Shown in pieces: positions 1-64,000 of a DNA stretch of 64,000 nucleotides. The stretch is from positions 434,001 through 498,000 of the forward strand of contig NZ_JARANZ010000001.1 in assembly GCF_029889905.1 (NCBI RefSeq), in the 5' to 3' direction. The first letter of the stretch is position 1. Every line of letters starts with the position of its first letter. The notes below the pieces were generated by a model that worked only from the letters and a program-made list of their open reading frames with translations, made no database searches and was not told the DNA's origin. The DNA comes from Chromohalobacter sp. 11-W (GTDB lineage Bacteria; Pseudomonadota; Gammaproteobacteria; Pseudomonadales; Halomonadaceae). The position numbers and the translations under genes are program-made.

Positions 1-2
1 CG

Positions 3-782
3 CTCGAGGATGAGTTGAGTGTCAGTCTACTCAATCGCTCGACACGTTCGCTGCGCCTCACGGAGGCGGGGCAGATCTATTACGAGCATGGGTTGCGGGT
101 CATCGAGGAATTGCAGACGGCGGAGGCGCAGGTACAGTCGGTGACGTCGCAACCTCGGGGACAACTCAAGGTCAGTGCTCAGGTGAGCTTCGGCTTCATG
201 TACTTGGCGGCGCCGACCACGGCCTTCATGCGCCGCTATCCCGAGATGTCGGTGGAGATCCTGCTCGAGGATCAGCGTTTCGAGCCGATCGACGACTCGG
301 TGGACCTGGCCATTCGCATGGGTCCAATGCCGCCTTCGAGCCTTGTGTCGCGCCCGCTGTGCAAAGTGGTCTATGGCCTTTACGCCGCGCCGGATTATTT
401 GGCCCGTGTCGGGCGACCGCTGCATCCCAAGGATATCGCCGAGTTCGATACAGTGTTCTACGGCAATTACGATCTCGGTGCGCACTGGCGCTTTTCGCTC
501 AATGGACAGCCGCTGGATATCGAGCCCAACTCTCGTCTGGTGATCAATAATCTGCTGGGGGTGGTCGAAGCGGCCAAGGCGGGGTTCGGCTTGGCCTATC
601 TGCCGACATTCGCGGCGCGCGCGGCGGTGGAGGAGGGACAGCTGACGCCACTCTTGCAGCCGTATTGGAATGAGCACGGCAGCATGTTGGTGTTGTTTCG
701 CTCGCGCAAATACCTGCCCGACAAGACTCGGGCTTATCTGGATTTCATCACGGAGTGGTTTCGCGAGCACTTGGCCTTGTGA
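3..782 (+). CDS. LysR-family transcriptional regulator, 5'-truncated by window edge
   Basis: The frame is open from base 3 (LEDELSVSLLNRSTRSLRLTEAG), so the gene starts before the window and most of the N-terminal winged helix is missing. What remains is the end of the HTH wing (LLNRSTRSLRLTEAG is the typical LysR signature) and the whole LysR substrate-binding domain, about 170 residues. The TTG at 15 is not a true start, because family homology continues upstream of it. The target and effector cannot be told from here. It is followed by gltX on the same strand after about 80 bp, and a separate -10 element there suggests independent transcription. The family call is firm. Confidence 0.9.
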   Translation, partial: LEDELSVSLLNRSTRSLRLTEAGQIYYEHGLRVIEELQTAEAQVQSVTSQPRGQLKVSAQVSFGFMYLAAPTTAFMRRYPEMSVEILLEDQRFEPIDDSVDLAIRMGPMPPSSLVSRPLCKVVYGLYAAPDYLARVGRPLHPKDIAEFDTVFYGNYDLGAHWRFSLNGQPLDIEPNSRLVINNLLGVVEAAKAGFGLAYLPTFAARAAVEEGQLTPLLQPYWNEHGSMLVLFRSRKYLPDKTRAYLDFITEWFREHLAL

Positions 783-799
783 AGAAGATGTCGACGGTG

Positions 800-828
800 C
801 TGATGCCGGGTAGGTGCATGCGTATAAT
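800..828 (+). promoter_or_regulatory. Candidate gltX promoter
   Basis: A perfect TATAAT lies at 823-828, about 35 bp ahead of the gltX start. The hexamer 17 bp upstream (CTGATG, 800-805) matches the -35 consensus poorly. The -10 is convincing by eye, the -35 is weak. Confidence 0.45.
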
Positions 829-863
829 GATGCCATCGTCAGTCACCAATGATCGGGAACTTC

Positions 864-2342
864 ATGACCGTACGTACACGTATTGCGCCGTCGCCGACCG
901 GCGATCCCCATGTCGGCACGGCCTATATAGCGCTGTTCAATCTATGCTTCGCGCGTCAGCACGGCGGGCAGTTCATTCTCCGCATCGAGGATACGGACCG
1001 GGTACGTTCGACGGCCGAGTCGGAGCAGATGATCCTCGACTCTCTGCGCTGGCTGGGACTCGAGTGGGATGAAGGTCCCGATATCGGTGGCCCTCATGGT
1101 CCTTACCGGCAGAGCGAGCGTGGCGATATCTATGCGCAATATGCGCAGCAGTTGCTCGACGCCGGGCATGCGTTCAAGTGCTATCGGACCAGCGAAGAAC
1201 TCGATGAGCTGCGTGAGACACGCAAGGCGGCGGGGCTGCATCTGGCGCTCAAGCCCGCCGATCTAGCGCTTAGCGATGAAGAAGCCGCGCGTCGCGAGCG
1301 CGAGCAGTGGCCTTACGTGGTGCGCATGAAGGTACCGGGCGAGGGGAGCTGTATCGTCAGCGATATGCTGCGTGGCGAGATCGAAGTCGATTGGGCACAG
1401 GTCGATGCCCAGATCCTGCTCAAGTCCGACGGTATGCCGACCTATCACCTTGCCAATGTCGTCGACGACCATCTGATGGGCATCACGCATGTCATGCGTG
1501 GTGAGGAGTGGATCAACTCGGCACCCAAGCACAAGCTGCTGTATGAGTACTTCGCTTGGCCGATGCCGACGCTGTGCCATATGCCGTTGCTGCGCAACCC
1601 GGACAAGTCGAAGCTATCCAAGCGCAAGAACCCGACCTCGATCAATTATTATCGGCACATGGGCTTTTTGCCGCAGGCGGTGACCAATTATCTGGGCCGC
1701 ATGGGCTGGTCGATGCCCGATGACCGCGAGAAGTTCACCCTCGCGGAAATGATGGAGAACTTCGATATTCAGCGCGTGTCGCTGGGCGGCCCTGTGTTCG
1801 ACCTGGAGAAACTCACTTGGCTCAACGGCGTCTATATCCGCGAGGATCTGGACGATGCAGCCTTGCTGGAAGCCCTGAGAGAGTGGGCCTTCAACGAAGA
1901 CTACGTCAGTCAGATCTTGCCGCAGGTACGTCCGCGAATCTCGACGCTCTCCGATGTCATGCCGCTGGCCGGGCATTTCTTTTCGGGGGTGCCGCCGCTC
2001 GAGGCGTCCAGTTTCGAGAGCGTTAAGCTCGAGAATGAGGACTTGCTCAAGTTGCTGCAGTTTTTGACCTGGCGCCTGGAAGGCGTTTCCAGTTGGCACA
2101 AGGAAGTCTTGCTTGACGAGGTCAAATTCTTGGCCGAGGCGTTCAATATGAAGATGAAAGCGTTCCTGGCGCCGGTCTTCATCGCCGTTACGGGGAGTGC
2201 GACCTCCACCTCGGTGCTGGACGCCATGGCAATTCTCGGCTCGGATATGACACGGGCGCGCCTGCGTCATGCCACCCAAGTGCTGGGGGGCGTTTCCAAG
2301 AAGCAGGCCAAGCGCTTCGAGAAAGAGTATCGGGAACTGTAA
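864..2342 (+). CDS. gltX: Glutamyl-tRNA synthetase
   Basis: Class I aminoacyl-tRNA synthetase that charges tRNA-Glu with glutamate in the cytoplasm. The HIGH-type motif appears as [13 protein letters not shown] near the N-terminus, and the KMSKS-type motif as KLSKRKNP about residue 255. Residues after about 320 form the anticodon-binding helical region. Length is 492 aa, close to the usual 470-500. I place the start at the ATG at 864 ([11 protein letters not shown]), which has a GGGA ribosome site about 6 bases upstream. The ATG at 849 has none. The tRNA-Glu it charges lies just downstream at 2624-2699, though under a separate promoter. Confidence 0.97.
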
Positions 2343-2475
2343 GCTCCCGGGCTTCGCCCGGAGCTGGAAGAGCGGCGCTGCGCGCCTGGAAGAAGGAAGA
2401 ACGCTGCTACGCAGCTTGAAGTGGGAAGGACACCCAGATGCTGCCTTCCTTCTTCCTTCTTCCTTCTTCCTTCTC
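2343..2475 (+). repeat. GGAAG-punctuated hairpins and polypurine/polypyrimidine inverted repeat
   Basis: After the gltX stop come three short GC-rich imperfect hairpins (about 2343-2366, 2372-2386 and 2403-2416), each followed by a TGGAAG or TTGAAG tag. A polypurine run, GGAAGAAGGAAGAA (2389-2402), is exactly complementary to part of the downstream pyrimidine run (2451-2464), so a large stem could form. It may act as the gltX 3' end or as a small intergenic repeat. No protein-coding frame here is convincing. Confidence 0.6.
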
Positions 2476-2484
2476 GAAAGATAT

Positions 2485-2513
2485 TGACGAAGCCAGGTAG
2501 AATCAGTATTCTA
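2485..2513 (+). promoter_or_regulatory. Promoter of tRNA-Ala/tRNA-Glu unit
   Basis: TTGACG (2485-2490) and TATTCT (2508-2513) are separated by 17 bp, directly upstream of the tRNA pair. The GC-rich stretch after the -10 is typical of stable RNA promoters. Confidence 0.75.
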
Positions 2514-2531
2514 CGCACCGTCTTGAGGCGC

Positions 2532-2607
2532 GGGGCCTTAGCTCAGATGGGAGAGCGCAACACTGGCAGTGTTGAGGTCAGCGGTTCGATCCCGCTAGGC
2601 TCCACCA
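2532..2607 (+). tRNA. tRNA-Ala (anticodon GGC)
   Basis: A 76-nt cloverleaf. The acceptor arm GGGGCCT pairs with AGGCTCC (one G-T pair), and the anticodon loop CTGGCAG carries GGC. The T-loop GGTTCGATCC is present and CCA is encoded at 2605-2607. It is co-transcribed with the tRNA-Glu 16 bp downstream. Confidence 0.95.
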
Positions 2608-2623
2608 AGCATCAAGACAATGC

Positions 2624-2699
2624 GTCCCATTCGTCTAGTGGTCCAGGACACCGCCCTTTCACGGCGGTAACAGGGGTTCAAACCCCCTATGGGACGCCA
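2624..2699 (+). tRNA. tRNA-Glu (anticodon TTC)
   Basis: A 76-nt cloverleaf with acceptor arm GTCCCAT/ATGGGAC, anticodon loop CTTTCAC (TTC) and T-loop GGTTCAAACC. CCA is encoded at the end. It is the second gene of the tRNA unit. Confidence 0.95.
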
Positions 2700-2731
2700 C
2701 CTTTTCTTGCCTACAGTTGTGGCGATATCGG

Positions 2732-2753
2732 AGACGCGAAAGCGTCTTTTTTT
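2732..2753 (+). terminator. Rho-independent terminator of the tRNA unit
   Basis: The stem AGACGC/GCGTCT has a GAAA tetraloop and is followed by a run of seven T (2747-2753), about 30 bp after tRNA-Glu. Confidence 0.85.
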
Positions 2754-3108
2754 GTCTCTGCTTCCCGTTCGTGATTAGACGTTTTTATACGTTTTTCCCC
2801 TTGACACCTCCGGGACCTTGTCCACTGCCGTACCGTCTTTGTCTGCGTGTTGTGTATAACGCCAGCTAAGGCCCGTCATGTTGCGCGTTATTGAAAAACA
2901 TGCTGTTTTTCAAGCACTTATATTAGGTCAAAAATTAATCGATTTGAGCGTAACCGCCTTGTCATGGTGTTTCTGGCGAACTACCTAAAGGTTTTGAACA
3001 GGTTTATCCACAGAAAGTGTGGAAAACGCCCAGCGGCTTCAGGTTAGAAGAACAAGACTGTGGGGGCGAAGAGTGTAAGGGGCGCGAGGAGGCGTGGTGT
3101 CAAACGTA
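2754..3108. other. Intergenic region with an inverted TTATCCACA motif
   Basis: About 355 bp between the tRNA terminator and the gltA terminator, without a credible gene. GTTTATCCACA (3002-3012) faces TGTGGAAAAC (3018-3027), making an imperfect inverted repeat. TTATCCACA at 3004-3012 is a perfect DnaA-box consensus. A similar arrangement occurs at 52009-52047. The rest shows nothing I can name. Confidence 0.5.
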
Positions 3109-3133
3109 ACGGACCGCCCTGAAGGCGGTCCGT
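3109..3133 (-). terminator. gltA terminator hairpin
   Basis: A perfect 10-bp stem, ACGGACCGCC/GGCGGTCCGT, with a 5-nt loop lies 57 bp beyond the gltA stop. The T content after the stem on the minus strand is modest (TTACGTTTG), so termination strength is uncertain. Confidence 0.65.
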
Positions 3134-3190
3134 GACACTTGCATATAGTCACCTGGCCAGGCGTATCTCGGCCGGGTTTTGGCGAGCAAG

Positions 3191-4477
3191 TTACTTGGTT
3201 GGGTAGTCTCGTTGGGAATGGCCGATATAGAGCTGACGCGGGCGGCTGATGCGATAGCTACCGCTGATCATCTCGTTCCAGTGAGACGTCCAGCCAATCG
3301 TGCGGGCCATGGCGAAGATGACGGTAAACATGTTGGTCGGAATGCCGATCGCCTTGAGGATGATGCCGGAGTAGAAGTCGACGTTCGGGTAGAGCTTGCG
3401 CTCGATGAAATAGTCGTCTTCCAATGCGATCTGCTCGAGCCGCTTGGCGATCTTGAGCTGCGGGTCGTCGGCCATGCCGAGTTCGCCCAGCACCTCGTCG
3501 CAGGTTTCCTTCATGACCTTGGCGCGCGGGTCGAAATTGCGGTAGACGCGGTGGCCAAAGCCCATCAGCTTGAACGGATCATCCTTGTCCTTGGCGCGGT
3601 CGATGAAGCGCTGGATGTTCTCCTCGGACTCATCACCGATTTCATCGAGCATGTTGAGCACGGCTTCGTTGGCGCCACCATGGGCCGGGCCCCATAGCGC
3701 GGCGATGCCGGCACTGATGCAAGCAAAGGGATTGGCGCCCGTCGAGCCCGCCAGACGCACCGTCGAGGTGGAGGCGTTCTGTTCATGGTCGGCGTGCAGC
3801 ATGAAGATACGATCCATGGCCTTGGCGAAAACCGGGTTGACCTCGTAACTTTCACACGGGTTGCCGAACATCATGTAGAGGAAGTTCTCCGCGTAATCCA
3901 AATCGTTGCGCGGATAATTGAATGGCTGCCCGATGTTGTACTTGTGGCACATCGCGGCCAGTGTCGGCATCTTGGCGATCAGGCGAATCGCGCTGACGCG
4001 GCGCTCTTCTTCCTTGGTGATGTCCAGGTTGTCGTGGTAGAAGGCGGCCAGGCCACCGACGACGCCGCACAGGATCGCCATCGGATGGGCATCGCGACGG
4101 AAGCCCTTGAAGAAGTTGACGAGTTGTTCGTGGACCATGGTGTGATTTCTCACGGTGGCCGCGAAGTCGTCGTATTGCGCCTTGCTGGGGAGCTCTCCGA
4201 ACAACAGCAGATAACAGAGCTCGACGTAATTGGAATGCTCGGCCAGTTGGCCGATGGGGTAGCCGCGGTGGAGAAGAACGCCTGCAGCACCATCGATGTA
4301 GGTGATGCCTGATTCGCAGGAGGCGGTGGCGACGAAGCCCGGGTCGTATGTGAACAGACCTTCGCTGGTCAGGCCGCGGACGTCGATCACATCAGGCCCG
4401 ACGGTGCCGGAGTAGACAGGGAACTCGATCGTCTTGTCCAACCCTTCTACCGTCAACTGCGCTTTCCTGTCAGCCAT
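3191..4477 (-). CDS. gltA: Citrate synthase (type II)
   Basis: Condenses oxaloacetate and acetyl-CoA to citrate, the entry step of the TCA cycle. Length is 428 aa, the usual size of the NADH-sensitive hexameric bacterial enzyme. The catalytic-region motifs are clear: the histidine segment SCISAG-equivalent [17 protein letters not shown] and [15 protein letters not shown]. The start at 4477 has a strong GAGGAGG site a few bases upstream. It is transcribed away from sdhCDAB, with the two promoters sharing a 390-bp region, as in many gammaproteobacteria, which allows joint control of the cycle. Confidence 0.97.
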
Positions 4478-4540
4478 TATGGCCTCCTCTTTTACCTAAG
4501 TCTTTGTCTTGCTTGCCATGCCAGCGAAAATAATGCGCCT

Positions 4541-4568
4541 ACTATAGAACCACGCGGTGGATTGTCAA
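4541..4568 (-). promoter_or_regulatory. gltA promoter
   Basis: On the minus strand, consensus TTGACA (4563-4568) and TATAGT (4541-4546) are separated by 16 bp. This gives a 5' leader of about 55 nt. Confidence 0.75.
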
Positions 4569-4713
4569 TTGGGCCTAGGGCGCCTGTGAGCTTGGCGCCG
4601 CCGCGCATGGCGTGTCCCGGCGTGGCGATAGAAAGGAGGGCGAGCAAGGTTCCTACCCGGAAGTGCCACCCTATTTGACGCGTCCATGGGGATGGCTGCA
4701 AGGGCTATCTCAT

Positions 4714-4742
4714 TTGTCATGGCATCCCCCGGTCCTTATAAT
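4714..4742 (+). promoter_or_regulatory. sdhCDAB promoter
   Basis: TTGTCA (4714-4719) and a perfect TATAAT (4737-4742) are separated by 17 bp. They lie about 130 bp ahead of sdhC, so the leader is long. The rest of the 4569-4870 interval shows no gene. Confidence 0.7.
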
Positions 4743-4870
4743 CTTATCCCGCGCGACTGGCAGGAGCATGGCTTGGTCATGTAAGCCCTCGACCAAGGCC
4801 TCCCCCTCAAACCACCGCCCGCACCGGGTACAGCCCTAGCCGCTGGCGGGCCAAGAGAGTGTGATGAGCC

Positions 4871-5248
4871 GTGAATAGCAAAAGACCCGTAAACTTAGAC
4901 CTGACGACGATAAAATTTCCACTTCCCGCACTGACCTCCATTGCCCACCGCATTACCGGTGTCATCCTCTTCGTGGGGTTGATCTTCGGTTTTTGGGCCC
5001 TCGATGCGTCACTGTCGTCTCCCGAAGGATTCGAAGCAGTGCGTGACACCCTCGCCAACAACGTGCTCGCCAAACTGATCGCCTGGGGATTGCTCTCGGC
5101 GTTGGGCTTCCACTTCGTGGCCGGCATCAAGCACCTGCTGATGGATGCAGGTATTGGTGTGGATCTCGAGGGTGGACATCGCAAGGCGCAGATCACGGTC
5201 GTGATCAGTGCCATCTTGGTGGTTTTGGCAGGAGTCTGGGTATGGTAA
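4871..5248 (+). CDS. sdhC: Succinate dehydrogenase cytochrome b556 subunit
   Basis: Membrane anchor of complex II. It binds heme b and ubiquinone together with SdhD. The protein is 125 aa with three hydrophobic segments. The N-terminal RPVNLDL...PLPALTSIAHRITG segment is the SdhC family signature, and the heme-ligand histidine is in the GFHFVAGIKHLL segment. The start is GTG at 4871, and an AAGAGAG site lies about 11 bases upstream. The 3' end overlaps sdhD by 7 bases, implying translational coupling. Confidence 0.95.
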   Translation: MNSKRPVNLDLTTIKFPLPALTSIAHRITGVILFVGLIFGFWALDASLSSPEGFEAVRDTLANNVLAKLIAWGLLSALGFHFVAGIKHLLMDAGIGVDLEGGHRKAQITVVISAILVVLAGVWVW

Positions 5249-5589
5249 CCAACATCACGAACCTCGGTCGTAGTGGCCTGTCCGATTGGCTGATCCAGCG
5301 AGTCTCGGCCATCATCCTGGCGATCTATGCCGTATTCATGGTCCTGTATCTACTGTTCCATCCGGGGCTCGATTACGCCACATGGAGCGGTCTCTTCTCG
5401 CAGACCTGGATGCGTATCTTCTCCCTGCTGGCCTTTATTTCCATCGCGGCGCACGCATGGGTCGGTTTGTGGACGGTGTCCACTGACTATCTCAAGCAGG
5501 CGGGTGCGCGCTTTGCATTTCAAGCGGTCGTCATGCTGGCCATCTTCGTTTTTCTGGTGTGGGGCGTTCAAGTCCTTTGGGGAGCCTAA
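5242..5589 (+). CDS. sdhD: Succinate dehydrogenase membrane anchor subunit
   Basis: Second membrane anchor of complex II, 115 aa with three transmembrane helices. It carries the family elements SDWLIQRVSAIILAIY at the start and SIAAHAWVGLWTVSTDYLK in the middle, where the histidine is the likely second heme ligand. It starts inside the end of sdhC and is followed by sdhA after 3 bases. Confidence 0.94.
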   Translation: MVTNITNLGRSGLSDWLIQRVSAIILAIYAVFMVLYLLFHPGLDYATWSGLFSQTWMRIFSLLAFISIAAHAWVGLWTVSTDYLKQAGARFAFQAVVMLAIFVFLVWGVQVLWGA

Positions 5590-5592
5590 TTC

Positions 5593-7365
5593 ATGTCCAA
5601 TATGCGTAGCCTGACATTCGACGCAATCATCATCGGTGGCGGTGGCTCCGGTCTGCGTACCGCGCTTGAGCTGGCCAAGTCCGGCAAGAAGACCGCGGTG
5701 CTGTCCAAGGTCTTTCCGACGCGCTCGCACACCGTCTCCGCCCAAGGTGGCATCACCTGCGCCATCGCTTCTGCCGATCCCAATGACGATTGGCGCTGGC
5801 ATATGTACGACACCGTCAAGGGCGGTGACTATATCGCTGACCAGGATGCCGCTGAGTATTTGTGTTCCGAAGGCCCCAAGGCGGTTTTCGAGCTAGAACA
5901 CATGGGGCTGCCGTTCTCGCGTTTCGATAACGGCCGTATCTACCAGCGCCCTTTCGGTGGCCAGTCCAAGGACTTCGGCAAGGGCGGCCAGGCCGCGCGC
6001 ACATGCGCTGCTGCTGACCGTACCGGCCATGCGCTGCTACATACGCTGTATCAGAACAATCTGAAAAATAACACCGTATTCCTGAATGAATGGTACGCGG
6101 TGGATCTGGTCAAGAATGCCGATGGCGATGTGGTGGGCTGTATCGCCATGTGCATCGAGACCGGCGAAATCGTGCATATCAAGTCCAAGGCGACGGTATT
6201 GGCGACCGGCGGCTCGGGCCGCATCTACGCGTCCACGACCAACGCGCTGATCAATACCGGTGATGGTATCGGCATGGCGCTTCGTGCTGGCTTCCCCATG
6301 CAGGACATGGAGATGTGGCAGTTCCACCCCACCGGCATTTACGGGGCCGGGGTCTTGGTTACCGAAGGTTGTCGTGGCGAGGGTGGCTACCTGATCAACA
6401 AGGATGGCGAACGCTTCATGGAGCGTTATGCGCCGAACGCCAAGGACCTGGCTGGCCGCGATGTCGTGGCTCGCGCCATGGTCATGGAAATCCTTGAAGG
6501 GCGTGGCTGCGGCGAAAACGGTGATCACGTCATGCTGAAGCTCGATCACCTGGGTGAAGAGGTGCTGGGCAAGCGTCTGCCGGGCATCGTCGAGCTATCC
6601 AAGACCTTCGCCCATGTCGATCCTGCCAAGGACCCGATCCCGGTCGTGCCGACGTGCCATTACATGATGGGCGGCGTACCGACCAACGTCCACGGCCAGG
6701 CGATCATGCAGGACGCCGATGGCAACGATCAGATCGTCAACGGGCTGTTCGCCTGTGGCGAAGCGGCATGTGTGTCCGTACACGGCGCCAACCGCCTGGG
6801 CGGTAATTCACTACTCGACTTGGTGGTCTTCGGGCGTGCAGCCGGTATGTTCATCGAGCAAGCGCTCAATGAAGGTGTCGATTACCTCGAGGCGGCTCAG
6901 TCCGATATCGATAGTGCCATGGCTCGCATCAACCGCTGGGATGAATCGAGCGGCGGCGAGGCAATTCCTGAATTGCGTGCCGAGCTGCAGGAAGTCATGC
7001 AAAACGATTTTGGCGTCTTTCGTCAGGAAGACACCATGCAGGAGGGCGTCAAGAAACTGGCCGACCTCCGCGAGCGTATCGGTAACGCGCATCTGGCCGA
7101 TAAATCCAATGCCTTCAATACCGCGCGTGTCGAAGCGTTGGAACTCGACAATCTGCTCGAAGTGGCGGAGGCCACGGCAATCTCCGCCTTGGACCGTAAG
7201 GAAAGCCGCGGCGCGCATTCGCGCTATGACTATCCGGATCGCGACGACGCCAACTGGCTCAAGCACTCCATGTACTTCCCGGTCGAGAAGCGGCTGGGGC
7301 AGCGTGACGTGAACTTTGCGCCGAAGACCGTCGAGACCTTCGAGCCGAAAATCCGCACCTACTAA
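5593..7365 (+). CDS. sdhA: Succinate dehydrogenase flavoprotein subunit
   Basis: Oxidises succinate to fumarate at a covalently bound FAD. The FAD-binding GGGGSG is near residues 15-20, and the FAD-attachment histidine lies in [11 protein letters not shown]. Active-site segments include [22 protein letters not shown]-like RGEGGYLIN, and [19 protein letters not shown]. Length 590 aa equals the family norm (588 in E. coli). It sits between the anchor genes and sdhB in the usual C-D-A-B order. Confidence 0.97.
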
Positions 7366-7378
7366 GGGGTTGTCCAAG

Positions 7379-8089
7379 ATGTCTACGCTTCAGATATCCA
7401 TTTATCGTTACAACCCGGAAACCGATTCCGTGCCCTACATGCAGGAGTTCCAGCTGGATACGCAGGGTCGCGATATCATGGTTCTCAATGCGCTTGAAAT
7501 GATCAAGCAGCAGGATAGCTCCATGGCGTACCGGCGTAGCTGCCGCGAAGGAGTTTGCGGTTCCGATGGCATGAACATGAACGGCAAGAATGGTTTGGCT
7601 TGCGTTACGCCGTTGTCCGAGGTGGTCAAGGACAACAAGTTGGTGCTGCGCCCGCTGCCTGGTTTGCCGGTTATCCGTGACCTGGTGGTCGATATGGGGG
7701 TGTTCTACAAGCAGTATGAGAGCATCCAGCCTTATCTGCAGAACGATACCACCGAGCCCACGATGGAGCGGTTGCAGTCGCCGGAAGAACGCGAAAAGCT
7801 AGATGGGCTTTACGAGTGCATCCTGTGCGCCTGCTGCTCCACGGCCTGCCCATCCTTCTGGTGGAATCCAGACAAGTTCGTAGGGCCGGCTGGCCTGCTG
7901 CAGGCTTATCGCTTTCTCGCCGATTCACGTGATACCGCAACGCGTGAGCGCCTGGAGCGGCTTGAAGACCCGTTCAGCCTGTTCCGGTGCCGTGGCATCA
8001 TGAATTGCGTGGCGGTGTGCCCTAAAGGGCTCAATCCGACACGTGCGATTGGCAAGATTCGTGAGATGTTACTGTCTAATGCCACTTAA
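7379..8089 (+). CDS. sdhB: Succinate dehydrogenase iron-sulfur subunit
   Basis: Carries electrons from FAD to quinone through three clusters. The [2Fe-2S] ligands are in CREGVCGSDG...LAC, and the ferredoxin-like clusters use CILCACCSTACP and CRGIMNCVAVCPKGLNP. The true start is the ATG at 7379 (MSTLQISIYRYN), preceded by AAGGGG. The open frame runs further upstream into sdhA but has no homology there. The protein is 236 aa, the standard size. A row of hairpins separates it from sucA. Confidence 0.96.
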   Translation: MSTLQISIYRYNPETDSVPYMQEFQLDTQGRDIMVLNALEMIKQQDSSMAYRRSCREGVCGSDGMNMNGKNGLACVTPLSEVVKDNKLVLRPLPGLPVIRDLVVDMGVFYKQYESIQPYLQNDTTEPTMERLQSPEEREKLDGLYECILCACCSTACPSFWWNPDKFVGPAGLLQAYRFLADSRDTATRERLERLEDPFSLFRCRGIMNCVAVCPKGLNPTRAIGKIREMLLSNAT

Positions 8090-8101
8090 ATCGCGCCGCG
8101 T

Positions 8102-8200
8102 GGCTTGTTATCATTGGCAACAAGCCGCTTCCTGCGACATGGCGTCGCAGGAAGCCGGTCCCGCGACCGCCGTTAGCCGGTGCCCTGCGCACCGGCTTTT
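8102..8200 (+). promoter_or_regulatory. Three consecutive hairpins between sdhB and sucA
   Basis: Hairpin 1 has an 8-bp stem, GGCTTGTT/AACAAGCC (8102-8126). Hairpin 2 has a perfect 12-bp stem, GCTTCCTGCGAC/GTCGCAGGAAGC (8127-8155). Hairpin 3 has a 9-bp stem, AGCCGGTGC/GCACCGGCT (8175-8197), followed by four T and so terminator-like. The first two are directly abutted. They could terminate part of the sdh transcript, block 3' decay, or mark a processing site. The remaining 120 bp before sucA holds no clear consensus promoter. Confidence 0.7.
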
Positions 8201-8323
8201 GACGATAAGTGGACCCTAGCGTCGCGTATGACGCCAACCTGCTCCCGCAGGTCCCAAGTGACGCCGGCACGTCCGGGCGTGCCAGCGCCAAGAACACCCA
8301 TCAGTGCATAGGGTGACCAAGAG

Positions 8324-11158
8324 ATGCAAGAAGGCATAATGGAGTTGATGTGGCGCACTTCCCATGTCAGCGGCGGCAACGCCCACTACGTGGAAGCGCT
8401 CTACGAGCAATACCTCGTCGAGCCCTCTGAGGTTCCCGACGAATGGCGTAACTATTTCGATCAGTTACCTCGTCCGGAAGGCGCCCCCTCTCACGACGTT
8501 CCTCTCAGTCCGATTCGCGATCAGTTCTATCAGTTGGCGCAAAATCGTCGTGGCAAGCCCGCCGCCGGTGTCGCTGACAGCAGCGAGAACAAAAAGCAGG
8601 TCAAGGTTCTCCAGCTGATCAACGCCTACCGCTTCCGCGGCCATCAGCGCGCCGATATCGACCCGCTGGGGCTTCGCAGCCCGACTCCGATTCCTGATCT
8701 GGATCTTTCCTTCCATCAGCTGACCGACGCTGATATGGAGACGTCCTTCCAGACTGGCTCACTGTTCCTGGGCAAGGACCAGGCGCCGCTCAAGGAAATC
8801 GTCGACGTCCTGGAAAAGACGTACTGCCGCAGCATTGGCTGCGAGTTCATGCATATCGTCGACACCGACGAGAAGCGTTGGTTACAGCAACGCTTCGAAT
8901 CGGTGCGTTCCAAGCCGGACTACAGCGTCGATGTACGCAAGCATATCCTCGAGCGTTTGACGGCTGCCGAAGGGTTGGAAAACTATCTCGCGTCCAAGTA
9001 TCCAGGCACCAAACGCTTCGGTCTGGAAGGCGGCGAGACCTTCATCCCGATGGTTGACGAAATCATCCAGCGTACGGGCAATTATGGCACCAAGGAAGTC
9101 GTCATCGGCATGGCGCACCGAGGCCGCCTCAACCTGCTGGTCAACTTGCTGGGCAAGAGTCCATCGGAACTGATCGACGAGTTCGATGGCAAGAAAGTCA
9201 TCCAGCAGGGCTCCGGGGATGTGAAGTACCACCAGGGCTTCAGTTCCAACGTGATGACCGAAGGTGGCGAGGTTCACCTGGCATTGGCGTTCAACCCCTC
9301 GCACCTCGAGATTGTCTCGCCGGTGGTCGAAGGGTCCGTGCGTGCCCGCCAGGATCGTCGCGAAGATGGCGAGGGCGCCAAGGTGCTACCGGTGGTGGTG
9401 CATGGCGATGCCGCTTTTGCCGGCCAGGGCGTGGTGATGGAGACATTCCAGATGTCCCAGACCCGCGGTTACAAGACCGGCGGCACCGTGCATATCGTCA
9501 TCAATAACCAGGTCGGTTTCACCACGTCACGGCCTGACGATGCACGCTCCACTGAGTACTGCACCGATATCGCCAAGATGGTCCAGGCGCCGATCTTCCA
9601 CGTGAATGGTGATGATCCCGAGGCGGTGGTGCATGCTACCCAGGTGGCTGTCGATTATCGTTACCAGTTCAACAAGGACGTGGTGATCGATCTCGTCTGC
9701 TACCGCAAGCGCGGTCATAACGAGGCCGACGAGCCCTCCGGGACTCAGCCGCTGATGTACCAGAAGATCAAGTCGCACAAGAGTTCGCGCGAACTCTACG
9801 TGGCGCGCTTGGTGCAAGAGGGCATGATCAGCGACGACGACGCGGCTGCTATGGTCGAGAAATACCGCGATGACTTGGTGGCAGGCAATCACGTCGCCAA
9901 TGCGCTGGTCAAGGAGCCCAATACCGAGCTATTCGTCGACTGGACGCCTTATCTCGGGCACACGTGGACGGGCGACGCCGATACTTCGATCGACATGACG
10001 CGCATGCAGCAACTAGCCGCCAAGATGTGCGAGGTTCCCGAAGACGTCGAGGTCCAGCGCCAGGTGGCCAAGATCTACGAGGATCGTCGTAAGATGGCCG
10101 CTGGCGATCTGGCCATCAACTGGGGCTTTGGCGAAACCTTGGCGTACGCCACCTTGCTGGATGAAGGCCACCCTATTCGTCTGACGGGACAGGATACCGG
10201 GCGTGGCACCTTCTCCCATCGCCATGCCGTCGTGCATAACCAGAAAGATGGCTCGACCTATGTGCCGCTGGAACATATCAAGGAAGACCAGCCGCGCTTC
10301 ACCATCCGTGACTCCTTTTTGTCCGAGGAAGCGGCACTGGCGTTCGAGTACGGGTATTCCACGACCACGCCCAAGGCCTTGATCATTTGGGAAGCCCAGT
10401 TCGGTGACTTCACCAACGGGGCACAGGTGGTGATCGACCAGTTCATTTCCTCCGGCGAGACCAAATGGGGACGGCTTTGCGGGCTCACCATGCTGCTACC
10501 GCATGGCTATGAAGGGCAGGGCCCCGAGCACTCCTCGGCGCGTCTCGAGCGCTTCCTACAGCTGTGTGCCGAGCACAATATGCAGGTCTGCATGCCGACC
10601 ACGCCGGCTCAGATATTCCACCTTTTGCGGCGTCAGGTGATCCGCCCGCTGCGCAAGCCGCTGGTGATCATGTCGCCGAAGAGCCTGCTGCGTCACAAGG
10701 AAGCAACCTCGACGCTGGAAGATCTGTCCAACGGCCGCTTCGAAATGGTGCTGCCGGATCAAGGCAAGCTCGATGCGGAGAGTGTCAAACGCGTGGTGTT
10801 GTGTTCGGGCAAGGTCTACTACGATCTGGCGAACTATCGTGCCGAAAATGGCAGCGATGATGTTGCGATCGTGCGTTTGGAGCAGGTCTATCCTTTCCCC
10901 AAGGAAGAGCTGTACGAGGTCTTCAAGACCTATCCGAACCTCGAGCAGGTCGTTTGGTGTCAGGAGGAGCCGCTCAACCAGGGCGCCTGGTATCAAAGCC
11001 AGCATCACATGCGTCTGGTGGCCGATATGGTGCAGGAAGGCTTGGGGCGTGAACTGAAGTTCGCGGGGCGTCCGGCATCCGCCGCCCCGGCATCCGGCTA
11101 CATGTCCGTCCATGTTGAACAGCAGCGCCAGCTGGTCGAAGACGCCATTACTGGCTGA
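8324..11158 (+). CDS. sucA: 2-oxoglutarate dehydrogenase E1 component
   Basis: Thiamine-diphosphate decarboxylase of the 2-oxoglutarate dehydrogenase complex. It passes the succinyl group to SucB. Length is 944 aa (E. coli 933). The N-terminal E2-binding segment reads MQEGIMELMWRTSHVSGGN, which resembles pseudomonad SucA and supports the start at 8324 rather than the in-frame ATG at 8339. Family segments include GMAHRGRLNLLVN, the thiamine region HGDAAFAGQGVVMET, and SRHAVVH-type FSHRHAVVH. It is followed by sucB 41 bp downstream. Confidence 0.97.
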   Translation: MQEGIMELMWRTSHVSGGNAHYVEALYEQYLVEPSEVPDEWRNYFDQLPRPEGAPSHDVPLSPIRDQFYQLAQNRRGKPAAGVADSSENKKQVKVLQLINAYRFRGHQRADIDPLGLRSPTPIPDLDLSFHQLTDADMETSFQTGSLFLGKDQAPLKEIVDVLEKTYCRSIGCEFMHIVDTDEKRWLQQRFESVRSKPDYSVDVRKHILERLTAAEGLENYLASKYPGTKRFGLEGGETFIPMVDEIIQRTGNYGTKEVVIGMAHRGRLNLLVNLLGKSPSELIDEFDGKKVIQQGSGDVKYHQGFSSNVMTEGGEVHLALAFNPSHLEIVSPVVEGSVRARQDRREDGEGAKVLPVVVHGDAAFAGQGVVMETFQMSQTRGYKTGGTVHIVINNQVGFTTSRPDDARSTEYCTDIAKMVQAPIFHVNGDDPEAVVHATQVAVDYRYQFNKDVVIDLVCYRKRGHNEADEPSGTQPLMYQKIKSHKSSRELYVARLVQEGMISDDDAAAMVEKYRDDLVAGNHVANALVKEPNTELFVDWTPYLGHTWTGDADTSIDMTRMQQLAAKMCEVPEDVEVQRQVAKIYEDRRKMAAGDLAINWGFGETLAYATLLDEGHPIRLTGQDTGRGTFSHRHAVVHNQKDGSTYVPLEHIKEDQPRFTIRDSFLSEEAALAFEYGYSTTTPKALIIWEAQFGDFTNGAQVVIDQFISSGETKWGRLCGLTMLLPHGYEGQGPEHSSARLERFLQLCAEHNMQVCMPTTPAQIFHLLRRQVIRPLRKPLVIMSPKSLLRHKEATSTLEDLSNGRFEMVLPDQGKLDAESVKRVVLCSGKVYYDLANYRAENGSDDVAIVRLEQVYPFPKEELYEVFKTYPNLEQVVWCQEEPLNQGAWYQSQHHMRLVADMVQEGLGRELKFAGRPASAAPASGYMSVHVEQQRQLVEDAITG

Positions 11159-11199
11159 GGCGTTCCATCGGGATCGAGAGAAAACACTAAGGAAACGAC

Positions 11200-12819
11200 A
11201 TGGCTACTGAGATCAAAGCGCCGAATTTCCCGGAATCCGTTGCCGAGGGCACTATCGCCACTTGGCACAAGAAGGTCGGTGACAGCGTTGAGCGTGATGA
11301 GCTGATTGTCGAGATCGAGACGGACAAGGTCGTTCTCGAAGTCGTGGCGCCGGACGCCGGCACCGTGACTGAAATCAAAGTGGAAGAAGGCGATACGTGC
11401 GACTCTGAGCAGGTGCTTGGGATGCTGGGCGCCGCGAGTGAAGGCGGCGGCGAAAAGCCCGCTGAAGGCTCTAAATCCGCTGAGGGCTCTAACAAAGAGG
11501 ACTCGAAGAAAGAAGAGACCGGCGAGAAGCAGGATTCGGCAGCGGCCAAGTCTGACGATGCCAAGCCGGCAGCGTCAGGTAAGCAGCATGACGTCAAAGC
11601 GCCGAGCTTCCCGGAATCCGTTCAGGAAGGGACCGTGGCCACCTGGCACAAGCAGGTCGGTGAAGCGGTGAAGCGCGACGAGATCCTCGCGGACATCGAG
11701 ACCGACAAGGTGGTGCTCGAAGTCGTCGCGCCGGCCGATGGTGCCCTCAGCGAAATCAAGGTGCAGGAAGGCGAGCAGGTCGAGTCCGAAGCGGTGCTCG
11801 CGTTGTTTGCCGAAGGCGCCGGCGGTGATGCGGGGGGTGGCGAGGCTGCCGCATCAGACGACACGGCGAGTGAGTCGAAAGACGCCGGTGGTGGCAGTGA
11901 CGAAAAGGTCGGCGACAAGATCCTCGCACCGGCGGCACGCAAGCTGGTCGCCGAGCACGATCTGGACGCCAGCAAGATCGAAGGCACCGGCAAGGGCGGC
12001 CGTGTTCTGAAAGAAGACGTGCAAAAAGCCGTCAAGGATGGCTCCGCCAAGAAGGAGGCCAAGTCCACTGGTGGGGACGTCAAGGCCGCCGCTGCACCGG
12101 CACCTGCCGTCGAGGGCGATCGCCCTGAGCAGCGCGTGCCAATGAGTCGTCTGCGCCAGACCATCGCCAAGCGTCTGGTGCAGGCGCAGCAGACCGCCGC
12201 CATGCTGACCACCTATAATGAGGTGGACATGAGCGCGGTGATGAGCCTGCGCAGTCAGTACAAGGAAACTTTCCAGAAGGCGCACGATACCAAGCTCGGG
12301 TTCATGGGCTTCTTCGTCAAGGCATGCACCGAGGCTCTCAAGCGGTTCCCCGACGTGAACGCGTCGATCGACGGCAGCGATATCGTCTATCACGGCTATC
12401 AGGACATCGGTGTTGCCGTGTCCACGCCGCGAGGCCTGGTCGTGCCGGTGCTGCGTGATACCGACAGCATGAAGCTCGCCGATGTCGAGAAGAGCATCGT
12501 CGACTTCGGCAAGCGCGGTCGCGACGGCAAGCTCGGCATCGAAGACATGCAGGGCGGGACCTTCACCATCACCAACGGCGGTATCTTCGGTTCGTTGCTG
12601 TCGACACCGATCATCAATCCGCCACAGACCGCTATTCTGGGTATGCACAAGATCCAGGAGCGTCCGATGGCCGTCGACGGCAAGGTCGAGATTCGTCCGA
12701 TGATGTATCTCGCCATCTCCTATGATCACCGCATGATTGACGGCAAGGACGCGGTGCAGTTCCTGGTCACGATCAAGGAACTGCTCGAGGATCCCGCGCG
12801 TTTCTTGCTCGACGTGTGA
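11200..12819 (+). CDS. sucB: 2-oxoglutarate dehydrogenase E2 (dihydrolipoyl succinyltransferase) with two lipoyl domains
   Basis: Core of the 2-oxoglutarate dehydrogenase complex. Two lipoyl domains are visible: residues about 3-77 with lipoyl Lys43 (ETDKVV), and about 130-204 with Lys170 (ETDKVV). Acidic Ala/Ser/Glu-rich linkers separate them. A peripheral subunit-binding domain follows at about 240-277, then the catalytic domain with His510 and Asp514 in SYDHRMIDG. At 539 aa it is about 130 longer than the one-lipoyl E. coli SucB, and the added domain accounts for this. The position between sucA and lpd and the catalytic domain support SucB over AceF. Confidence 0.95.
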
Positions 12820-12850
12820 TGGTTGTCGCCGAATAATGCGTTGCGACTAA

Positions 12851-14317
<1,467 letters not shown>

Positions 14318-14350
14318 GCGCTTCGACGAGCGTTTCAGTGTAGAGACGCG

Positions 14351-14374
14351 TCGCTCCCGCTGAGGCGGGAGCGA
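14351..14374 (+). other. Hairpin between lpdA and sucC
   Basis: A perfect 10-bp stem, TCGCTCCCGC/GCGGGAGCGA, with a TGAG loop and no T-run after it. It is more likely an mRNA stability or processing element than a terminator. It is one of several hairpins within this long operon. Confidence 0.6.
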
Positions 14375-14457
14375 ACAGGGGTAGCGGTGGCCTGAGGCTG
14401 TAACGGATCGAGGCCATCGTTACCATTCGAGTCACATGCAACCAATGGCATGACACG

Positions 14458-15624
14458 ATGAACCTTCACGAGTATCAGAGCAAACAGCTGTTTGCCGATT
14501 ATGGTCTACCGGTGTCCAAGGGTTTCGCCGTGGATACCCCCGAAGAAGCTGCCGATGCGTGCAAGAAGATTGGCGGTGACAAGTGGGTCGTCAAGGCCCA
14601 GGTTCACGCAGGTGGCCGTGGCAAGGCGGGCGGCGTCAAGCTGGTCGAAAGTGCTGCGGATGCCAAGGCGTTCGCCGAAAAATGGCTGGGCGAGAACCTG
14701 GTGACCTTCCAGACCGATGAGAAGGGTCAACCGGTCACCAAGATCCTGGTCGAAAACTGCACCGATATCGCCAACGAGCTTTATCTGGGTGCCGTCGTCG
14801 ATCGCGGCACGCGCCGTATCGTTTTCATGGCCTCCACCGAAGGCGGCGTTGAAATCGAGAAGGTCGCCGAAGAGACGCCTGAGAAGATCCTCAAGGCCGA
14901 AGTCGATCCGCTGGTCGGCGCTCAGCCGTACCAGGCGCGTGAATTGGCGTTTTCTCTGGGCCTGGAAGGCGCACAGATCAAGCAGTTCACCAAGATCTTC
15001 CTGGGCCTGGCCAAGCTGTTCGAGGAAAAAGACCTTGCGCTGCTCGAGATCAACCCGCTGGTGATCAACGACAGTGGCGACCTGCACTGCTTGGATGCCA
15101 AGATCGGCCTCGATGGCAATGCGCTGTATCGCCATCCCGATCTGCAAGCCATGCGTGACCCGTCCCAGGAAGACGAGCGTGAGGCGCACGCCCAGGCGTG
15201 GGAACTCAACTACGTCGCTCTGGAAGGCAACATCGGCTGCATGGTCAATGGCGCCGGTCTGGCCATGGGTACCATGGACATCATCAAGCTCAACGGCGGG
15301 CAGCCGGCCAACTTCCTGGATGTTGGCGGCGGTGCCACCGAAGAGCGCGTGGGCGAAGCCTTCAAGATCATCCTCTCCGACGATTCCGTGAAGGCCGTTC
15401 TGGTCAACATCTTCGGCGGCATCGTGCGTTGCGACATGATCGCCGAGGGCATCATCGGTGCCGTCGAGCAGGTCGGTGTCAACGTGCCGGTCGTGGTGCG
15501 TCTCGAAGGCAACAACGCCGAGCTGGGTGCCGAGAAACTGGCCTCCAGCGGACTGAACATCATCGCTGCTACCAGCTTGACCGACGCGGCCCAGCAGGTC
15601 GTCAAAGCAGCGGAGGGCAAGTAA
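14458..15624 (+). CDS. sucC: Succinyl-CoA synthetase beta subunit (ADP-forming)
   Basis: With SucD it converts succinyl-CoA to succinate while making ATP. The protein is 388 aa (family standard). It starts with [22 protein letters not shown] and has an ATP-grasp domain ([18 protein letters not shown]). The C-terminal CoA-ligase part contains [19 protein letters not shown] and [15 protein letters not shown]. Its stop codon overlaps the sucD start. Confidence 0.97.
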
Positions 15625-16496
15625 TGAGTATCCTGATCGACAAAAGCACCAAGGTCATCTGCCAAGGCTTCACCGGTGGCCAGGGGACCTTCCACTCCGA
15701 GCAGGCGATTGCCTACGGCACCCAGATGGTGGGTGGCGTAACGCCGGGCAAGGGCGGCCAGACGCACCTCGGCCTGCCGGTGTTCAACACCGTCAAGGAA
15801 GCCGTCGACACGACCGGTGCCGAAGCTTCCGTGATCTACGTGCCCGCGCCGTTCTGCAAGGACTCCATCCTTGAGGCCGCCAACGCCGGCATCAAGCTGA
15901 TCGTGTGCATCACCGAGGGGATTCCGACCCTCGACATGCTCGACGTCAAGGTCAAGTGCGACGAGCTGGGCGTGCGCCTGATCGGGCCGAACTGCCCAGG
16001 CGTGATCACGCCGGGCGAGACCAAGATCGGCATCATGCCGGGGCATATCCACAAGCCCGGCAAGGTCGGCATCGTCTCGCGTTCAGGCACCTTGACTTAT
16101 GAAGCCGTCAAGCAGACCACCGATCATGGCTTCGGCCAGTCCACCTGTGTGGGCATCGGCGGCGACCCGATCCCGGGCTCCACCTTCATCGATATCCTCG
16201 AGAAGTTCGAGCAAGATCCGCAGACCGAAGCGATCGTGATGATCGGCGAAATCGGTGGTACCGCCGAGGAAGAAGCCGCGGCGTATATCAAGGAGCACGT
16301 CTCCAAGCCGGTGGTTTCCTATATCGCGGGCGTGACGGCGCCTCCCGGCAAGCGCATGGGCCATGCCGGTGCCATCATCGCTGGCGGCAAGGGCACGGCG
16401 GACGAGAAGTTCGCGGCGCTTGAGTCCGCGGGCGTCAAGACCGTGCGTTCGCTCGCCGAGATCGGCGATGCGCTGAAGGAAGCGACTGGCTGGTAA
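15624..16496 (+). CDS. sucD: Succinyl-CoA synthetase alpha subunit
   Basis: Carries the phosphorylated histidine of the synthetase, in the GHAGAI segment, and the CoA-binding domain ([19 protein letters not shown]). It is 290 aa, the standard length. The start is the ATG at 15624, overlapping the sucC TAA. The open frame extends far upstream but is out of phase with any function there. It is the last gene of the sdh-suc cluster, followed by a strong terminator. Confidence 0.97.
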
Positions 16497-16543
16497 GTCG
16501 CCTCTAGTCCCGGCGGCCCGTGGGGCGCCGGGCAGTGAGCATG

Positions 16544-16581
16544 ACGAAGGGCATCCCTACGGGGGTGCCCTTCGTCGTTTT
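16544..16581 (+). terminator. Rho-independent terminator of the sdh-suc cluster
   Basis: A 14-bp stem, ACGAAGGGCATCCC/GGGGTGCCCTTCGT, with a TACG loop and a short T-run (16578-16581), 48 bp after sucD. Confidence 0.85.
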
Positions 16582-16653
16582 AGGTGGGTGACGAAAATGG
16601 CCTGCATTCGCCGCTTTGCGTAAAAACGGGTCGTTCGTAAAACGGGCGAGTGA

Positions 16654-17646
16654 TTATCGACGGCGGGACAGCAGCTTGGCGAAGGCACGTCCTGCCAGCG
16701 CCATAAAGACGGGCGCGCCGGCGATGAGGTAGAAGTAATAGGTCACGAAGCGCCAGATGAGCACGGCGGCGGCGGCGCTTTGTTTGCCGATCAACGGCGC
16801 CAACAAGGCGGTGGAGGTCAGTTCGGCACCCCCGGCGCCGCCGGGTAAAAAGCTCAATTGTCCCGCCGCCATGGAGAGCATCTGTACCAAGAAGGTCCAG
16901 GCCCAATCGATGTGCTCACCCAGGCCTTTCACGGCCAGATACAGGACACTGTAACGCAGCATCCAGTGAGCGCAGCACAGGGCGAAAACCGACAACAAGG
17001 TCAGACGAGGCAGGCGCAGCGTCTCGATCAGGGCGTTACGGAAATGCAGCAAGCGGCGGGCGAATCCGAAGCGTGCCTTGCGGCGGACCTTGAGCCGCTC
17101 GAGCCAGCCGCCGGTGATCTGGAGCAGAGGGCCATAGTGGCGTATGACCAGCCATAGCAGGATGAAACCGCACACCAGCAACAACGACGGCAGACCCACC
17201 AGCCAGCCAAGGTTGAGATCGATGGCCTCGATGACGACATAGAGCGCGACGCCGATCAATGCGGAAAGAAAGAAGAGCAGGTCTGTCAACTGATCGACGG
17301 TGAAGATCGCCGAGGCTTGGGCGGGACGCACGCCGCGCCGGGCCAACAAGCCTAGGAGCGTCAGTAAGCCACCGGTGCCGCCGGGCGTAGCGCAGATGGC
17401 AAACTCGGTGGACATCACGATGCCTACCGCGCGTGTCTGGCCGAGACGTCCGGCGCGCCCCGCTAGCAGTAAGCGAAGCCGCAATGCATTGATGTTCCAG
17501 CAGATGACGATCAGCAGCAGCATCAATGCCAGTTGCTGCAAGGGAAATGCGGCGAGCTCACCGAAAAGCGCGCGCCCTCCGAACAATAGGGGGATGCTGA
17601 TGGCCGCCACCAACCCGATAACCAGCAATATCACCAGGCGCTTCAT
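16654..17646 (-). CDS. LPG-synthase TM/UPF0104-type integral membrane protein
   Basis: 330 aa with about eight hydrophobic helices. Its LPGGAGGAEL segment near residue 265 and overall layout match the membrane half of lysylphosphatidylglycerol synthase (PF03706, YbhN-like). It lacks the cytosolic aminoacyl transferase domain, so it is more likely a lipid or lipid-linked sugar translocator-type protein. The start ATG overlaps the stop of the upstream DUF2334 gene (ATGA), and it ends a three-gene operon with a GT4 enzyme. The substrate is not deducible. Confidence 0.85.
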   Translation of the reverse strand: MKRLVILLVIGLVAAISIPLLFGGRALFGELAAFPLQQLALMLLLIVICWNINALRLRLLLAGRAGRLGQTRAVGIVMSTEFAICATPGGTGGLLTLLGLLARRGVRPAQASAIFTVDQLTDLLFFLSALIGVALYVVIEAIDLNLGWLVGLPSLLLVCGFILLWLVIRHYGPLLQITGGWLERLKVRRKARFGFARRLLHFRNALIETLRLPRLTLLSVFALCCAHWMLRYSVLYLAVKGLGEHIDWAWTFLVQMLSMAAGQLSFLPGGAGGAELTSTALLAPLIGKQSAAAAVLIWRFVTYYFYLIAGAPVFMALAGRAFAKLLSRRR

Positions 17647-18419
17647 GCGGCGTGCTGCTCCCTCCGACGTTGCCCCGTCACCCAGTCGTACTTGGTGATG
17701 GGGCGCCGTCCCTCGTGGATCAGGCGCTCCAGGACAGCGAGCCAGTAGGCCTGAACGCGGGCATGGCGCATGTCCACGGGATGCAGTCCCAGGCGTAGCA
17801 GCGGTGCCTGGCGGCTACACCAGCGCTGCGTTTCGCTGGCCAGGCGTGACAGGCCACGACGCCAGGCGCTACGCGCACTCCATACCAGCCCCGGCGCCTC
17901 GAGACGCGTAAAGTCGGGCAGCGTATACAGATGCTGCGGGTCGCTGGTGTAGCAGAAGTCGCGCTGAGCCAGTGCTCGCCGCGCCCCTTGGCTCATGAGC
18001 CAAGCCGGTGCCACGAAGCCGGTGAGAGGCCAGCCCTGCGATCGAAAGAGCTCTATGCCCTTGTCCAGTCGTCGTGCCGCCTCGTCTTCGTCGAGGGCGT
18101 AGAACTCGCCTTCCCAGGTGTAAAAACGCCGCATGAACCAGTCGCGAGGCGTGCGCGGCGAGGGCGCATCGTCGCAATGGTAATAGCCGTGCAATGCCAG
18201 TTCATCGCCCATGCCTCGGCGGCGTTGCAGGTGCTCAAGGAAGGCGCCATCGCGGCGACAGTCGCTGCGATGATGAAAATCGGGCACTACCAGCCAGGTG
18301 ATCGGGATCGGGCCGTGTCGACGTGCCAGGGCGTCGACCTTGGCCACGAAGTCGACGTAATCGGGCCAGGTTTCCGGCGAGATATCATGGAGGACGAGGG
18401 AAAGATGACGATCAGCCAT
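17643..18419 (-). CDS. DUF2334 polysaccharide deacetylase-family protein
   Basis: 258 aa. Motifs of the NodB/CE4-like fold in its DUF2334 form are visible: the N-terminal VLHDISPETW (catalytic-base region) and LHGYYHCDD near residue 80, a metal-site pattern. No signal peptide is seen, so it probably acts in the cytoplasm. It overlaps both neighbours (8 bp with the GT4 gene, 4 bp with the membrane protein). This suggests it modifies the sugar product made by the GT4 and handled by the membrane protein. The exact substrate is unknown. Confidence 0.85.
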   Translation of the reverse strand: MADRHLSLVLHDISPETWPDYVDFVAKVDALARRHGPIPITWLVVPDFHHRSDCRRDGAFLEHLQRRRGMGDELALHGYYHCDDAPSPRTPRDWFMRRFYTWEGEFYALDEDEAARRLDKGIELFRSQGWPLTGFVAPAWLMSQGARRALAQRDFCYTSDPQHLYTLPDFTRLEAPGLVWSARSAWRRGLSRLASETQRWCSRQAPLLRLGLHPVDMRHARVQAYWLAVLERLIHEGRRPITKYDWVTGQRRREQHAA

Positions 18420-19530
18420 GCTGAAGACTCTCCGTGTTGACGCGCTGTCCGGTCAATTCACGATAATGATGCATCAGGCTGGAGACCACGATATCCCAGT
18501 CGTGATGGCGTTCGACATGCAGGCGGGCACGCCGCCCTTGTTCCTCGGGCGCATTGGCGCTGAGTTCGCGCACGGCGCGTGCCATGTCGTCCGGTGAATG
18601 AGGCTCGCAGAGCAGCCCACAGCCCAGGGGAACGTTCTCGGCCAGGGCACCGGCGCGTGCCGCGACGACCGGAATGCCACTGGCCATGGCTTCCAGGGCG
18701 ACCAGGCCGAACGTTTCCTGAGTACCGGCATGCAGCAGCATGTCACTGCTTGCCAGCCACTCGGCGACATCGACGGTGGCCGTGTAGCGGCCGATGACGC
18801 TGACGTTGTCGGGAACGCGCTGCGGCATCTGCGGCCCGATCAACAGCAGGTGGTAGCCTTTGCCGAGACGGCGTGCGGTTTCCAGCAAGACCGGGAGGTT
18901 CTTCTCGCGCGAGCCGCGTCCCACGAAGATCAGCAGGCGCGTAGCGTCATCGAGGCCCAAGCGCTGGCGGTAGGTATCTTGGCGGCGTTGGGGCGAGAAG
19001 GTTTTCAAGTCGACCCCAAGTGGCTGCAGGGCGACATTGTCGAGGCCGAGGCCATGCAATTTATCGGCGATGACGCGGCTAGGCGCGAGGACACGGTTGC
19101 AATGCCGGTAGAGGTTTTCGACATAGCGCTCGAGGGCCATGCGCGTCCAATTCCCGAGACGGTTGCCGATCAGGCGAGGCAGGTCGGAATGGTAAAACCC
19201 TACCACGGGCACGTCCAAGGCCCGGCCGGCATCGAGCGCGGCCCAGGCGGTGACATAAGGATCGCCGGCCTCGATGATATCCGGTGCCATCTGGATCAAT
19301 TCGCGCCGCCAGCCCTCTCGCTTCAGAGGAAAGCGATACCCTTGGCTGAAGGGGAGCGGTGGCGCGGGGATTTCATGAATGGACTCACTGACCGCATGGC
19401 GGGTGCCGGGAATCACTAGGCTGGATGTCACGCCAGGCAGTGTCGCCAAACGGTTGCGTTTGGCCTCGAGGTAGGTACGCACCCCACCGCTGGCAGGGGC
19501 GTAGAACATCGTGATATCGGTGATATGCAA
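18412..19530 (-). CDS. Glycosyltransferase family 4 (GT-B fold)
   Basis: 372 aa with the N-terminal acceptor domain (ITMFYAPASGGVRTYLEAKRNRL) and the C-terminal nucleotide-sugar domain. The latter includes FVGRGSREKNLPVLLET and the E-x7-E pattern ETFGLVALEAMASGIPVVAA. It probably transfers a hexose to a lipid or glycan acceptor. It is first in an overlapping operon with a DUF2334 deacetylase and a UPF0104 membrane protein. It faces no divergent gene, and rnb ends about 150 bp upstream on the same strand. Confidence 0.88.
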   Translation of the reverse strand: MHITDITMFYAPASGGVRTYLEAKRNRLATLPGVTSSLVIPGTRHAVSESIHEIPAPPLPFSQGYRFPLKREGWRRELIQMAPDIIEAGDPYVTAWAALDAGRALDVPVVGFYHSDLPRLIGNRLGNWTRMALERYVENLYRHCNRVLAPSRVIADKLHGLGLDNVALQPLGVDLKTFSPQRRQDTYRQRLGLDDATRLLIFVGRGSREKNLPVLLETARRLGKGYHLLLIGPQMPQRVPDNVSVIGRYTATVDVAEWLASSDMLLHAGTQETFGLVALEAMASGIPVVAARAGALAENVPLGCGLLCEPHSPDDMARAVRELSANAPEEQGRRARLHVERHHDWDIVVSSLMHHYRELTGQRVNTESLQHG

Positions 19531-19639
19531 AGCGTGACTCCTTGAAACCTTCCCGGTTGGTTACGGAGTGACTGCTCGGACCCTGACGGGCTTGTCGTAG
19601 GAATGTCACCGCGCTGTCATGAGATTACGCTGGCACATG

Positions 19640-19677
19640 CCATGCCTTGCGTCCACTGCTTGTGACGCAAGGCATGG
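19640..19677 (-). terminator. Hairpin after rnb
   Basis: A perfect 14-bp stem, CCATGCCTTGCGTC/GACGCAAGGCATGG, with a 10-nt loop sits directly after the rnb stop. It has no T-run, so it may be a stability hairpin rather than a classic terminator. Confidence 0.55.
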
Positions 19678-19683
19678 TCAGCT

Positions 19684-21624
19684 TCAGACGGCGGGACGTG
19701 CGACCAACGAGCGTGTCGTCTCGACGGCCTCGGCCAGGGCGACCTGAACGCTGTCGCCGAGCTTGTAGCGCGGCTGGCCCTCGATCTGAATACGGCCTTC
19801 CTTGTCGTCGATAACGACCTTGTCGCGTTCACTGTGCATGAACGGTGCCGGGACGAACGCCGTGGCGCCATTGGCGGAGAGCCGAACCCGCATGCCGCCG
19901 CGGTTGATGGCGATGATCTCGGCGTCGAAGACCTCGCCGTTTTCGGCGGAGGGGCCGAGATAGCGCACGTAGAGCCAATCCTTGACGTCACGTTCGGCCA
20001 TGCGATTCAGACGCCGACGCTCGGTGAGCTGCTCGGTCAATGCCTGGCTGGCCTCGGCGGGCGCGTCCTCGCCCTTGAGCACGCGCTTGATCAAGCGGTG
20101 ATTGACCATGTCGCCGTACTTACGGATGGGCGATGTCCAGGTGGCGTATGCCGGCAGTCCCAGCCCGAAGTGTGGGCCAGGCTGGGCGGACATGTTGGTA
20201 TAGCCCTGGAAACGGCGCAGGCGTGCGTCGAGCCAGGCATCCTCGCGTGCTTCTAGGGCGCGGCGCAGCTCGCGATAGCGCGAGAGCTCCAGCAACTGTT
20301 CGCGTTCCACGTTGATGTCCTGGGTGGCCAGAAACTCGATCGCCTGGTCGGCCTTTTCGGGTTCGAACGCCTGGTGCACATTGAAGATGCCATGACCCAC
20401 GCGCGAGGCCAGCAGATCGGCGCAGCAGGCGTTGGCCGCGATCATCGACTCCTCGATCATGCGCTGAGCGGTGCGACGTTCCTCGATACGCACCGCCAAC
20501 ACGTTGCCCGCGTCATCGACGTCGAAGGCATAATCGGGACGATCCTTGAACACCAGCGTGTGTTCCTCGCGCCAGGCGTTGCGGGCCTCGGTCATCGCGG
20601 CCAAGGCCTTGAGCTGCGTGGCCATGGTCTCGTCGTCGGGAGCCCAATCACCTTGGCCTTCCAGCCAGTCGGAAATCTGGTCATACACCAGGCGGGCATG
20701 CGAACGGACATTGGCGGCGAAGAAGCGATAGTCGCCGAGGGTGCCGTCGCGCTGGATATCCAATGTGCAAACCAGGGTCGGGCGATCCTCGCCTTCCTTC
20801 AGCGAGCACAGCTCATTGGCGAGCGTTTCCGGCAGCATGGTGACGTTCTGGCCCGGCAGATACACCGTGAAGGCCCGTGTCTGCGCTTCCAAATCGACCG
20901 GGTCGCCCTCGCGGACGTAGGCCGTGGGGTCGGCGATCGCCACGCTGAGACGCCAGCCATCTTCGCGTGTCTCGATGTACAGGGCGTCGTCCATGTCGCG
21001 TGTCTTTTCACCGTCGATGGTGAAAAAGGGCGTCGCGGTGAGGTCTTCGCGTTCAAGCCCTTCGTCGTGCAGCGGCCACTGCTCGCCGAACTGCGGCGAG
21101 GCTTGCTCCAGCGCATGACGCGCCAGCGTCACGCGCCACGGCACGGCGGGGTTGTCGGCCTTGACTACTAGCTCGTCGACCTGGGCGAAAAAACCGCGAT
21201 CGTCGGGCTTGAGCGGGTGGCGCACCAAGCGCGCCACGACCCAGTCGCCGTCACCGAGCGTACTTTCGTCGAGCGAGTTCTTGAGGCGTGCGCGCAACTG
21301 GTTATTGATCAACGGATGGTCTGGAACGACGCTGAGGCGCCCATCGCGCTTGACCAGTCGCGCCACGAAACGCTCGAGCCCCGCCTCGAGGAGCGTGTCG
21401 GGCTCGGCGGAGGTCTTGTCCCCCTCCTGCTTGATCAGCGCATCGACGCGGTCGCCATGCAGTACCTGCTTCATGGCGGGGGGCGGAACGAAATAGGAGG
21501 TACCGTCTTCGGCTTCGAGAAAGCCGAAGCCGCGATCGGTGGCCTTGATCACCCCTTGAACACGCGGGGTGGTTTCACGAATCTGTTGCTTGAGCTGGGC
21601 AAGCGCGGAGTTGTTCTGCAGCAT
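19684..21624 (-). CDS. rnb: Exoribonuclease II
   Basis: Processive 3'-5' RNA hydrolase. From the ATG at 21624 the protein is 646 aa, almost the length of E. coli Rnb (644), and it begins MLQNNSALAQLKQQIRETTPR as that enzyme does. Cold-shock domains come first, then the RNB catalytic domain with the Asp cluster in TIDGEKTRDMDDALY. The PGPHFGLGLPAYATWTSPIRKYGD segment follows, and a C-terminal S1 domain ends it. The frame extends 51 codons further upstream without homology. The ribosome site is weak, so expression may be low or coupled. Confidence 0.95.
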   Translation of the reverse strand: MLQNNSALAQLKQQIRETTPRVQGVIKATDRGFGFLEAEDGTSYFVPPPAMKQVLHGDRVDALIKQEGDKTSAEPDTLLEAGLERFVARLVKRDGRLSVVPDHPLINNQLRARLKNSLDESTLGDGDWVVARLVRHPLKPDDRGFFAQVDELVVKADNPAVPWRVTLARHALEQASPQFGEQWPLHDEGLEREDLTATPFFTIDGEKTRDMDDALYIETREDGWRLSVAIADPTAYVREGDPVDLEAQTRAFTVYLPGQNVTMLPETLANELCSLKEGEDRPTLVCTLDIQRDGTLGDYRFFAANVRSHARLVYDQISDWLEGQGDWAPDDETMATQLKALAAMTEARNAWREEHTLVFKDRPDYAFDVDDAGNVLAVRIEERRTAQRMIEESMIAANACCADLLASRVGHGIFNVHQAFEPEKADQAIEFLATQDINVEREQLLELSRYRELRRALEAREDAWLDARLRRFQGYTNMSAQPGPHFGLGLPAYATWTSPIRKYGDMVNHRLIKRVLKGEDAPAEASQALTEQLTERRRLNRMAERDVKDWLYVRYLGPSAENGEVFDAEIIAINRGGMRVRLSANGATAFVPAPFMHSERDKVVIDDKEGRIQIEGQPRYKLGDSVQVALAEAVETTRSLVARPAV

Positions 21625-21742
21625 CGAGACACATTCGGTTGGGGGGAGTAGGGCGATACTATACGGGTTCGTGTATCCCCCGCCAACCGACGCCTGGCGG
21701 GGAAAAGCGGGGGATATACGCGATGTCTTGCCGAGCGCTGGA

Positions 21743-22372
21743 TCAGCGCAGCGCCTCATCAATCGCCGTATTGCCATCGAGCAGGGAAAACTTGTGCTGG
21801 CGCAGTTCTCGGTTGCGCACTACCTCGAGCAACGCATGCGCCACGTTGGCGCGTGAAATGCGGTTGTCATCGGCATTGGCGATGTCGGTCGTGACGCGCC
21901 GTGTCGCGGCATCGTCGGTCAGCCGGCCGGGTTTGAGAATCACGTACGGCACGCGAGATGCACGCAAATGGGCATCGGCGGCATGCTTGGCGGCCATGTA
22001 GGGGCGTAGCTTGGCCGGTGCCTCAAGCACTTGGTCGGCACGCATGGCGCTGAGCATGATGAAGCGTCCGATGCCCAGCGACGCAGCCAGATCGATCGCG
22101 CTTAGCGCACCATACAGATCGATCATCAGCGTCTTGTCGGGACCGGTATGTGGGCCCGAGCCCGCCGCGAAAACCACCTGATCGCAGCCATAGAAAGCAT
22201 GGCGGAAATTGCTTTCCAGATCGGCGAGCACCGTTTCGATACCTCGCTCCTGGAACCACGCCTGCTGCGACGTATCGCGAATCATCGCCCGAATCGGCAC
22301 GTCGGCCTGATGCGCGAGTTCACAGAATTGGCGGCCGATCTGGCCGTTGGCACCGATCACTAGCGTCTTCAT
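21743..22372 (-). CDS. Atypical SDR, NAD(P)H-binding (YwnB/NmrA-like)
   Basis: 209 aa Rossmann protein with TLVIGANGQIGRQF as the dinucleotide-binding motif, followed by IRDTSQ and FAAGSGPHTG. No YxxxK catalytic pair is obvious, which fits the atypical NmrA-like group that senses or reduces small substrates such as flavins or quinones. It lies 118 bp upstream of rnb on the same strand. Its specific role is unknown. Confidence 0.8.
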   Translation of the reverse strand: MKTLVIGANGQIGRQFCELAHQADVPIRAMIRDTSQQAWFQERGIETVLADLESNFRHAFYGCDQVVFAAGSGPHTGPDKTLMIDLYGALSAIDLAASLGIGRFIMLSAMRADQVLEAPAKLRPYMAAKHAADAHLRASRVPYVILKPGRLTDDAATRRVTTDIANADDNRISRANVAHALLEVVRNRELRQHKFSLLDGNTAIDEALR

Positions 22373-22454
22373 GGGGTTCTCCTCAGTGATGTCGATAACT
22401 ATTGCATGCGGTTCTCGGCGCCGGTAATCAAGCCCGAAAGACGCTTTTAGCTAC

Positions 22455-22545
22455 CAGCTTCGTCCTTCATTCCTCCATTCCTTCACTCCCTCCCTGCTTC
22501 ATTCTTCCTTCTTTTCTCTCTTGCCTCTTCACGTTTTCCTTCGAC
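22455..22545 (+). other. Pyrimidine-rich tract upstream of the nag promoter
   Basis: About 90 bp of the + strand are nearly all C and T (TTCATTCCTCCATTCCTTCA type repeats). It resembles the tract at 2445-2475. No gene is seen; it may be structural (triplex-prone) or simple low-complexity sequence. Confidence 0.5.
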
Positions 22546-22564
22546 AGGGGGGATGGCTTGAGAG

Positions 22565-22617
22565 ATACCACTGCAAGACCAATTGGTATTTGACTGGTAT
22601 TAAAGAGGCTCTATATT
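22565..22617 (+). promoter_or_regulatory. nag operon promoter with GntR-type operator half-sites
   Basis: TTGACT (22590-22595) and TATATT (22612-22617) are separated by 16 bp. Around the -35 lie ATACCA (22565-22570), the palindrome ACCAATTGGT (22578-22587) and two direct copies of TGGTATT 11 bp apart (22584 and 22595). This clustering over the -35 fits autorepression by the GntR protein encoded just downstream. Confidence 0.65.
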
Positions 22618-22651
22618 GGTTATTCAGAACCCGACATGAGAGGTCGTCTTC

Positions 22652-23392
22652 ATGGACCCACGTTTTGTCGAGATGACGCTGGATCCCGACCTGGCGACGC
22701 CGCTTTATCATCAGTTGGCGCGGCAGCTGGGTGATGCCATCGAGGCGGGGGCCTGGCAGGCCGGCGAGGCGTTACCCTCAGAGCGCGCATTGGCTGAAAC
22801 GCTGGAGGTTTCGCGTATCACCGCGCGCAAGGCGTTGGAACGCCTCGCCGAGCAGGGCCTGATTCGGCGTACGCATGGTTCAGGTACGTTCATCGCGCCA
22901 CGCTTCAATCAGCCATTGACGCGTCTGACGAGTTTTTCCGAGTTGCTGACGCAGCGTGGCTTTACGCCCCGTTCGCGCTGGCTGTCTCGCCAGTTGGGCA
23001 TGCCGAGTACCGAAGAGGCGTTGCGTCTTGGGCTGCGTGGCGGTACTCAGGTGGCGCGTCTCAAGCGTCTGCGCCTAGCCGACGACGTGGTGATGGCGGT
23101 CGAGGAAAGCTGCCTGCCTGAATCGATACTGCCCGAGCCGGAAGGCGTCGGGCAGTCGCTCTACGCGACGCTGGAAGCACACGGCAAGACGGTGGAGCGC
23201 GCCCTGCAGCACCTGACTGCCGTCAATGCCGACGCCGAGCTCGCCGCTTTGGCTGAAGTCCCCGAGGGCGAGGCGCTGCTCAAGGTCACCCGCCTTGGCT
23301 ACCTCGCCGATGGCAGCCCGGCGGAGTTGACCATCACTTACTGCCGCACCGATTACTACGACTTCATGGTCGAGCTGCACCGGGCTCGATAA
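22652..23392 (+). CDS. nagQ: GntR/HutC-family regulator of GlcNAc genes
   Basis: 246 aa. The N-terminal winged helix (residues about 15-80: ATPLYHQLARQLGDAIEAG, LPSERALAETLEVSRITARKAL, RRTHGSGTFIAP) is typical GntR. A C-terminal UTRA ligand domain follows (about 95-240). Its place at the head of nagA-nagB-PTS genes indicates a sensor of a GlcNAc or glucosamine phosphate, as for NagQ/NagR/DasR proteins. GAGAGG precedes the ATG. The last six codons plus stop are repeated just downstream. The symbol rests on context. Confidence 0.88.
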   Translation: MDPRFVEMTLDPDLATPLYHQLARQLGDAIEAGAWQAGEALPSERALAETLEVSRITARKALERLAEQGLIRRTHGSGTFIAPRFNQPLTRLTSFSELLTQRGFTPRSRWLSRQLGMPSTEEALRLGLRGGTQVARLKRLRLADDVVMAVEESCLPESILPEPEGVGQSLYATLEAHGKTVERALQHLTAVNADAELAALAEVPEGEALLKVTRLGYLADGSPAELTITYCRTDYYDFMVELHRAR

Positions 23393-23419
23393 AAAACCGA
23401 GCTTCACCGGGCTCGATAA
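23371..23419 (+). repeat. 27-bp tandem duplication over the nagQ stop codon
   Basis: A 22-bp segment ending in the nagQ stop (23371-23392) recurs at 23398-23419 with a single G-to-T change. Each copy can fold as CGAGC/GCTCG. It probably arose by slippage and leaves the protein intact. Confidence 0.75.
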
Positions 23420-23463
23420 CTAACGCGAACGCGCGTCTGTGGGCGCGTTAAAAAGGTAAGCCA

Positions 23464-24606
23464 ATGCATTACGGCAACATCCTCACCCCCGAAGGCTGGC
23501 GCCTGGGCGAGATCCACTGGTGCGATGGACGTATCGCGCGCATTGACGGTGCGCCGGTCGATCCGGCGGACAACGATGCGCCCTATATAGTGCCCGGCTT
23601 CATCGACCTGCACGTGCATGGCGGCGGTGGCGCCGACACCATGGAAGGCGGCGAGGCGGTGACCACGCTGGCGCGTACCCATGCGCGCTTTGGCACCACC
23701 AGCCTTTTGGCGACGACCATGACCGCCACCGACGCCGAGATACGCCACGTACTTGGCGAAATCGGTGCCTTGATGGAACAGTCACCCGGCAAGGCCGCAC
23801 GCATACTCGGCGTGCATCTTGAAGGGCCCTATATCAATCCCGGTAAGCTCGGTGCTCAGCCACCTTACGCACGGCCGGGCGAAATCGCCGAGATCGACGC
23901 GCTATGCGACTTGGCGCCGATTCGGCTGGTCACCCTGGCGCCGGAACTCTCCGGGCATTACGCCCTGATTCGTCATTTGAGCGAGCGCGGTGTGCGCGTG
24001 CAATTGGGTCATACCCTGGGCACCTATGAACAGGGCGTGGCAGCGATGGAGCACGGCGCCTGCGGCTTTACTCACCTCTATAACGCCATGACCGGCCTGC
24101 ATCATCGCCATCCCGGCATGACGGGTGCCGCGCTGGCGCATGCCGATTTCGCCGAGCTAATTCCCGACTTGTTGCACGTCCATCCCGGTGCGATTCGCGT
24201 CGCGCTTAGAAGCATCCCGCGCCTCTATGCCGTGACCGACTCGACCGCTGCCGCCGGCATGCCCGATGGCGAATATCGCCTCGGTGAGCAGGCGGTGACC
24301 AAATGCCTGGGTGGGGTGCGCCTCGCCGACGGCACGCTCGCCGGTAGTACCCTGACCATGGATCAGGCGCTGCGCAATCTGGTCGAGATCGGTCTGTCAC
24401 TGGCCGAGGCCAGTGAGCGCGTATCGCGCCATCCCGCCGATTTTCTCGGCCTGCCCGAGCGTGGCCGGTTGGCCGATGGCTGTTACGCCGACGTCGTGGT
24501 GCTCGACCGCGATCTGGCCGTCGACTGTGTCTATGTCGAGGGCCATTGCGTGGCTGGCGAGGATTCCGAAGACGTCCCAACGACCCGCCCAGGAGACGAT
24601 GCATGA
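23464..24606 (+). CDS. nagA: N-acetylglucosamine-6-phosphate deacetylase
   Basis: Removes acetate from GlcNAc-6-P to give GlcN-6-P, which the next gene product converts further. The 380-aa amidohydrolase has the metal-binding His50-Val-His52 in PGFIDLHVHGGGG and a Glu in GVHLEGPYINP. Histidines are in LGHTLGTYEQG and THLYNAMTGLHHRHPG, and the catalytic Asp is in VTDSTAAAGMPDG. Its stop overlaps the start of the deaminase gene (ATGA). Confidence 0.95.
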   Translation: MHYGNILTPEGWRLGEIHWCDGRIARIDGAPVDPADNDAPYIVPGFIDLHVHGGGGADTMEGGEAVTTLARTHARFGTTSLLATTMTATDAEIRHVLGEIGALMEQSPGKAARILGVHLEGPYINPGKLGAQPPYARPGEIAEIDALCDLAPIRLVTLAPELSGHYALIRHLSERGVRVQLGHTLGTYEQGVAAMEHGACGFTHLYNAMTGLHHRHPGMTGAALAHADFAELIPDLLHVHPGAIRVALRSIPRLYAVTDSTAAAGMPDGEYRLGEQAVTKCLGGVRLADGTLAGSTLTMDQALRNLVEIGLSLAEASERVSRHPADFLGLPERGRLADGCYADVVVLDRDLAVDCVYVEGHCVAGEDSEDVPTTRPGDDA

Positions 24607-25625
24607 GTTCGATGATGCTCAGCGAAGCGCGCGATGCCCCCGAGCGAGTCGCCGCTCAATTGACCCACAACGCCCAGCCGCTGGCCGAACTAGGCGAGTG
24701 GCTGCGGCAATGCGATCCGCATGGTGTGGTCACCGTGGCGCGCGGTAGCTCCGACCATGCTGCCAGTTACTTCGCCTATTTATGCATGCAGAGCCGAGGG
24801 ATTCCGGTGGCCTCGCTGCCGCCGTCGCTGACCACCCTGGCGCGGGCGCCGTGGAAGCTCGATGGCCAGCTGGCGCTGGCGATCTCACAGTCCGGGCAGA
24901 GCCCCGACCTGATCGAGACCCAGAAGGCGCTGGCCGCCGGTGGGGCGCAGACGCTGGCGTTGGTCAATACGCCCCAGTCGCCGCTGGGCGAGGTCAGCGA
25001 TCGCGAGATTGCGCTGCATGCCGGTGCGGAGCGCAGCGTCGCTGCGACCAAGAGCTACCTGGCCACGCTATCGGCCTGCGCTCAGTTGCTGGGCCACTGG
25101 AACCGGGACCACGCATTGCTCGCCGCGCTCGAGGCGCTACCCGAACGGCTACGCGTGGCGGCCGAGCAGGAGTGGTCGCCGGCCATCGAGGCACTGCGCA
25201 ATGCCGACAAGTTGATGGTGGTGGGGCGTGGCGCGGGGTTGGCCGTCGCCCAGGAAGCGGCGCTCAAGTTCAAGGAAACCTGCGCCCTCCAGGCCGAGCC
25301 GTTCAGCGGTGCCGAGGTCAAGCACGGTCCGATGGCGTTGATCGGTTCCGGCTATCCGGTGCTGGTGTTCGCTCCGCCGGGGCCCGAGCAGGCCGGCCTG
25401 CTCGAGCTCGCCGAATGGCTCAAAAGTGTCGGCGCACGGGTGCTGCTGGCCGCCGATGCAGGCATCGCCCAGCGTGAGCTGACGCTTGCCGACGCCGGCC
25501 ATGCGGCGCTGCAGCCGCTGTCGGTCATCCAGAGTTTCTACGCCATGGCCGCCCAACTGGCGGTAGCACGGGGTAGCGACCCCGACCAACCGCGTCATCT
25601 CAAGAAGGTAACCCGTACGCGCTGA
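24603..25625 (+). CDS. nagB: SIS-domain glucosamine-6-phosphate deaminase (NagB-II type)
   Basis: 340 aa with two SIS sugar-isomerase domains (ARGSSDHAASYFAYL, ISQSGQSPDLIETQKAL, GRGAGLAVAQEAALKFKET). It resembles the isomerase half of GlmS without the glutaminase domain, the hallmark of the alternative NagB-II deaminase. It likely converts GlcN-6-P to fructose-6-P and ammonia. The start is the ATG at 24603, overlapping nagA; the open frame upstream lies over nagA. The gene symbol refers to function and the protein is unrelated to classical NagB. Confidence 0.88.
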   Translation: MSSMMLSEARDAPERVAAQLTHNAQPLAELGEWLRQCDPHGVVTVARGSSDHAASYFAYLCMQSRGIPVASLPPSLTTLARAPWKLDGQLALAISQSGQSPDLIETQKALAAGGAQTLALVNTPQSPLGEVSDREIALHAGAERSVAATKSYLATLSACAQLLGHWNRDHALLAALEALPERLRVAAEQEWSPAIEALRNADKLMVVGRGAGLAVAQEAALKFKETCALQAEPFSGAEVKHGPMALIGSGYPVLVFAPPGPEQAGLLELAEWLKSVGARVLLAADAGIAQRELTLADAGHAALQPLSVIQSFYAMAAQLAVARGSDPDQPRHLKKVTRTR

Positions 25626-25700
25626 GCGCTTTTCGATTCCTTTTCCAATAACAGCTTTCCCGACAACAGCTTTCTCGACAACAACAATGCCGGAGGCAAC

Positions 25701-28229
25701 ATGGCTTCATCCTTAGACATCCTGGCACCGGTGGACGGCGTCCTCGTCGCCCTCGACGCGGTGCCCGACCCGGTCTTCGCCGAGGGCACTCTCGGCGACG
25801 GCCTGGCCATCGATCCGCTGGGCGCTACGCTGCACGCGCCCTGCGACGGCGAGATCGTACACTGCGCACGTACCGCCCACGCGGTGACGCTGCGCAGTGC
25901 GGGCGGCGTCGAACTGCTCATTCATCTGGGACTGGATACCGTCAACCTCGACGGTGCCGGGATCGAGTTACTGGTCGAGGCCGGTCAGCGGGTTGAGGCT
26001 GGCGCGCCGTTGCTACGTTTCGATGCCGACCAGGTCGCCCAGCAGGCGATGAGCCTGATCACGCCATTGATTATCGCCGAACCGTCCGGTTGGCGTCTGA
26101 CGTCTCATGGCACACAGCACAGCGGCGACACAGTGCGCCGGGGCGAGGTGATCATGCGTCTCGAGGCGTCTGCCTCCTCACCGAACGTCGCGCCTGAATC
26201 GGTCGAGGCATCGCCCCAGCAAACGCGGGCAGCGACCCGCGACGTCATCCTGGCCCTGGCGGCCGGACTGCACGCACGGCCTGCGGCCCGGCTGCGCGCT
26301 ATCGCCCACGAACAGAATGTCGATCTCGAACTCGTCTACGGCGAAACCCACGTCGATGCACGCAGCCTGAGCCGGTTGATGAACATGGGGCTGGTGGAAG
26401 GCGATCGTGTGACGCTGATCGCACGCGGCGAACGCGCCACGGCGGCGCTGGATGCCGCCGAGCGGCTGCTGAGCGAAGCCGAGGTCGATGATCCGGCTTC
26501 CAGCGCCGCCGAGCTGCCTACCGCCGAGGCTGGGGCAGGGCAGTTGGCCGGGCTCGTCGCCAGCCAAGGGCTCGCGGTCGGGCCGCTGCATCATTATGTG
26601 GCGGCATTACCCACGGTACCGCAAGTCGGCGATGATCCGGCGCATGAGCGCGCGGCGCTGAGCGTGGCATTGGAGAACGTCGATCATTCGCTCAAGACGG
26701 CGCTGGGGCAAGCCAAGCGCAGCGGACGAAGCAGTGAAGCCGAAATCCTCGAGGCGCACTTGGCCTGGCTCGACGATCCGGCGCTACGCGAGGCCGCCGA
26801 CGGTTACGTCGACAGCGGACGCAGTGCCGGGCAGGCCTGGAAGGAGGCCCTAGATGATGAAGTGGCGCGTCTGCAGGCGACGGGCAATAAGCTGCTGGCG
26901 GCGCGGGTTGCCGACCTACGCGACCTACAGCGCCAAGTGATGGCGCGCCTGGGGTCGGCGCCGAGCGTCCCACAGGTGCCGGCCGACGCCATCGTCATCG
27001 CCGACGATCTGACGCCCTCGGAACTGACGGCCTTGGCCGCTCAGCGTCCGGCGGGCATCTGCCTGGTGGCGGGAGGTACCACGTCGCACGTGGCGATTCT
27101 CGCCCGTGCCCGGGGCCTGCCGTGTTTGGTGGCGATGGGCGCGATGCTGGAATCGGCCGAAGGGGAGATGGCGATTCTCGATGCCGAGCGCGGCTTGCTC
27201 GAACCGCAGCCGGATAGCGACAGCCTGGAGGCCATGCGTGAGCGTATCGCTGAGCGTGAGCGGGCCCGAGGCGCTGCCCGCGAGTCGGCAAGGAAGCCAG
27301 CGACGACCCGTGACGGGCGCACTATCGAGGTCTGCGCTAACGTCGCCGGCGGCGCCGAGGCGCGCATCGCTGCGCAGGAGGGGGCTGATGGCATCGGCCT
27401 GCTGCGCAGCGAATTCCTGTTCCTCGACCGTGATCGCGCGCCGAGCGTCGACGAACAACGCGAGGAATATCAGGCTGCGCTCGATGCAATGAGCGGCAAG
27501 CCGGTGGTCGTCCGTACGCTGGATATCGGCGCCGACAAGCAACTGAGCTACCTACCGCTGCCCAACGTTCCCAATCCTGCACTGGGTGTGCGCGGCATTC
27601 GCTTGTGGGCAAGCCAAGCGGCACTGCTGAATAGTCAGTTACGCGCTTTACTCGCGCTCGAGCCACTCGGCTCGCTGCGCATCATGCTGCCGATGGTCAG
27701 TGGCGTTGGGGAGTTGCGGGCGTTGCGTCAACGACTTGAAACGCTGGCCAGTGAACTGGGCGTGAGTCGCCTGCCGCAACTTGGGGTGATGATCGAGGTG
27801 CCTTCGGCCGCACTTTGCGCCGCCAGCCTCGCCGCCGAGGCCGATTTCCTGTCGATCGGCACTAACGACCTGACGCAGTACACCCTGGCCATGGACCGTG
27901 AAGATCCCGGACTCGCCGCACAACTCGACGTGCTGCATCCGGCGGTATTGCGGCTGATCAAGGCCACCGTCGAAGGTGCCGCCGGACGTTGCCCGGTGGG
28001 TGTATGCGGCGCCGCTGCCGGTGATCCGCTGGCATTGGCCGTGCTGGTGGCACTGGGGGTCGAGGAACTCTCGGTGGAGCCGAGCCGCATACCGGCGGTC
28101 AAGGCTTCACTGCGTGGGCTAGATGCTGGCGCACTCGCTGAGCAACTGTCGGCCTGGTTGGAGCTGGACGATGGCGCCGCCGTGCGCGCACAAGTCAAGG
28201 CTTGGCTGGAAGCACCGGTCACCGCTTGA
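25701..28229 (+). CDS. nagF: PTS fusion protein EIIA(Glc-type)-HPr-EI
   Basis: 842-aa phosphoryl relay. An EIIA(Glc-family) domain (1-150) has His75 in LLIHLGLDTV. An HPr domain (about 175-260) has His191 in AAGLHARPAARL. Enzyme I (about 280-840) has His463 in GGTTSHVAILARARGLP and the PEP-binding segment GIGLLRSEFLF. One polypeptide thus carries phosphate from PEP to the EIICB encoded next, making the uptake route independent of general PTS proteins. The start follows a GGAGG site. Pseudomonas NagF has the same arrangement, hence the symbol. Confidence 0.93.
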   Translation: MASSLDILAPVDGVLVALDAVPDPVFAEGTLGDGLAIDPLGATLHAPCDGEIVHCARTAHAVTLRSAGGVELLIHLGLDTVNLDGAGIELLVEAGQRVEAGAPLLRFDADQVAQQAMSLITPLIIAEPSGWRLTSHGTQHSGDTVRRGEVIMRLEASASSPNVAPESVEASPQQTRAATRDVILALAAGLHARPAARLRAIAHEQNVDLELVYGETHVDARSLSRLMNMGLVEGDRVTLIARGERATAALDAAERLLSEAEVDDPASSAAELPTAEAGAGQLAGLVASQGLAVGPLHHYVAALPTVPQVGDDPAHERAALSVALENVDHSLKTALGQAKRSGRSSEAEILEAHLAWLDDPALREAADGYVDSGRSAGQAWKEALDDEVARLQATGNKLLAARVADLRDLQRQVMARLGSAPSVPQVPADAIVIADDLTPSELTALAAQRPAGICLVAGGTTSHVAILARARGLPCLVAMGAMLESAEGEMAILDAERGLLEPQPDSDSLEAMRERIAERERARGAARESARKPATTRDGRTIEVCANVAGGAEARIAAQEGADGIGLLRSEFLFLDRDRAPSVDEQREEYQAALDAMSGKPVVVRTLDIGADKQLSYLPLPNVPNPALGVRGIRLWASQAALLNSQLRALLALEPLGSLRIMLPMVSGVGELRALRQRLETLASELGVSRLPQLGVMIEVPSAALCAASLAAEADFLSIGTNDLTQYTLAMDREDPGLAAQLDVLHPAVLRLIKATVEGAAGRCPVGVCGAAAGDPLALAVLVALGVEELSVEPSRIPAVKASLRGLDAGALAEQLSAWLELDDGAAVRAQVKAWLEAPVTA

Positions 28230-28288
28230 CGCGCCTGACGTTCGGAACAACGACATTCTGGACAACAACAAGAGTGGGAGAAACGATC

Positions 28289-29968
28289 ATGCGACTCGAT
28301 ATCATGGGCGGCCTACAGAAGCTGGGTCGCTCGCTCATGCTGCCCATCGCGGTGCTGCCGGTTGCCGGCTTGCTACTGCGACTGGGACAGCCGGATCTAC
28401 TCGACATCGCCTTCATCGCCAATGCCGGCGACGCAATTTTTGCCAATCTGGCGTTGATCTTTGCCATCGGCCTGGCGGTGGGCTTCGCCAACGACAGCAA
28501 TGGCGCTGCCGGGCTGGCGGGTGTCGTCGGTTACCTGGTGCTCGATGCGGTCCTGCATACGCTCAACGAAGACATCAATATGGGCGTTCTGTCAGGCATC
28601 ATCATCGGTGCCGTGGCGGGCCTGCTCTATAACCGCTTCAAAGACATCCAGCTTCCCGATTACTTGGCTTTCTTCGGCGGACGGCGCTTCATTCCCATCG
28701 TCACCGGGCTCGCTGCGGTCATCCTGGGGATGATTTTCGGGGTGATCTGGCCGACGGTACAGACTGGCATCGACACCCTCGGCCAGTGGTTGATCGACGC
28801 CGGCGATCTGGGGCTGTTCGTCTACGGTGTGCTCAATCGCTTGCTGATCGTCACTGGGCTGCACCACGTACTCAACAGCTTCGTGTGGTTCGTATTTGGT
28901 AGTTTCGATGGCGCGACCGGCGACCTCAACCGCTTCTTCGCGGGTGATCCCAGCGCGGGTAGCTTCATGGCGGGCTTTTTCCCAGTGATGATGTTTGGCC
29001 TCCCGGCGGCGGCGTTGGCGATGTATCACGCTGCGCCCAAGGGGCGCCGTGCCCAGGTCGGCGGCTTGTTGTTGTCGCTGGCGTTGACCGCGTTTCTGAC
29101 CGGCGTGACCGAACCAATCGAGTTCACCTTCATGTTCCTGGCGCCGTTTTTGTACGTGCTGCATGCGCTGCTCACCGGGCTGTCGTTGGTGATCATGAAC
29201 TTGCTTGACGTCAAACTGGGCTTCACCTTCTCGGCCGGGGCCTTCGATTACGCGCTTTCCTATGGGCTCTCGACCAATGGCTGGCTGATGATTCCGGTGG
29301 GGCTTTGCTATTTCGTACTGTATTACGTGGTGTTTCGTTGGGCGATTGTACGCTTCGACCTACCCACGCCAGGGCGCGAGCCGGAAACCGCAGGTAGTAC
29401 CAGCGCCCCGGCCGATCTCGGGGAACGTGGCCCAGCTTTCGTACATGCCTTGGGTGGGGCAGCCAACATGACCAGCGTGGGTGCTTGCACCACGCGCCTG
29501 CGACTGGTGCTCGTCGACGACAAAGCCATCGATGAAGCGGCGCTCAAGCAACTCGGTGCACGCGGTGTGCTGCATTTGCGCGGCGGTGGCTTGCAGGTAA
29601 TCCTCGGACCCATAGCCGACGGCGTTGCCGACGAGATTCGCGCCGCCATGAATGCCGAAGGCGCCGCGCCGAGTGAGGCACCAGCGGTCAGCGAGGGGAG
29701 TGGCTCGGATATGGCTAGCGTGGTGCGACTGAGTGCCGAACAACTCGATCATTGGCTGGTGGCGTTAGGCGGGCGTGGCAATGTTCAGGAAGCCACCGCC
29801 GTGGCCATGACCCGCCTACGACTACGCCTCGCCGATGCCGTGAGCCTCGACGAAGCCGCGCTCAAGACACTCGGTGCGCAAGGCATTCAACGCATCGATA
29901 GCGGCCTGGTTCACATACTGCTCGGCGAACGCGCCCCTGGCGTCGCCGCCAGCCTGGGGGATCGCTGA
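28289..29968 (+). CDS. nagE: PTS GlcNAc-specific EIICB with a second, degenerate IIB domain
   Basis: 559-aa sugar permease and phosphotransferase of the inner membrane. The IIC domain (about 1-365, around ten helices) begins MGGLQKLGRSLMLPIAVLPV. It is followed by IIB-1 with phospho-accepting Cys400 in GACTTRLRLVL. A second IIB copy (about residues 490-555, GGRGNVQEATAVAMTRLRLRL) has Ala506 where the cysteine would be. The start is ATG 28289 with a GGGAGAAA site; an upstream in-frame ATG at 28202 lies inside nagF. It completes the PEP-to-sugar chain and is followed by a strong terminator. Confidence 0.92.
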   Translation: MRLDIMGGLQKLGRSLMLPIAVLPVAGLLLRLGQPDLLDIAFIANAGDAIFANLALIFAIGLAVGFANDSNGAAGLAGVVGYLVLDAVLHTLNEDINMGVLSGIIIGAVAGLLYNRFKDIQLPDYLAFFGGRRFIPIVTGLAAVILGMIFGVIWPTVQTGIDTLGQWLIDAGDLGLFVYGVLNRLLIVTGLHHVLNSFVWFVFGSFDGATGDLNRFFAGDPSAGSFMAGFFPVMMFGLPAAALAMYHAAPKGRRAQVGGLLLSLALTAFLTGVTEPIEFTFMFLAPFLYVLHALLTGLSLVIMNLLDVKLGFTFSAGAFDYALSYGLSTNGWLMIPVGLCYFVLYYVVFRWAIVRFDLPTPGREPETAGSTSAPADLGERGPAFVHALGGAANMTSVGACTTRLRLVLVDDKAIDEAALKQLGARGVLHLRGGGLQVILGPIADGVADEIRAAMNAEGAAPSEAPAVSEGSGSDMASVVRLSAEQLDHWLVALGGRGNVQEATAVAMTRLRLRLADAVSLDEAALKTLGAQGIQRIDSGLVHILLGERAPGVAASLGDR

Positions 29969-29998
29969 CAGCAGCGTCGTATGAGAGCTACTCAGCTT

Positions 29999-30025
29999 GG
30001 CCGGGCAGAATTGCCCGGCTTTTTT
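29999..30025 (+). terminator. Rho-independent terminator of the nag operon
   Basis: The 8-bp stem GCCGGGCA/TGCCCGGC has a GAAT loop and is followed by six T (30020-30025), about 30 bp after nagE. Confidence 0.9.
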
Positions 30026-30062
30026 GCGGCTGGTAAAGCCTATGCCAGAGCGTATTTCTGCA

Positions 30063-30956
30063 TCATGCCCGTTTCTCTTGGAAGCAGGCTGTCAGATGGT
30101 CGATCAGGGCACGAACTCGTGCGGGCTGGTGATGGCGATCGGTATAGACGATTTGCAGGCCGAGTTGCGTCGTTCGATGATCGGCTAATAATTGTATCAG
30201 ATGGCCATCTTCCAGTGCTTCGTCGAGCGCAAACATCGGCGCGTACACGATACCCAGGCCTTCGGTCGCCGCATGAACCAGCAAGGTGATGTCGTCCGAG
30301 CGCATAGCGGCTGGGCCGTCGATGGCGTACGCGCGATCTTCGCTATCGCGCACCATCCAGTCGCCGGGCGAGCGAGCCGCCGTGAAGACCAATCGCGGTA
30401 ACCGGCGGATTAGCGAGATTTCTTGCCGTTCATGAGCGCCGAGCAAGCCGGGCGCACAGCCCAGGCCCATGTGGATACTGCCGAGTGGTCGAGTATACAA
30501 AGCCGAATCTGGGAGTTGCCCGATGCGCACGGCAAGGTCCAGCCGGCCATCGACCAGATCGGCGTAGCGCTCATCCGTGTGCAGGTTCAACGTAATCTGC
30601 GGATGGGCCCTGCAGAACGCAGCCAGCATCGGCGCCAGCTTTTGGGTGCCGAAGGCACGGGGTACGCCCAGTCGGATCTCTCCTGCAAGCTGGCTGCGGC
30701 CATCGCGTGCTTCGGCGTCTGCCTCGACCAGCGCCTCCATGATTCGTTTTGATGCCGCCAGATATTGCTGGCCGGCATCGGTCAGCGACAGCGCGCGAGT
30801 GCTGCGGTGCAAGAGTCGTGTTCCCAGTGCCGACTCGAGTGCGCTCAGGTATTTGCCGGCCATGGCAGGCGACAGTCCCAAGGCTCTTCCGGCTGCAGCA
30901 ATACTGCCGTGCTCGACCGCCGCGATGAATATCTCGATTTGTCGAAAACGATCCAT
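30063..30956 (-). CDS. LysR-family transcriptional regulator
   Basis: 297 aa from the ATG at 30956 (MDRFRQIEIFIAAVEHGS). The N-terminal winged helix (residues 1-60, ending RSTRALSLTDAGQQYL) and substrate-binding domain are both present. The open frame allows 13 more residues, but LysR homology begins at MDRF. It is divergent from an alpha/beta hydrolase gene 111 bp away, the usual LysR-target arrangement, so the hydrolase is the likely target. The inducer is unknown. Confidence 0.92.
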   Translation of the reverse strand: MDRFRQIEIFIAAVEHGSIAAAGRALGLSPAMAGKYLSALESALGTRLLHRSTRALSLTDAGQQYLAASKRIMEALVEADAEARDGRSQLAGEIRLGVPRAFGTQKLAPMLAAFCRAHPQITLNLHTDERYADLVDGRLDLAVRIGQLPDSALYTRPLGSIHMGLGCAPGLLGAHERQEISLIRRLPRLVFTAARSPGDWMVRDSEDRAYAIDGPAAMRSDDITLLVHAATEGLGIVYAPMFALDEALEDGHLIQLLADHRTTQLGLQIVYTDRHHQPARVRALIDHLTACFQEKRA

Positions 30957-31067
30957 GCCTGTTATTCCATCGCTTAATGATCGACGCCAACTCATATTTA
31001 TCTCATTCTATCATCTGGCGATCGCCTTCATGATGCTAGCTCCGCTTACCTATTCGGAGTACAAACC

Positions 31068-31850
31068 ATGACGATCGAAACAGACAACGCTGTTCTTCAC
31101 GTCGCGGAGCATGGCGCCGGGCAGCGCACGCTCGTGTTTCTTCACTACTGGGGCGGTTCTGGCCGCACATGGATGGACGTAGCGGCGGCACTTGGGGAGC
31201 GGAACCTGTGCCTCATGCCGGATCTGCCAGGCTGGGGTCAGTCCGGCCCGTCGCGCAATGGATATCGGATTGCGGATCTGGCCGAGGCGGTTGGCGGGAT
31301 GATTGAAGCACGTCAGCTCCGTGATGTCGTACTGGTCGGTCATTCCATGGGTGGCAAGATTGCCCAGTATCTCGCGGGCCAGCGGCCGGCCTGGCTGAAG
31401 GAGCTGGTGCTGGTGGCATCGTCCCCGGCCCTGCCAATGGATGTTCCGGAGCCTCAGCGTCTTGCTATGCAATCGGCCTATGACAGCCGCGCGAGTGTCG
31501 AAGAGACGCTCGATCATGTACTCACAGAGACGTCGCTCGTGGGGCCGACGCGCGAGCGCGCCATCCTCGATAGCCTGGCCGGCGATCCCACTGCCAAGGC
31601 TGCCTGGCCGGCAGTGGCGATGCTCGAAGATATCAGCGAAACGACACGATGCATCGATGTGCCGACCCTGCTGTTGATCGGTGAGTGCGACCGTGTCGAT
31701 CCTCCAGCCGTGCTCGCCGACCGGCTCGTGCCCTTTCTACCGACCCCGGAAACACATGAACTGGCGGGCATCGGCCACTTGCTGCCGCTGGAAGCGCCAG
31801 TGGAAGTCGCAGGGCATATACAGTGGTGGCTTGACGAGCATCGAGGATAA
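31068..31850 (+). CDS. Alpha/beta-hydrolase fold protein
   Basis: 260 aa. The nucleophile elbow is GHSMGG near residue 92, the oxyanion region is FLHYWGGSGRTW, the acid lies in LLIGECDRVDPP, and the histidine in AGIGHLLPLEAP. It probably hydrolyses a small ester, amide or similar; the substrate cannot be inferred. GGAG precedes the start. It is divergently transcribed from a LysR regulator. No signal peptide is seen, so it is cytosolic. Confidence 0.88.
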   Translation: MTIETDNAVLHVAEHGAGQRTLVFLHYWGGSGRTWMDVAAALGERNLCLMPDLPGWGQSGPSRNGYRIADLAEAVGGMIEARQLRDVVLVGHSMGGKIAQYLAGQRPAWLKELVLVASSPALPMDVPEPQRLAMQSAYDSRASVEETLDHVLTETSLVGPTRERAILDSLAGDPTAKAAWPAVAMLEDISETTRCIDVPTLLLIGECDRVDPPAVLADRLVPFLPTPETHELAGIGHLLPLEAPVEVAGHIQWWLDEHRG

Positions 31851-31981
31851 TCCGCGTACTGATCGTGCCTGGCCCCACCGTTGGGGCCTTTTCACAGCTG
31901 CTTGCCACATACGAGTACAAGGCATGTTTCTACGGCATCGATGGCGTCGCCACCCAGCAAGAAATGCCCCTAAGTGTATGG

Positions 31982-32917
31982 TTAGCATCTTGTCGCGAAA
32001 CGATCGCTCATGCCCTCGCTGACCTCAACGACCAGATCGCGAAACCACCGATGAGCTGGATCGTCCCGCATGCGTGGATGCCAAAGCGCATAAAGCTCAA
32101 ATGAATCCATCTCCATCGGTGGCGTGAACAGGTCCAACATGGATTCAAAGCGCTGGAGAAAGCGGCCGGGCAACGTACACAGGTGATCGCTGTCCGCCAT
32201 GATGATCGGCGCTAGGGCATAACTCTGGACCGATAGACTAACCTGCCGTTTCCGACCCAGCGCCTCCAATGCACGATCCACCGGCCCCGCGTAGCCCCCG
32301 CCCTCGCTCGACACCACTACATGCTCAGCGGCGCAAAACTCGTCCAGCGTGACCGGCTGACTTCCCCGTGGATGGCCCCGGCGCTGTGCCGTGACGAACT
32401 GATCGGAAAACAGCGTCCGGCCAATCAGGCCCTCGTCTGCCGTCCGGGGCAGTCCGATGACCATATCCACGTCCCCGCGATCAAGCGCCGGGGTGATCGT
32501 TTCGGGATCCGGCAACACGAACGTAATCCGGGCATGGGGCGCCACTCGCTTCAAGGCCGTAACAAGGTCGGGGCCAATCATGACGGCAGGGTTATCGTAA
32601 GCTGCCAGCACGAATGTCCGGTCGCTTTGTGACGGATCAAAATGGGGAGCATGTCCGATGAACTCGCGCAGGTGTCCCAGGAGCCTGGGCAATGTCTCGC
32701 CCAATGCCTGGGCACGTGGCGTTGGCATGACGCCCCGACCCGCCACCGGTACGAAAAGCTGATCGCCGAACAATGCCCGCAGACGGGTCAATCGCCCTGA
32801 AAGGGCCGGCTGACTGATTCCTAGACGGTCTGCGGCGCGGCTGACGTTGCGCTCTTGGATCAGGGCTTCGAAGGCCATCAACAGACCAATATCGATATCA
32901 TTCAAACGGTCGGGCAT
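31982..32917 (-). CDS. LysR-family regulator (NodD/NahR-like subgroup)
   Basis: 311 aa. The start MPDRLNDIDIGLLMAFEALIQERNVSRAADRLGISQPALS is typical of the NodD/NahR/LinR branch of LysR, with the HTH at about 9-66 and the effector domain after it. It is divergent from an exported metallo-hydrolase gene 154 bp away, and an inverted repeat that could be its operator lies between them. NahR-branch members often respond to aromatic compounds. That is only a hint here. Confidence 0.9.
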   Translation of the reverse strand: MPDRLNDIDIGLLMAFEALIQERNVSRAADRLGISQPALSGRLTRLRALFGDQLFVPVAGRGVMPTPRAQALGETLPRLLGHLREFIGHAPHFDPSQSDRTFVLAAYDNPAVMIGPDLVTALKRVAPHARITFVLPDPETITPALDRGDVDMVIGLPRTADEGLIGRTLFSDQFVTAQRRGHPRGSQPVTLDEFCAAEHVVVSSEGGGYAGPVDRALEALGRKRQVSLSVQSYALAPIIMADSDHLCTLPGRFLQRFESMLDLFTPPMEMDSFELYALWHPRMRDDPAHRWFRDLVVEVSEGMSDRFATRC

Positions 32918-32976
32918 GAAAGCACGTCTTTTGTGGAGCCTCGCTCACTTCGAGCGTGGCCATGAGTATTCGTGAG

Positions 32977-32995
32977 GGTTATGCAAGGTATAACC
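32977..32995 (+). promoter_or_regulatory. Candidate LysR operator
   Basis: The perfect inverted repeat GGTTAT-N7-ATAACC (19 bp) contains the T-N11-A pattern expected for LysR proteins. It is placed between the divergent LysR and MBL-hydrolase genes. Confidence 0.6.
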
Positions 32996-33071
32996 GGCAT
33001 CGTTTTCTCGCCAGACCCGCCGGCCCCTATGATCTGTCTCTGACACCTACCTGAAACAGGAAGACAGACCC

Positions 33072-34067
33072 ATGATGATACGTTCACTCATACTTTCCAC
33101 CCTACTGCTGGGCCTTTCAGCCGCAGGACCCGTCTCTGCAGCCACTACCGCCACTCTGAATCACTCCCCGGGGATCGCCCAACAGAATGAAGGCGCCGAT
33201 ACTTATGCCTTCACTATTGGAAGCGTCCGGGTAACGGCTCTCTCCGACGGCAGCGTACCGCAGAACCTTCACAAGATTCTGCACGGTATCACCAACAAGG
33301 AGATCGACGAACGCTTGGCGCAGGCGTACCTGACCAATCCCGTCGAGGTCTCCATCAATGCATTTTTGCTAGAGCTAGGGAACAAGCTTGTCCTCGTTGA
33401 TACCGGCGTAGGTCAACTCTTCGGTTCAAAACTCGGTGGTCAGCTAATCGAGAGCTTGCAGGCGGCCGGCGTAAAACCCGAACAGATCACGGATGTCTTA
33501 CTCACCCACGTCCATTCCGACCATATGGGCGGACTAACCCGTGATGGCCAGCGCGTTTTTCCCAGCGCGACGGTCCATGTGGGTAAACCGGATGTCGACT
33601 TTTTCCTGGATCCTCAACATGCAGAACAGACCGACTATGACCAACATTACTTTGACCAGGCTGAAACGATCCTCGAACCCTATGTCAAAGCCGGGAAGAT
33701 CGACACCTTCGATAAAACTACCGAAGTGCTGCCAGGCTTGATCGCCTCCCTTCATCCGGGGCATACGCCGGGAAGTGCATTCTTCACATTGGAAAGCGAG
33801 GGTCAGACCCTTACCTTCACCGGCGACATCGTTCATGTAGCGGCTGTTCAACTCCCCGATCCGTCCGTGACGATTGCCTATGACGTCGATCAGAAGAAGG
33901 CGAGGAAAGTCCGCACAGCGGCCTTCGCCGACTTTGCCAAGCAGCGGGATCTGGTGGCCGTGCCGCATATGCCTTTCCCTGGCATCGGCCATATTCGCAA
34001 GGTCGGAGAGGGCTATGAGTGGGTGCCTATCAATTATGGAAACCGAGAAGTGACGACAACGAAGTAA
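33072..34067 (+). CDS. Exported MBL-fold metallo-hydrolase
   Basis: 331 aa with a signal peptide (residues about 1-24, ending VSAATTA), so it acts in the periplasm. Metal ligands are visible in THVHSDHMGG, LHPGHTPGSAFF and FTGDIVH, the complete HxHxDH pattern of the metallo-beta-lactamase superfamily. It resembles quorum-quenching lactonase or MBL hydrolases of the YtnP type more than true beta-lactamases, but the substrate is open. The start is ATG 33072 or 33075, preceded by AGGAAG. Codon use is somewhat more AT-rich than in the core genes. A divergent LysR is its likely regulator. Confidence 0.88.
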   Translation: MMIRSLILSTLLLGLSAAGPVSAATTATLNHSPGIAQQNEGADTYAFTIGSVRVTALSDGSVPQNLHKILHGITNKEIDERLAQAYLTNPVEVSINAFLLELGNKLVLVDTGVGQLFGSKLGGQLIESLQAAGVKPEQITDVLLTHVHSDHMGGLTRDGQRVFPSATVHVGKPDVDFFLDPQHAEQTDYDQHYFDQAETILEPYVKAGKIDTFDKTTEVLPGLIASLHPGHTPGSAFFTLESEGQTLTFTGDIVHVAAVQLPDPSVTIAYDVDQKKARKVRTAAFADFAKQRDLVAVPHMPFPGIGHIRKVGEGYEWVPINYGNREVTTTK

Positions 34068-34226
34068 TTTGAAAGTAGACGTTCGAGTTTTCACCTTGCA
34101 TCGCGGTTACGATAGGGAGGGTTTAGATGGAATCTACATCAAATTTTTCCATCTCACCCTGCCTATCTTATAAAGGTTCTGCTCGACTTACGTCCTGGGC
34201 CCTTCGTCGCACCTATCGACTCGGCC

Positions 34227-34967
34227 CTACAGCGTCTCTTCCAACAGCAGGGCCAGTCGCTTGTGGTGCAGGTCATCGGCGGCTGCATCGTAGGAAGGGG
34301 CGTCCTTGGCGGTGAAACCGTGGGCGGCGTCTTTGTAGAGTTCGGTGGTGAAGTGCACGCCGGCGGTGGCTAATGCTTCGTCCATGCGGGCGATTTGCTC
34401 GGGGGGCAGCAGTTCGTCTTTGTCGGCGTGACCGAAATAGACGCGCCCTTCGATATTCCCGACGACGCTCATGGGGCTGTTCGGATCGTCTGCCTCGGCC
34501 AGTCGCGCCGAATGGAAACCGGCTGCAGCAGCCACGCGGTCGGTATGTTCGGCCGCCATGCGCAGGGCGAAAGCGCCGGTCATGCAATAGCCGACCACGC
34601 CGATCTTGCCGTTCGCGAACTCGGGCTCATTGTCGATGCAGTTCAGCAGGGCGACGAAGTCGCGGGATTGCGCCTCGGGCGTGAGATGGCCGGCATATTC
34701 GAGCAGCGTCGGGCGCACATCCGGATCGCGGAAGGACTTGCCCTCCGGCACGATGTGTCCGCTCGCATCGCGGTAGTAGACATTGGGCATCAACACGGCA
34801 TAGCCGTTATCGGCGAGTCGCTGGGCTTTCTCGTGATAGCAGGGGCGCAGGCCGCCAATGTCGGTGAACAGTACCACGGCCGGCAGAGGGCAATCGGCGT
34901 TGCCGGGCGTGAAGATATGCGCGTCGATGGTGCCGTCTGCGGCGGGAATTTCGATAGCACGAGGCAT
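34227..34967 (-). CDS. Dienelactone hydrolase family protein
   Basis: 246 aa alpha/beta hydrolase with the cysteine nucleophile of this family in GVVGYCMTGAFALRM. The acidic residue lies near FGHADKDELLP and the histidine in KDAAHGFTAKDAPSY. The start is ATG 34967 (MPRAIEIPAADGTIDAHIF) behind a GGAG site; the frame extends 18 codons further without homology. Family members open dienelactones or hydrolyse similar esters. No aromatic ring-cleavage genes are adjacent, so a general esterase role is as likely. Confidence 0.88.
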   Translation of the reverse strand: MPRAIEIPAADGTIDAHIFTPGNADCPLPAVVLFTDIGGLRPCYHEKAQRLADNGYAVLMPNVYYRDASGHIVPEGKSFRDPDVRPTLLEYAGHLTPEAQSRDFVALLNCIDNEPEFANGKIGVVGYCMTGAFALRMAAEHTDRVAAAAGFHSARLAEADDPNSPMSVVGNIEGRVYFGHADKDELLPPEQIARMDEALATAGVHFTTELYKDAAHGFTAKDAPSYDAAADDLHHKRLALLLEETL

Positions 34968-35032
34968 GGATGAGCTCCGGGTTGTCGATGGCGAATGGAT
35001 GTCGTCAAGGGTGACGGGCACTGTTTCGCTGC

Positions 35033-35656
35033 CTAGGCAGGTTCGTAGCGGCTGACTTCCAGCCCTGAGCCCACCGGCAGCAAGACGCTTGTCATGCCCG
35101 GCATGGCGCGGACGGCGGCAGCGTATTCTGCCTGGCCGCTGCTATCGCCACCGCCGCCACGGATCATGTTGTCGGCCACCAAGATGGCACCGGGAGCGAG
35201 CTTGTCGCGCAAGGCCTCGAAACTCGGTAGATAGAGGTCCTTCCAATGGTCGACGAGCACGAAGTCGAAGGGCCCGTCGAGGATGTCGATCAAGGCAAGG
35301 GCGTCTCCCACTTGGTAATCGACCCACTCGACGAGCCCCGCGCCTTCAGCCATTTCCTTGGCAATCGCAGATTTTTCTGCTTCCAATTCGATCGTGGTCA
35401 CTCGGCCGCCCGTAGCGCGGGCGGCATCGGCTAGCCAGAGCGTCGAGTAGCCTAGAGAAGTGCCCAACTCAAGAATGTGCGGTGCGTCGAGGCTGCTGGC
35501 CAGCAAGTTGATGAAACGACCGGCTGCTGGCCCTACCGCCATATGGCGATGTGGGCCACTATTTCCTTGCTTTTCCTCTTCGATACGCTGGTGATAGAGG
35601 CCGAAAGCATGCCGCATGGCATCGTCCATATCGAGTCGGCGGTCGAAGTTAGCCAT
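35033..35656 (-). CDS. SAM-dependent O-methyltransferase (family 3)
   Basis: 207 aa. The SAM-binding motif I is ILELGTSLGYSTLWLA (about 61-76), with motif II in VTTIELEAEKSAIAK and the metal/catalytic aspartates in FDFVLVDHWKD and VADNMIRGGG. It resembles catechol/caffeoyl-CoA-type methyltransferases. AAGGAG precedes the start. It lies 65 bp upstream of the dienelactone hydrolase gene on the same strand and may share its transcript. Confidence 0.88.
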   Translation of the reverse strand: MANFDRRLDMDDAMRHAFGLYHQRIEEEKQGNSGPHRHMAVGPAAGRFINLLASSLDAPHILELGTSLGYSTLWLADAARATGGRVTTIELEAEKSAIAKEMAEGAGLVEWVDYQVGDALALIDILDGPFDFVLVDHWKDLYLPSFEALRDKLAPGAILVADNMIRGGGGDSSGQAEYAAAVRAMPGMTSVLLPVGSGLEVSRYEPA

Positions 35657-35798
35657 GGAGTCTCCTTGACAAAGCCGCCCACCTAAGGTGAGCGAGTAGT
35701 GCAGGTTTAGAGGATGATCATCGATACGACAGGCTATGGTAATACGAATCGGCTTGATTCACTGTGCCTGCACATCTTTTCCAGGCGACGCGAGGCGT

Positions 35799-35893
35799 GC
35801 CGATATGCGGTAATCTTGAGGTGTCGAGAACTAACGGGAAGCCGCATGCAGCCTCATCTGGTGGTTACGGATCTGGCTAACACCAAGTCTAAT
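35799..35893 (+). pseudogene. Duplicated leader and 5' fragment of the HAD phosphatase gene
   Basis: This 95-bp stretch matches 38097-38192 at about 83 of 96 aligned positions with one gap. It includes the leader, the GGGAAG ribosome site and the first 16 codons. The reading frame starts MQPHLVVTDLANT, against MQPHLIVTDLDNT in the intact gene, so the nucleophile Asp is already Ala. The similarity stops at 35893 and the frame ends at 35914. It is a non-functional remnant. Confidence 0.85.
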
Positions 35894-35910
35894 ACAGACG
35901 GAGGTTCGTC

Positions 35911-36486
35911 ATGACGATGCGCGCTGTTTTAACCGGCCTCATCCAAGGGTTGGGGCTGGCAGTCATGATTGGCTGGGGCGGTAGTTCAGCCCTCGCGGCG
36001 TCGTTTGCGGCTGAAAAGTCACTGGATGGGACTGAACTCGTTTTGCAAGGGGCAGGCACCGCCAGTTATATGTTCTGGGATGTATATGACGCGGCTCTTT
36101 ATGCACCGGCTGATGCTAGCCAGGATGCCATCATCAACGCCGAGATGCCGATGAGTCTGCTTCTCGAGTATCGGCGCGATGTGGACGTGGCGGATATTCG
36201 CGAGGCGACTTGGGCCACTCTGGACAAACAGTACGCGGTGAAGGCACGCGAGGCGATTCGCCCCAAGATAGAGGCGATCCAGAATGCAATGACCGATGTC
36301 ACTGACGGTGACCTCTATAGGCTTGACTGGAATCCAGACGTGCCACGACTGAGTCTGAGTCTGAACGGTGATAAGCGCTTCGAGTCGGATGACGTTGCGC
36401 TGGCGCGTGCCTACTTCGGTATCTGGCTGGCCGAGCCACCGCTGTCGGAAGAGCTGCGCGCCGCGCTGCTCTCACAAACGGATTGA
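35911..36486 (+). CDS. Chalcone-isomerase-like exported protein
   Basis: 191 aa with a hydrophobic signal segment ending near SSALAA (about residue 30). The mature part shows the chalcone-isomerase-like fold: LVLQGAGTASYMFWDVYDAALYAP, LLLEYRRDVDVADI, LYRLDWNPD, and a C-terminal AYFGIWLAEPPLSEELRAALL. Bacterial members are usually periplasmic and of unclear function, with some implicated in membrane or lipid processes. A GGAGG site precedes the ATG. The gene sits directly after the HAD-gene fragment, whose frame overlaps its start. Confidence 0.85.
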   Translation: MTMRAVLTGLIQGLGLAVMIGWGGSSALAASFAAEKSLDGTELVLQGAGTASYMFWDVYDAALYAPADASQDAIINAEMPMSLLLEYRRDVDVADIREATWATLDKQYAVKAREAIRPKIEAIQNAMTDVTDGDLYRLDWNPDVPRLSLSLNGDKRFESDDVALARAYFGIWLAEPPLSEELRAALLSQTD

Positions 36487-36629
36487 CGCACCAGATGCCT
36501 GGAACCTACCGGACGCGTAGACGCCCACGCCCATGACGCCGCAGCGTCGTGATGTTTGGCTTCAGTTAGTGGCCTTAAATCTGCCAAACTAGTCTTTTAT
36601 AGAGACTGAATGCACAAAGAGTGAGCGCA

Positions 36630-37892
36630 ATGAGCGAGACGAATCAACCCTGGAACCGGCCCATGCCGGAGCAGCAGTTCAAGCTGATGCGCGAGATCCT
36701 CGACGCACCAAGCCCGGTAGGGCTGGAGGGCGCGATGACCTATGGCGTGCTCAAGCCGCATTTCGAGTCGTTCGCCCCCAGCGATTGGCAGCTGCACCAG
36801 TTCAAGGGCCATGCCGGCGTAGTGCTGGATACCCACCCCGGCCGTGATGACATGTTCAAGGTGATGCTGATCGGTCACGCCGACAAGATTCGCATGCAGG
36901 TGCGCTCGATCGGCGACGACGGCAAGATCTGGATCAATACCGACTCCTTCCTGCCCACGGTGCTGATCGGCCACGAGGTCAAGCTGTTCAGCGAAGACCC
37001 CGACAATCCCGGCAGCTACCGGGTGATCCAGGGCGGTACGGTGGAGGCGCTGGGCGCCATTCATTTCGCCGACCCGGCGGTGCGTTCGGGCGACCGTGGC
37101 ATCAAGAAGGAGCAGATCTACCTGGATCTGCAGATCCATGGCGAGAACAAGAAGCAGCAGGTATTGAATCTGGGCGTGCGCCCCGGCGATTCGATCATCA
37201 TGGATCGTCCCATCCGCTCCGGTTTCAGCCCCGACACCTTCTACGGCGCCTACCTGGACAACGGCCTGGGTTGCTTCGTCACCAGCGAGGTCGCACGACT
37301 GATCGCCGAGGCGGGCGGCACCCGGCAGGTGCGCGTAATGTTCGCCATTGCCAGCTACGAGGAGATCGGCCGCTTCGGCAGCCGTGTGCTGGCCGGGGAG
37401 CTCGAACCGGACGTGCTGATCGGCGTCGACGTCAATCACGACTACGTGGCGGCACCCGGTATCGGCGACCGACGCATGCAGCCGCTGGAAATGGGCAAGG
37501 GCTTCACCATGGCGGTGGGCGCGATCGCCAGCGAGCAGCTCAACCGGATCATCGAGAGCGCCGCCAAACAGCACGACATTCCGATGCAGCGTGACATGGT
37601 CGGCGTCGACACAGGCACCGACGGCATGGCTGGCGTGTTGGCCGCGGTGGATTGCGCTGCCACCTCGATCGGCTTCCCGATCCGCAACATGCACACCATC
37701 TCCGAGACCGGCAATACTCAGGACGTGCTGGCGGCGATCCATGCGCTGACGTACACCCTCCAGGCGCTGGACGCCCTCGACGACCCGCACCGCGAGTTTC
37801 TCGACAACCATCCGCGCCTCGACCGGGCCACGCCGCTGGAGCACCAAGGCTCGGCCAAGCCCGATGAAGGTGACGAGAATAGCGCTCTCTAG
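36630..37892 (+). CDS. M42-family metallo-aminopeptidase
   Basis: 420 aa from the ATG at 36630 (GTG at 36621 is possible but poorly placed). M42 features are visible: the first metal ligand in MLIGHADKI, Asp in YGAYLDNGLGC, the catalytic Glu pair in ASYEEIGRFGSR, and Asp in GVDVNHDY. The C-terminal His is in NMHTISETGNTQD. It likely trims peptides in the cytoplasm. Some lineages annotate the family as cellulase or endoglucanase M, which I consider less likely. GC content is high, in contrast to the gene before it. Confidence 0.9.
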   Translation: MSETNQPWNRPMPEQQFKLMREILDAPSPVGLEGAMTYGVLKPHFESFAPSDWQLHQFKGHAGVVLDTHPGRDDMFKVMLIGHADKIRMQVRSIGDDGKIWINTDSFLPTVLIGHEVKLFSEDPDNPGSYRVIQGGTVEALGAIHFADPAVRSGDRGIKKEQIYLDLQIHGENKKQQVLNLGVRPGDSIIMDRPIRSGFSPDTFYGAYLDNGLGCFVTSEVARLIAEAGGTRQVRVMFAIASYEEIGRFGSRVLAGELEPDVLIGVDVNHDYVAAPGIGDRRMQPLEMGKGFTMAVGAIASEQLNRIIESAAKQHDIPMQRDMVGVDTGTDGMAGVLAAVDCAATSIGFPIRNMHTISETGNTQDVLAAIHALTYTLQALDALDDPHREFLDNHPRLDRATPLEHQGSAKPDEGDENSAL

Positions 37893-37898
37893 GCATTT

Positions 37899-37951
37899 AA
37901 CTGTTCAGCATTTATCCGCCATGCTCCGCACGCAGAAAATGCTGAACAGTT
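37899..37951. repeat. 15-bp perfect inverted repeat after the M42 gene
   Basis: AACTGTTCAGCATTT (37899-37913) and AAATGCTGAACAGTT (37937-37951) are exact complements around a 23-nt loop. This may be the M42 transcript end or a small mobile-repeat relic. No T-run follows. The next 145 bp to the HAD leader show no gene. Confidence 0.7.
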
Positions 37952-38096
37952 GGGCGACTCAAGGAAAAAGCACGGAATGATCGGCCACACTGGCGTTGGG
38001 GGCGTCGATATCGCGCGTTCTGCATACGGAGCTGTCCTGTTGTGAGATGCACCTTGACCAACCGTACGTGGCGCTAACGCCAGTCCCCAACTCCAG

Positions 38097-38192
38097 GCCG
38101 ATATGCGATAACCTTGGGGTGTCGAGAACCAACCGGGAAGCCGCATGCAGCCTCATCTGATTGTTACGGATCTGGATAACACCCTGCTCAAT
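38097..38192 (+). repeat. Intact copy of the duplicated HAD leader/5' segment
   Basis: This is the second copy of the direct repeat whose remnant lies at 35799-35893, in the same orientation and 2.3 kb apart. It comprises about 48 bp of leader and the first 16 codons of the functional HAD gene. Confidence 0.85.
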
Positions 38193-38945
38193 GCCGAGCA
38201 CGATCTCGATGAGTTGACCATCGAGACCTTTCAGGCACTAGCCGCCGAGGGTCATCGTTTTGCACTGGCGTCGGGACGTCACTTTCACGACATTACTGCA
38301 TTCCGCCGTCGGCTGGGCGTTCCCGCCTATATCTTGAGTACCAATGGGGCGCATCTCTATGCCCCCGACGATACGCTGCTCGCCGAGCAGTGGGTGCCGG
38401 CCGAACTGGTGCGGGCGTTGATCGAGCTGCCGCGCGATGCCGATATCCGGCTCAATCTCTATACCGGCGATGAGTGGTTGATCGATGCGTCGGCTCCCGA
38501 ATTGAAGGCCTTGCACGCACACACCGGTTTTCATTATCGGGTTGCCGATCTGGAGGCCCATGATGGCAATGGGGTGGGCAAGGTGCTGTGCATCGGCGAT
38601 CCCGTCGCGCTGGCGTCGTTGGAACAGAGCATCGACGAAACGCTAGGCACGCGACTGCACATTACCTATTCGATGTCCCATTCACTGGAGATCATGGCGG
38701 AGGGCGTCAACAAGGGCGCCACGCTGGAGCGTCTGCTGACGCATCTCGATCTACCCGCGGCGCGCTGCCTGGCGTTCGGCGACAACTTAAATGATGCCGA
38801 GATGCTGGCCTTGGCTGGCCACGGCTTCATCATGGAAAACGCTCATCCCGAATTGGTGCGGCGCGTTCCTGACGCCGCACGCATCGGCCATCACCATCCT
38901 TATGGCGTTGCCTGGCAGTTGCGAGAGTTCTTCGCGCTAACCTGA
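38145..38945 (+). CDS. HAD-superfamily (Cof-type) phosphatase
   Basis: 266 aa. HAD motif I is VTDLDNTLLN at the N-terminus (nucleophile Asp10, acid Asp12), motif III includes KGATLERLL, and motif IV is AFGDNLNDAEMLALAGHGF. A C2-type cap lies between. This fits Cof/YidA-like sugar-phosphate or nucleotide phosphatases; the substrate is unknown. The ATG follows GGGAAG. The 3' end is 11 bp from the convergent usp gene. Its 5' end is duplicated upstream. Confidence 0.9.
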   Translation: MQPHLIVTDLDNTLLNAEHDLDELTIETFQALAAEGHRFALASGRHFHDITAFRRRLGVPAYILSTNGAHLYAPDDTLLAEQWVPAELVRALIELPRDADIRLNLYTGDEWLIDASAPELKALHAHTGFHYRVADLEAHDGNGVGKVLCIGDPVALASLEQSIDETLGTRLHITYSMSHSLEIMAEGVNKGATLERLLTHLDLPAARCLAFGDNLNDAEMLALAGHGFIMENAHPELVRRVPDAARIGHHHPYGVAWQLREFFALT

Positions 38946-38956
38946 GCCCCGGCGAT

Positions 38957-39397
38957 TCAATGCACGCTGATGACGTGGCAGGGAGCAGTGTGTGAAACCT
39001 TGTGCGAGACACTGCCGACGACGAGTCCGGCGATGTCGCTCAAGCCACGGCTGCCCATGACGATGGCATCGGCGTCCAACGTCTTGGCCTGTTCGATGAT
39101 CACCCGTGCCGGATCGCCCTGATGTAGCGAGCCTTCGACATTGGTGATGCCACGTTCGCTGGCGGCCTGAGTTGCGGCATCGAGCAGTTGCCGGCCGGCG
39201 CGCTCGAGTTGTTCGGCGCTGGCTTCCATGGGGACCGCGCCCACGCCCCAGACGAGGAGAGTGTCGTGGGCCAGCGATTCGGGAATATGCAGGATATGTA
39301 GGCGCGCATCGTCGGCGCTGGCCAGCTTGCAGGCGATATCGAGCGCCGTGCTGGCTGCTTCCGATCCGTCGACGGGAACCACGATGGTCGAGTACAT
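38957..39397 (-). CDS. Universal stress protein, UspA family
   Basis: 146 aa from the ATG at 39397, which has a GGAGG site. It has the UspA fold with IVVPVDGSEAASTALDIA at the start. The nucleotide-binding GSRGLSDIAGLVVGSVSHKV at the end matches G-2x-G-9x-G-S/T, so it probably binds ATP. It probably supports stress survival; in halophiles related proteins accompany osmolyte transporters, but none is next to it here. Confidence 0.92.
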   Translation of the reverse strand: MYSTIVVPVDGSEAASTALDIACKLASADDARLHILHIPESLAHDTLLVWGVGAVPMEASAEQLERAGRQLLDAATQAASERGITNVEGSLHQGDPARVIIEQAKTLDADAIVMGSRGLSDIAGLVVGSVSHKVSHTAPCHVISVH

Positions 39398-39511
39398 GGC
39401 AACCTCCGTATGTGCTGGCATGAAAGTCAGCACTCGCGAAGCGCTTGGATGCGGTCGCGTGTGCACTCAATCTAGCCTAGTTGACCAGTACGTGACGCAT
39501 CGTGATCTGGA

Positions 39512-40555
39512 TCAAGACGAGGTGGATTGTTGGTTATCGCCTTGTGTTTCCAGTCGGCGCAGGCGCTGCCAGAGTTCGCGGCGCAGGTCAGCGAGGCGTG
39601 GGGCTTCGCCCTCGTCGAAGGGGATCGGGCGTGTCATGCGCAGCGTACGCAGGCCGAGCCGCGCGGTGAGAAGGCCAGCGCCGAGCCCTTGGCCGGCGCG
39701 GGTGGAAAGTTTGCCGGCCACGTTCATCGAGAGCAGGTCCATCCCGGCATCCGTGGCGATTTCGCTGGCGCCGGCGAAGGCCATGTTGTAGAGCACTGCG
39801 CGAAACAGACGTAGGCGGCTGGCGTAACCGAGCTCCAGGCCGTAGAGCGCGGCGAGGCGGTCGATCAGGCCGATATTGCGCCACGCCATCAAGGCCATAT
39901 CGAAAAAAGTGACCGGACTGACGGCGACCATGACGGCTGTTTCACCGGACATGCGTGCGATCAACCGGCGTGCCTGACGATCGCGTGGGGCCAGGAGGTG
40001 ATGCGCCAGTAGGGTACGTGTTTCCTGAGCGTCGTGGTGCGGCTGATGTGCGGCTTGAAAAGCGCGCCAGTTAGGATCGTCGTCGCCTAGCTGCATCTGG
40101 CGCCGCAAGCGTTCGGCGAGCGTCTGCATGTCGTGGGGCGTGGCCTCTTCGGGGGAGTCGAGTTGGTCACGCAATCGAGTGTGCCGCTTCAGACGCCGTA
40201 GACGCCATAGCTCGCGTAATAGTGCCATGACACCCAAACCCAGCGCCAATATACCCAGTGCGCTCCAGGCGCCTGCCAGCCAGTCGCCGCCGAGGGTGGC
40301 GGTATATAGCTGGCGTGCCACTTCCAAACCACCCAGCGTTAGGGAGCCGCCGAGTAGGGTCATGAGCCCCCAGCGGCGCTTGCGGGGTTTGCCCAGGCTG
40401 GCCTCGAGGGGAACGTCCGGCACGGCGTCCTGTGCGGCGAGCGGATGAGAAACGCTGTCCGGGGAAAAGCGTTCCCCCGGTTCTGGAGTGGCCGTAAAGC
40501 GGGGCGGGGACTCTGGGTCGACGCGAAAACGTTGGCCGGGGCGCGGCTCGTTCAT
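39512..40555 (-). CDS. ycjF: YcjF family (TIGR01620/DUF697) inner-membrane protein
   Basis: 347 aa. The N-terminal cytosolic part is Pro/Arg-rich. Two hydrophobic helices lie near residues 68-125, and the C-terminal domain holds AVMVAVSPVTFFDMALMAWRN and a glycine/alanine-rich DUF697 region. It overlaps the ycjX stop by 4 bp and is paired with it as in enterobacteria, where the two form part of an envelope-stress regulon. The function is not established. Confidence 0.9.
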   Translation of the reverse strand: MNEPRPGQRFRVDPESPPRFTATPEPGERFSPDSVSHPLAAQDAVPDVPLEASLGKPRKRRWGLMTLLGGSLTLGGLEVARQLYTATLGGDWLAGAWSALGILALGLGVMALLRELWRLRRLKRHTRLRDQLDSPEEATPHDMQTLAERLRRQMQLGDDDPNWRAFQAAHQPHHDAQETRTLLAHHLLAPRDRQARRLIARMSGETAVMVAVSPVTFFDMALMAWRNIGLIDRLAALYGLELGYASRLRLFRAVLYNMAFAGASEIATDAGMDLLSMNVAGKLSTRAGQGLGAGLLTARLGLRTLRMTRPIPFDEGEAPRLADLRRELWQRLRRLETQGDNQQSTSS

Positions 40556-41943
40556 TTCAATTTATCTCCAATCAGCCAGTCGAGCGCTGCATCCATGCGG
40601 ACATGCGGTAATTCGGGCGTGTCGCGATAAGGGGGGCGGAACGCCGTGAAGTCGAATCCCTGGCGGGCCCAGAAGTCGCGCTCAGGCAAGCGGGGCGGTA
40701 CGTCGCCGGGGAACAGCAGTACATCCTCGCCTTCCAGGGTGGTGCCACGCAGGGCCGCGCGGCGTTGGCCGTCATTATCCACTTCGCGTGGCTCGGTGGC
40801 ACGCACCGCCGCCAAGGACAGCGCCTTCACCGGCACATCGGCATAGCGCAGGTCCTTGAGTGGTTCGGCGAGCAGGGATTCGAGCAGGGAGACGAGGTTG
40901 GGATGCTGTTCGGGCGTGACGTGGTCGGCTTTGGTCGCGGCGATGGCCAGACGATCGATGCGCGGCGAGAACAATCGGCTCATCAGGCTGCGCTTGCCGT
41001 AATCAAAACTCCGCATCAGGGTGCTCAGCGCCCGGGAAAGATCCTCGAAGCGTTCCGGACCGGCGTTGAGTGCGCCCAGCACATCGACCAGTACGATCTG
41101 GCGGTCGAAGCGCCGGAAATGCTCACGGTAGAACGGCTTGACCACGTGGCGGCGATAATGGTCGAACCGCCGCGCCAGCGTCTTGTAGACGCTTGTCTCG
41201 GGCAAGGCGTCGAGTTCAGCGCGGTTGGCTTCGCGCACGCCGGGAAGCGGAAAAAATTGCAGCACCGGCGCATCTTCCAGATCGCCCGGGAGTAGAAAGC
41301 GCCCCGGTTGCAGATCGGCGAAGCCGGCCTCGCGCGAGGCGCGCAATGCGTCGGCGTAATGGCTGGCGATCTCGGCGAGTTGGCCTTCGTCGGCTTCGTC
41401 GTCCGGCGCCAGGGCCTCGGCGGCACTCAACCAGGTCGCGGCGAGGCGTTGGCGCTCACTGCCCATGGTGGTCTGCTGCGTCTCGCTCCAACTGAGGAAG
41501 TCGTGCTCGAGCAAAGGAAGGTCGAGCAACCATTCGCCGGGATAATCGATCAAGTCGAGAGTCAGCGTCGCCGTATCGCCCAGCAGGCCCCGGGCGCGCC
41601 GTGTACGGTGCTTGATGGTCAGGCGCAGCTCACTGATGCCCCGCGTGGGCGCTGGCCAGTGCGGTGGTGTGCCGTCGAGGGAGGCCATGGCGGCGTCATA
41701 GGGAAAACGCGGCACACCGAGATCGGGCTGAGCGACCCGCTGGGCGCCAAGCAGGCGATCCTCGCGGGCGGCGCGCAACAGGTCGAGGCGTGCTTCCAGG
41801 CCCGCATGACGCAACTGATGCACCAGCGAGGTCAGGAAGGCGGTCTTGCCGGCTCGCGAAAGACCGGTAACGGCGAGACGCAGTTGGCGGTCGCGGCCGC
41901 GCTCGATGAAATTGTGCAGTTCCTGGGTCAAGTGACGTCGCAT
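40552..41943 (-). CDS. ycjX: YcjX family P-loop NTPase
   Basis: 463 aa. The Walker A motif is AVTGLSRAGKTAFLTSLV and the central segment LDLIDYPGEWLLDLPLL is the family hallmark. I prefer the ATG at 41943 (MRRHLTQELHNFIERG), where homology begins, over the TTG at 42000. YcjX proteins bind and hydrolyse GTP. They act with YcjF in an unclear envelope-stress role. It is transcribed divergently from the SUF operon. Confidence 0.92.
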   Translation of the reverse strand: MRRHLTQELHNFIERGRDRQLRLAVTGLSRAGKTAFLTSLVHQLRHAGLEARLDLLRAAREDRLLGAQRVAQPDLGVPRFPYDAAMASLDGTPPHWPAPTRGISELRLTIKHRTRRARGLLGDTATLTLDLIDYPGEWLLDLPLLEHDFLSWSETQQTTMGSERQRLAATWLSAAEALAPDDEADEGQLAEIASHYADALRASREAGFADLQPGRFLLPGDLEDAPVLQFFPLPGVREANRAELDALPETSVYKTLARRFDHYRRHVVKPFYREHFRRFDRQIVLVDVLGALNAGPERFEDLSRALSTLMRSFDYGKRSLMSRLFSPRIDRLAIAATKADHVTPEQHPNLVSLLESLLAEPLKDLRYADVPVKALSLAAVRATEPREVDNDGQRRAALRGTTLEGEDVLLFPGDVPPRLPERDFWARQGFDFTAFRPPYRDTPELPHVRMDAALDWLIGDKLK

Positions 41944-42021
41944 TACGGTATCCGACTGAAGTTCTGTCTCGAATGTGCGGGTGAATCGTGCCCAAGGCAA
42001 GCGCCGATAGTCTTCTCAAAT

Positions 42022-42040
42022 GGTAATAATTGTCATTATT
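42022..42040 (+). promoter_or_regulatory. Candidate Fur box upstream of the SUF operon
   Basis: GGTAATAATTGTCATTATT matches 14 of 19 positions of the classical Fur consensus (GATAATGATAATCATTATC). It lies in the ycjX-suf divergent region, about 80 bp above the suf promoter. Confidence 0.55.
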
Positions 42041-42103
42041 GATGCGAACGGTCGTTATCTTGACGCTAACATAGCGTTCGAAGCCGCGAACTCGCCGGCT
42101 CTC

Positions 42104-42142
42104 TTCACATCGAATCCATAGAGGACTAAAATGGTCCTCAAT
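42104..42142 (+). promoter_or_regulatory. suf operon promoter overlapping an IscR type-I-like site
   Basis: TTCACA (42104-42109), a 17-bp spacer, and TAAAAT (42127-42132). Spanning the -10 is the inverted repeat GAGGAC-N7-GTCCTC (42121-42139). With its flanks, 42118-42142 agrees with the 25-bp IscR type I pattern at about 19 positions, including the ATA ends and GACT core. A cluster-bearing Rrf2 protein from the first gene could thus repress its own operon. Confidence 0.7.
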
Positions 42143-42164
42143 AGAGCATCCGTGGAGTGAGGGC

Positions 42165-42632
42165 ATGTTGAAGCTTTCCAAGCTAACCGACTATGCCGCC
42201 GTGGTAATGGCGCAGATCGCGCGTTACCCGGAGCAGGCACACGCCGCCACCGAGCTGGCCGATGCGGTGCAGTTGCCACACCCCACCGTCAGCAAGACGT
42301 TGAAGATGCTGGTGAGAGCCGGGCTTCTGGAATCGCGGCGCGGCTCGTTGGGCGGTTATCGGTTGGCGCGACCGGCGGCGTCCATTACCGCCTCCGATAT
42401 CATCGGCGCCATCGAAGGGCCGGTAGCGATGACTGAGTGTAGCCACGCCGATGGCGACTGCGACCTGGTCAACACCTGCGGCGTCGCTGATAACTGGCAG
42501 CGTGTCTCGCTGGCGATTCGCACCTTGCTCGACAGCGTGACCCTGGCGCATCTAGCCCAAGAAGCACCGCTGAAACTGCCCGTTCAATTGCCCATACAGA
42601 GCGTGACCTTGGCGAGTCGCGCCGAGATTTGA
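42165..42632 (+). CDS. Rrf2-family SUF operon regulator
   Basis: 155 aa. A winged helix (LSKLTDYAAVVMAQIA, LPHPTVSKTLKMLVRAGLLESRRGSLGGYRLAR) is followed by three cysteines in TECSHADGDCDLVNTCG, the Rrf2 [2Fe-2S]-ligand pattern. It matches the SUF-type subgroup (TIGR02944) rather than IscR proper. As first gene before sufBCDS it likely senses Fe-S status and represses the operon at the overlapping site. Confidence 0.93.
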   Translation: MLKLSKLTDYAAVVMAQIARYPEQAHAATELADAVQLPHPTVSKTLKMLVRAGLLESRRGSLGGYRLARPAASITASDIIGAIEGPVAMTECSHADGDCDLVNTCGVADNWQRVSLAIRTLLDSVTLAHLAQEAPLKLPVQLPIQSVTLASRAEI

Positions 42633-42699
42633 TTAGACGATATCGGGGCCGTGGCGATGGCCACGCGCCGAGAGCATACCGCTCGGGAGGAGAGACACC

Positions 42700-44142
42700 A
42701 TGGCAAGTCAGGAAATGGAAGAGCTTGTTCAGCGCGAATATACCCAAGGGTTCGTGACTGACATCGAAAGCGATACCGTACCGCCGGGGCTGGATGAAAA
42801 CACCATCGCTTTCATCTCGAACAAGAAAGGTGAGCCCGAGTGGATGCTGGAATGGCGCCTGGAGGCTTATCGCCAATGGTTGACGATGACCACGCCTTCC
42901 TGGGCGCATCTCGACTATCCGCCTATCGATTATCAAGCGATCTCCTATTACAGCGCGCCCAAAAAGCAGGAAGACAAGCCGCAGAGCCTCGACGAGGTCG
43001 ATCCCAAGCTCCTGGAAACCTACGAGAAGCTGGGGATTCCGCTGCACGAGCGCGCGGCGCTGGCCGGGGTCGCGGTGGATGCGGTGTTCGATTCGGTCTC
43101 GGTGACCACGACGTTCAAGGAGAAGCTGGCGGAAGCGGGTGTCATCTTTTGCTCGATCTCCGAGGCGATTCGCGAGTATCCGGAGCTGGTGCGTCAGTAC
43201 TTGGGCAGTGTCGTGCCTCAGGGCGATAACTACTTCGCCGCGCTCAACTCGGCGGTGTTCACTGACGGGTCCTTCGTCTATGTGCCCGAGGGCGTCGAAT
43301 GCCCCATGGAGCTGTCCACTTATTTCCGCATCAATGCGGCGAATACCGGCCAGTTCGAACGTACGCTGATCGTCTGCGACAAGCGCGCCCAGGTGTCCTA
43401 CCTGGAAGGCTGTACCGCGCCGCAGCGTGACGAGAACCAACTGCATGCGGCGGTGGTCGAGCTGGTGGCGCTGGAAGATGCTTACATCAAGTATTCGACG
43501 GTGCAGAACTGGTATCCCGGTGATGAAGACGGCAAAGGTGGTATCTACAACTTCGTCACCAAGCGCGGCGACTGCCGGGGCGATCGCTCCAAGATCAGTT
43601 GGACGCAGGTCGAGACCGGTTCGGCGATCACCTGGAAGTATCCGTCCTGCATGCTGCGCGGCAAGGACAGTGTCGGTGAGTTCTATTCCGTGGCGGTGAC
43701 CAACGGTCGCCAGCAGGCCGATACCGGCACCAAGATGATTCATATCGGTGAAGGGACGCGCTCCACCATCATCTCCAAGGGGATTGCCGCCGGGCGCAGC
43801 GATCAGGCGTATCGTGGCCTGGTCAAGGTCGGTCCGCGCGCCAAGAACGCGCGCAACTTCACACAGTGCGATTCGCTACTGATAGGTGACCGTTGTGGCG
43901 CACATACCTTCCCGTATCAGGAAATCGGCAACAGCTCGGCGACCGTGGAGCATGAGGCAACCACCTCGAAGATCGGCGAGGATCAGCTGTTCTACTGCCA
44001 GTCACGTGGCATTTCCGAAGAAGATGCCGTCAACATGATCGTCAACGGCTTCTGCAAGGATGTCTTCCAGGAGCTGCCGATGGAATTCGCGGTGGAAGCC
44101 GAGGCGCTTCTCAATGTGACGCTGGAAGGGGCTGTCGGGTAA
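42700..44142 (+). CDS. sufB: Fe-S cluster assembly scaffold SufB
   Basis: 480 aa, standard length. Part of the SufBC2D scaffold that builds Fe-S clusters under iron or oxidative stress. Family segments include [26 protein letters not shown]-type [18 protein letters not shown], and the core strands ending [21 protein letters not shown]. The cysteine there corresponds to the conserved cluster/persulfide residue. GGAGGAG precedes the start. It is followed by sufC after 89 bp. Confidence 0.96.
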
Positions 44143-44231
44143 CGCGCCCGATATACCGACAGGCGCACAGTCAAGGTCTCAACCCATGTATCGGAGTCGC
44201 CGGGCGACTCGAACGCAAGCAAGGTATCAAG

Positions 44232-44980
44232 ATGCTCGAAGTCAAAGATCTGCATGTCACGGTAGACGGTTCGGAAATCCTCAAAGGGCTGAACTTGACC
44301 GTCAATCCCGGCGAGGTTCATGCCTTGATGGGCCCCAATGGGGCGGGCAAGTCGACGCTGTCGGCGGTGATCGCGGGTAAGGACGGTTATGAGGTGACCA
44401 GCGGGGAAGTGCTGTTCGAAGGCAAGAACCTGCTGGAAATGGAAATCGAAGAGCGGGCGCTGGCCGGCATTCTGCTGGGCTTTCAATACCCCGTGGAAAT
44501 TCCGGGCGTCAAGAACATCTACTTGCTAAAGGCGGCCCTTAACGCGCAGCGCGTTGCGCGTGGTGAAGAGGAAATTCCGGCGCCGGAATTCATGAAGCTG
44601 GTCCGCGAGCAGTTGAGCTTCATGAAGATGGATGGCAGCTTCTTGCAGCGTGCGGTCAACGAGGGGTTCTCGGGCGGCGAGAAGAAACGCAACGAGATCC
44701 TACAGATGCTGGTATTACAGCCCAAGCTGGCGATGCTCGATGAGATCGACTCGGGGCTTGATATCGACGCCATGAAGGTGGTCGCCGAGGGCATCAACTC
44801 GCTGCGCAATGCCGATCGCGCGATTCTCATGGTGACGCACTATCAGCGTCTGCTCGAGCATATCGTGCCGGATCGCGTCCATGTCCTGGTGGATGGCCGT
44901 ATCGCTAAATCCGGCGGTAAGGAACTTGCCCACGAGCTCGAAGCTCGTGGGTATGAATGGGTGCTGGAGGAGTCTGCGGC

Positions 44981-44984
<4 letters not shown>
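44232..44984 (+). CDS. sufC: SufC ATPase
   Basis: 250-aa ABC-type ATPase driving the SufBCD scaffold. Walker A is GPNGAGKST (Lys40), the signature is FSGGEKKRNEI, Walker B is LAMLDEIDSGLD, and the switch histidine lies in MVTHYQRLL. It is soluble and has no membrane domain, as expected. It overlaps sufD by 4 bases (ATGA). Confidence 0.97.
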
Positions 44985-46318
<1,334 letters not shown>

Positions 46319-46322
46319 GCCC

Positions 46323-47564
46323 ATGAATGCCTTTGCCGAGACGATGCTTGATGTGGCGCGTGTGCGTAGCGACTTCCCGATCCTCGAACGGGAAGTCCAC
46401 GGCAAGCCGTTGATCTATCTGGACAACGCGGCGACCAGTCAGACGCCGACGGCGGTCATCGATACGCTGGACGATTACTATCGGCGCTATAACGCCAACA
46501 TCCATCGTGGGCTGCATACCTTGGCCGACGAGGCCACGGCGGCTTACGAGGGCACGCGCGAGAAGGTGCGTGCTTGGCTGGGCGCGGCGTCGCATCGCGA
46601 GATCGTCTTCACGCGCGGCACCACCGAGGCGATCAACCTGGTCGCCAATAGCTGGGGGCGGGCTAATCTGCGCCCGGGTGACGAGATCATCGTCTCGTTG
46701 ATGGAGCACCATTCGAATATCGTGCCTTGGCAGATGCTGGCCGAGGCGCTGGACGTCACGCTCAAGGTGATTCCGGTCGATGAGCGCGGCGTGATCGACC
46801 AAGCGGCTTACCGGGACATGCTGGGCGAGCGCACGCGTCTGGTGTGCGTCAATCACGTCTCGAATGCGCTGGGCACCGTCAATCCGGTAGCGGAAATGGC
46901 GCGCGCGGCGCATGAGCATGGTGCGCTGATCCTGGTCGACGGTGCCCAGGCGGTGCCGCATCAACGCGTCGATGTCCAGGCGCTGGACGTCGACTTCTAT
47001 GCGTTCTCGGGCCACAAGGCGTACGGCCCCACCGGCGTGGGCGTTCTCTATGGCCGCGAGGCCTTGCTCGAGGCGATGCCGCCTTGGCAGGGCGGTGGCG
47101 AGATGATCAGCCGCGTGTCTTTCGAGAAGGGCACGGTTTACAGCGAGATTCCGCACAAGTTCGAAGCCGGGACACCGGCTATTGCGGAAGTGATCGCCTT
47201 GGGGGCGGCGCTCGACTGGATAGCGGAGACCGGCATCGACCTGATGGCGGCGTGGGAGCATTACCTGCTCGAACGCGCCACCGATAAGCTGAAGGAGGTC
47301 GATGGCCTGCGCATGATCGGCACGGCACCGGACAAGGTGAGTGTTCTTTCGTTCGTGGTCGACGGTGCCCACTCCCAAGATATTGGCCTGCTGATCGATC
47401 AGCTTGGCGTGGCGATCCGCACCGGGCATCATTGTGCCCAACCGGTGCTTGCCAGCATGGGACTCGATGCGACGTGTCGTGCCTCTTTGGCTGCGTACAA
47501 CACGCCGGAAGAGGTCGATGCGTTCGTCGAAGCCTTACAGAAAGTCATCGCCATGGTGCGCTAA
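46323..47564 (+). CDS. sufS: Cysteine desulfurase SufS
   Basis: 413-aa PLP enzyme of group II that takes sulfur from cysteine for cluster assembly. The PLP lysine is Lys232 in FSGHKAYGPTG. The HHCAQP segment and catalytic Cys385 in ATCRASLAAYNT match SufS. The start is ATG 46323; the frame runs back into sufD without homology. No sufE or sufU sulfur acceptor is visible in the operon. Confidence 0.95.
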   Translation: MNAFAETMLDVARVRSDFPILEREVHGKPLIYLDNAATSQTPTAVIDTLDDYYRRYNANIHRGLHTLADEATAAYEGTREKVRAWLGAASHREIVFTRGTTEAINLVANSWGRANLRPGDEIIVSLMEHHSNIVPWQMLAEALDVTLKVIPVDERGVIDQAAYRDMLGERTRLVCVNHVSNALGTVNPVAEMARAAHEHGALILVDGAQAVPHQRVDVQALDVDFYAFSGHKAYGPTGVGVLYGREALLEAMPPWQGGGEMISRVSFEKGTVYSEIPHKFEAGTPAIAEVIALGAALDWIAETGIDLMAAWEHYLLERATDKLKEVDGLRMIGTAPDKVSVLSFVVDGAHSQDIGLLIDQLGVAIRTGHHCAQPVLASMGLDATCRASLAAYNTPEEVDAFVEALQKVIAMVR

Positions 47565-47574
47565 CGGAGACGGC

Positions 47575-48138
47575 ATGGATCAACTGCAAAGCCTCTACAA
47601 GGGGCAAGAAATGCCCTTGCAGCGCGATGTCGAGGCGATTTCGATTCCCTTCGGCAAGAGCGTGACCTTGACCGAGGATAGTATCGTCTCGGTGATGCAG
47701 GCCAAGGGTGGAACGGTCAGTGTCGGCTTCGAGGGACGCATGTTCCTGATCGAGGGGCACGACCTCGATGCGCTGGGACTCGAAGCAGTGTCGCGTGCGT
47801 CCCTTCCCGAGGGAGCCAGCGATGAGCAGCTCGAGGCCTTCATCTGGGCGCAGTTGCGGACTTGTTTCGACCCGGAGATTCCGGTCAATATCGTTGATCT
47901 GGGCTTGGTCTACGGGTGTCGTATCGAGCATCTTCTAAGTGGCGAGACCATGGTCACCATTCGCATGACGTTGACCGCGCCAGGCTGCGGCATGGGAGAG
48001 GTGATCGCCGAAGATGCCCGACGCAAGCTCCAGGGCGCTGCGCAAGTGTCCAAGGTGCACGTCGAGATCGTTTTCGACCCGCCCTGGAGCCGTGAGATGA
48101 TGACGGAGGAGGCGAGGCTGGAACTGGGCATGTTCTAG
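47575..48138 (+). CDS. sufT: SufT, DUF59 Fe-S carrier/maturation protein
   Basis: 187 aa from the ATG at 47575 with GGAGA before it. The C-terminal MIP18/DUF59 domain contains TCFDPEIPVNIVDLGLVYG and TAPGCGMGEVIAED (conserved Cys). The N-terminal extension (1-75, including PFGKSVTLTEDS) is typical of SufT. It probably helps in Fe-S maturation under high demand. It closes the operon; sufA is absent, which may be compensated elsewhere. Confidence 0.92.
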   Translation: MDQLQSLYKGQEMPLQRDVEAISIPFGKSVTLTEDSIVSVMQAKGGTVSVGFEGRMFLIEGHDLDALGLEAVSRASLPEGASDEQLEAFIWAQLRTCFDPEIPVNIVDLGLVYGCRIEHLLSGETMVTIRMTLTAPGCGMGEVIAEDARRKLQGAAQVSKVHVEIVFDPPWSREMMTEEARLELGMF

Positions 48139-48170
48139 GACGAGGTCTTAGTCGCTCTCTTTCTCATGGT

Positions 48171-48194
48171 GGGGCGTAGCTAACGCCCCTTATT
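48171..48194 (+). terminator. suf operon terminator
   Basis: Stem GGGGCGT/ACGCCCC with an AGCTA loop followed by TTATT, 33 bp after sufT. The T-run is imperfect. Confidence 0.55.
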
Positions 48195-48208
48195 CGTTGG
48201 AGATCCGC

Positions 48209-48901
48209 ATGCCGCGAGAAAACGGTCGCCGGGGGCTGATCCGGTGGGGATGGCGACTGCTCAAGTGGTGTCTTGTCGGCGTGATCTTCATGTTCGCCGT
48301 GGTGGTGGCGCTCAATGTCTGGGTGTTCGCCAAGACGGCTGGCCGTATTCATCACGATGCGCTCGTGTGCGATGCCGAGCCGGTCGGACTGGTCTTCGGG
48401 ACCGCCGAAGGACTTCGTGGCGGCGGCCACAATCCCTATTTCGCCGCGCGCATGGAAGCCGCAGCGCAACTGCTGCGCCTGGGGCGTGTCCAGCACCTTT
48501 TGCTTTCCGGTGACAATCGCACGCGCTACTACAATGAGCCCGTTTCGATGTGGCGCTCATTGCGTGCGCGTAACGTCGATAGTGACGATATGACGCTCGA
48601 CTATGCCGGTTTCAGCACCTTCGATAGTGTCGTGCGGGCGCGCCGTGTCTTCGGGGCCGAGCACGTGCTGATGATCTCGCAGGCGTGGCACTTGCCGCGT
48701 GCTCTGTTCATCGCCGATGCGGTCGGTTTGAAGGCGGAAGGGTGCGCTGTGCCAGACGGTCGGGTTGGAGGCGAGTGGCAGCTTTGGCTACGCGAATGGT
48801 TGGCACGTGCAGCGACCGTCGGTGATATCTACCTATGGGATAGGGTGCCTTACTTTCTCGGGCCGCCTGAAACGTTGCCTATTCGCAAGAAGGAGGAGTG
48901 A
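48209..48901 (+). CDS. SanA-like (DUF218/YdcF family) membrane protein
   Basis: 230 aa from ATG 48209 (GGAG upstream). One N-terminal membrane helix (residues about 15-42) anchors a periplasmic DUF218 domain: GLVFGTAEGLRGGGHNPYFAARMEAA, LLLSGDNRTRYYNEP, TFDSVVRARRVFG, and ISQAWHLPRALFIA. SanA in E. coli affects the envelope permeability barrier to vancomycin. The same role here is an inference from family likeness. Confidence 0.88.
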   Translation: MPRENGRRGLIRWGWRLLKWCLVGVIFMFAVVVALNVWVFAKTAGRIHHDALVCDAEPVGLVFGTAEGLRGGGHNPYFAARMEAAAQLLRLGRVQHLLLSGDNRTRYYNEPVSMWRSLRARNVDSDDMTLDYAGFSTFDSVVRARRVFGAEHVLMISQAWHLPRALFIADAVGLKAEGCAVPDGRVGGEWQLWLREWLARAATVGDIYLWDRVPYFLGPPETLPIRKKEE

Positions 48902-48919
48902 TAGTGCCCGAGATGGGTA

Positions 48920-49354
48920 TCAGCGCTTGTGCTGTGCATTGAGTTCGCGGATCAACGCCCGGCAATTCTTCCAGCAGCGCTCCAGCGCCGGTTCTACGGC
49001 ATCAGGGAGGGGATGAGTGAATGCCGTGCCCATTGCTTGCATCAACACGCGCTCCTGCTCGAGTAGCTCGCCTAGCAGCACCTGGCTGTCGTTGCCCACG
49101 AAGCTCTTGATACGACTCCATAGCCAGAGATAGTCATCGCGCTCCACGTCGGCATCGCGTGGTAAAATATCGAGATGTTCCTTGGCCAGTTTCTGCAGCT
49201 CGCGCATGGCCTGGCCGCGCTCTTCATAATGCGGCTTCAGACGATCGCGCAGCGCGGGACGCAGGCGCTCGAAATTGTCCTGGAAATAATCGAGACTGTC
49301 GGCCAGCGCTTCCAGCACGCTGTCCATCGCCACTTGGCGATTATCGAGAAACAT
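48920..49354 (-). CDS. Hypothetical helical protein
   Basis: 144 aa, soluble, predicted nearly all-helical with many charged residues (ALADSLDYFQDNFERL, ALRDRLKPHYEERG). There is no signal peptide or metal motif, and I do not recognise a family. The start at 49354 sits 8 bp behind a CCTCC-complement (GGAGG) site, which supports it as real. It lies between a SanA-like gene (convergent) and rimK; its place downstream of rimK on the same strand does not by itself show a link. Confidence 0.7.
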   Translation of the reverse strand: MFLDNRQVAMDSVLEALADSLDYFQDNFERLRPALRDRLKPHYEERGQAMRELQKLAKEHLDILPRDADVERDDYLWLWSRIKSFVGNDSQVLLGELLEQERVLMQAMGTAFTHPLPDAVEPALERCWKNCRALIRELNAQHKR

Positions 49355-49424
49355 GGGCGGTCACCTCCTCCGGTGACGCAAATTGTGCGGGTGGAAACAG
49401 CGTTTTGCTACCCCGGTAGCAAGA

Positions 49425-49453
49425 AAATTTCCCCGTGTGGCACGGCACACGGG
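49425..49453 (-). terminator. rimK terminator
   Basis: On the minus strand an 8-bp stem, CCCGTGTG/CACACGGG (49432-49453), is followed by GAAATTTTC. It lies 12 bp after the rimK stop; the strength is modest. Confidence 0.55.
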
Positions 49454-49464
49454 AGATGCCTTGC

Positions 49465-50373
49465 TTAGCCCTTGGGTTTGGGAGGCGCTTTGCGTGGGGT
49501 GGCACCATTTTTCGCAATGTAATCGATGATCTGCCCGGCAATATCCTTGCCTGTGGCGGTTTCGATACCCTGCAAGCCCGGCGAAGAATTGACCTCCATG
49601 ATCACGGGACCGTGGTTGGAGCGTAGTAGATCCACACCAGCGACGCGCAGGCCCATCGCCTTGGCAGCACGGATGGCCGTGGAACGCTCTTCCGGGGTAA
49701 TGCGTATGACACTGGCGGTACCGCCACGGTGGAGATTGGAACGGAACTCACCTTCAAGCGCCTGACGCTTCATGGCGGCGACCACCTTGTCGCCGATCAC
49801 CAGACAGCGGACATCGGCGCCTTTGGCCTCCTTGATGTATTCCTGGACCATGATGTTGGCCTTCATGCCCATGAAGGCCTGGATGACCGATTCGGCGGCC
49901 TGGTTGGTTTCCGCCAAGACCACGCCGATGCCCTGAGTGCCCTCGAGCAGCTTGATGACCAGTGGCGCGCCTTTGACCATGGTGATCAGATCTGGAATAT
50001 CGTCCGGTGAATGGGCGAACCCGGTGACCGGAAGCCCTAGACCCTTGCGTGACAGCAATTGCAGAGAGCGCAGCTTGTCGCGTGAGCGCGTGATCGACAC
50101 CGAGTCGTTGAGCACATAGGTGCTCATCATCTCGAACTGGCGCAACACGGCGCAGCCGTAGAAGGTCACGGAGGCACCGATGCGCGGCACGATGGCGTCG
50201 AACGGCTCGATTTCCTCGCCTTTGTAGTGAATCGACGGCCGGTGTGAGGCGATGTTCATATAGCAGCGCAGCGTATCGACCACCCGGGCGGTGTGCCCGC
50301 GCGCTTCGGCAGCCTCGATCAGACGCCGCGTCGAGTACAGTCTGCGATTGCGTGAAAGAATGCCGATATGCAT
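49465..50373 (-). CDS. rimK: RimK-type ATP-grasp ligase
   Basis: 302 aa from ATG 50373 ([23 protein letters not shown]). The enzyme adds glutamates to the C-terminus of ribosomal protein S6 in E. coli. The ATP-grasp domain is seen in [56 protein letters not shown] and [15 protein letters not shown]. It is paired with rimB just upstream, which matches the Pseudomonas rim arrangement without rimA. Confidence 0.95.
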
Positions 50374-50406
50374 GGTCGTCTCCACTCGATAGCGATGCCG
50401 GCGGGA

Positions 50407-50844
50407 TCAAGGCTCGCCGTGCAGGAAGGCCGCGCCGGGCGCGACCAGAAGGCGGCGCAGCGCGCGCCGTCCAAGCAGCATGGGGTGGCGCATGCTACGC
50501 CGGTCGGTCAAGGTCAGTTCGATAGGATAGTCGAGTCCCCCGAGTTGCATGTGCGTTCGGATGACATGGCGCCATTGCTCGAACCCGTTGGAACTCCTGA
50601 CCTTGCGGCGGTCGTACAGGGGGAGTTCCAGCGTATGCGATGGGGCGTCGGGACCACCGCTGCGCGTAATGAAACGCACCCAAAGATGCCCTTGCCGCTC
50701 GAATGTCTCGATGTCTTCGGCATGCAGCGCCGAGGTGCGCGCTCCCGTATCGATCTTAGCGCACAGCGTCAGGCCCAGCTCCGGCAGGGTGACCATTTCG
50801 CGCCGGCCGATGACGGCCTTGGCTTGATAGGGTGGTGCTTTCAT
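50407..50844 (-). CDS. rimB: RimB, retropepsin-like protease (PF05618)
   Basis: 145 aa. The segment CAKIDTGARTSALHAEDI is the aspartic-protease-like DTGA motif of the RimB/ATP-grasp-associated family, and LGRRALRRL near the end belongs to it too. In pseudomonads RimB works with RimK to tune the glutamate tails on S6. It is 33 bp upstream of rimK on the same strand and 3 bp after the DUF3549 gene. Confidence 0.9.
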   Translation of the reverse strand: MKAPPYQAKAVIGRREMVTLPELGLTLCAKIDTGARTSALHAEDIETFERQGHLWVRFITRSGGPDAPSHTLELPLYDRRKVRSSNGFEQWRHVIRTHMQLGGLDYPIELTLTDRRSMRHPMLLGRRALRRLLVAPGAAFLHGEP

Positions 50845-50847
50845 GCA

Positions 50848-51882
50848 TCAACGATCCAGTTCGGCCAAGCGTAGGCCGATAGGAGAGTCGGCACTCGCTT
50901 GGCGCAGCGTCATTAATACCGGTAGGCGCAAGCGTGGCACAAGCGCCAGGTCACGTACCAGTGCGGTGAAGTTAGCGTGTGGCGTTTCCGCTAGTCGGGT
51001 GAGAAACCGCGGTAAGCGTTGCTCATCCTCGAGATGCATCCAGCCACGCGCGGCCATGGCGGCGAGTACATCGGGACCGCAGGCCGCTGGGTCATCGAGT
51101 AGCGTATCGTACCAGGCGCCGACTCGTGAATCGTGGCTGCTGCCCAGGGCGCGAATCACCGCGCATACGGTTTCGAGATCCCCCGCGCGTGCTGCTGCTT
51201 CGGCACGTTCGCGAAGCGGCTCTACGCATGCCGAGGCCACGTCTCGATGCTCCATACAGTAGCAAAGCGGCCGCAGGACCTCGACCGGTAGTACGGGGAT
51301 ACGCTCTGCCAGGCGAGCTTCTTCCACGCTTTCGAGGCGGGCCACGAGATCGGCAATTCCCTGCAGGCCGAGCATTTGCCAGTCGACGCTGGTGTCGGCA
51401 TCGATCAGGTAGGCGTGGGCCGGTGCATGGTACTTGCTGGCCGGTTGGGCAAAGTCGCGGGCGGCCTGGGCGTGCAATATGGCTTGTTGTGTAAGGTCGG
51501 GGGTAAAGACCAATGGGTTGTCGCGCATCAAGTTGTCGATGTGCGGTGCCTCGTCGCGTCCGACACTTTCCACCGTGCGACCCAAGGTTTCGATGAGGCG
51601 CTCGAGGAAGGCGTCGCGCGGCCCGGGGACCAGCATGCCTTGCTCGTCCAGGGGCAGGGCCAAGAACCAGATCAAGGGCTCGCTTGCGGCATCGTTGCCT
51701 AGACGGAACGCGCATGCCAGCCGTGCTTGGCCGTTCCAGGGCAAGGGCCAGGGGGTGGCTCCGGCTTCGAACTCGGCGAGCCGCGAGAATTCGAAAGGTG
51801 CGATGCGGCGCCCCATGTCGAAAAGGCGTACGTCCGCACCGGTACGTTGGAAAAATTCACTGAGCGTGGTGATCGACTGCAT
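50848..51882 (-). CDS. DUF3549 family protein
   Basis: 344 aa from ATG 51882 with GGAGG before it; the open frame extends 30 more codons. It is a soluble protein resembling DUF3549 (start MQSITTLSEFFQRTGADVRLFDMGRRI). The helical C-terminal half has HEAT-like alternating patterns. The function is unknown. It lies 3 bp upstream of rimB and so may be translated with rimB and rimK. Confidence 0.8.
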   Translation of the reverse strand: MQSITTLSEFFQRTGADVRLFDMGRRIAPFEFSRLAEFEAGATPWPLPWNGQARLACAFRLGNDAASEPLIWFLALPLDEQGMLVPGPRDAFLERLIETLGRTVESVGRDEAPHIDNLMRDNPLVFTPDLTQQAILHAQAARDFAQPASKYHAPAHAYLIDADTSVDWQMLGLQGIADLVARLESVEEARLAERIPVLPVEVLRPLCYCMEHRDVASACVEPLRERAEAAARAGDLETVCAVIRALGSSHDSRVGAWYDTLLDDPAACGPDVLAAMAARGWMHLEDEQRLPRFLTRLAETPHANFTALVRDLALVPRLRLPVLMTLRQASADSPIGLRLAELDR

Positions 51883-52008
51883 GCTGCCTCCGGGATCGAG
51901 GCCGGCACTGTAGCGTTCAAGGATGGCGCTGACCAGCCCCAGGTTGGTCAAAAAATAAACGCTTGCTGCCAAGCGGCGTCATCCATGGGCAAACGAAGGT
52001 TGTCCCAC

Positions 52009-52047
52009 GTTTATCCACAATCCCGTCCCAATGAACTGTGGGTAAAC
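52009..52047. promoter_or_regulatory. Inverted TTATCCACA-type repeat between DUF3549 and yqcC
   Basis: GTTTATCCACA (52009-52019) and TGTGGGTAAAC (52037-52047) form an inverted repeat with one mismatch. The left half contains the perfect DnaA box TTATCCACA; the right half one mismatch. It is placed between divergent genes. Confidence 0.55.
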
Positions 52048-52138
52048 GGCCTTCTGGGGAGAAACCGTCTACGAGGTGGTCAATCGCCCATGGTGAACGC
52101 GATAATGGGGAAGTATTCAACCCTTTTCAGGAGACGAG

Positions 52139-52465
52139 ATGACGGCTCATGACGACTTGATGAAAGCATTGGAAAACTTGATCGCGACATTACGCAGTGC
52201 CGATATGTGGCGGGTGGAAGAGCCATCCGCAGCGGCTTTCGCCAGCCAGCAGCCATTTTGCGTCGATACCATGGCGATGCCGCAGTGGCTGCGCTATGTC
52301 TTCGTCGCGCGGCTCGAAACGCTGGCCGAGACCGAGTCACCGTTGCCGGCGTCCTGTGATGTCGCGCCCGCTGTGGATACCTATCTGAAAGAGGCTCCGT
52401 CCAGCGTGCGTCGCGTGGTCACCGACGCCGTGGCCGAGGTCGACCGAGTCGTTACCGAGGCATGA
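52139..52465 (+). CDS. yqcC: YqcC family protein (DUF446)
   Basis: 108 aa, the usual small size. The conserved core QPFCVDTMAMPQWLRYVFVARL corresponds to QPFFMDTM..LEWLQWVLIPRM of E. coli YqcC. In enterobacteria the gene accompanies truC; here truC is not adjacent. The function is unknown. A GGAG site precedes the ATG. Confidence 0.88.
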   Translation: MTAHDDLMKALENLIATLRSADMWRVEEPSAAAFASQQPFCVDTMAMPQWLRYVFVARLETLAETESPLPASCDVAPAVDTYLKEAPSSVRRVVTDAVAEVDRVVTEA

Positions 52466-52483
52466 GGTGCATGGCCAGATACG

Positions 52484-52512
52484 AAAACGCCGGGCACAGA
52501 GCCCGGCGTTTT
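52484..52512. terminator. Bidirectional terminator between yqcC and the porin gene
   Basis: AAAACGCCGGGC/GCCCGGCGTTTT, a perfect 12-bp stem with an ACAGA loop and A/T tracts on both sides. It serves both convergent genes. Confidence 0.9.
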
Positions 52513-52535
52513 ATCAGCGCACTGACGTGTGCTGC

Positions 52536-53123
52536 TTAGAAGCGATAGCTGAGACCGCCACCCACGGTGACCGGGTCCAGGTCGATCGAGCCGGCTGAGT
52601 TGCCATTGATGTCGACGTCGGAATCCACATCGGTGTAGCTGGCGAAGCCGTTGAAGGCCAGGTTCTCGGTCACGAACAGGTCGACGCCCAGTTCACCGAC
52701 GGCACCCCAAGAGTCGTCCATATCGGCGCTCTGGCCGTTAGCGAGGTTTTCGCTGGAAAACTTGGTGTAGTTGACACCGGCACCGGCATAGGGCTGAACG
52801 CGCGAGTCAGTGCCACCCAGCGGATAGTATTGCAGCGTCAGATTGATCGGGCGCTGCTCGAAGTCGCCGTTGACTCCATTGGTCGAGAAGTCGTGCTCGA
52901 ACTTCTCACTGGAGCTCAGGGCAACACCCAGCTTGTCGTGGAAGAGGTAGCCAACGCTACCCATGAAGCCATTCTCGTCATCGACATGGCTGTCATCGAT
53001 ATCGCTCTTGGCGATATCGCCGCGCACGAAGAAGTCGCCTGCGTCATAGGCGAGAGCAGCCTGGGTACCGAAAGCGCAGGTGCCGGCCAGTACGAGAGCG
53101 GAAAAAAGTTTGGTCTTGGTCAT
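52536..53123 (-). CDS. OmpW-like outer-membrane beta-barrel protein
   Basis: 195 aa from ATG 53123 with an AAAGGAG site. The signal peptide is residues 1-23 (ending AALA). Alternating strands, acidic loops (DSHVDDENG, DVDSDVDINGNSAGSIDLD) and a C-terminal aromatic residue in GGGLSYRF fit a small eight-stranded barrel of the OmpW/OmpX kind. The acidic loops suit a salty environment. The transported compound is unknown. Confidence 0.85.
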   Translation of the reverse strand: MTKTKLFSALVLAGTCAFGTQAALAYDAGDFFVRGDIAKSDIDDSHVDDENGFMGSVGYLFHDKLGVALSSSEKFEHDFSTNGVNGDFEQRPINLTLQYYPLGGTDSRVQPYAGAGVNYTKFSSENLANGQSADMDDSWGAVGELGVDLFVTENLAFNGFASYTDVDSDVDINGNSAGSIDLDPVTVGGGLSYRF

Positions 53124-53181
53124 GGGACACTCCTTTGGGTTACAGCGCCGTATCGAACGGCGTTTCCGTATCAACGCTTGC

Positions 53182-53232
53182 AGTATAGGAAACAGTGTTT
53201 TTTAAGTCCAGAAGAATTTTCAAACACTGTTT
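53182..53232 (-). promoter_or_regulatory. Promoter and inverted-repeat operator of the porin gene
   Basis: On the minus strand the -10 TATACT lies at 53182-53187. A perfect 11-bp inverted repeat, AAACAGTGTTT (53190-53200) and AAACACTGTTT (53222-53232), covers the spacer and the region above -35. This suits a dimeric repressor or activator such as a TetR protein. The -35 is poor. The remaining 200 bp to the GT2 gene hold no gene. Confidence 0.6.
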
Positions 53233-53432
53233 TCTTCCGTTGAGCGAGTCTGATCCACCATGATGGGCGCGTTTGGCATCATAGGGCTGGCGTGGCATCG
53301 AAAGGGTCGCATTCGCCAAGAGGGTGAAAAACCTCTTAACTGCCAAGAGCGCCCATTGCGAAGGCGTGCGTTGATGGGATGTCGACGTTGAGTCGATGGT
53401 TGATCGTGTCGAGCTAAAAAGCGGAGGAAAAG

Positions 53433-54452
53433 ATGGAACTATCATCGTCGGCGGGCGATAGGGTGCAGGGAGAAGGCTCCGGTGCTGATTGGCTGTTGTC
53501 CATCGTGGTGCCTGTCATGAACGAAGAAGCCGCCATAGCGGGGTTTCTGCAAGCGATCCGTGACGCTCTTGAGGGCCATGTTGCGCGCTGGGAAGTGCTC
53601 TTTGTCGATGACGGGTCGCAGGATGCGACCCTGACCAGCTTGCGTCACGCGCATGAGCGAGACGCCCGCGTGCGCTACCTCTCGTTGACCCGTAACTTCG
53701 GCAAGGAGGCGGCGCTATCGGCGGGGCTCGCGCATGCCCGTGGTGAGGCCATCGTCCCCATGGATGTCGATCTTCAGGATCCGCCAGAGGTGATCCTCGA
53801 GTTCGTGCGCCTGTGGCGTGAGGAAGGCTATGACATGGTCTATGGCGTGCGCGGTACTCGTGACGAGGATACTCATACCAAACGTGCCACTGCCGGCTTG
53901 TTCTATCGCTTCTTCAACCGCATGGCGGAGACGCCGATTCCGCGTAACGCGGGGGACTTCCGGCTCATGGATCGGTGCGTGGTCGAGGCTATCAACCGCT
54001 TGCCGGAACGCAGCCGGTTCATGAAGGGATTATTCTCCTGGCCGGGGTATCGCACCACTGGGGTTTACTACGCACGCCCTTCGCGTGAAACCGGGCAGAG
54101 TAAGTTCAACTACTGGAAGCTGTGGAACTTCGCACTGGACGGTGTGGTGAGCTTTTCCACTTGGCCGCTGCGGATCTGGTCCTACTTCGGGGCGGTGATC
54201 GCCTTGATCGCTTTCTTGTATATCGTGTTGCTGGTGGGACGTGTGGTGCTATTTGGCAGTGATGTGCCGGGCTATGCGTCGCTGATGACGGCGATCCTAT
54301 TTTTCGGCGGCATGCAATTGTTGTCGATCGGCGTGTTGGGGGAGTACGTGGGGCGGCTCTTCATCGAGGCCAAGCATCGGCCGCTCTACCTGGTCGCCGA
54401 GGATAGCGAGACGCCACGCGCGTCGCGTCGTCGAGGTGACGACGAGTCATGA
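53433..54452 (+). CDS. GT2 polyprenyl-phosphate glycosyltransferase (GtrB-like)
   Basis: 339 aa. The GT-A domain includes SIVVPVMNEEAAIAGF, LFVDDGSQDAT, and the DXD-like PMDVDLQDPPEVI. Two C-terminal membrane helices (about 240-300) and GQSKFNYWKLWNFALDGVVSFSTWPLR follow. Such enzymes put a sugar on undecaprenyl phosphate at the inner membrane. It overlaps the gtrA-like gene by 4 bp, making a GtrB-GtrA pair; no third specific transferase is seen. Confidence 0.9.
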   Translation: MELSSSAGDRVQGEGSGADWLLSIVVPVMNEEAAIAGFLQAIRDALEGHVARWEVLFVDDGSQDATLTSLRHAHERDARVRYLSLTRNFGKEAALSAGLAHARGEAIVPMDVDLQDPPEVILEFVRLWREEGYDMVYGVRGTRDEDTHTKRATAGLFYRFFNRMAETPIPRNAGDFRLMDRCVVEAINRLPERSRFMKGLFSWPGYRTTGVYYARPSRETGQSKFNYWKLWNFALDGVVSFSTWPLRIWSYFGAVIALIAFLYIVLLVGRVVLFGSDVPGYASLMTAILFFGGMQLLSIGVLGEYVGRLFIEAKHRPLYLVAEDSETPRASRRRGDDES

Positions 54453-54835
54453 GTCGGCTCGTGGGGGAGGCTGGCACTGCTGCGCGCTTCGGGCTCGTCG
54501 GGGGCATCGCCACGGGGCTGCATTTGCTAGTGGCGGGCGTGCTGCTCGGGCTTTGGCCGGGTATGTCCGAATTCGCGGCGAATCTCGTGGCATTCTTGGC
54601 GGCTTTTCAGGTGTCGTTGATCGGTCATCGGCGCGTCACCTTTCGCCGGCGTGGCCGGGCAAGGCGTTTCTTCCTGGTGGCGGCGTTGGGATTCGCCCTT
54701 AACAACGGGGTATTGGCTGCTTTATTGGCCGTGACCCCGCTAAGCGGCTTTATCGCCGTGGCGATCGCGACATTGATGGTGCCGGTGCTCACTTACCTGG
54801 CGTCGCGCTTCTGGGCCTTTGGTGCGCCCCCGTGA
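54449..54835 (+). CDS. GtrA-family membrane protein
   Basis: 128 aa with four hydrophobic helices (ARFGLVGGIATGLHLLVAGVLLGL onwards) and the family end TYLASRFWAF. GtrA proteins are proposed flippases of undecaprenyl-linked sugars. It is translationally coupled to the GT2 gene and followed by a terminator. Confidence 0.88.
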   Translation: MSRLVGEAGTAARFGLVGGIATGLHLLVAGVLLGLWPGMSEFAANLVAFLAAFQVSLIGHRRVTFRRRGRARRFFLVAALGFALNNGVLAALLAVTPLSGFIAVAIATLMVPVLTYLASRFWAFGAPP

Positions 54836-54846
54836 CCGACCATCAA

Positions 54847-54870
54847 AAAGGGCTCCCGCAGGAGCCCTTT
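54847..54870. terminator. Bidirectional terminator between gtrA and putP
   Basis: AAAGGGCTCC/GGAGCCCTTT, a 10-bp stem with a CGCA loop, between convergent genes. Confidence 0.85.
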
Positions 54871-54900
54871 CACTAATCGGCGTGCGCTATGCGCGCTCTT

Positions 54901-56391
54901 TTAGCGAGAGATTTGCTTATATTCCCCGGCATCTTTAGTCACATTGCTCACCACCAGGATGGCAATGAAGGAGGCGATGAAGCCAGGAATGATCTCATAT
55001 ACACCGGAACCTCCCATGAACGATGCGTTCCAGCCCAGTGAGATCCAGATCATGACGGTGAGGGCACCCACGACCATGCCTGCGATGGCGCCAGCGCCAT
55101 TCGTGCGCGACCACATCAGTGACAGGATGATCAACGGGCCGAATGCCGCACCGAAGCCTGCCCAGGCGTTACTGACCAGCCCCAGGACCTGAGAGTTCGG
55201 GTCGGATGCAATGAAGGCTGCCACCAAGCCAACCAATACGACACTCACGCGGCCTATAGTGACGGTTTCCTTTTCAGTTGCCTGCTTACGCAGGAACAGG
55301 CGGTAGAAGTCTTCGGTCAGTGATGAAGACGCCACCAGAAGCTGGCTGGAAACGGTGCTCATGATCGCCGCAAGCAGTGCGGCATAGAGGAAACCGGTGA
55401 TCAGCGGATGGAACAGTAGGTCCGCCAGGATGATGAAGATCGTTTCCGGATCCTCGACCTCCATACCGTTGCGGATTGCATAGGCCCGGCCGAATATCCC
55501 CAGAGAGACGGCGCCGATCAGGGAAATGAGCATCCAGCTCATGCCGATGTTACGGGCAATGGGCACATCCTTCAGAGACCGAATGGCCATGAAGCGCACG
55601 ATGATGTGGGGTTGTCCGAAGTAACCCAGACCCCAAGCCACCGCAGACAGCCAACCGATGAAGGTCAGTCCATCCGTCCACGATAGCAGTGTGGGATCGA
55701 CTTCATTCAGGGTCTGTGAGGCTTGGGCGAAACCGCCGCCACCCTCGCCGAAGATCACAACCGCCGGCATGATCACCAGTGCCAGCATCATGATGCAGCC
55801 TTGCACGAAGTCCGTCATGCTCACGGCCAAAAAGCCGCCGACAACCGTATAGACAAGTACCACGCCTAGTGTGATGACGACGCCGGCTGCGTAATCGCTC
55901 AGTCCACCGATGTTGATGACGCCGGAAAACGCGCTTTCGAACAACTTGCCACCTGCCACCAGGCCTGATGCCGTATAAACTGCGAAGAAGACGACGATGA
56001 CGATAGCGGATACCGTCCTCAACGACATTGCCCGTGTCGGGAACCGGTTTGCCAGGAAGGCGGGAATGGTGATCGCATTGCCATAGTGAACCGTCTGTTC
56101 ACGAAGGCGTGGTGCGACCAGAACCCAGTTGAAGAATGCCCCCACGAACAGGCCGATCCCGATCCAGGCCGAGCCCAAGCCAGAGACGAACATTGCCCCG
56201 GGCAACCCCAGTAGCAACCAGCCGCTCATGTCCGAAGCGCCGGCCGATAGGGCCGCCACTTTTGGACTGAGGGTTCGACCACCCAGCATGTAATCTTCAG
56301 ACGTGGACGTGGATGTGCGCATGGCATAAAGGCCGATGCCGATCATGAGCGCAAAGTAAGCAAATAGGCTGATCCAAACACCAATAGCCAT
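54901..56391 (-). CDS. putP: Sodium/proline symporter
   Basis: 496-aa inner-membrane protein of the sodium:solute symporter family with about 13 helices. Typical features are YMLGGRTLSPKVAALSAGASDMSGWLLLGLPGAMFVSG at the N-terminus, GYFGQPHIIVRFMAI, and AALLAAIMSTVSSQLLVASSS. It supplies proline as a compatible solute or for breakdown by PutA. It lies downstream of putA on the same strand with a 193-bp gap that holds a coding relic. GGAGA lies about 5 bases above the ATG. Confidence 0.93.
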   Translation of the reverse strand: MAIGVWISLFAYFALMIGIGLYAMRTSTSTSEDYMLGGRTLSPKVAALSAGASDMSGWLLLGLPGAMFVSGLGSAWIGIGLFVGAFFNWVLVAPRLREQTVHYGNAITIPAFLANRFPTRAMSLRTVSAIVIVVFFAVYTASGLVAGGKLFESAFSGVINIGGLSDYAAGVVITLGVVLVYTVVGGFLAVSMTDFVQGCIMMLALVIMPAVVIFGEGGGGFAQASQTLNEVDPTLLSWTDGLTFIGWLSAVAWGLGYFGQPHIIVRFMAIRSLKDVPIARNIGMSWMLISLIGAVSLGIFGRAYAIRNGMEVEDPETIFIILADLLFHPLITGFLYAALLAAIMSTVSSQLLVASSSLTEDFYRLFLRKQATEKETVTIGRVSVVLVGLVAAFIASDPNSQVLGLVSNAWAGFGAAFGPLIILSLMWSRTNGAGAIAGMVVGALTVMIWISLGWNASFMGGSGVYEIIPGFIASFIAILVVSNVTKDAGEYKQISR

Positions 56392-56424
56392 AAAAACGTC
56401 TCCTGTTCTTAATTATCTTAGTTA

Positions 56425-56547
56425 TTAGGCCGGATGTAGCTCCGGCAGGTTGTGGGTACGCATACGGTTCAGAACGCTGATGGCGAGCATCATGAACAGG
56501 CAGAGCGCGGAGGCGAAGCCGATAGTGGCGTTGTTTTGACCATGATG
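56425..56547 (-). pseudogene. Fragment resembling the last helix of a MalF-type ABC permease
   Basis: About 40 codons ending at TAA 56425-56427 read NATIGFASALCLFMMLAISV then LNRMRTHNLPELHPA. This is one hydrophobic helix with a basic tail, like the C-terminus of sugar ABC permeases (GYASAL...TL.N.R). There is no good start: the frame runs back into putA. It may be a decayed gene end or a chance helix. Low certainty. Confidence 0.35.
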
Positions 56548-56584
56548 GAGTTCCCTCAGTTTGTTGTTTGATGACGAGTGGAGA

Positions 56585-59500
56585 TCACTCGTCTCCCAGC
56601 GCGAGAAGAGACGCGTTGCCGCCCAAAGCGGCGGTATTGATGGTGCGTGTCTTTTCCGTGGCGAATCGCTGCAGATAATGCGGTCCGCCCGCTTTGGGGC
56701 CAGTGCCTGACAGACCTTGGCCACCGAAAGGCTGTACGCCCACGACAGCGCCGATGATATTACGATTGACGTACACATTGCCCACTCGAATTTTTCGCGC
56801 TATTTCAGCGGCGAAGGATTCGTTGCGACTGTGAATACCGAACGTCAGGCCATACCCCTTGGCGTTGATGGTATCGATGACCTGGTCGATCTCCGCGCTA
56901 CGGTACCGGGCTATGTGTAATATCGGCCCGAATTGCTCGCTCTCCAGTGTGTCGATGCCCTCGATCTCGAACGCAGTCGGTGCAACGAAGTGGCCGTGCG
57001 CCGCAGTGTCGGCATCGGGTGTTGCCTCGGCCACCAGGCGGCCCTCCTCCTTGAGGCGCACGATGTAATCGCTGAGCTGACGATGGGCATCCTCGTCGAT
57101 GACCGGGCCGACATCGGTACCCAGGTCGCGCGGATCGCCGATGTGCAGCTCCGCCATGGCGCCCTTGAGTAGCTCGATGACGTGGTCGGCGACGTCTTCC
57201 TGGATATAGAGCACACGCAAGGCGCTACAACGCTGACCGGCGCTCTGGAAGGCCGAGGCTACCACGTCGGCGACGACTTGCTCGGGGAGCGCGGTGGAGT
57301 CGACGATCATGGCATTCATGCCACCGGTTTCGGCGATCAAGGTCGGCAGTGCGGCACCTTCGCGGTCGGCGAGGGCTCGGTTGATGATTTGTGCGGTGTC
57401 CGTGCCACCGGTGAAAACGACGCCGGTGATGCGGGCGTCACCGGTCAGTACGCTGCCCACGGTGGGGCCGTCGCCGGGCAGCAATTGCACCACGTCGCGC
57501 GGCATGCCTGCTTCGTGGAGCAGTTCCACGACGCGGTGCGCGATCAGCGAGGTCTGCTCGGCTGGCTTGGCGAGCACCGGATTGCCTGCGACGGCGGCGG
57601 CGACCATCTGACCGCAGAAAATCGCTACCGGGAAATTCCACGGGCTGATGGCGGCGAATACGCCCTTGCCGGACAGGATCAGCTCGTTGGACTCGCCGGT
57701 CGGGCCGGGCAGCGGGATCGGTGCGTCAAACATTTCGCGAGCGCGCATCGCATAGTAGCGGCAGAAGTCTACCGCTTCGCGAATCTCATCGACGCCATCG
57801 GTGAGCAGCTTGCCGCCTTCGCGGGAGCACAGTGTCATCAGTTCGGCCAGGTGCTCTTCCATCAAGTCTGCGAAGCGCTCGAGGATCTGCGCACGCTCTT
57901 CGACTGGCGTATCGCTCCAGCGCGGGAAGGCCGCCCAGGCGGCATCCACGGCGCGCTGGGCCTGTTCGCTGGTGGTCCACTGCACGCTGCCCACGCGCTG
58001 GCGGGTATCGTAAGGGCTGAGCACGTCGTGACGCTGTGCGGCATCGTCTTCCACGTCGAAGGCCAGCAGCGGTTTGACGTGGTGCTCGCTATCCATGAAT
58101 GTCGCCATGGTGTCGATCAGCGGTTGGTATTGGCTGTTGATGTTCAAGTTGACGCCCTTGGAGTTCTTGCGTTTTTCGCCATAGATATCGCGTGGCAGCG
58201 GAATCCGTGGATTGGCATAAGTATCGTACTGCGCCAAGGTCTCTACTGGGTGCTCGCAGAGGCTTTCCACGGGCACGCGAGGATCGACCAACTGGTGCAC
58301 GAAAGACGAATTGGCGCCGTTTTCCAGCAAGCGCCGCACGAGGTAGGGCAGGAGATCCTTGTGCGCGCCTACCGGTGCGTAGATACGGCAGTAAGTGCCC
58401 TGTGGCGCGCGTTTGAGGGCGGCGTCGTAGAGCGCTTCGCCCATGCCATGCAGGCGTTGGAACTCGAAATGTCGGTCCCCCGTATTGGCGAGCTCCAGTA
58501 TGGTGCTGATGGTGTGGGCGTTGTGCGTCGCGAACTGCGGGAAGATGCGCCCCCGGGTATTTTCGGAGAGCAGGAAATGCACGCAGGCAAGGTAGGTGAC
58601 ATCGGTGCACGCCTTGCGGGTGAAGACCGGATAGCCGTCGAGCCCTTGCTGCTGGGCTTCTTTGATTTCGGTATCCCAGTAGGCGCCCTTGACCAGACGT
58701 AGCGGAATTTCGTCGCCACACTGATCGGCGAGACGGTTGATGTAGTGCAGAACCGGCAAGACACGCTTGGAATAGGCCTGCACCACCAGCCCGAAGTGCC
58801 CCCAGCCTCGGCAGACATCGCTTTCGAACACGTCGCGGAAGACTTCCAGCGACAATTCCAGGCGGTCGGCTTCCTCGGCGTCGATGGTGATGGCGACGTT
58901 GTTCTCGCGGGCCAGCGAGGCAAGCCGGCGAACGCTGTCGGTGAGTTCCTCGAGGATCTGGCGGCGGCGTCCGAATTCGTAACGCGGATGCAAGGCTGAC
59001 AGCTTGATCGACACCGAGGGCGCTGGGGTCTTGGCATCCAGCTTGCGGCTGGTCGCGCCGACCCGTTCGATGGCCTGGGCGTAATCGTCGAAATAACGAT
59101 CGGCATCGGGCCGCGTGCGCGCGGCCTCGCCGAGCATGTCGTACGAGTAGGTATAGCCCTTGTCGAACAGCGGCTGCGAGCGTTTCAGGGCCTCGTCGAT
59201 AGTCCGCCCCAGCACGAACTGCTTGCCCATGATCTTCATCGCCTGATACATGGCGCGTCGAATCACCGGCTCGCCCATGCGGTTGACCATCTTGTTGATG
59301 AAGGTGGCGGGCTTGCCTTCGCGAGGGTGGTCGAGCTGCAGGACGCGGCCGGTCATCAGCAGCCCCCAGGTGGAAGCATTGACGAACCACGACTCGCTCT
59401 GGCCAACGTGCGCCTTCCAGTCGGCGGGCCCCAGTTTATCTTCGATCAGGGCGTCGGCGGTGGCCTTGTCGGGAATGCGCAGCATGGCCTCGGCCAGGCA

Positions 59501-59776
59501 CATCAACATCAAGCCTTCATGAGTATCGAGGCTGTATTCCTGCAGCAACTCATCGATGGAATCGACCGCCGTATCCATCTCGCGGACGTCGCGCACCAGC
59601 TCGGCGGTTTGCGTGGCGATCCGCTTGAAGTCTTGCTCTTCGTTACGCAAGAACGCGACCAGTTCGGCGACATAGGCGTCTTCCTCGACGCTGTAATAAT
59701 CGCTGACACGGGCGAACAGCGTGTCCAGATCGTCATTCCAGGTGGCGGTTTCCAGCATGGTGTTGGCATTTTGCAT
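56585..59776 (-). CDS. putA: Bifunctional proline dehydrogenase / P5C dehydrogenase
   Basis: 1063 aa from ATG 59776 (MQNANTMLETATWNDDL); the frame extends 50 codons further. The proline dehydrogenase barrel is at about 180-440 (VSIKLSALHPRYEFGRR, LRLVKGAYWDTEIKEAQ, ATHNAHTI), and the aldehyde dehydrogenase at about 540-1000 has catalytic Cys in SAGQRCSALRVLY. It oxidises proline to glutamate. The E. coli-type ribbon-helix-helix DNA-binding domain is absent, so it does not self-repress. An AraC regulator lies upstream. The reading frame is intact. Confidence 0.95.
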   Translation of the reverse strand: MQNANTMLETATWNDDLDTLFARVSDYYSVEEDAYVAELVAFLRNEEQDFKRIATQTAELVRDVREMDTAVDSIDELLQEYSLDTHEGLMLMCLAEAMLRIPDKATADALIEDKLGPADWKAHVGQSESWFVNASTWGLLMTGRVLQLDHPREGKPATFINKMVNRMGEPVIRRAMYQAMKIMGKQFVLGRTIDEALKRSQPLFDKGYTYSYDMLGEAARTRPDADRYFDDYAQAIERVGATSRKLDAKTPAPSVSIKLSALHPRYEFGRRRQILEELTDSVRRLASLARENNVAITIDAEEADRLELSLEVFRDVFESDVCRGWGHFGLVVQAYSKRVLPVLHYINRLADQCGDEIPLRLVKGAYWDTEIKEAQQQGLDGYPVFTRKACTDVTYLACVHFLLSENTRGRIFPQFATHNAHTISTILELANTGDRHFEFQRLHGMGEALYDAALKRAPQGTYCRIYAPVGAHKDLLPYLVRRLLENGANSSFVHQLVDPRVPVESLCEHPVETLAQYDTYANPRIPLPRDIYGEKRKNSKGVNLNINSQYQPLIDTMATFMDSEHHVKPLLAFDVEDDAAQRHDVLSPYDTRQRVGSVQWTTSEQAQRAVDAAWAAFPRWSDTPVEERAQILERFADLMEEHLAELMTLCSREGGKLLTDGVDEIREAVDFCRYYAMRAREMFDAPIPLPGPTGESNELILSGKGVFAAISPWNFPVAIFCGQMVAAAVAGNPVLAKPAEQTSLIAHRVVELLHEAGMPRDVVQLLPGDGPTVGSVLTGDARITGVVFTGGTDTAQIINRALADREGAALPTLIAETGGMNAMIVDSTALPEQVVADVVASAFQSAGQRCSALRVLYIQEDVADHVIELLKGAMAELHIGDPRDLGTDVGPVIDEDAHRQLSDYIVRLKEEGRLVAEATPDADTAAHGHFVAPTAFEIEGIDTLESEQFGPILHIARYRSAEIDQVIDTINAKGYGLTFGIHSRNESFAAEIARKIRVGNVYVNRNIIGAVVGVQPFGGQGLSGTGPKAGGPHYLQRFATEKTRTINTAALGGNASLLALGDE

Positions 59777-59858
59777 GTCATGACCCCGTGATGATCGGCG
59801 ACGCAATAATGAAGGTAGGCGTGCGGAGTCGGCGCCAGTATCGGCGTCCTGGTTATGT

Positions 59859-59887
59859 TGTATAGCGTCGACTTTAGAGTGGGTCAG
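59859..59887 (-). promoter_or_regulatory. Candidate putA promoter
   Basis: On the minus strand CTGACC (59882-59887) and TATACA (59859-59864) are separated by 17 bp, about 83 bp above the putA ATG. Confidence 0.5.
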
Positions 59888-59971
59888 CGTGCCCGGTCTT
59901 GCCAATTTCTCGGGTGTTTGTGTCAAAAAACACGGCAGGTGCAGAGGTGGGCTTGAATTTTAGACCTTAGT

Positions 59972-60751
59972 CTATGGGGGCGTGGTCGTGACGGAGACGG
60001 TGGCACTTCGACGCCATTGCGAGGGAGACTGGCCATGATGGCGCCGAAAGGCGTGCGACAAGGCGCTTTGATTGGCGAATCCCGTGCGTGCCGCGATTTC
60101 GCTGAGTGGTGCGCCGGCGGTTCGCAGCAGGGTGCTCGCGCGCTCGAGGCGGCGGCGCAACAAGTATTGGTACGGTGTCAGCCCCGTATGGCGTCGAAAG
60201 CGCTCGCCGAAATGTGCCTCGCTCAGGCAGGCCAAGCGTGCCAGATCCTTGACCGTCACGCGCTCGGCGAGGTGGATGTCGATGTAGCGATCGATGGTAT
60301 CGAGATCCAGCGCACGTCCGCTGTCGAGCGTCGTCGGCGCGGCGAGGCGAGCATGCAGGCAGCTCAAGAAGGTGGTGGCGAGCAATTCGCCATTGGCGTG
60401 TCGCGGCTGCGACATTTCCTGCACCACGAAGTTGAGATAGTTGCGCAGGGGGTCGTCGAGTGTGAAATAGCGTGGCGCATCGAACAGGCTGGCCAGTTCG
60501 CGATGGCCTCCGGTCAGCGAAGGCGAGTCATCCGGGAGGTCGAGGATCAACTGGCGGTTGTCACCGATACCTTCGTAGTAGTGCACGTGATTGATCGGGA
60601 CGATGCAGCCGGACAGGGGTGCGATGGAACCGCCCAGACCCTCGATCTCGAATTCGGCGTGGCCGGCCAGACCGATGACGATCTGATGAAAGGCATGACC
60701 GTGATGCTTGACGGTGTTGTCGAGCGGCGTAAGACGAATGCTGCTGCTCAT
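59972..60751 (-). CDS. AraC-family regulator, probably of proline catabolism
   Basis: 259 aa from ATG 60751 with an AGGAGGG site. The N-terminal cupin-like sensor (HHGHAFHQIVIGLAGHAEFEI) is followed by a C-terminal double HTH of AraC type (about 160-250: VKDLARLACLSEAHFGERFRRHTGLTPYQYLLRRRLERA, FANQSALSHAFRRHHGQSPSQWR). It is upstream of putA on the same strand, as PruR is in Pseudomonas. The proline role is inferred from position. Confidence 0.9.
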   Translation of the reverse strand: MSSSIRLTPLDNTVKHHGHAFHQIVIGLAGHAEFEIEGLGGSIAPLSGCIVPINHVHYYEGIGDNRQLILDLPDDSPSLTGGHRELASLFDAPRYFTLDDPLRNYLNFVVQEMSQPRHANGELLATTFLSCLHARLAAPTTLDSGRALDLDTIDRYIDIHLAERVTVKDLARLACLSEAHFGERFRRHTGLTPYQYLLRRRLERASTLLRTAGAPLSEIAARTGFANQSALSHAFRRHHGQSPSQWRRSATVSVTTTPP

Positions 60752-60815
60752 GGCGACCCTCCTGAGCTTCGCAGTGAGCTTACCATACACGCCCATGGCG
60801 CGTGAGGCGCAATTC

Positions 60816-61187
60816 TCAGGCCTCTAGTTCAGGCGTTCGCAGTGCCAGGCGTGCACGCAGATGGTCACGTATCGCCTCGAGTTCGTCGCGCCCGGCACGC
60901 GATAGCAGGCAGCCTCCCTGCACGACTTGCCAGGGTCTACCGTGCTCCTCCATCACATGCTGCGCACGGCGGCGGATGCTTTCGAGATAGGCATCGTGGC
61001 GAATCGGATAATCGACCAGCGTATGCCATTCGGCCACGCTGACGCGCTTGTCCAGCGTTTTGTCGAACAGCGTTAGCAGGTGCTCGGGCTCGGTCCGATA
61101 GCGTGGCGTACGGCTGAGCATCAGCATCGCCACGGTACCGACCAGGATCGTCAGGCAGACGGCGAAAACCAGTAAAAAAAGTAGCAT
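60816..61187 (-). CDS. Hypothetical membrane-anchored protein
   Basis: 123 aa. One N-terminal membrane helix (residues 1-25, LLFLLVFAVCLTILVGTVAML) is followed by a charged, helical cytosolic domain (HLLTLFDKTLDKRVSVAEWHTL, YLESIRRRAQHVMEEHG). I recognise no family. The ribosome site is weak, but length, codon use and position upstream of the AraC gene on the same strand support it. Confidence 0.7.
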   Translation of the reverse strand: MLLFLLVFAVCLTILVGTVAMLMLSRTPRYRTEPEHLLTLFDKTLDKRVSVAEWHTLVDYPIRHDAYLESIRRRAQHVMEEHGRPWQVVQGGCLLSRAGRDELEAIRDHLRARLALRTPELEA

Positions 61188-61283
61188 GATGCGGTGAGAG
61201 GCCGAAACGAATGCGAAGCTTCGAGTCTAGCATGCGATCGCGTCATGACGCAGTGACTCTCAAGACGTGATGAAATCGCAAGC

Positions 61284-61541
61284 AAGGAATGGAGCGGGCA
61301 ACGAGGCTCGGCCGGGCTGGCGCACCAGCTCGCGACCCTGAGGTCTACCTGAACTTACGAAGAAGGAGTGGAGCGGGCAACGAGGCTCGGCCGGGCTGGC
61401 GCACCAGCTCGCGACCCTGAGGTCTGCCTGAACTTACGAAGAAGGAATGGAGCGGGCAACGAGGCACGACCGGGTGGCGTTCCACCGGGCTGGCGTACCA
61501 GCTCGCGACCCTGAGGTCTGCCTGAACTTACGAAGAAGGAA
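61284..61541 (-). repeat. Tandem repeats carrying the 3' end of tRNA-Gly
   Basis: Three units begin with TGGAGCGGGCAACGAGGC on the + strand at 61290, 61369 and 61448; the real tRNA starts the same way at 61542. The periods are 79, 79 and 94 bp. Read along the tRNA strand, each unit ends with AGGGTCGCGAG, an insert that replaces the two Ts of the T-loop, and then the 21-nt tRNA tail through CCA. In units 1-2 the insert is an 18-nt hairpin-forming segment (CTGGTGCGCCAG...), and in unit 3 it is longer. The design resembles the tRNA-tail repeats after E. coli tyrT. Confidence 0.85.
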
Positions 61542-61617
61542 TGGAGCGGGCAACGAGGCTCGAACTCGCGACCCTCAGCTTGGGAAGCTGATGCTCTACC
61601 AACTGAGCTATGCCCGC
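61542..61617 (-). tRNA. tRNA-Gly (anticodon CCC)
   Basis: A 76-nt cloverleaf on the minus strand. The acceptor arm GCGGGCA pairs with TGCCCGC, the anticodon loop TTCCCAA gives CCC, the T-loop is AGTTCGAGC, and CCA is encoded at 61544-61542. The tandem repeat array follows immediately after its CCA end. Confidence 0.95.
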
Positions 61618-61796
61618 TCGACGCAGGGGATGTTAATCAAGCGAGACAGGGCTTGGCAAGCTTGACCATGGCAACGCTCGATAAAAAATGCGAAAGGCGA
61701 GGGAACTTTTGCCTGCAATACGGTCTGAGTTAATGCAAGAAACGTGATTCCAGGCAGTCGCTAGGAAATGCGTTTTGAGCTTACTGTTCTCGATTG

Positions 61797-61826
61797 ACCG
61801 CCGTGCCTTTGCACGGCGGTTTTTTT
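61797..61826 (+). terminator. Strong rightward terminator without an obvious gene
   Basis: ACCGCCGTGC/GCACGGCGGT with a CTTT loop and seven T (61820-61826), oriented for + strand transcription. No + strand protein or tRNA precedes it, so a small RNA within 61650-61826 is possible. Confidence 0.8.
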
Positions 61827-61843
61827 ATACGCTGGTGTTGGCC

Positions 61844-62254
61844 TCAGCAGCGGTTGCGCATCACCAGCAGGGCGGCGAGAACCTCGCGACGGGTTACCAG
61901 GCCGATGACGTGCCCGTCATCGACGACGGGATATACCTTGGGGCGTTCGCCGCGCATGGACTCGGCCAGGTCGACAATGCTCTTGTCGGGCGTCACCGTG
62001 AGTACCGCATCGCGCATCAATTCGCCGACCAATGAGGGTTGGCCGCAGTGATAGGCGCTATCGAGCAGTTGGCCCAGGACATCCTGCTCCGAGATGAAGC
62101 CGATCAGGCGGTCTTTCGCATCGACGACTGGCGCACCGGGCAATCGGTGGCGCGCCAGCCCATCGGCGAGTGCCGAGATCGAGGTGTTGGCGGTGACTCG
62201 GTAGCCATCGCCGATCATGATATCGCCGACTACGGCGGGGGATGAACGCGTCAT
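61844..62254 (-). CDS. CBS-domain pair protein
   Basis: 136 aa made of two CBS domains (VGDIMIGDGYRVTANTSISALADGLARH...GFISEQDVLGQLL and LVGELMRDAVLTVTPDKSIVDLAESM...GLVTRREVLAAL). Such stand-alone proteins bind adenine nucleotides and act as sensors. AGGAG precedes the ATG. It lies 86 bp downstream of the Lpd-like flavoprotein gene and may share its transcript. Confidence 0.9.
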   Translation of the reverse strand: MTRSSPAVVGDIMIGDGYRVTANTSISALADGLARHRLPGAPVVDAKDRLIGFISEQDVLGQLLDSAYHCGQPSLVGELMRDAVLTVTPDKSIVDLAESMRGERPKVYPVVDDGHVIGLVTRREVLAALLVMRNRC

Positions 62255-62340
62255 GGCAGGTCTCCTGGGCGTCGACGTACATGACGTCCGCTGACGTCAT
62301 GCCGTTAGCGTGGTACCACGCGGCGCGTGGCATTGAAACG

Positions 62341-63810
62341 TCAGTCCCCCGGTCCGCATTCCATGCAGCGCTCGACGATCGCCGGCCCCAACTGGAGCTT
62401 GGCGTTGAGGTCGCGCAGCGCGGTGCGCAAGCCTTCCTCGACGACCGGGTGATAAAACGGCATCTCCAGCATCTCGCTGACAGTCAGGCGTTGCTGATGT
62501 GCCCAAGCGAGCAGGTGGCCCAAGTGCTCGGCGCGCGGCCCGAATATCTCGGCGCCGAGGAACAACCCGGAACCCTGCTCGGCATATACATGCATCAGCC
62601 CCTTGTTCATGCGCATGACCCGTGAACGTCCCTGGCCCTCGAAGGACACCTCGCCAACGGCGAAGCACTCACAGTCGCCATAGCGCGCTTCTAATTGAGG
62701 ATAGCTCATCCCCACCGTGGCAATCTGCGGGTCACTGAAGACCACACCTAGTGGCGTGCGGCGGTGCCCAGCCCTGATATCAGGGTAGCGACCGGCATTG
62801 TCGCCAGCGATGCGCCCTTCGTCGGAGGCCTCGTGGAGAAGCGGCAACTCATGATTGACGTCGCCAGCGATGAATACATGGCTGGGCGCGTCTTGGTCGT
62901 TACGGCATTGCAGCGTGTGGCGGTTGTACACCGGCACGCCACGGGCATCGAGCGTGAGATGGGCAGCCTCGATGTCGAGGTTGTCGAGGTTGGGGCGTCG
63001 CCCGGTCGCGGCGAGAAGGTAGTCGAAGTGCTCGGTCAGGTGTTCACCGGTCTCGCGTTCGATGAAGGTGATGACCACGCTGTCGCCGTCACGCTCGATA
63101 GACTCGACGGTGGCGTCGGGGTCGACATAAAGCTCGTCGTTGAACGCTTGCTCGGCGTAGTCACGAATCGCGGTGTCCTGGAGTGGCCCCAGCGCGCCTC
63201 CCACGCCGAAGATGCGTAGACGAACGCCGAGCCGGTGGAGCGCCTGTCCCAGTTCGAGACCGATGACTCCAGGGCCGAACAGGGCCACCGACTCGGGCAG
63301 GTTTTCCCACTCGAAGACGTCGTCGTTGATCACCAGGCGGTCGCCGGCGGCCTCGAAGAAACCGGGATAGGTGGGACGCGAGCCGGAGGCGATGACGATT
63401 TTGTCGGCTTCGACGCGGATTTCTTCATCGACGATCAGCGTGTTGGCATCGGCGAAGCGGGCATAACCGCGTAGCTTGTCGCTGTCGGGGATGCCGTCGA
63501 CTGACTCGATCACAAAGCTCACGAAGCGGTCACGTTCGCGGCGAACACGGTCCATCACTGCCCGTCCGTCGACCGTAACTTCGCCGCTGACATTAACGCC
63601 GAAGGGTGCCGTGTCGCGGGCATGGTGTGCGGTCTCGGCGGCCGCGATCAGCAACTTGGATGGCATGCAACCGACGCGTGCACAGGTTGTGCCATAGGGG
63701 CCGCCTTCGAGCATCACGACCGAATCGGTATGTGCCTTGGCGGCACGATAGGCGCCGAGACCTGCGGTTCCGGCGCCGATGATGGCGACATCCACCTTGC
63801 GTACTTCCAT
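62341..63810 (-). CDS. Pyridine nucleotide-disulfide oxidoreductase, dihydrolipoyl dehydrogenase-like
   Basis: 489 aa from ATG 63810 (MEVRKVDVAIIGAGTAGLGAYRAA). It has FAD and NAD motifs and the redox pair in TTCARVGCMPSKLLIAA, plus [20 protein letters not shown]. The C-terminal FYHPVVEEGLRTAL holds the catalytic His. It is distinct from the lpdA of the TCA cluster (GGTCLNVGC) and not linked to a dehydrogenase complex. It may serve as an alternate Lpd or related thiol/quinone reductase; no merA mercury genes are near. AGGACACAGG lies before the start. The 190 bp beyond it to the window end hold nothing recognised. Confidence 0.9.
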   Translation of the reverse strand: MEVRKVDVAIIGAGTAGLGAYRAAKAHTDSVVMLEGGPYGTTCARVGCMPSKLLIAAAETAHHARDTAPFGVNVSGEVTVDGRAVMDRVRRERDRFVSFVIESVDGIPDSDKLRGYARFADANTLIVDEEIRVEADKIVIASGSRPTYPGFFEAAGDRLVINDDVFEWENLPESVALFGPGVIGLELGQALHRLGVRLRIFGVGGALGPLQDTAIRDYAEQAFNDELYVDPDATVESIERDGDSVVITFIERETGEHLTEHFDYLLAATGRRPNLDNLDIEAAHLTLDARGVPVYNRHTLQCRNDQDAPSHVFIAGDVNHELPLLHEASDEGRIAGDNAGRYPDIRAGHRRTPLGVVFSDPQIATVGMSYPQLEARYGDCECFAVGEVSFEGQGRSRVMRMNKGLMHVYAEQGSGLFLGAEIFGPRAEHLGHLLAWAHQQRLTVSEMLEMPFYHPVVEEGLRTALRDLNAKLQLGPAIVERCMECGPGD

Positions 63811-64000
63811 GCCTGTGTCCTCGTTGAATCGTCGGTTGTGAAATGAGCGTGCCGTCGCGTGTCGCTTGGCTACCTGAAAGCGCGGGTAGTATGCCGAGGA
63901 GTCGATCAATGATGAATTTGATTAAAATTAAATTTCTGATAGATAAAAACGATGGAGGGGTGGCGGCTTGAAAGTCGGTCTCATGCCTTCATGTAAGAGG

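Follow-up and report, generated by a model that had tools for sequence, protein, structure and literature searches.

In the window (the whole 64,000-nucleotide stretch of DNA analysed here), the gene for tRNA-Gly(CCC) is followed by a tandem array of units that end with that tRNA's own tail and CCA, and in which the two halves of the T arm flank inserted hairpins. This feature is real, widespread and constrained. Judging from its letters and those of its relatives, we read the array as a tRNA-trailer repeat of the rtT kind, whose units would yield rtT-like by-product RNAs with an exchangeable T-loop module. We hold this reading tentatively, at a probability of roughly 0.45, and favour it over a mobile hairpin without a role and over neutral repeats kept alike by conversion. 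The parts of the array, all on the minus strand, are as follows.

61630 to 61659, minus strand: promoter-like site TTGCCA-18-TAACAT upstream of tRNA-Gly(CCC), from a consensus scan only
61542 to 61617, minus strand: tRNA-Gly(CCC), source gene of the copied tail (ARAGORN; Rfam tRNA, 69.5 bits)
61448 to 61541, minus strand: first unit, adjoining the tRNA, 94 bp, with two T-loop hairpins and one change in its tail (sequence, TRF)
61469 to 61501, minus strand: 33-nt insert of the 94-bp unit, CTGGTACGCCAG CCCGG TGGAACGCCA CCCGGT (sequence)
61369 to 61447, minus strand: middle unit, 79 bp (sequence, TRF)
61390 to 61407, minus strand: 18-nt T-loop insert of the middle unit, containing the 16-nt hairpin module (sequence)
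61290 to 61368, minus strand: last unit, 79 bp (sequence, TRF)
61311 to 61328, minus strand: 18-nt T-loop insert of the last unit (sequence)
61290 to 61310, minus strand: final copy of the 21-nt tRNA tail with its CCA end (sequence)

Moving away from the tRNA, the units thus follow one another in tandem as 94, 79 and 79 bp, each comprising a 29-nt spacer, then AGGGTCGCGAG (the end of the variable loop and the 5' T-stem strand), then the hairpin insert, and finally the 21-nt tail CGAGCCTCGTTGCCCGCTCCA, which runs to CCA and has a single change in the 94-bp unit (CGTGCC). Both 79-bp units have CTGGTGCGCCAGCCCGGC where the T loop of the tRNA has TT, and the 94-bp unit has 33 nt in this place, including a second hairpin, TGGAACGCCA; two-hairpin inserts like this one also occur behind tRNA-Gly(CCC) in three other genomes (G001, G002 and G003). 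Tandem Repeats Finder (TRF) reports a period of 79 with 3.3 copies, 88% matches and a score of 372, and the array is therefore not due to chance. A preliminary description of this DNA had claimed three tandem units of 79, 79 and 94 bp carrying the tRNA tail, AGGGTCGCGAG and a T-loop hairpin, which both the sequence and TRF bear out; its sizes are right, but it numbered the units in plus-strand order, and it is the 94-bp unit that adjoins the tRNA.

The consensus scan found two promoter-like sites in 60900-62000, against 0.1 in shuffles, and letters resembling TTGCCA-18-TAACAT also lie upstream of tRNA-Gly(CCC) in relatives. Shortly past the array stands a palindrome, GCGTCATGACGC (61240-61251, minus strand), which has no T run after it and for which relatives have similar but altered letters. 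A terminator-like hairpin of 11 pairs and a T run separates the CBS-domain gene from the tRNA region (61796-61821, plus strand); one such hairpin was found and 0.9 were expected from shuffles. Four neighbouring proteins were tested against Pfam, namely an AraC-type regulator, a CBS-domain protein, a pyridine-nucleotide disulphide oxidoreductase and a 123-aa protein, the last without a Pfam match, and there is no integrase among the four.

Among the closest known systems is rtT, encoded in the tyrT operon of E. coli (RtT, RF00391, in Rfam; rttR), with which the preliminary description had compared the array. Like the units here, rtT repeats stand downstream of a tRNA in the orientation of that tRNA, and the units of E. 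coli MG1655 end with the tRNA tail and CCA and keep the 5' T-stem strand; hairpins are inserted between the T-arm parts AAGGTTCGA and ATCCTTCCCCCACCACCA, and the T arm is likewise interrupted here. The two differ in that rtT units measure 175-178 bp and have several hairpins after TTCGA, whereas ours mostly measure 67-118 bp and have one or two hairpins before TCGA; in the host tRNA, which is Tyr for rtT and Gly or Asp for these units; and in a helix between the tail and upstream letters, which is part of the Rfam RtT model and marginal in these units. E. coli rttR is an annotated RNA ending at CCA, which, with the plan that both share, speaks for the by-product RNA reading. The comparison is apt and extends beyond what the preliminary description stated, to the 5' T-arm side and the hairpins common to both, but by covariance model the units are not Rfam RtT: the model gave no match up to E 5 in 60500-62400 of the window, and its best match in the source genome (15.4 bits, E 4.9, cut-off 45) lies away from the array, while in MG1655, as a positive control, it found four matches of 132.9-137.5 bits behind tyrT and tyrV. 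According to a study of Actinobacillus, RtT RNAs there adjoin Asn and Lys tRNA genes and give northern signals, and the study describes RtT as released from tRNA transcripts (PMC4986893). Our search of the CC-licensed subset of the literature gave no paper that we recognised as treating the present units. In RNAs of the 3'ETS-leuZ type (tRNA 3' external transcribed spacers), as perhaps in the units here, a piece released from a tRNA precursor could have effects in trans. Unlike these units, such RNAs are spacers and are not known to contain a copy of the tRNA tail.

The units are not private to the source genome. A search of other Halomonadaceae, which the preliminary description had proposed, found 62 genomes with the strict unit pattern among 275 of the family, representing 12 of 24 genera (reversed control, 2 genomes); part of these matches were inspected individually. 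A scan of named genomes yielded 39 stretches from 11 named genera and one MAG: Chromohalobacter, Halomonas, Litchfieldella, Modicisalibacter, Salinicola, Aidingimonas, Oceanobacter, Thalassolituus, Saccharospirillum, Alloalcanivorax and Aliikangiella, some of which lie outside Halomonadaceae. Except for three at a contig end, all units of these stretches stand behind a tRNA and on its strand; the host is mostly tRNA-Gly(GCC), in some cases Gly(CCC), and Asp(GTC) in Saccharospirillum, and an array in Aliikangiella has six pattern matches. Order-wide, the core pattern occurs in 13 of 390 genomes (reversed control, 0), ten of them with a match behind a tRNA; the matches in G011, G362 and G561 have no tRNA in the locus, and one of these is a MITE copy. 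A class-wide search with the core model, run under stricter filters (E 0.001), found one of 321 genomes, the source genome itself.

At the Gly(CCC) locus, ten Chromohalobacter genomes have 3, 1, 1, 2, at least 3 (here the contig ends before the tRNA), 0, 0, 0, 0 and 1 units, the tenth with one more that is decayed. Five of the nine relatives thus have from one to at least three units at this place and four have none, and the spacers vary between species. In relatives without units, the flank 3' of tRNA-Gly(CCC) resembles the flank 3' of the last unit here. An assembly artefact is an unlikely source of the array, since five of nine relatives have units at the same place and several of these have other spacers. 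With four of ten Chromohalobacter genomes lacking units at this locus and 213 of 275 family genomes lacking the strict pattern, the array is dispensable.

In T stem and tail, the units resemble the tRNA in front of them. The source genome has units at three loci, one of them following Gly(CCC) and the other two following Gly(GCC) genes, which lie on contig C12 and on contig C1 near 602,780. The C12 unit has a T stem of the GCGAG type and the tail CTCGTTTCCCGCTCCA, and the C1 unit has the T stem GGGAG and the tail CTCCTTTCCCGCTCCA. At all three loci the tail is that of the unit's own tRNA, and so is the T stem, apart from one base on C12 (GCAAG). The Gly(GCC) genes of this genome (G000) come with two T stems, GGGAG (C1, L202 13671-14115) and GCGAG (C12, L203), and for each type a unit with the matching tail stands behind one gene. 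The Saccharospirillum units carry tRNA-Asp tails. Among 102 units, 71 share their last 12 nt exactly with the local tRNA, and 100 have no more than three changes there; gene conversion instead of selection could account for this identity. Upstream of GGTC, likeness to the tRNA dwindles within about 6-11 nt in 50 representative Gly(GCC)-unit spacers, and one unit (L204, family genome G018) retains the whole anticodon arm.

We then compared rates of change at an orthologous Gly(GCC)-unit-Cys locus in eight Chromohalobacter genomes (28 pairs, mean differences per site, looser anchors, gaps uncounted). The unit shows 0.032 differences per site and the first 17 nt of its insert 0.015, compared with 0.007 for tRNA-Gly, 0.021 for tRNA-Cys, 0.183 and 0.271 for the first and second spacers and 0.104 for the leader. 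A seven-genome version, with exact-letter anchors and G009 left out, gives 0.025 for the unit, 0.021 for tRNA-Cys, 0.186 and 0.160 for the spacers and 0.096 for the leader. Gaps, for instance that due to the second hairpin in G001 and G006, again do not count. The unit, standing between fast spacers, changes almost as slowly as a tRNA gene. Such slow change of hairpin and tail suggests that both are under constraint in the tRNA setting. Gene conversion with the tRNA might explain the T stem and the tail, but not the hairpin: the tRNA has no hairpin and therefore cannot homogenise one.

The hairpin itself is a 16-nt module with two couplings. Our search for single-hairpin units, which placed no condition on stem, loop or the outer letters of the link, gave 126 rows, 121 of them with a fully paired 4-bp stem; since the loci entered the set through their similarity to the hairpin or the unit, their hairpin content is a biased sample. 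The five rows with unpaired stems were dropped, three being shifted registers of L140 units already counted and two (L038 and L189) lying more than 700 nt from the tRNA and looking like chance. The 121 stems read CTGG/CCAG (97), CCGG/CCGG (19), CCGA/TCGG (3) and two others. The first coupling joins loop base 3 to the fourth link base (C/G in 109, T/A in 12) and is obeyed by all 121; the second joins the first and last bases of the YCCRR link (C/G in 83, T/A in 36, C/A in 2) and is obeyed by 119. The T/A state of the first coupling occurs in Chromohalobacter (L229-L231), Halomonas (L140), another family genus (G159, L233), Oceanobacter (L163) and Saccharospirillum (L176). The 26 hairpin types were also compared by Fisher tests, which take no account of relatedness. 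An alignment (A1) was made of 46 of the 54 distinct cores together with two window units (47 distinct rows), the cores left out having mostly shifted tails or indels. For couplings and stem alike, none of 500 shuffles and no slid register reaches the observed values for paired cells, for cells with changes on both sides or for the covariation score. Coarser measures are reached often: pairs changed on both sides by 216 of 500 shuffles for the couplings and 49 for the stem, and further pair types by 500 and 369, respectively. Changes in the stem are compensated within the hairpin. Both couplings drawn as one small pseudoknot gave, by our reading, no feasible fit.

Within tRNA units, the module sits before TCGAATCTC, T54 being read as C, and second hairpins are added at the same point. 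A different, second type of hairpin, CTG-ACGG-CAG-CCCCGT, occurs in L072, L113, L115, L128, L129 and L161, with the variants ATGG/CCAT and GCGG/CCGT; its loop is complementary to the next four bases, a pairing that is not easy while the stem stands.

The same module occurs away from tRNAs. Each Chromohalobacter genome gives 7-18 matches to a dispersed repeat that is palindromic and whose ends are inverted, and in 20 aligned copies (within L244-L263) the hairpin fills site A (CGAC^TCAAAATGCTCA and like) in 9 and site B (GTAAAC^TCCGC) in 8, both sites being empty in 11. Two pairs of copies, L247/L262 and L251/L254, have like flanks and differ by the presence of the 16-nt hairpin. In a second, different repeat from the Halomonas group (L264-L293, three genomes), the hairpin is present or absent at GGTGC^TCRRAATCCTCA, with 8 sites filled and 4 plainly empty among the 14 rows listed. 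In G207, 40 of 118 candidates for such MITE-like repeats were scored and all 40 matched. Of 51 matches with MITE-type flanks, four with unpaired stems were set aside, and the 47 paired-stem modules, a few of which may be tRNA units with the tail CTCA, all follow both couplings; inserts with another stem, CTCG/CGAG, follow them as well. The recurrence of one module at C^TC in tRNA units and in MITE-like repeats makes the hairpin an exchangeable module with one kind of target in unrelated settings. Like REP elements and MITEs, it is short, palindromic and present or absent at a fixed target; unlike them, the hairpin in the array is bound to a tRNA tail. REPs are longer than 16 nt. A bolder formulation, which we regard as doubtful, would be that a 16-nt hairpin with a fixed internal grammar inserts at C^TC in two structured settings of very different origin, the T loops of tRNAs and the palindromes of MITEs, and that from the former arose a widespread family of predicted by-product RNAs that end in CCA and track the local tRNA across marine and halophilic Gammaproteobacteria.

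In thermodynamic folding, the whole 401-nt region gave z -2.81, and per-unit prediction, which the preliminary description had proposed, favoured the 94-bp core (z -2.07) but not the two identical 79-bp cores, which at z -0.14 fold no better than shuffles. Over 93 distinct cores, the apical hairpin is predicted above 0.5 in 57, the T stem in 24 and GGG/CCC in 21, and from 68 units RNAalifold recovered nothing beyond the apical hairpin and a GGTCG helix. Long-range pairing of the tail with upstream letters, striking in single examples, was weak over 50 representatives of 99 units and therefore dropped: it is marginal at mean z -0.47 (Wilcoxon p 0.004; 5 of 50 with p<0.05), with -0.26 (p 0.36) for a reversed-tail control. 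Thermodynamic folds and tail-upstream pairing lend weak support to the by-product RNA reading. The marginal pairing, the folds of the 79-bp cores, the T stem predicted in few cores, the lack of an Rfam RtT match and the dispensability of the array count against it.

On that reading, each unit would go back to a local tandem duplication that copied the 3' portion of the upstream tRNA (from the variable region and T stem as far as CCA, in some cases more), would be kept similar to that tRNA, and would have had its T loop opened by the structured 16-nt module. The units would be transcribed together with the tRNA and cut in the spacers, after which the enzymes of tRNA maturation would trim them to their CCA ends, releasing short by-product RNAs. 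These RNAs may occupy or buffer the processing or turnover of tRNA 3' ends, and the opened T loop may stop them from passing as tRNAs. An RNase decoy or a 3'-CCA trap, which the preliminary description had suggested, would be candidate roles.

The observations that make the module exchangeable also feed a different explanation. Here the hairpin would be a tiny element of 16 nt, mobile or exchangeable, that goes in at C^TC and often has RRAATNCTC after it, and the array would be a by-product of insertion and local duplication without a cellular role. The element would enter duplicated tRNA tails, in their T loops, as well as the palindromes of MITEs because both offer a C^TC target. We consider this rather unlikely. 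Its exact presence or absence at C^TC in both groups of repeats, the coupling rules shared by every paired-stem MITE-flank module and the stacking of second hairpins at one point in tRNA units speak for it, but gain at the C^TC sites is not distinguished from loss, hairpin and tail change slowly in the tRNA setting, and the source genome has no match to the Y1 (REP/RAYT-type) transposase family PF01797, for which 5 of 14 control genomes were positive.

Neutral tandem duplication of the tRNA end, with gene conversion keeping the copies similar to the tRNA and the hairpin dating from one old event, would fit the variation of copy number and spacers between close relatives, the tails that track the local tRNA and the anticodon arm retained in G018. 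The hairpin speaks against it, since conversion with the tRNA cannot conserve a hairpin, and this one recurs across families with compensated changes and hardly varies at the orthologous locus while the spacers diverge; we hold this reading to be improbable. Elements that integrate in tRNA genes duplicate tRNA 3' ends, and the array could in principle consist of remnant attachment sites. We deem this highly improbable: the units adjoin the tRNA, repeat the 5' T-stem strand too and have no integrase among the neighbours tested, the exact core pattern has no match in viral contigs, one unit has none in phages, and among plasmids there is one weak match, in a 1.8-Mb Halomonas replicon. The preliminary description had called the array more ordered than an integration scar, a judgement with which its occurrence in many genera and behind three tRNA species, its slow evolution, its covariation and the lack of viral or phage matches agree.

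If the by-product RNA reading is true, rtT-like repeats would not be confined to enterobacteria and Pasteurellaceae, and would represent a recurrent way to build on a tRNA end. A 16-nt module that is exchangeable and whose positions covary is unusual even on its own. The units offer short tandem test objects in culturable species and, with their match to the local tRNA and their near-tRNA rate of change, would make the old question of whether trailer repeats have any function directly testable.
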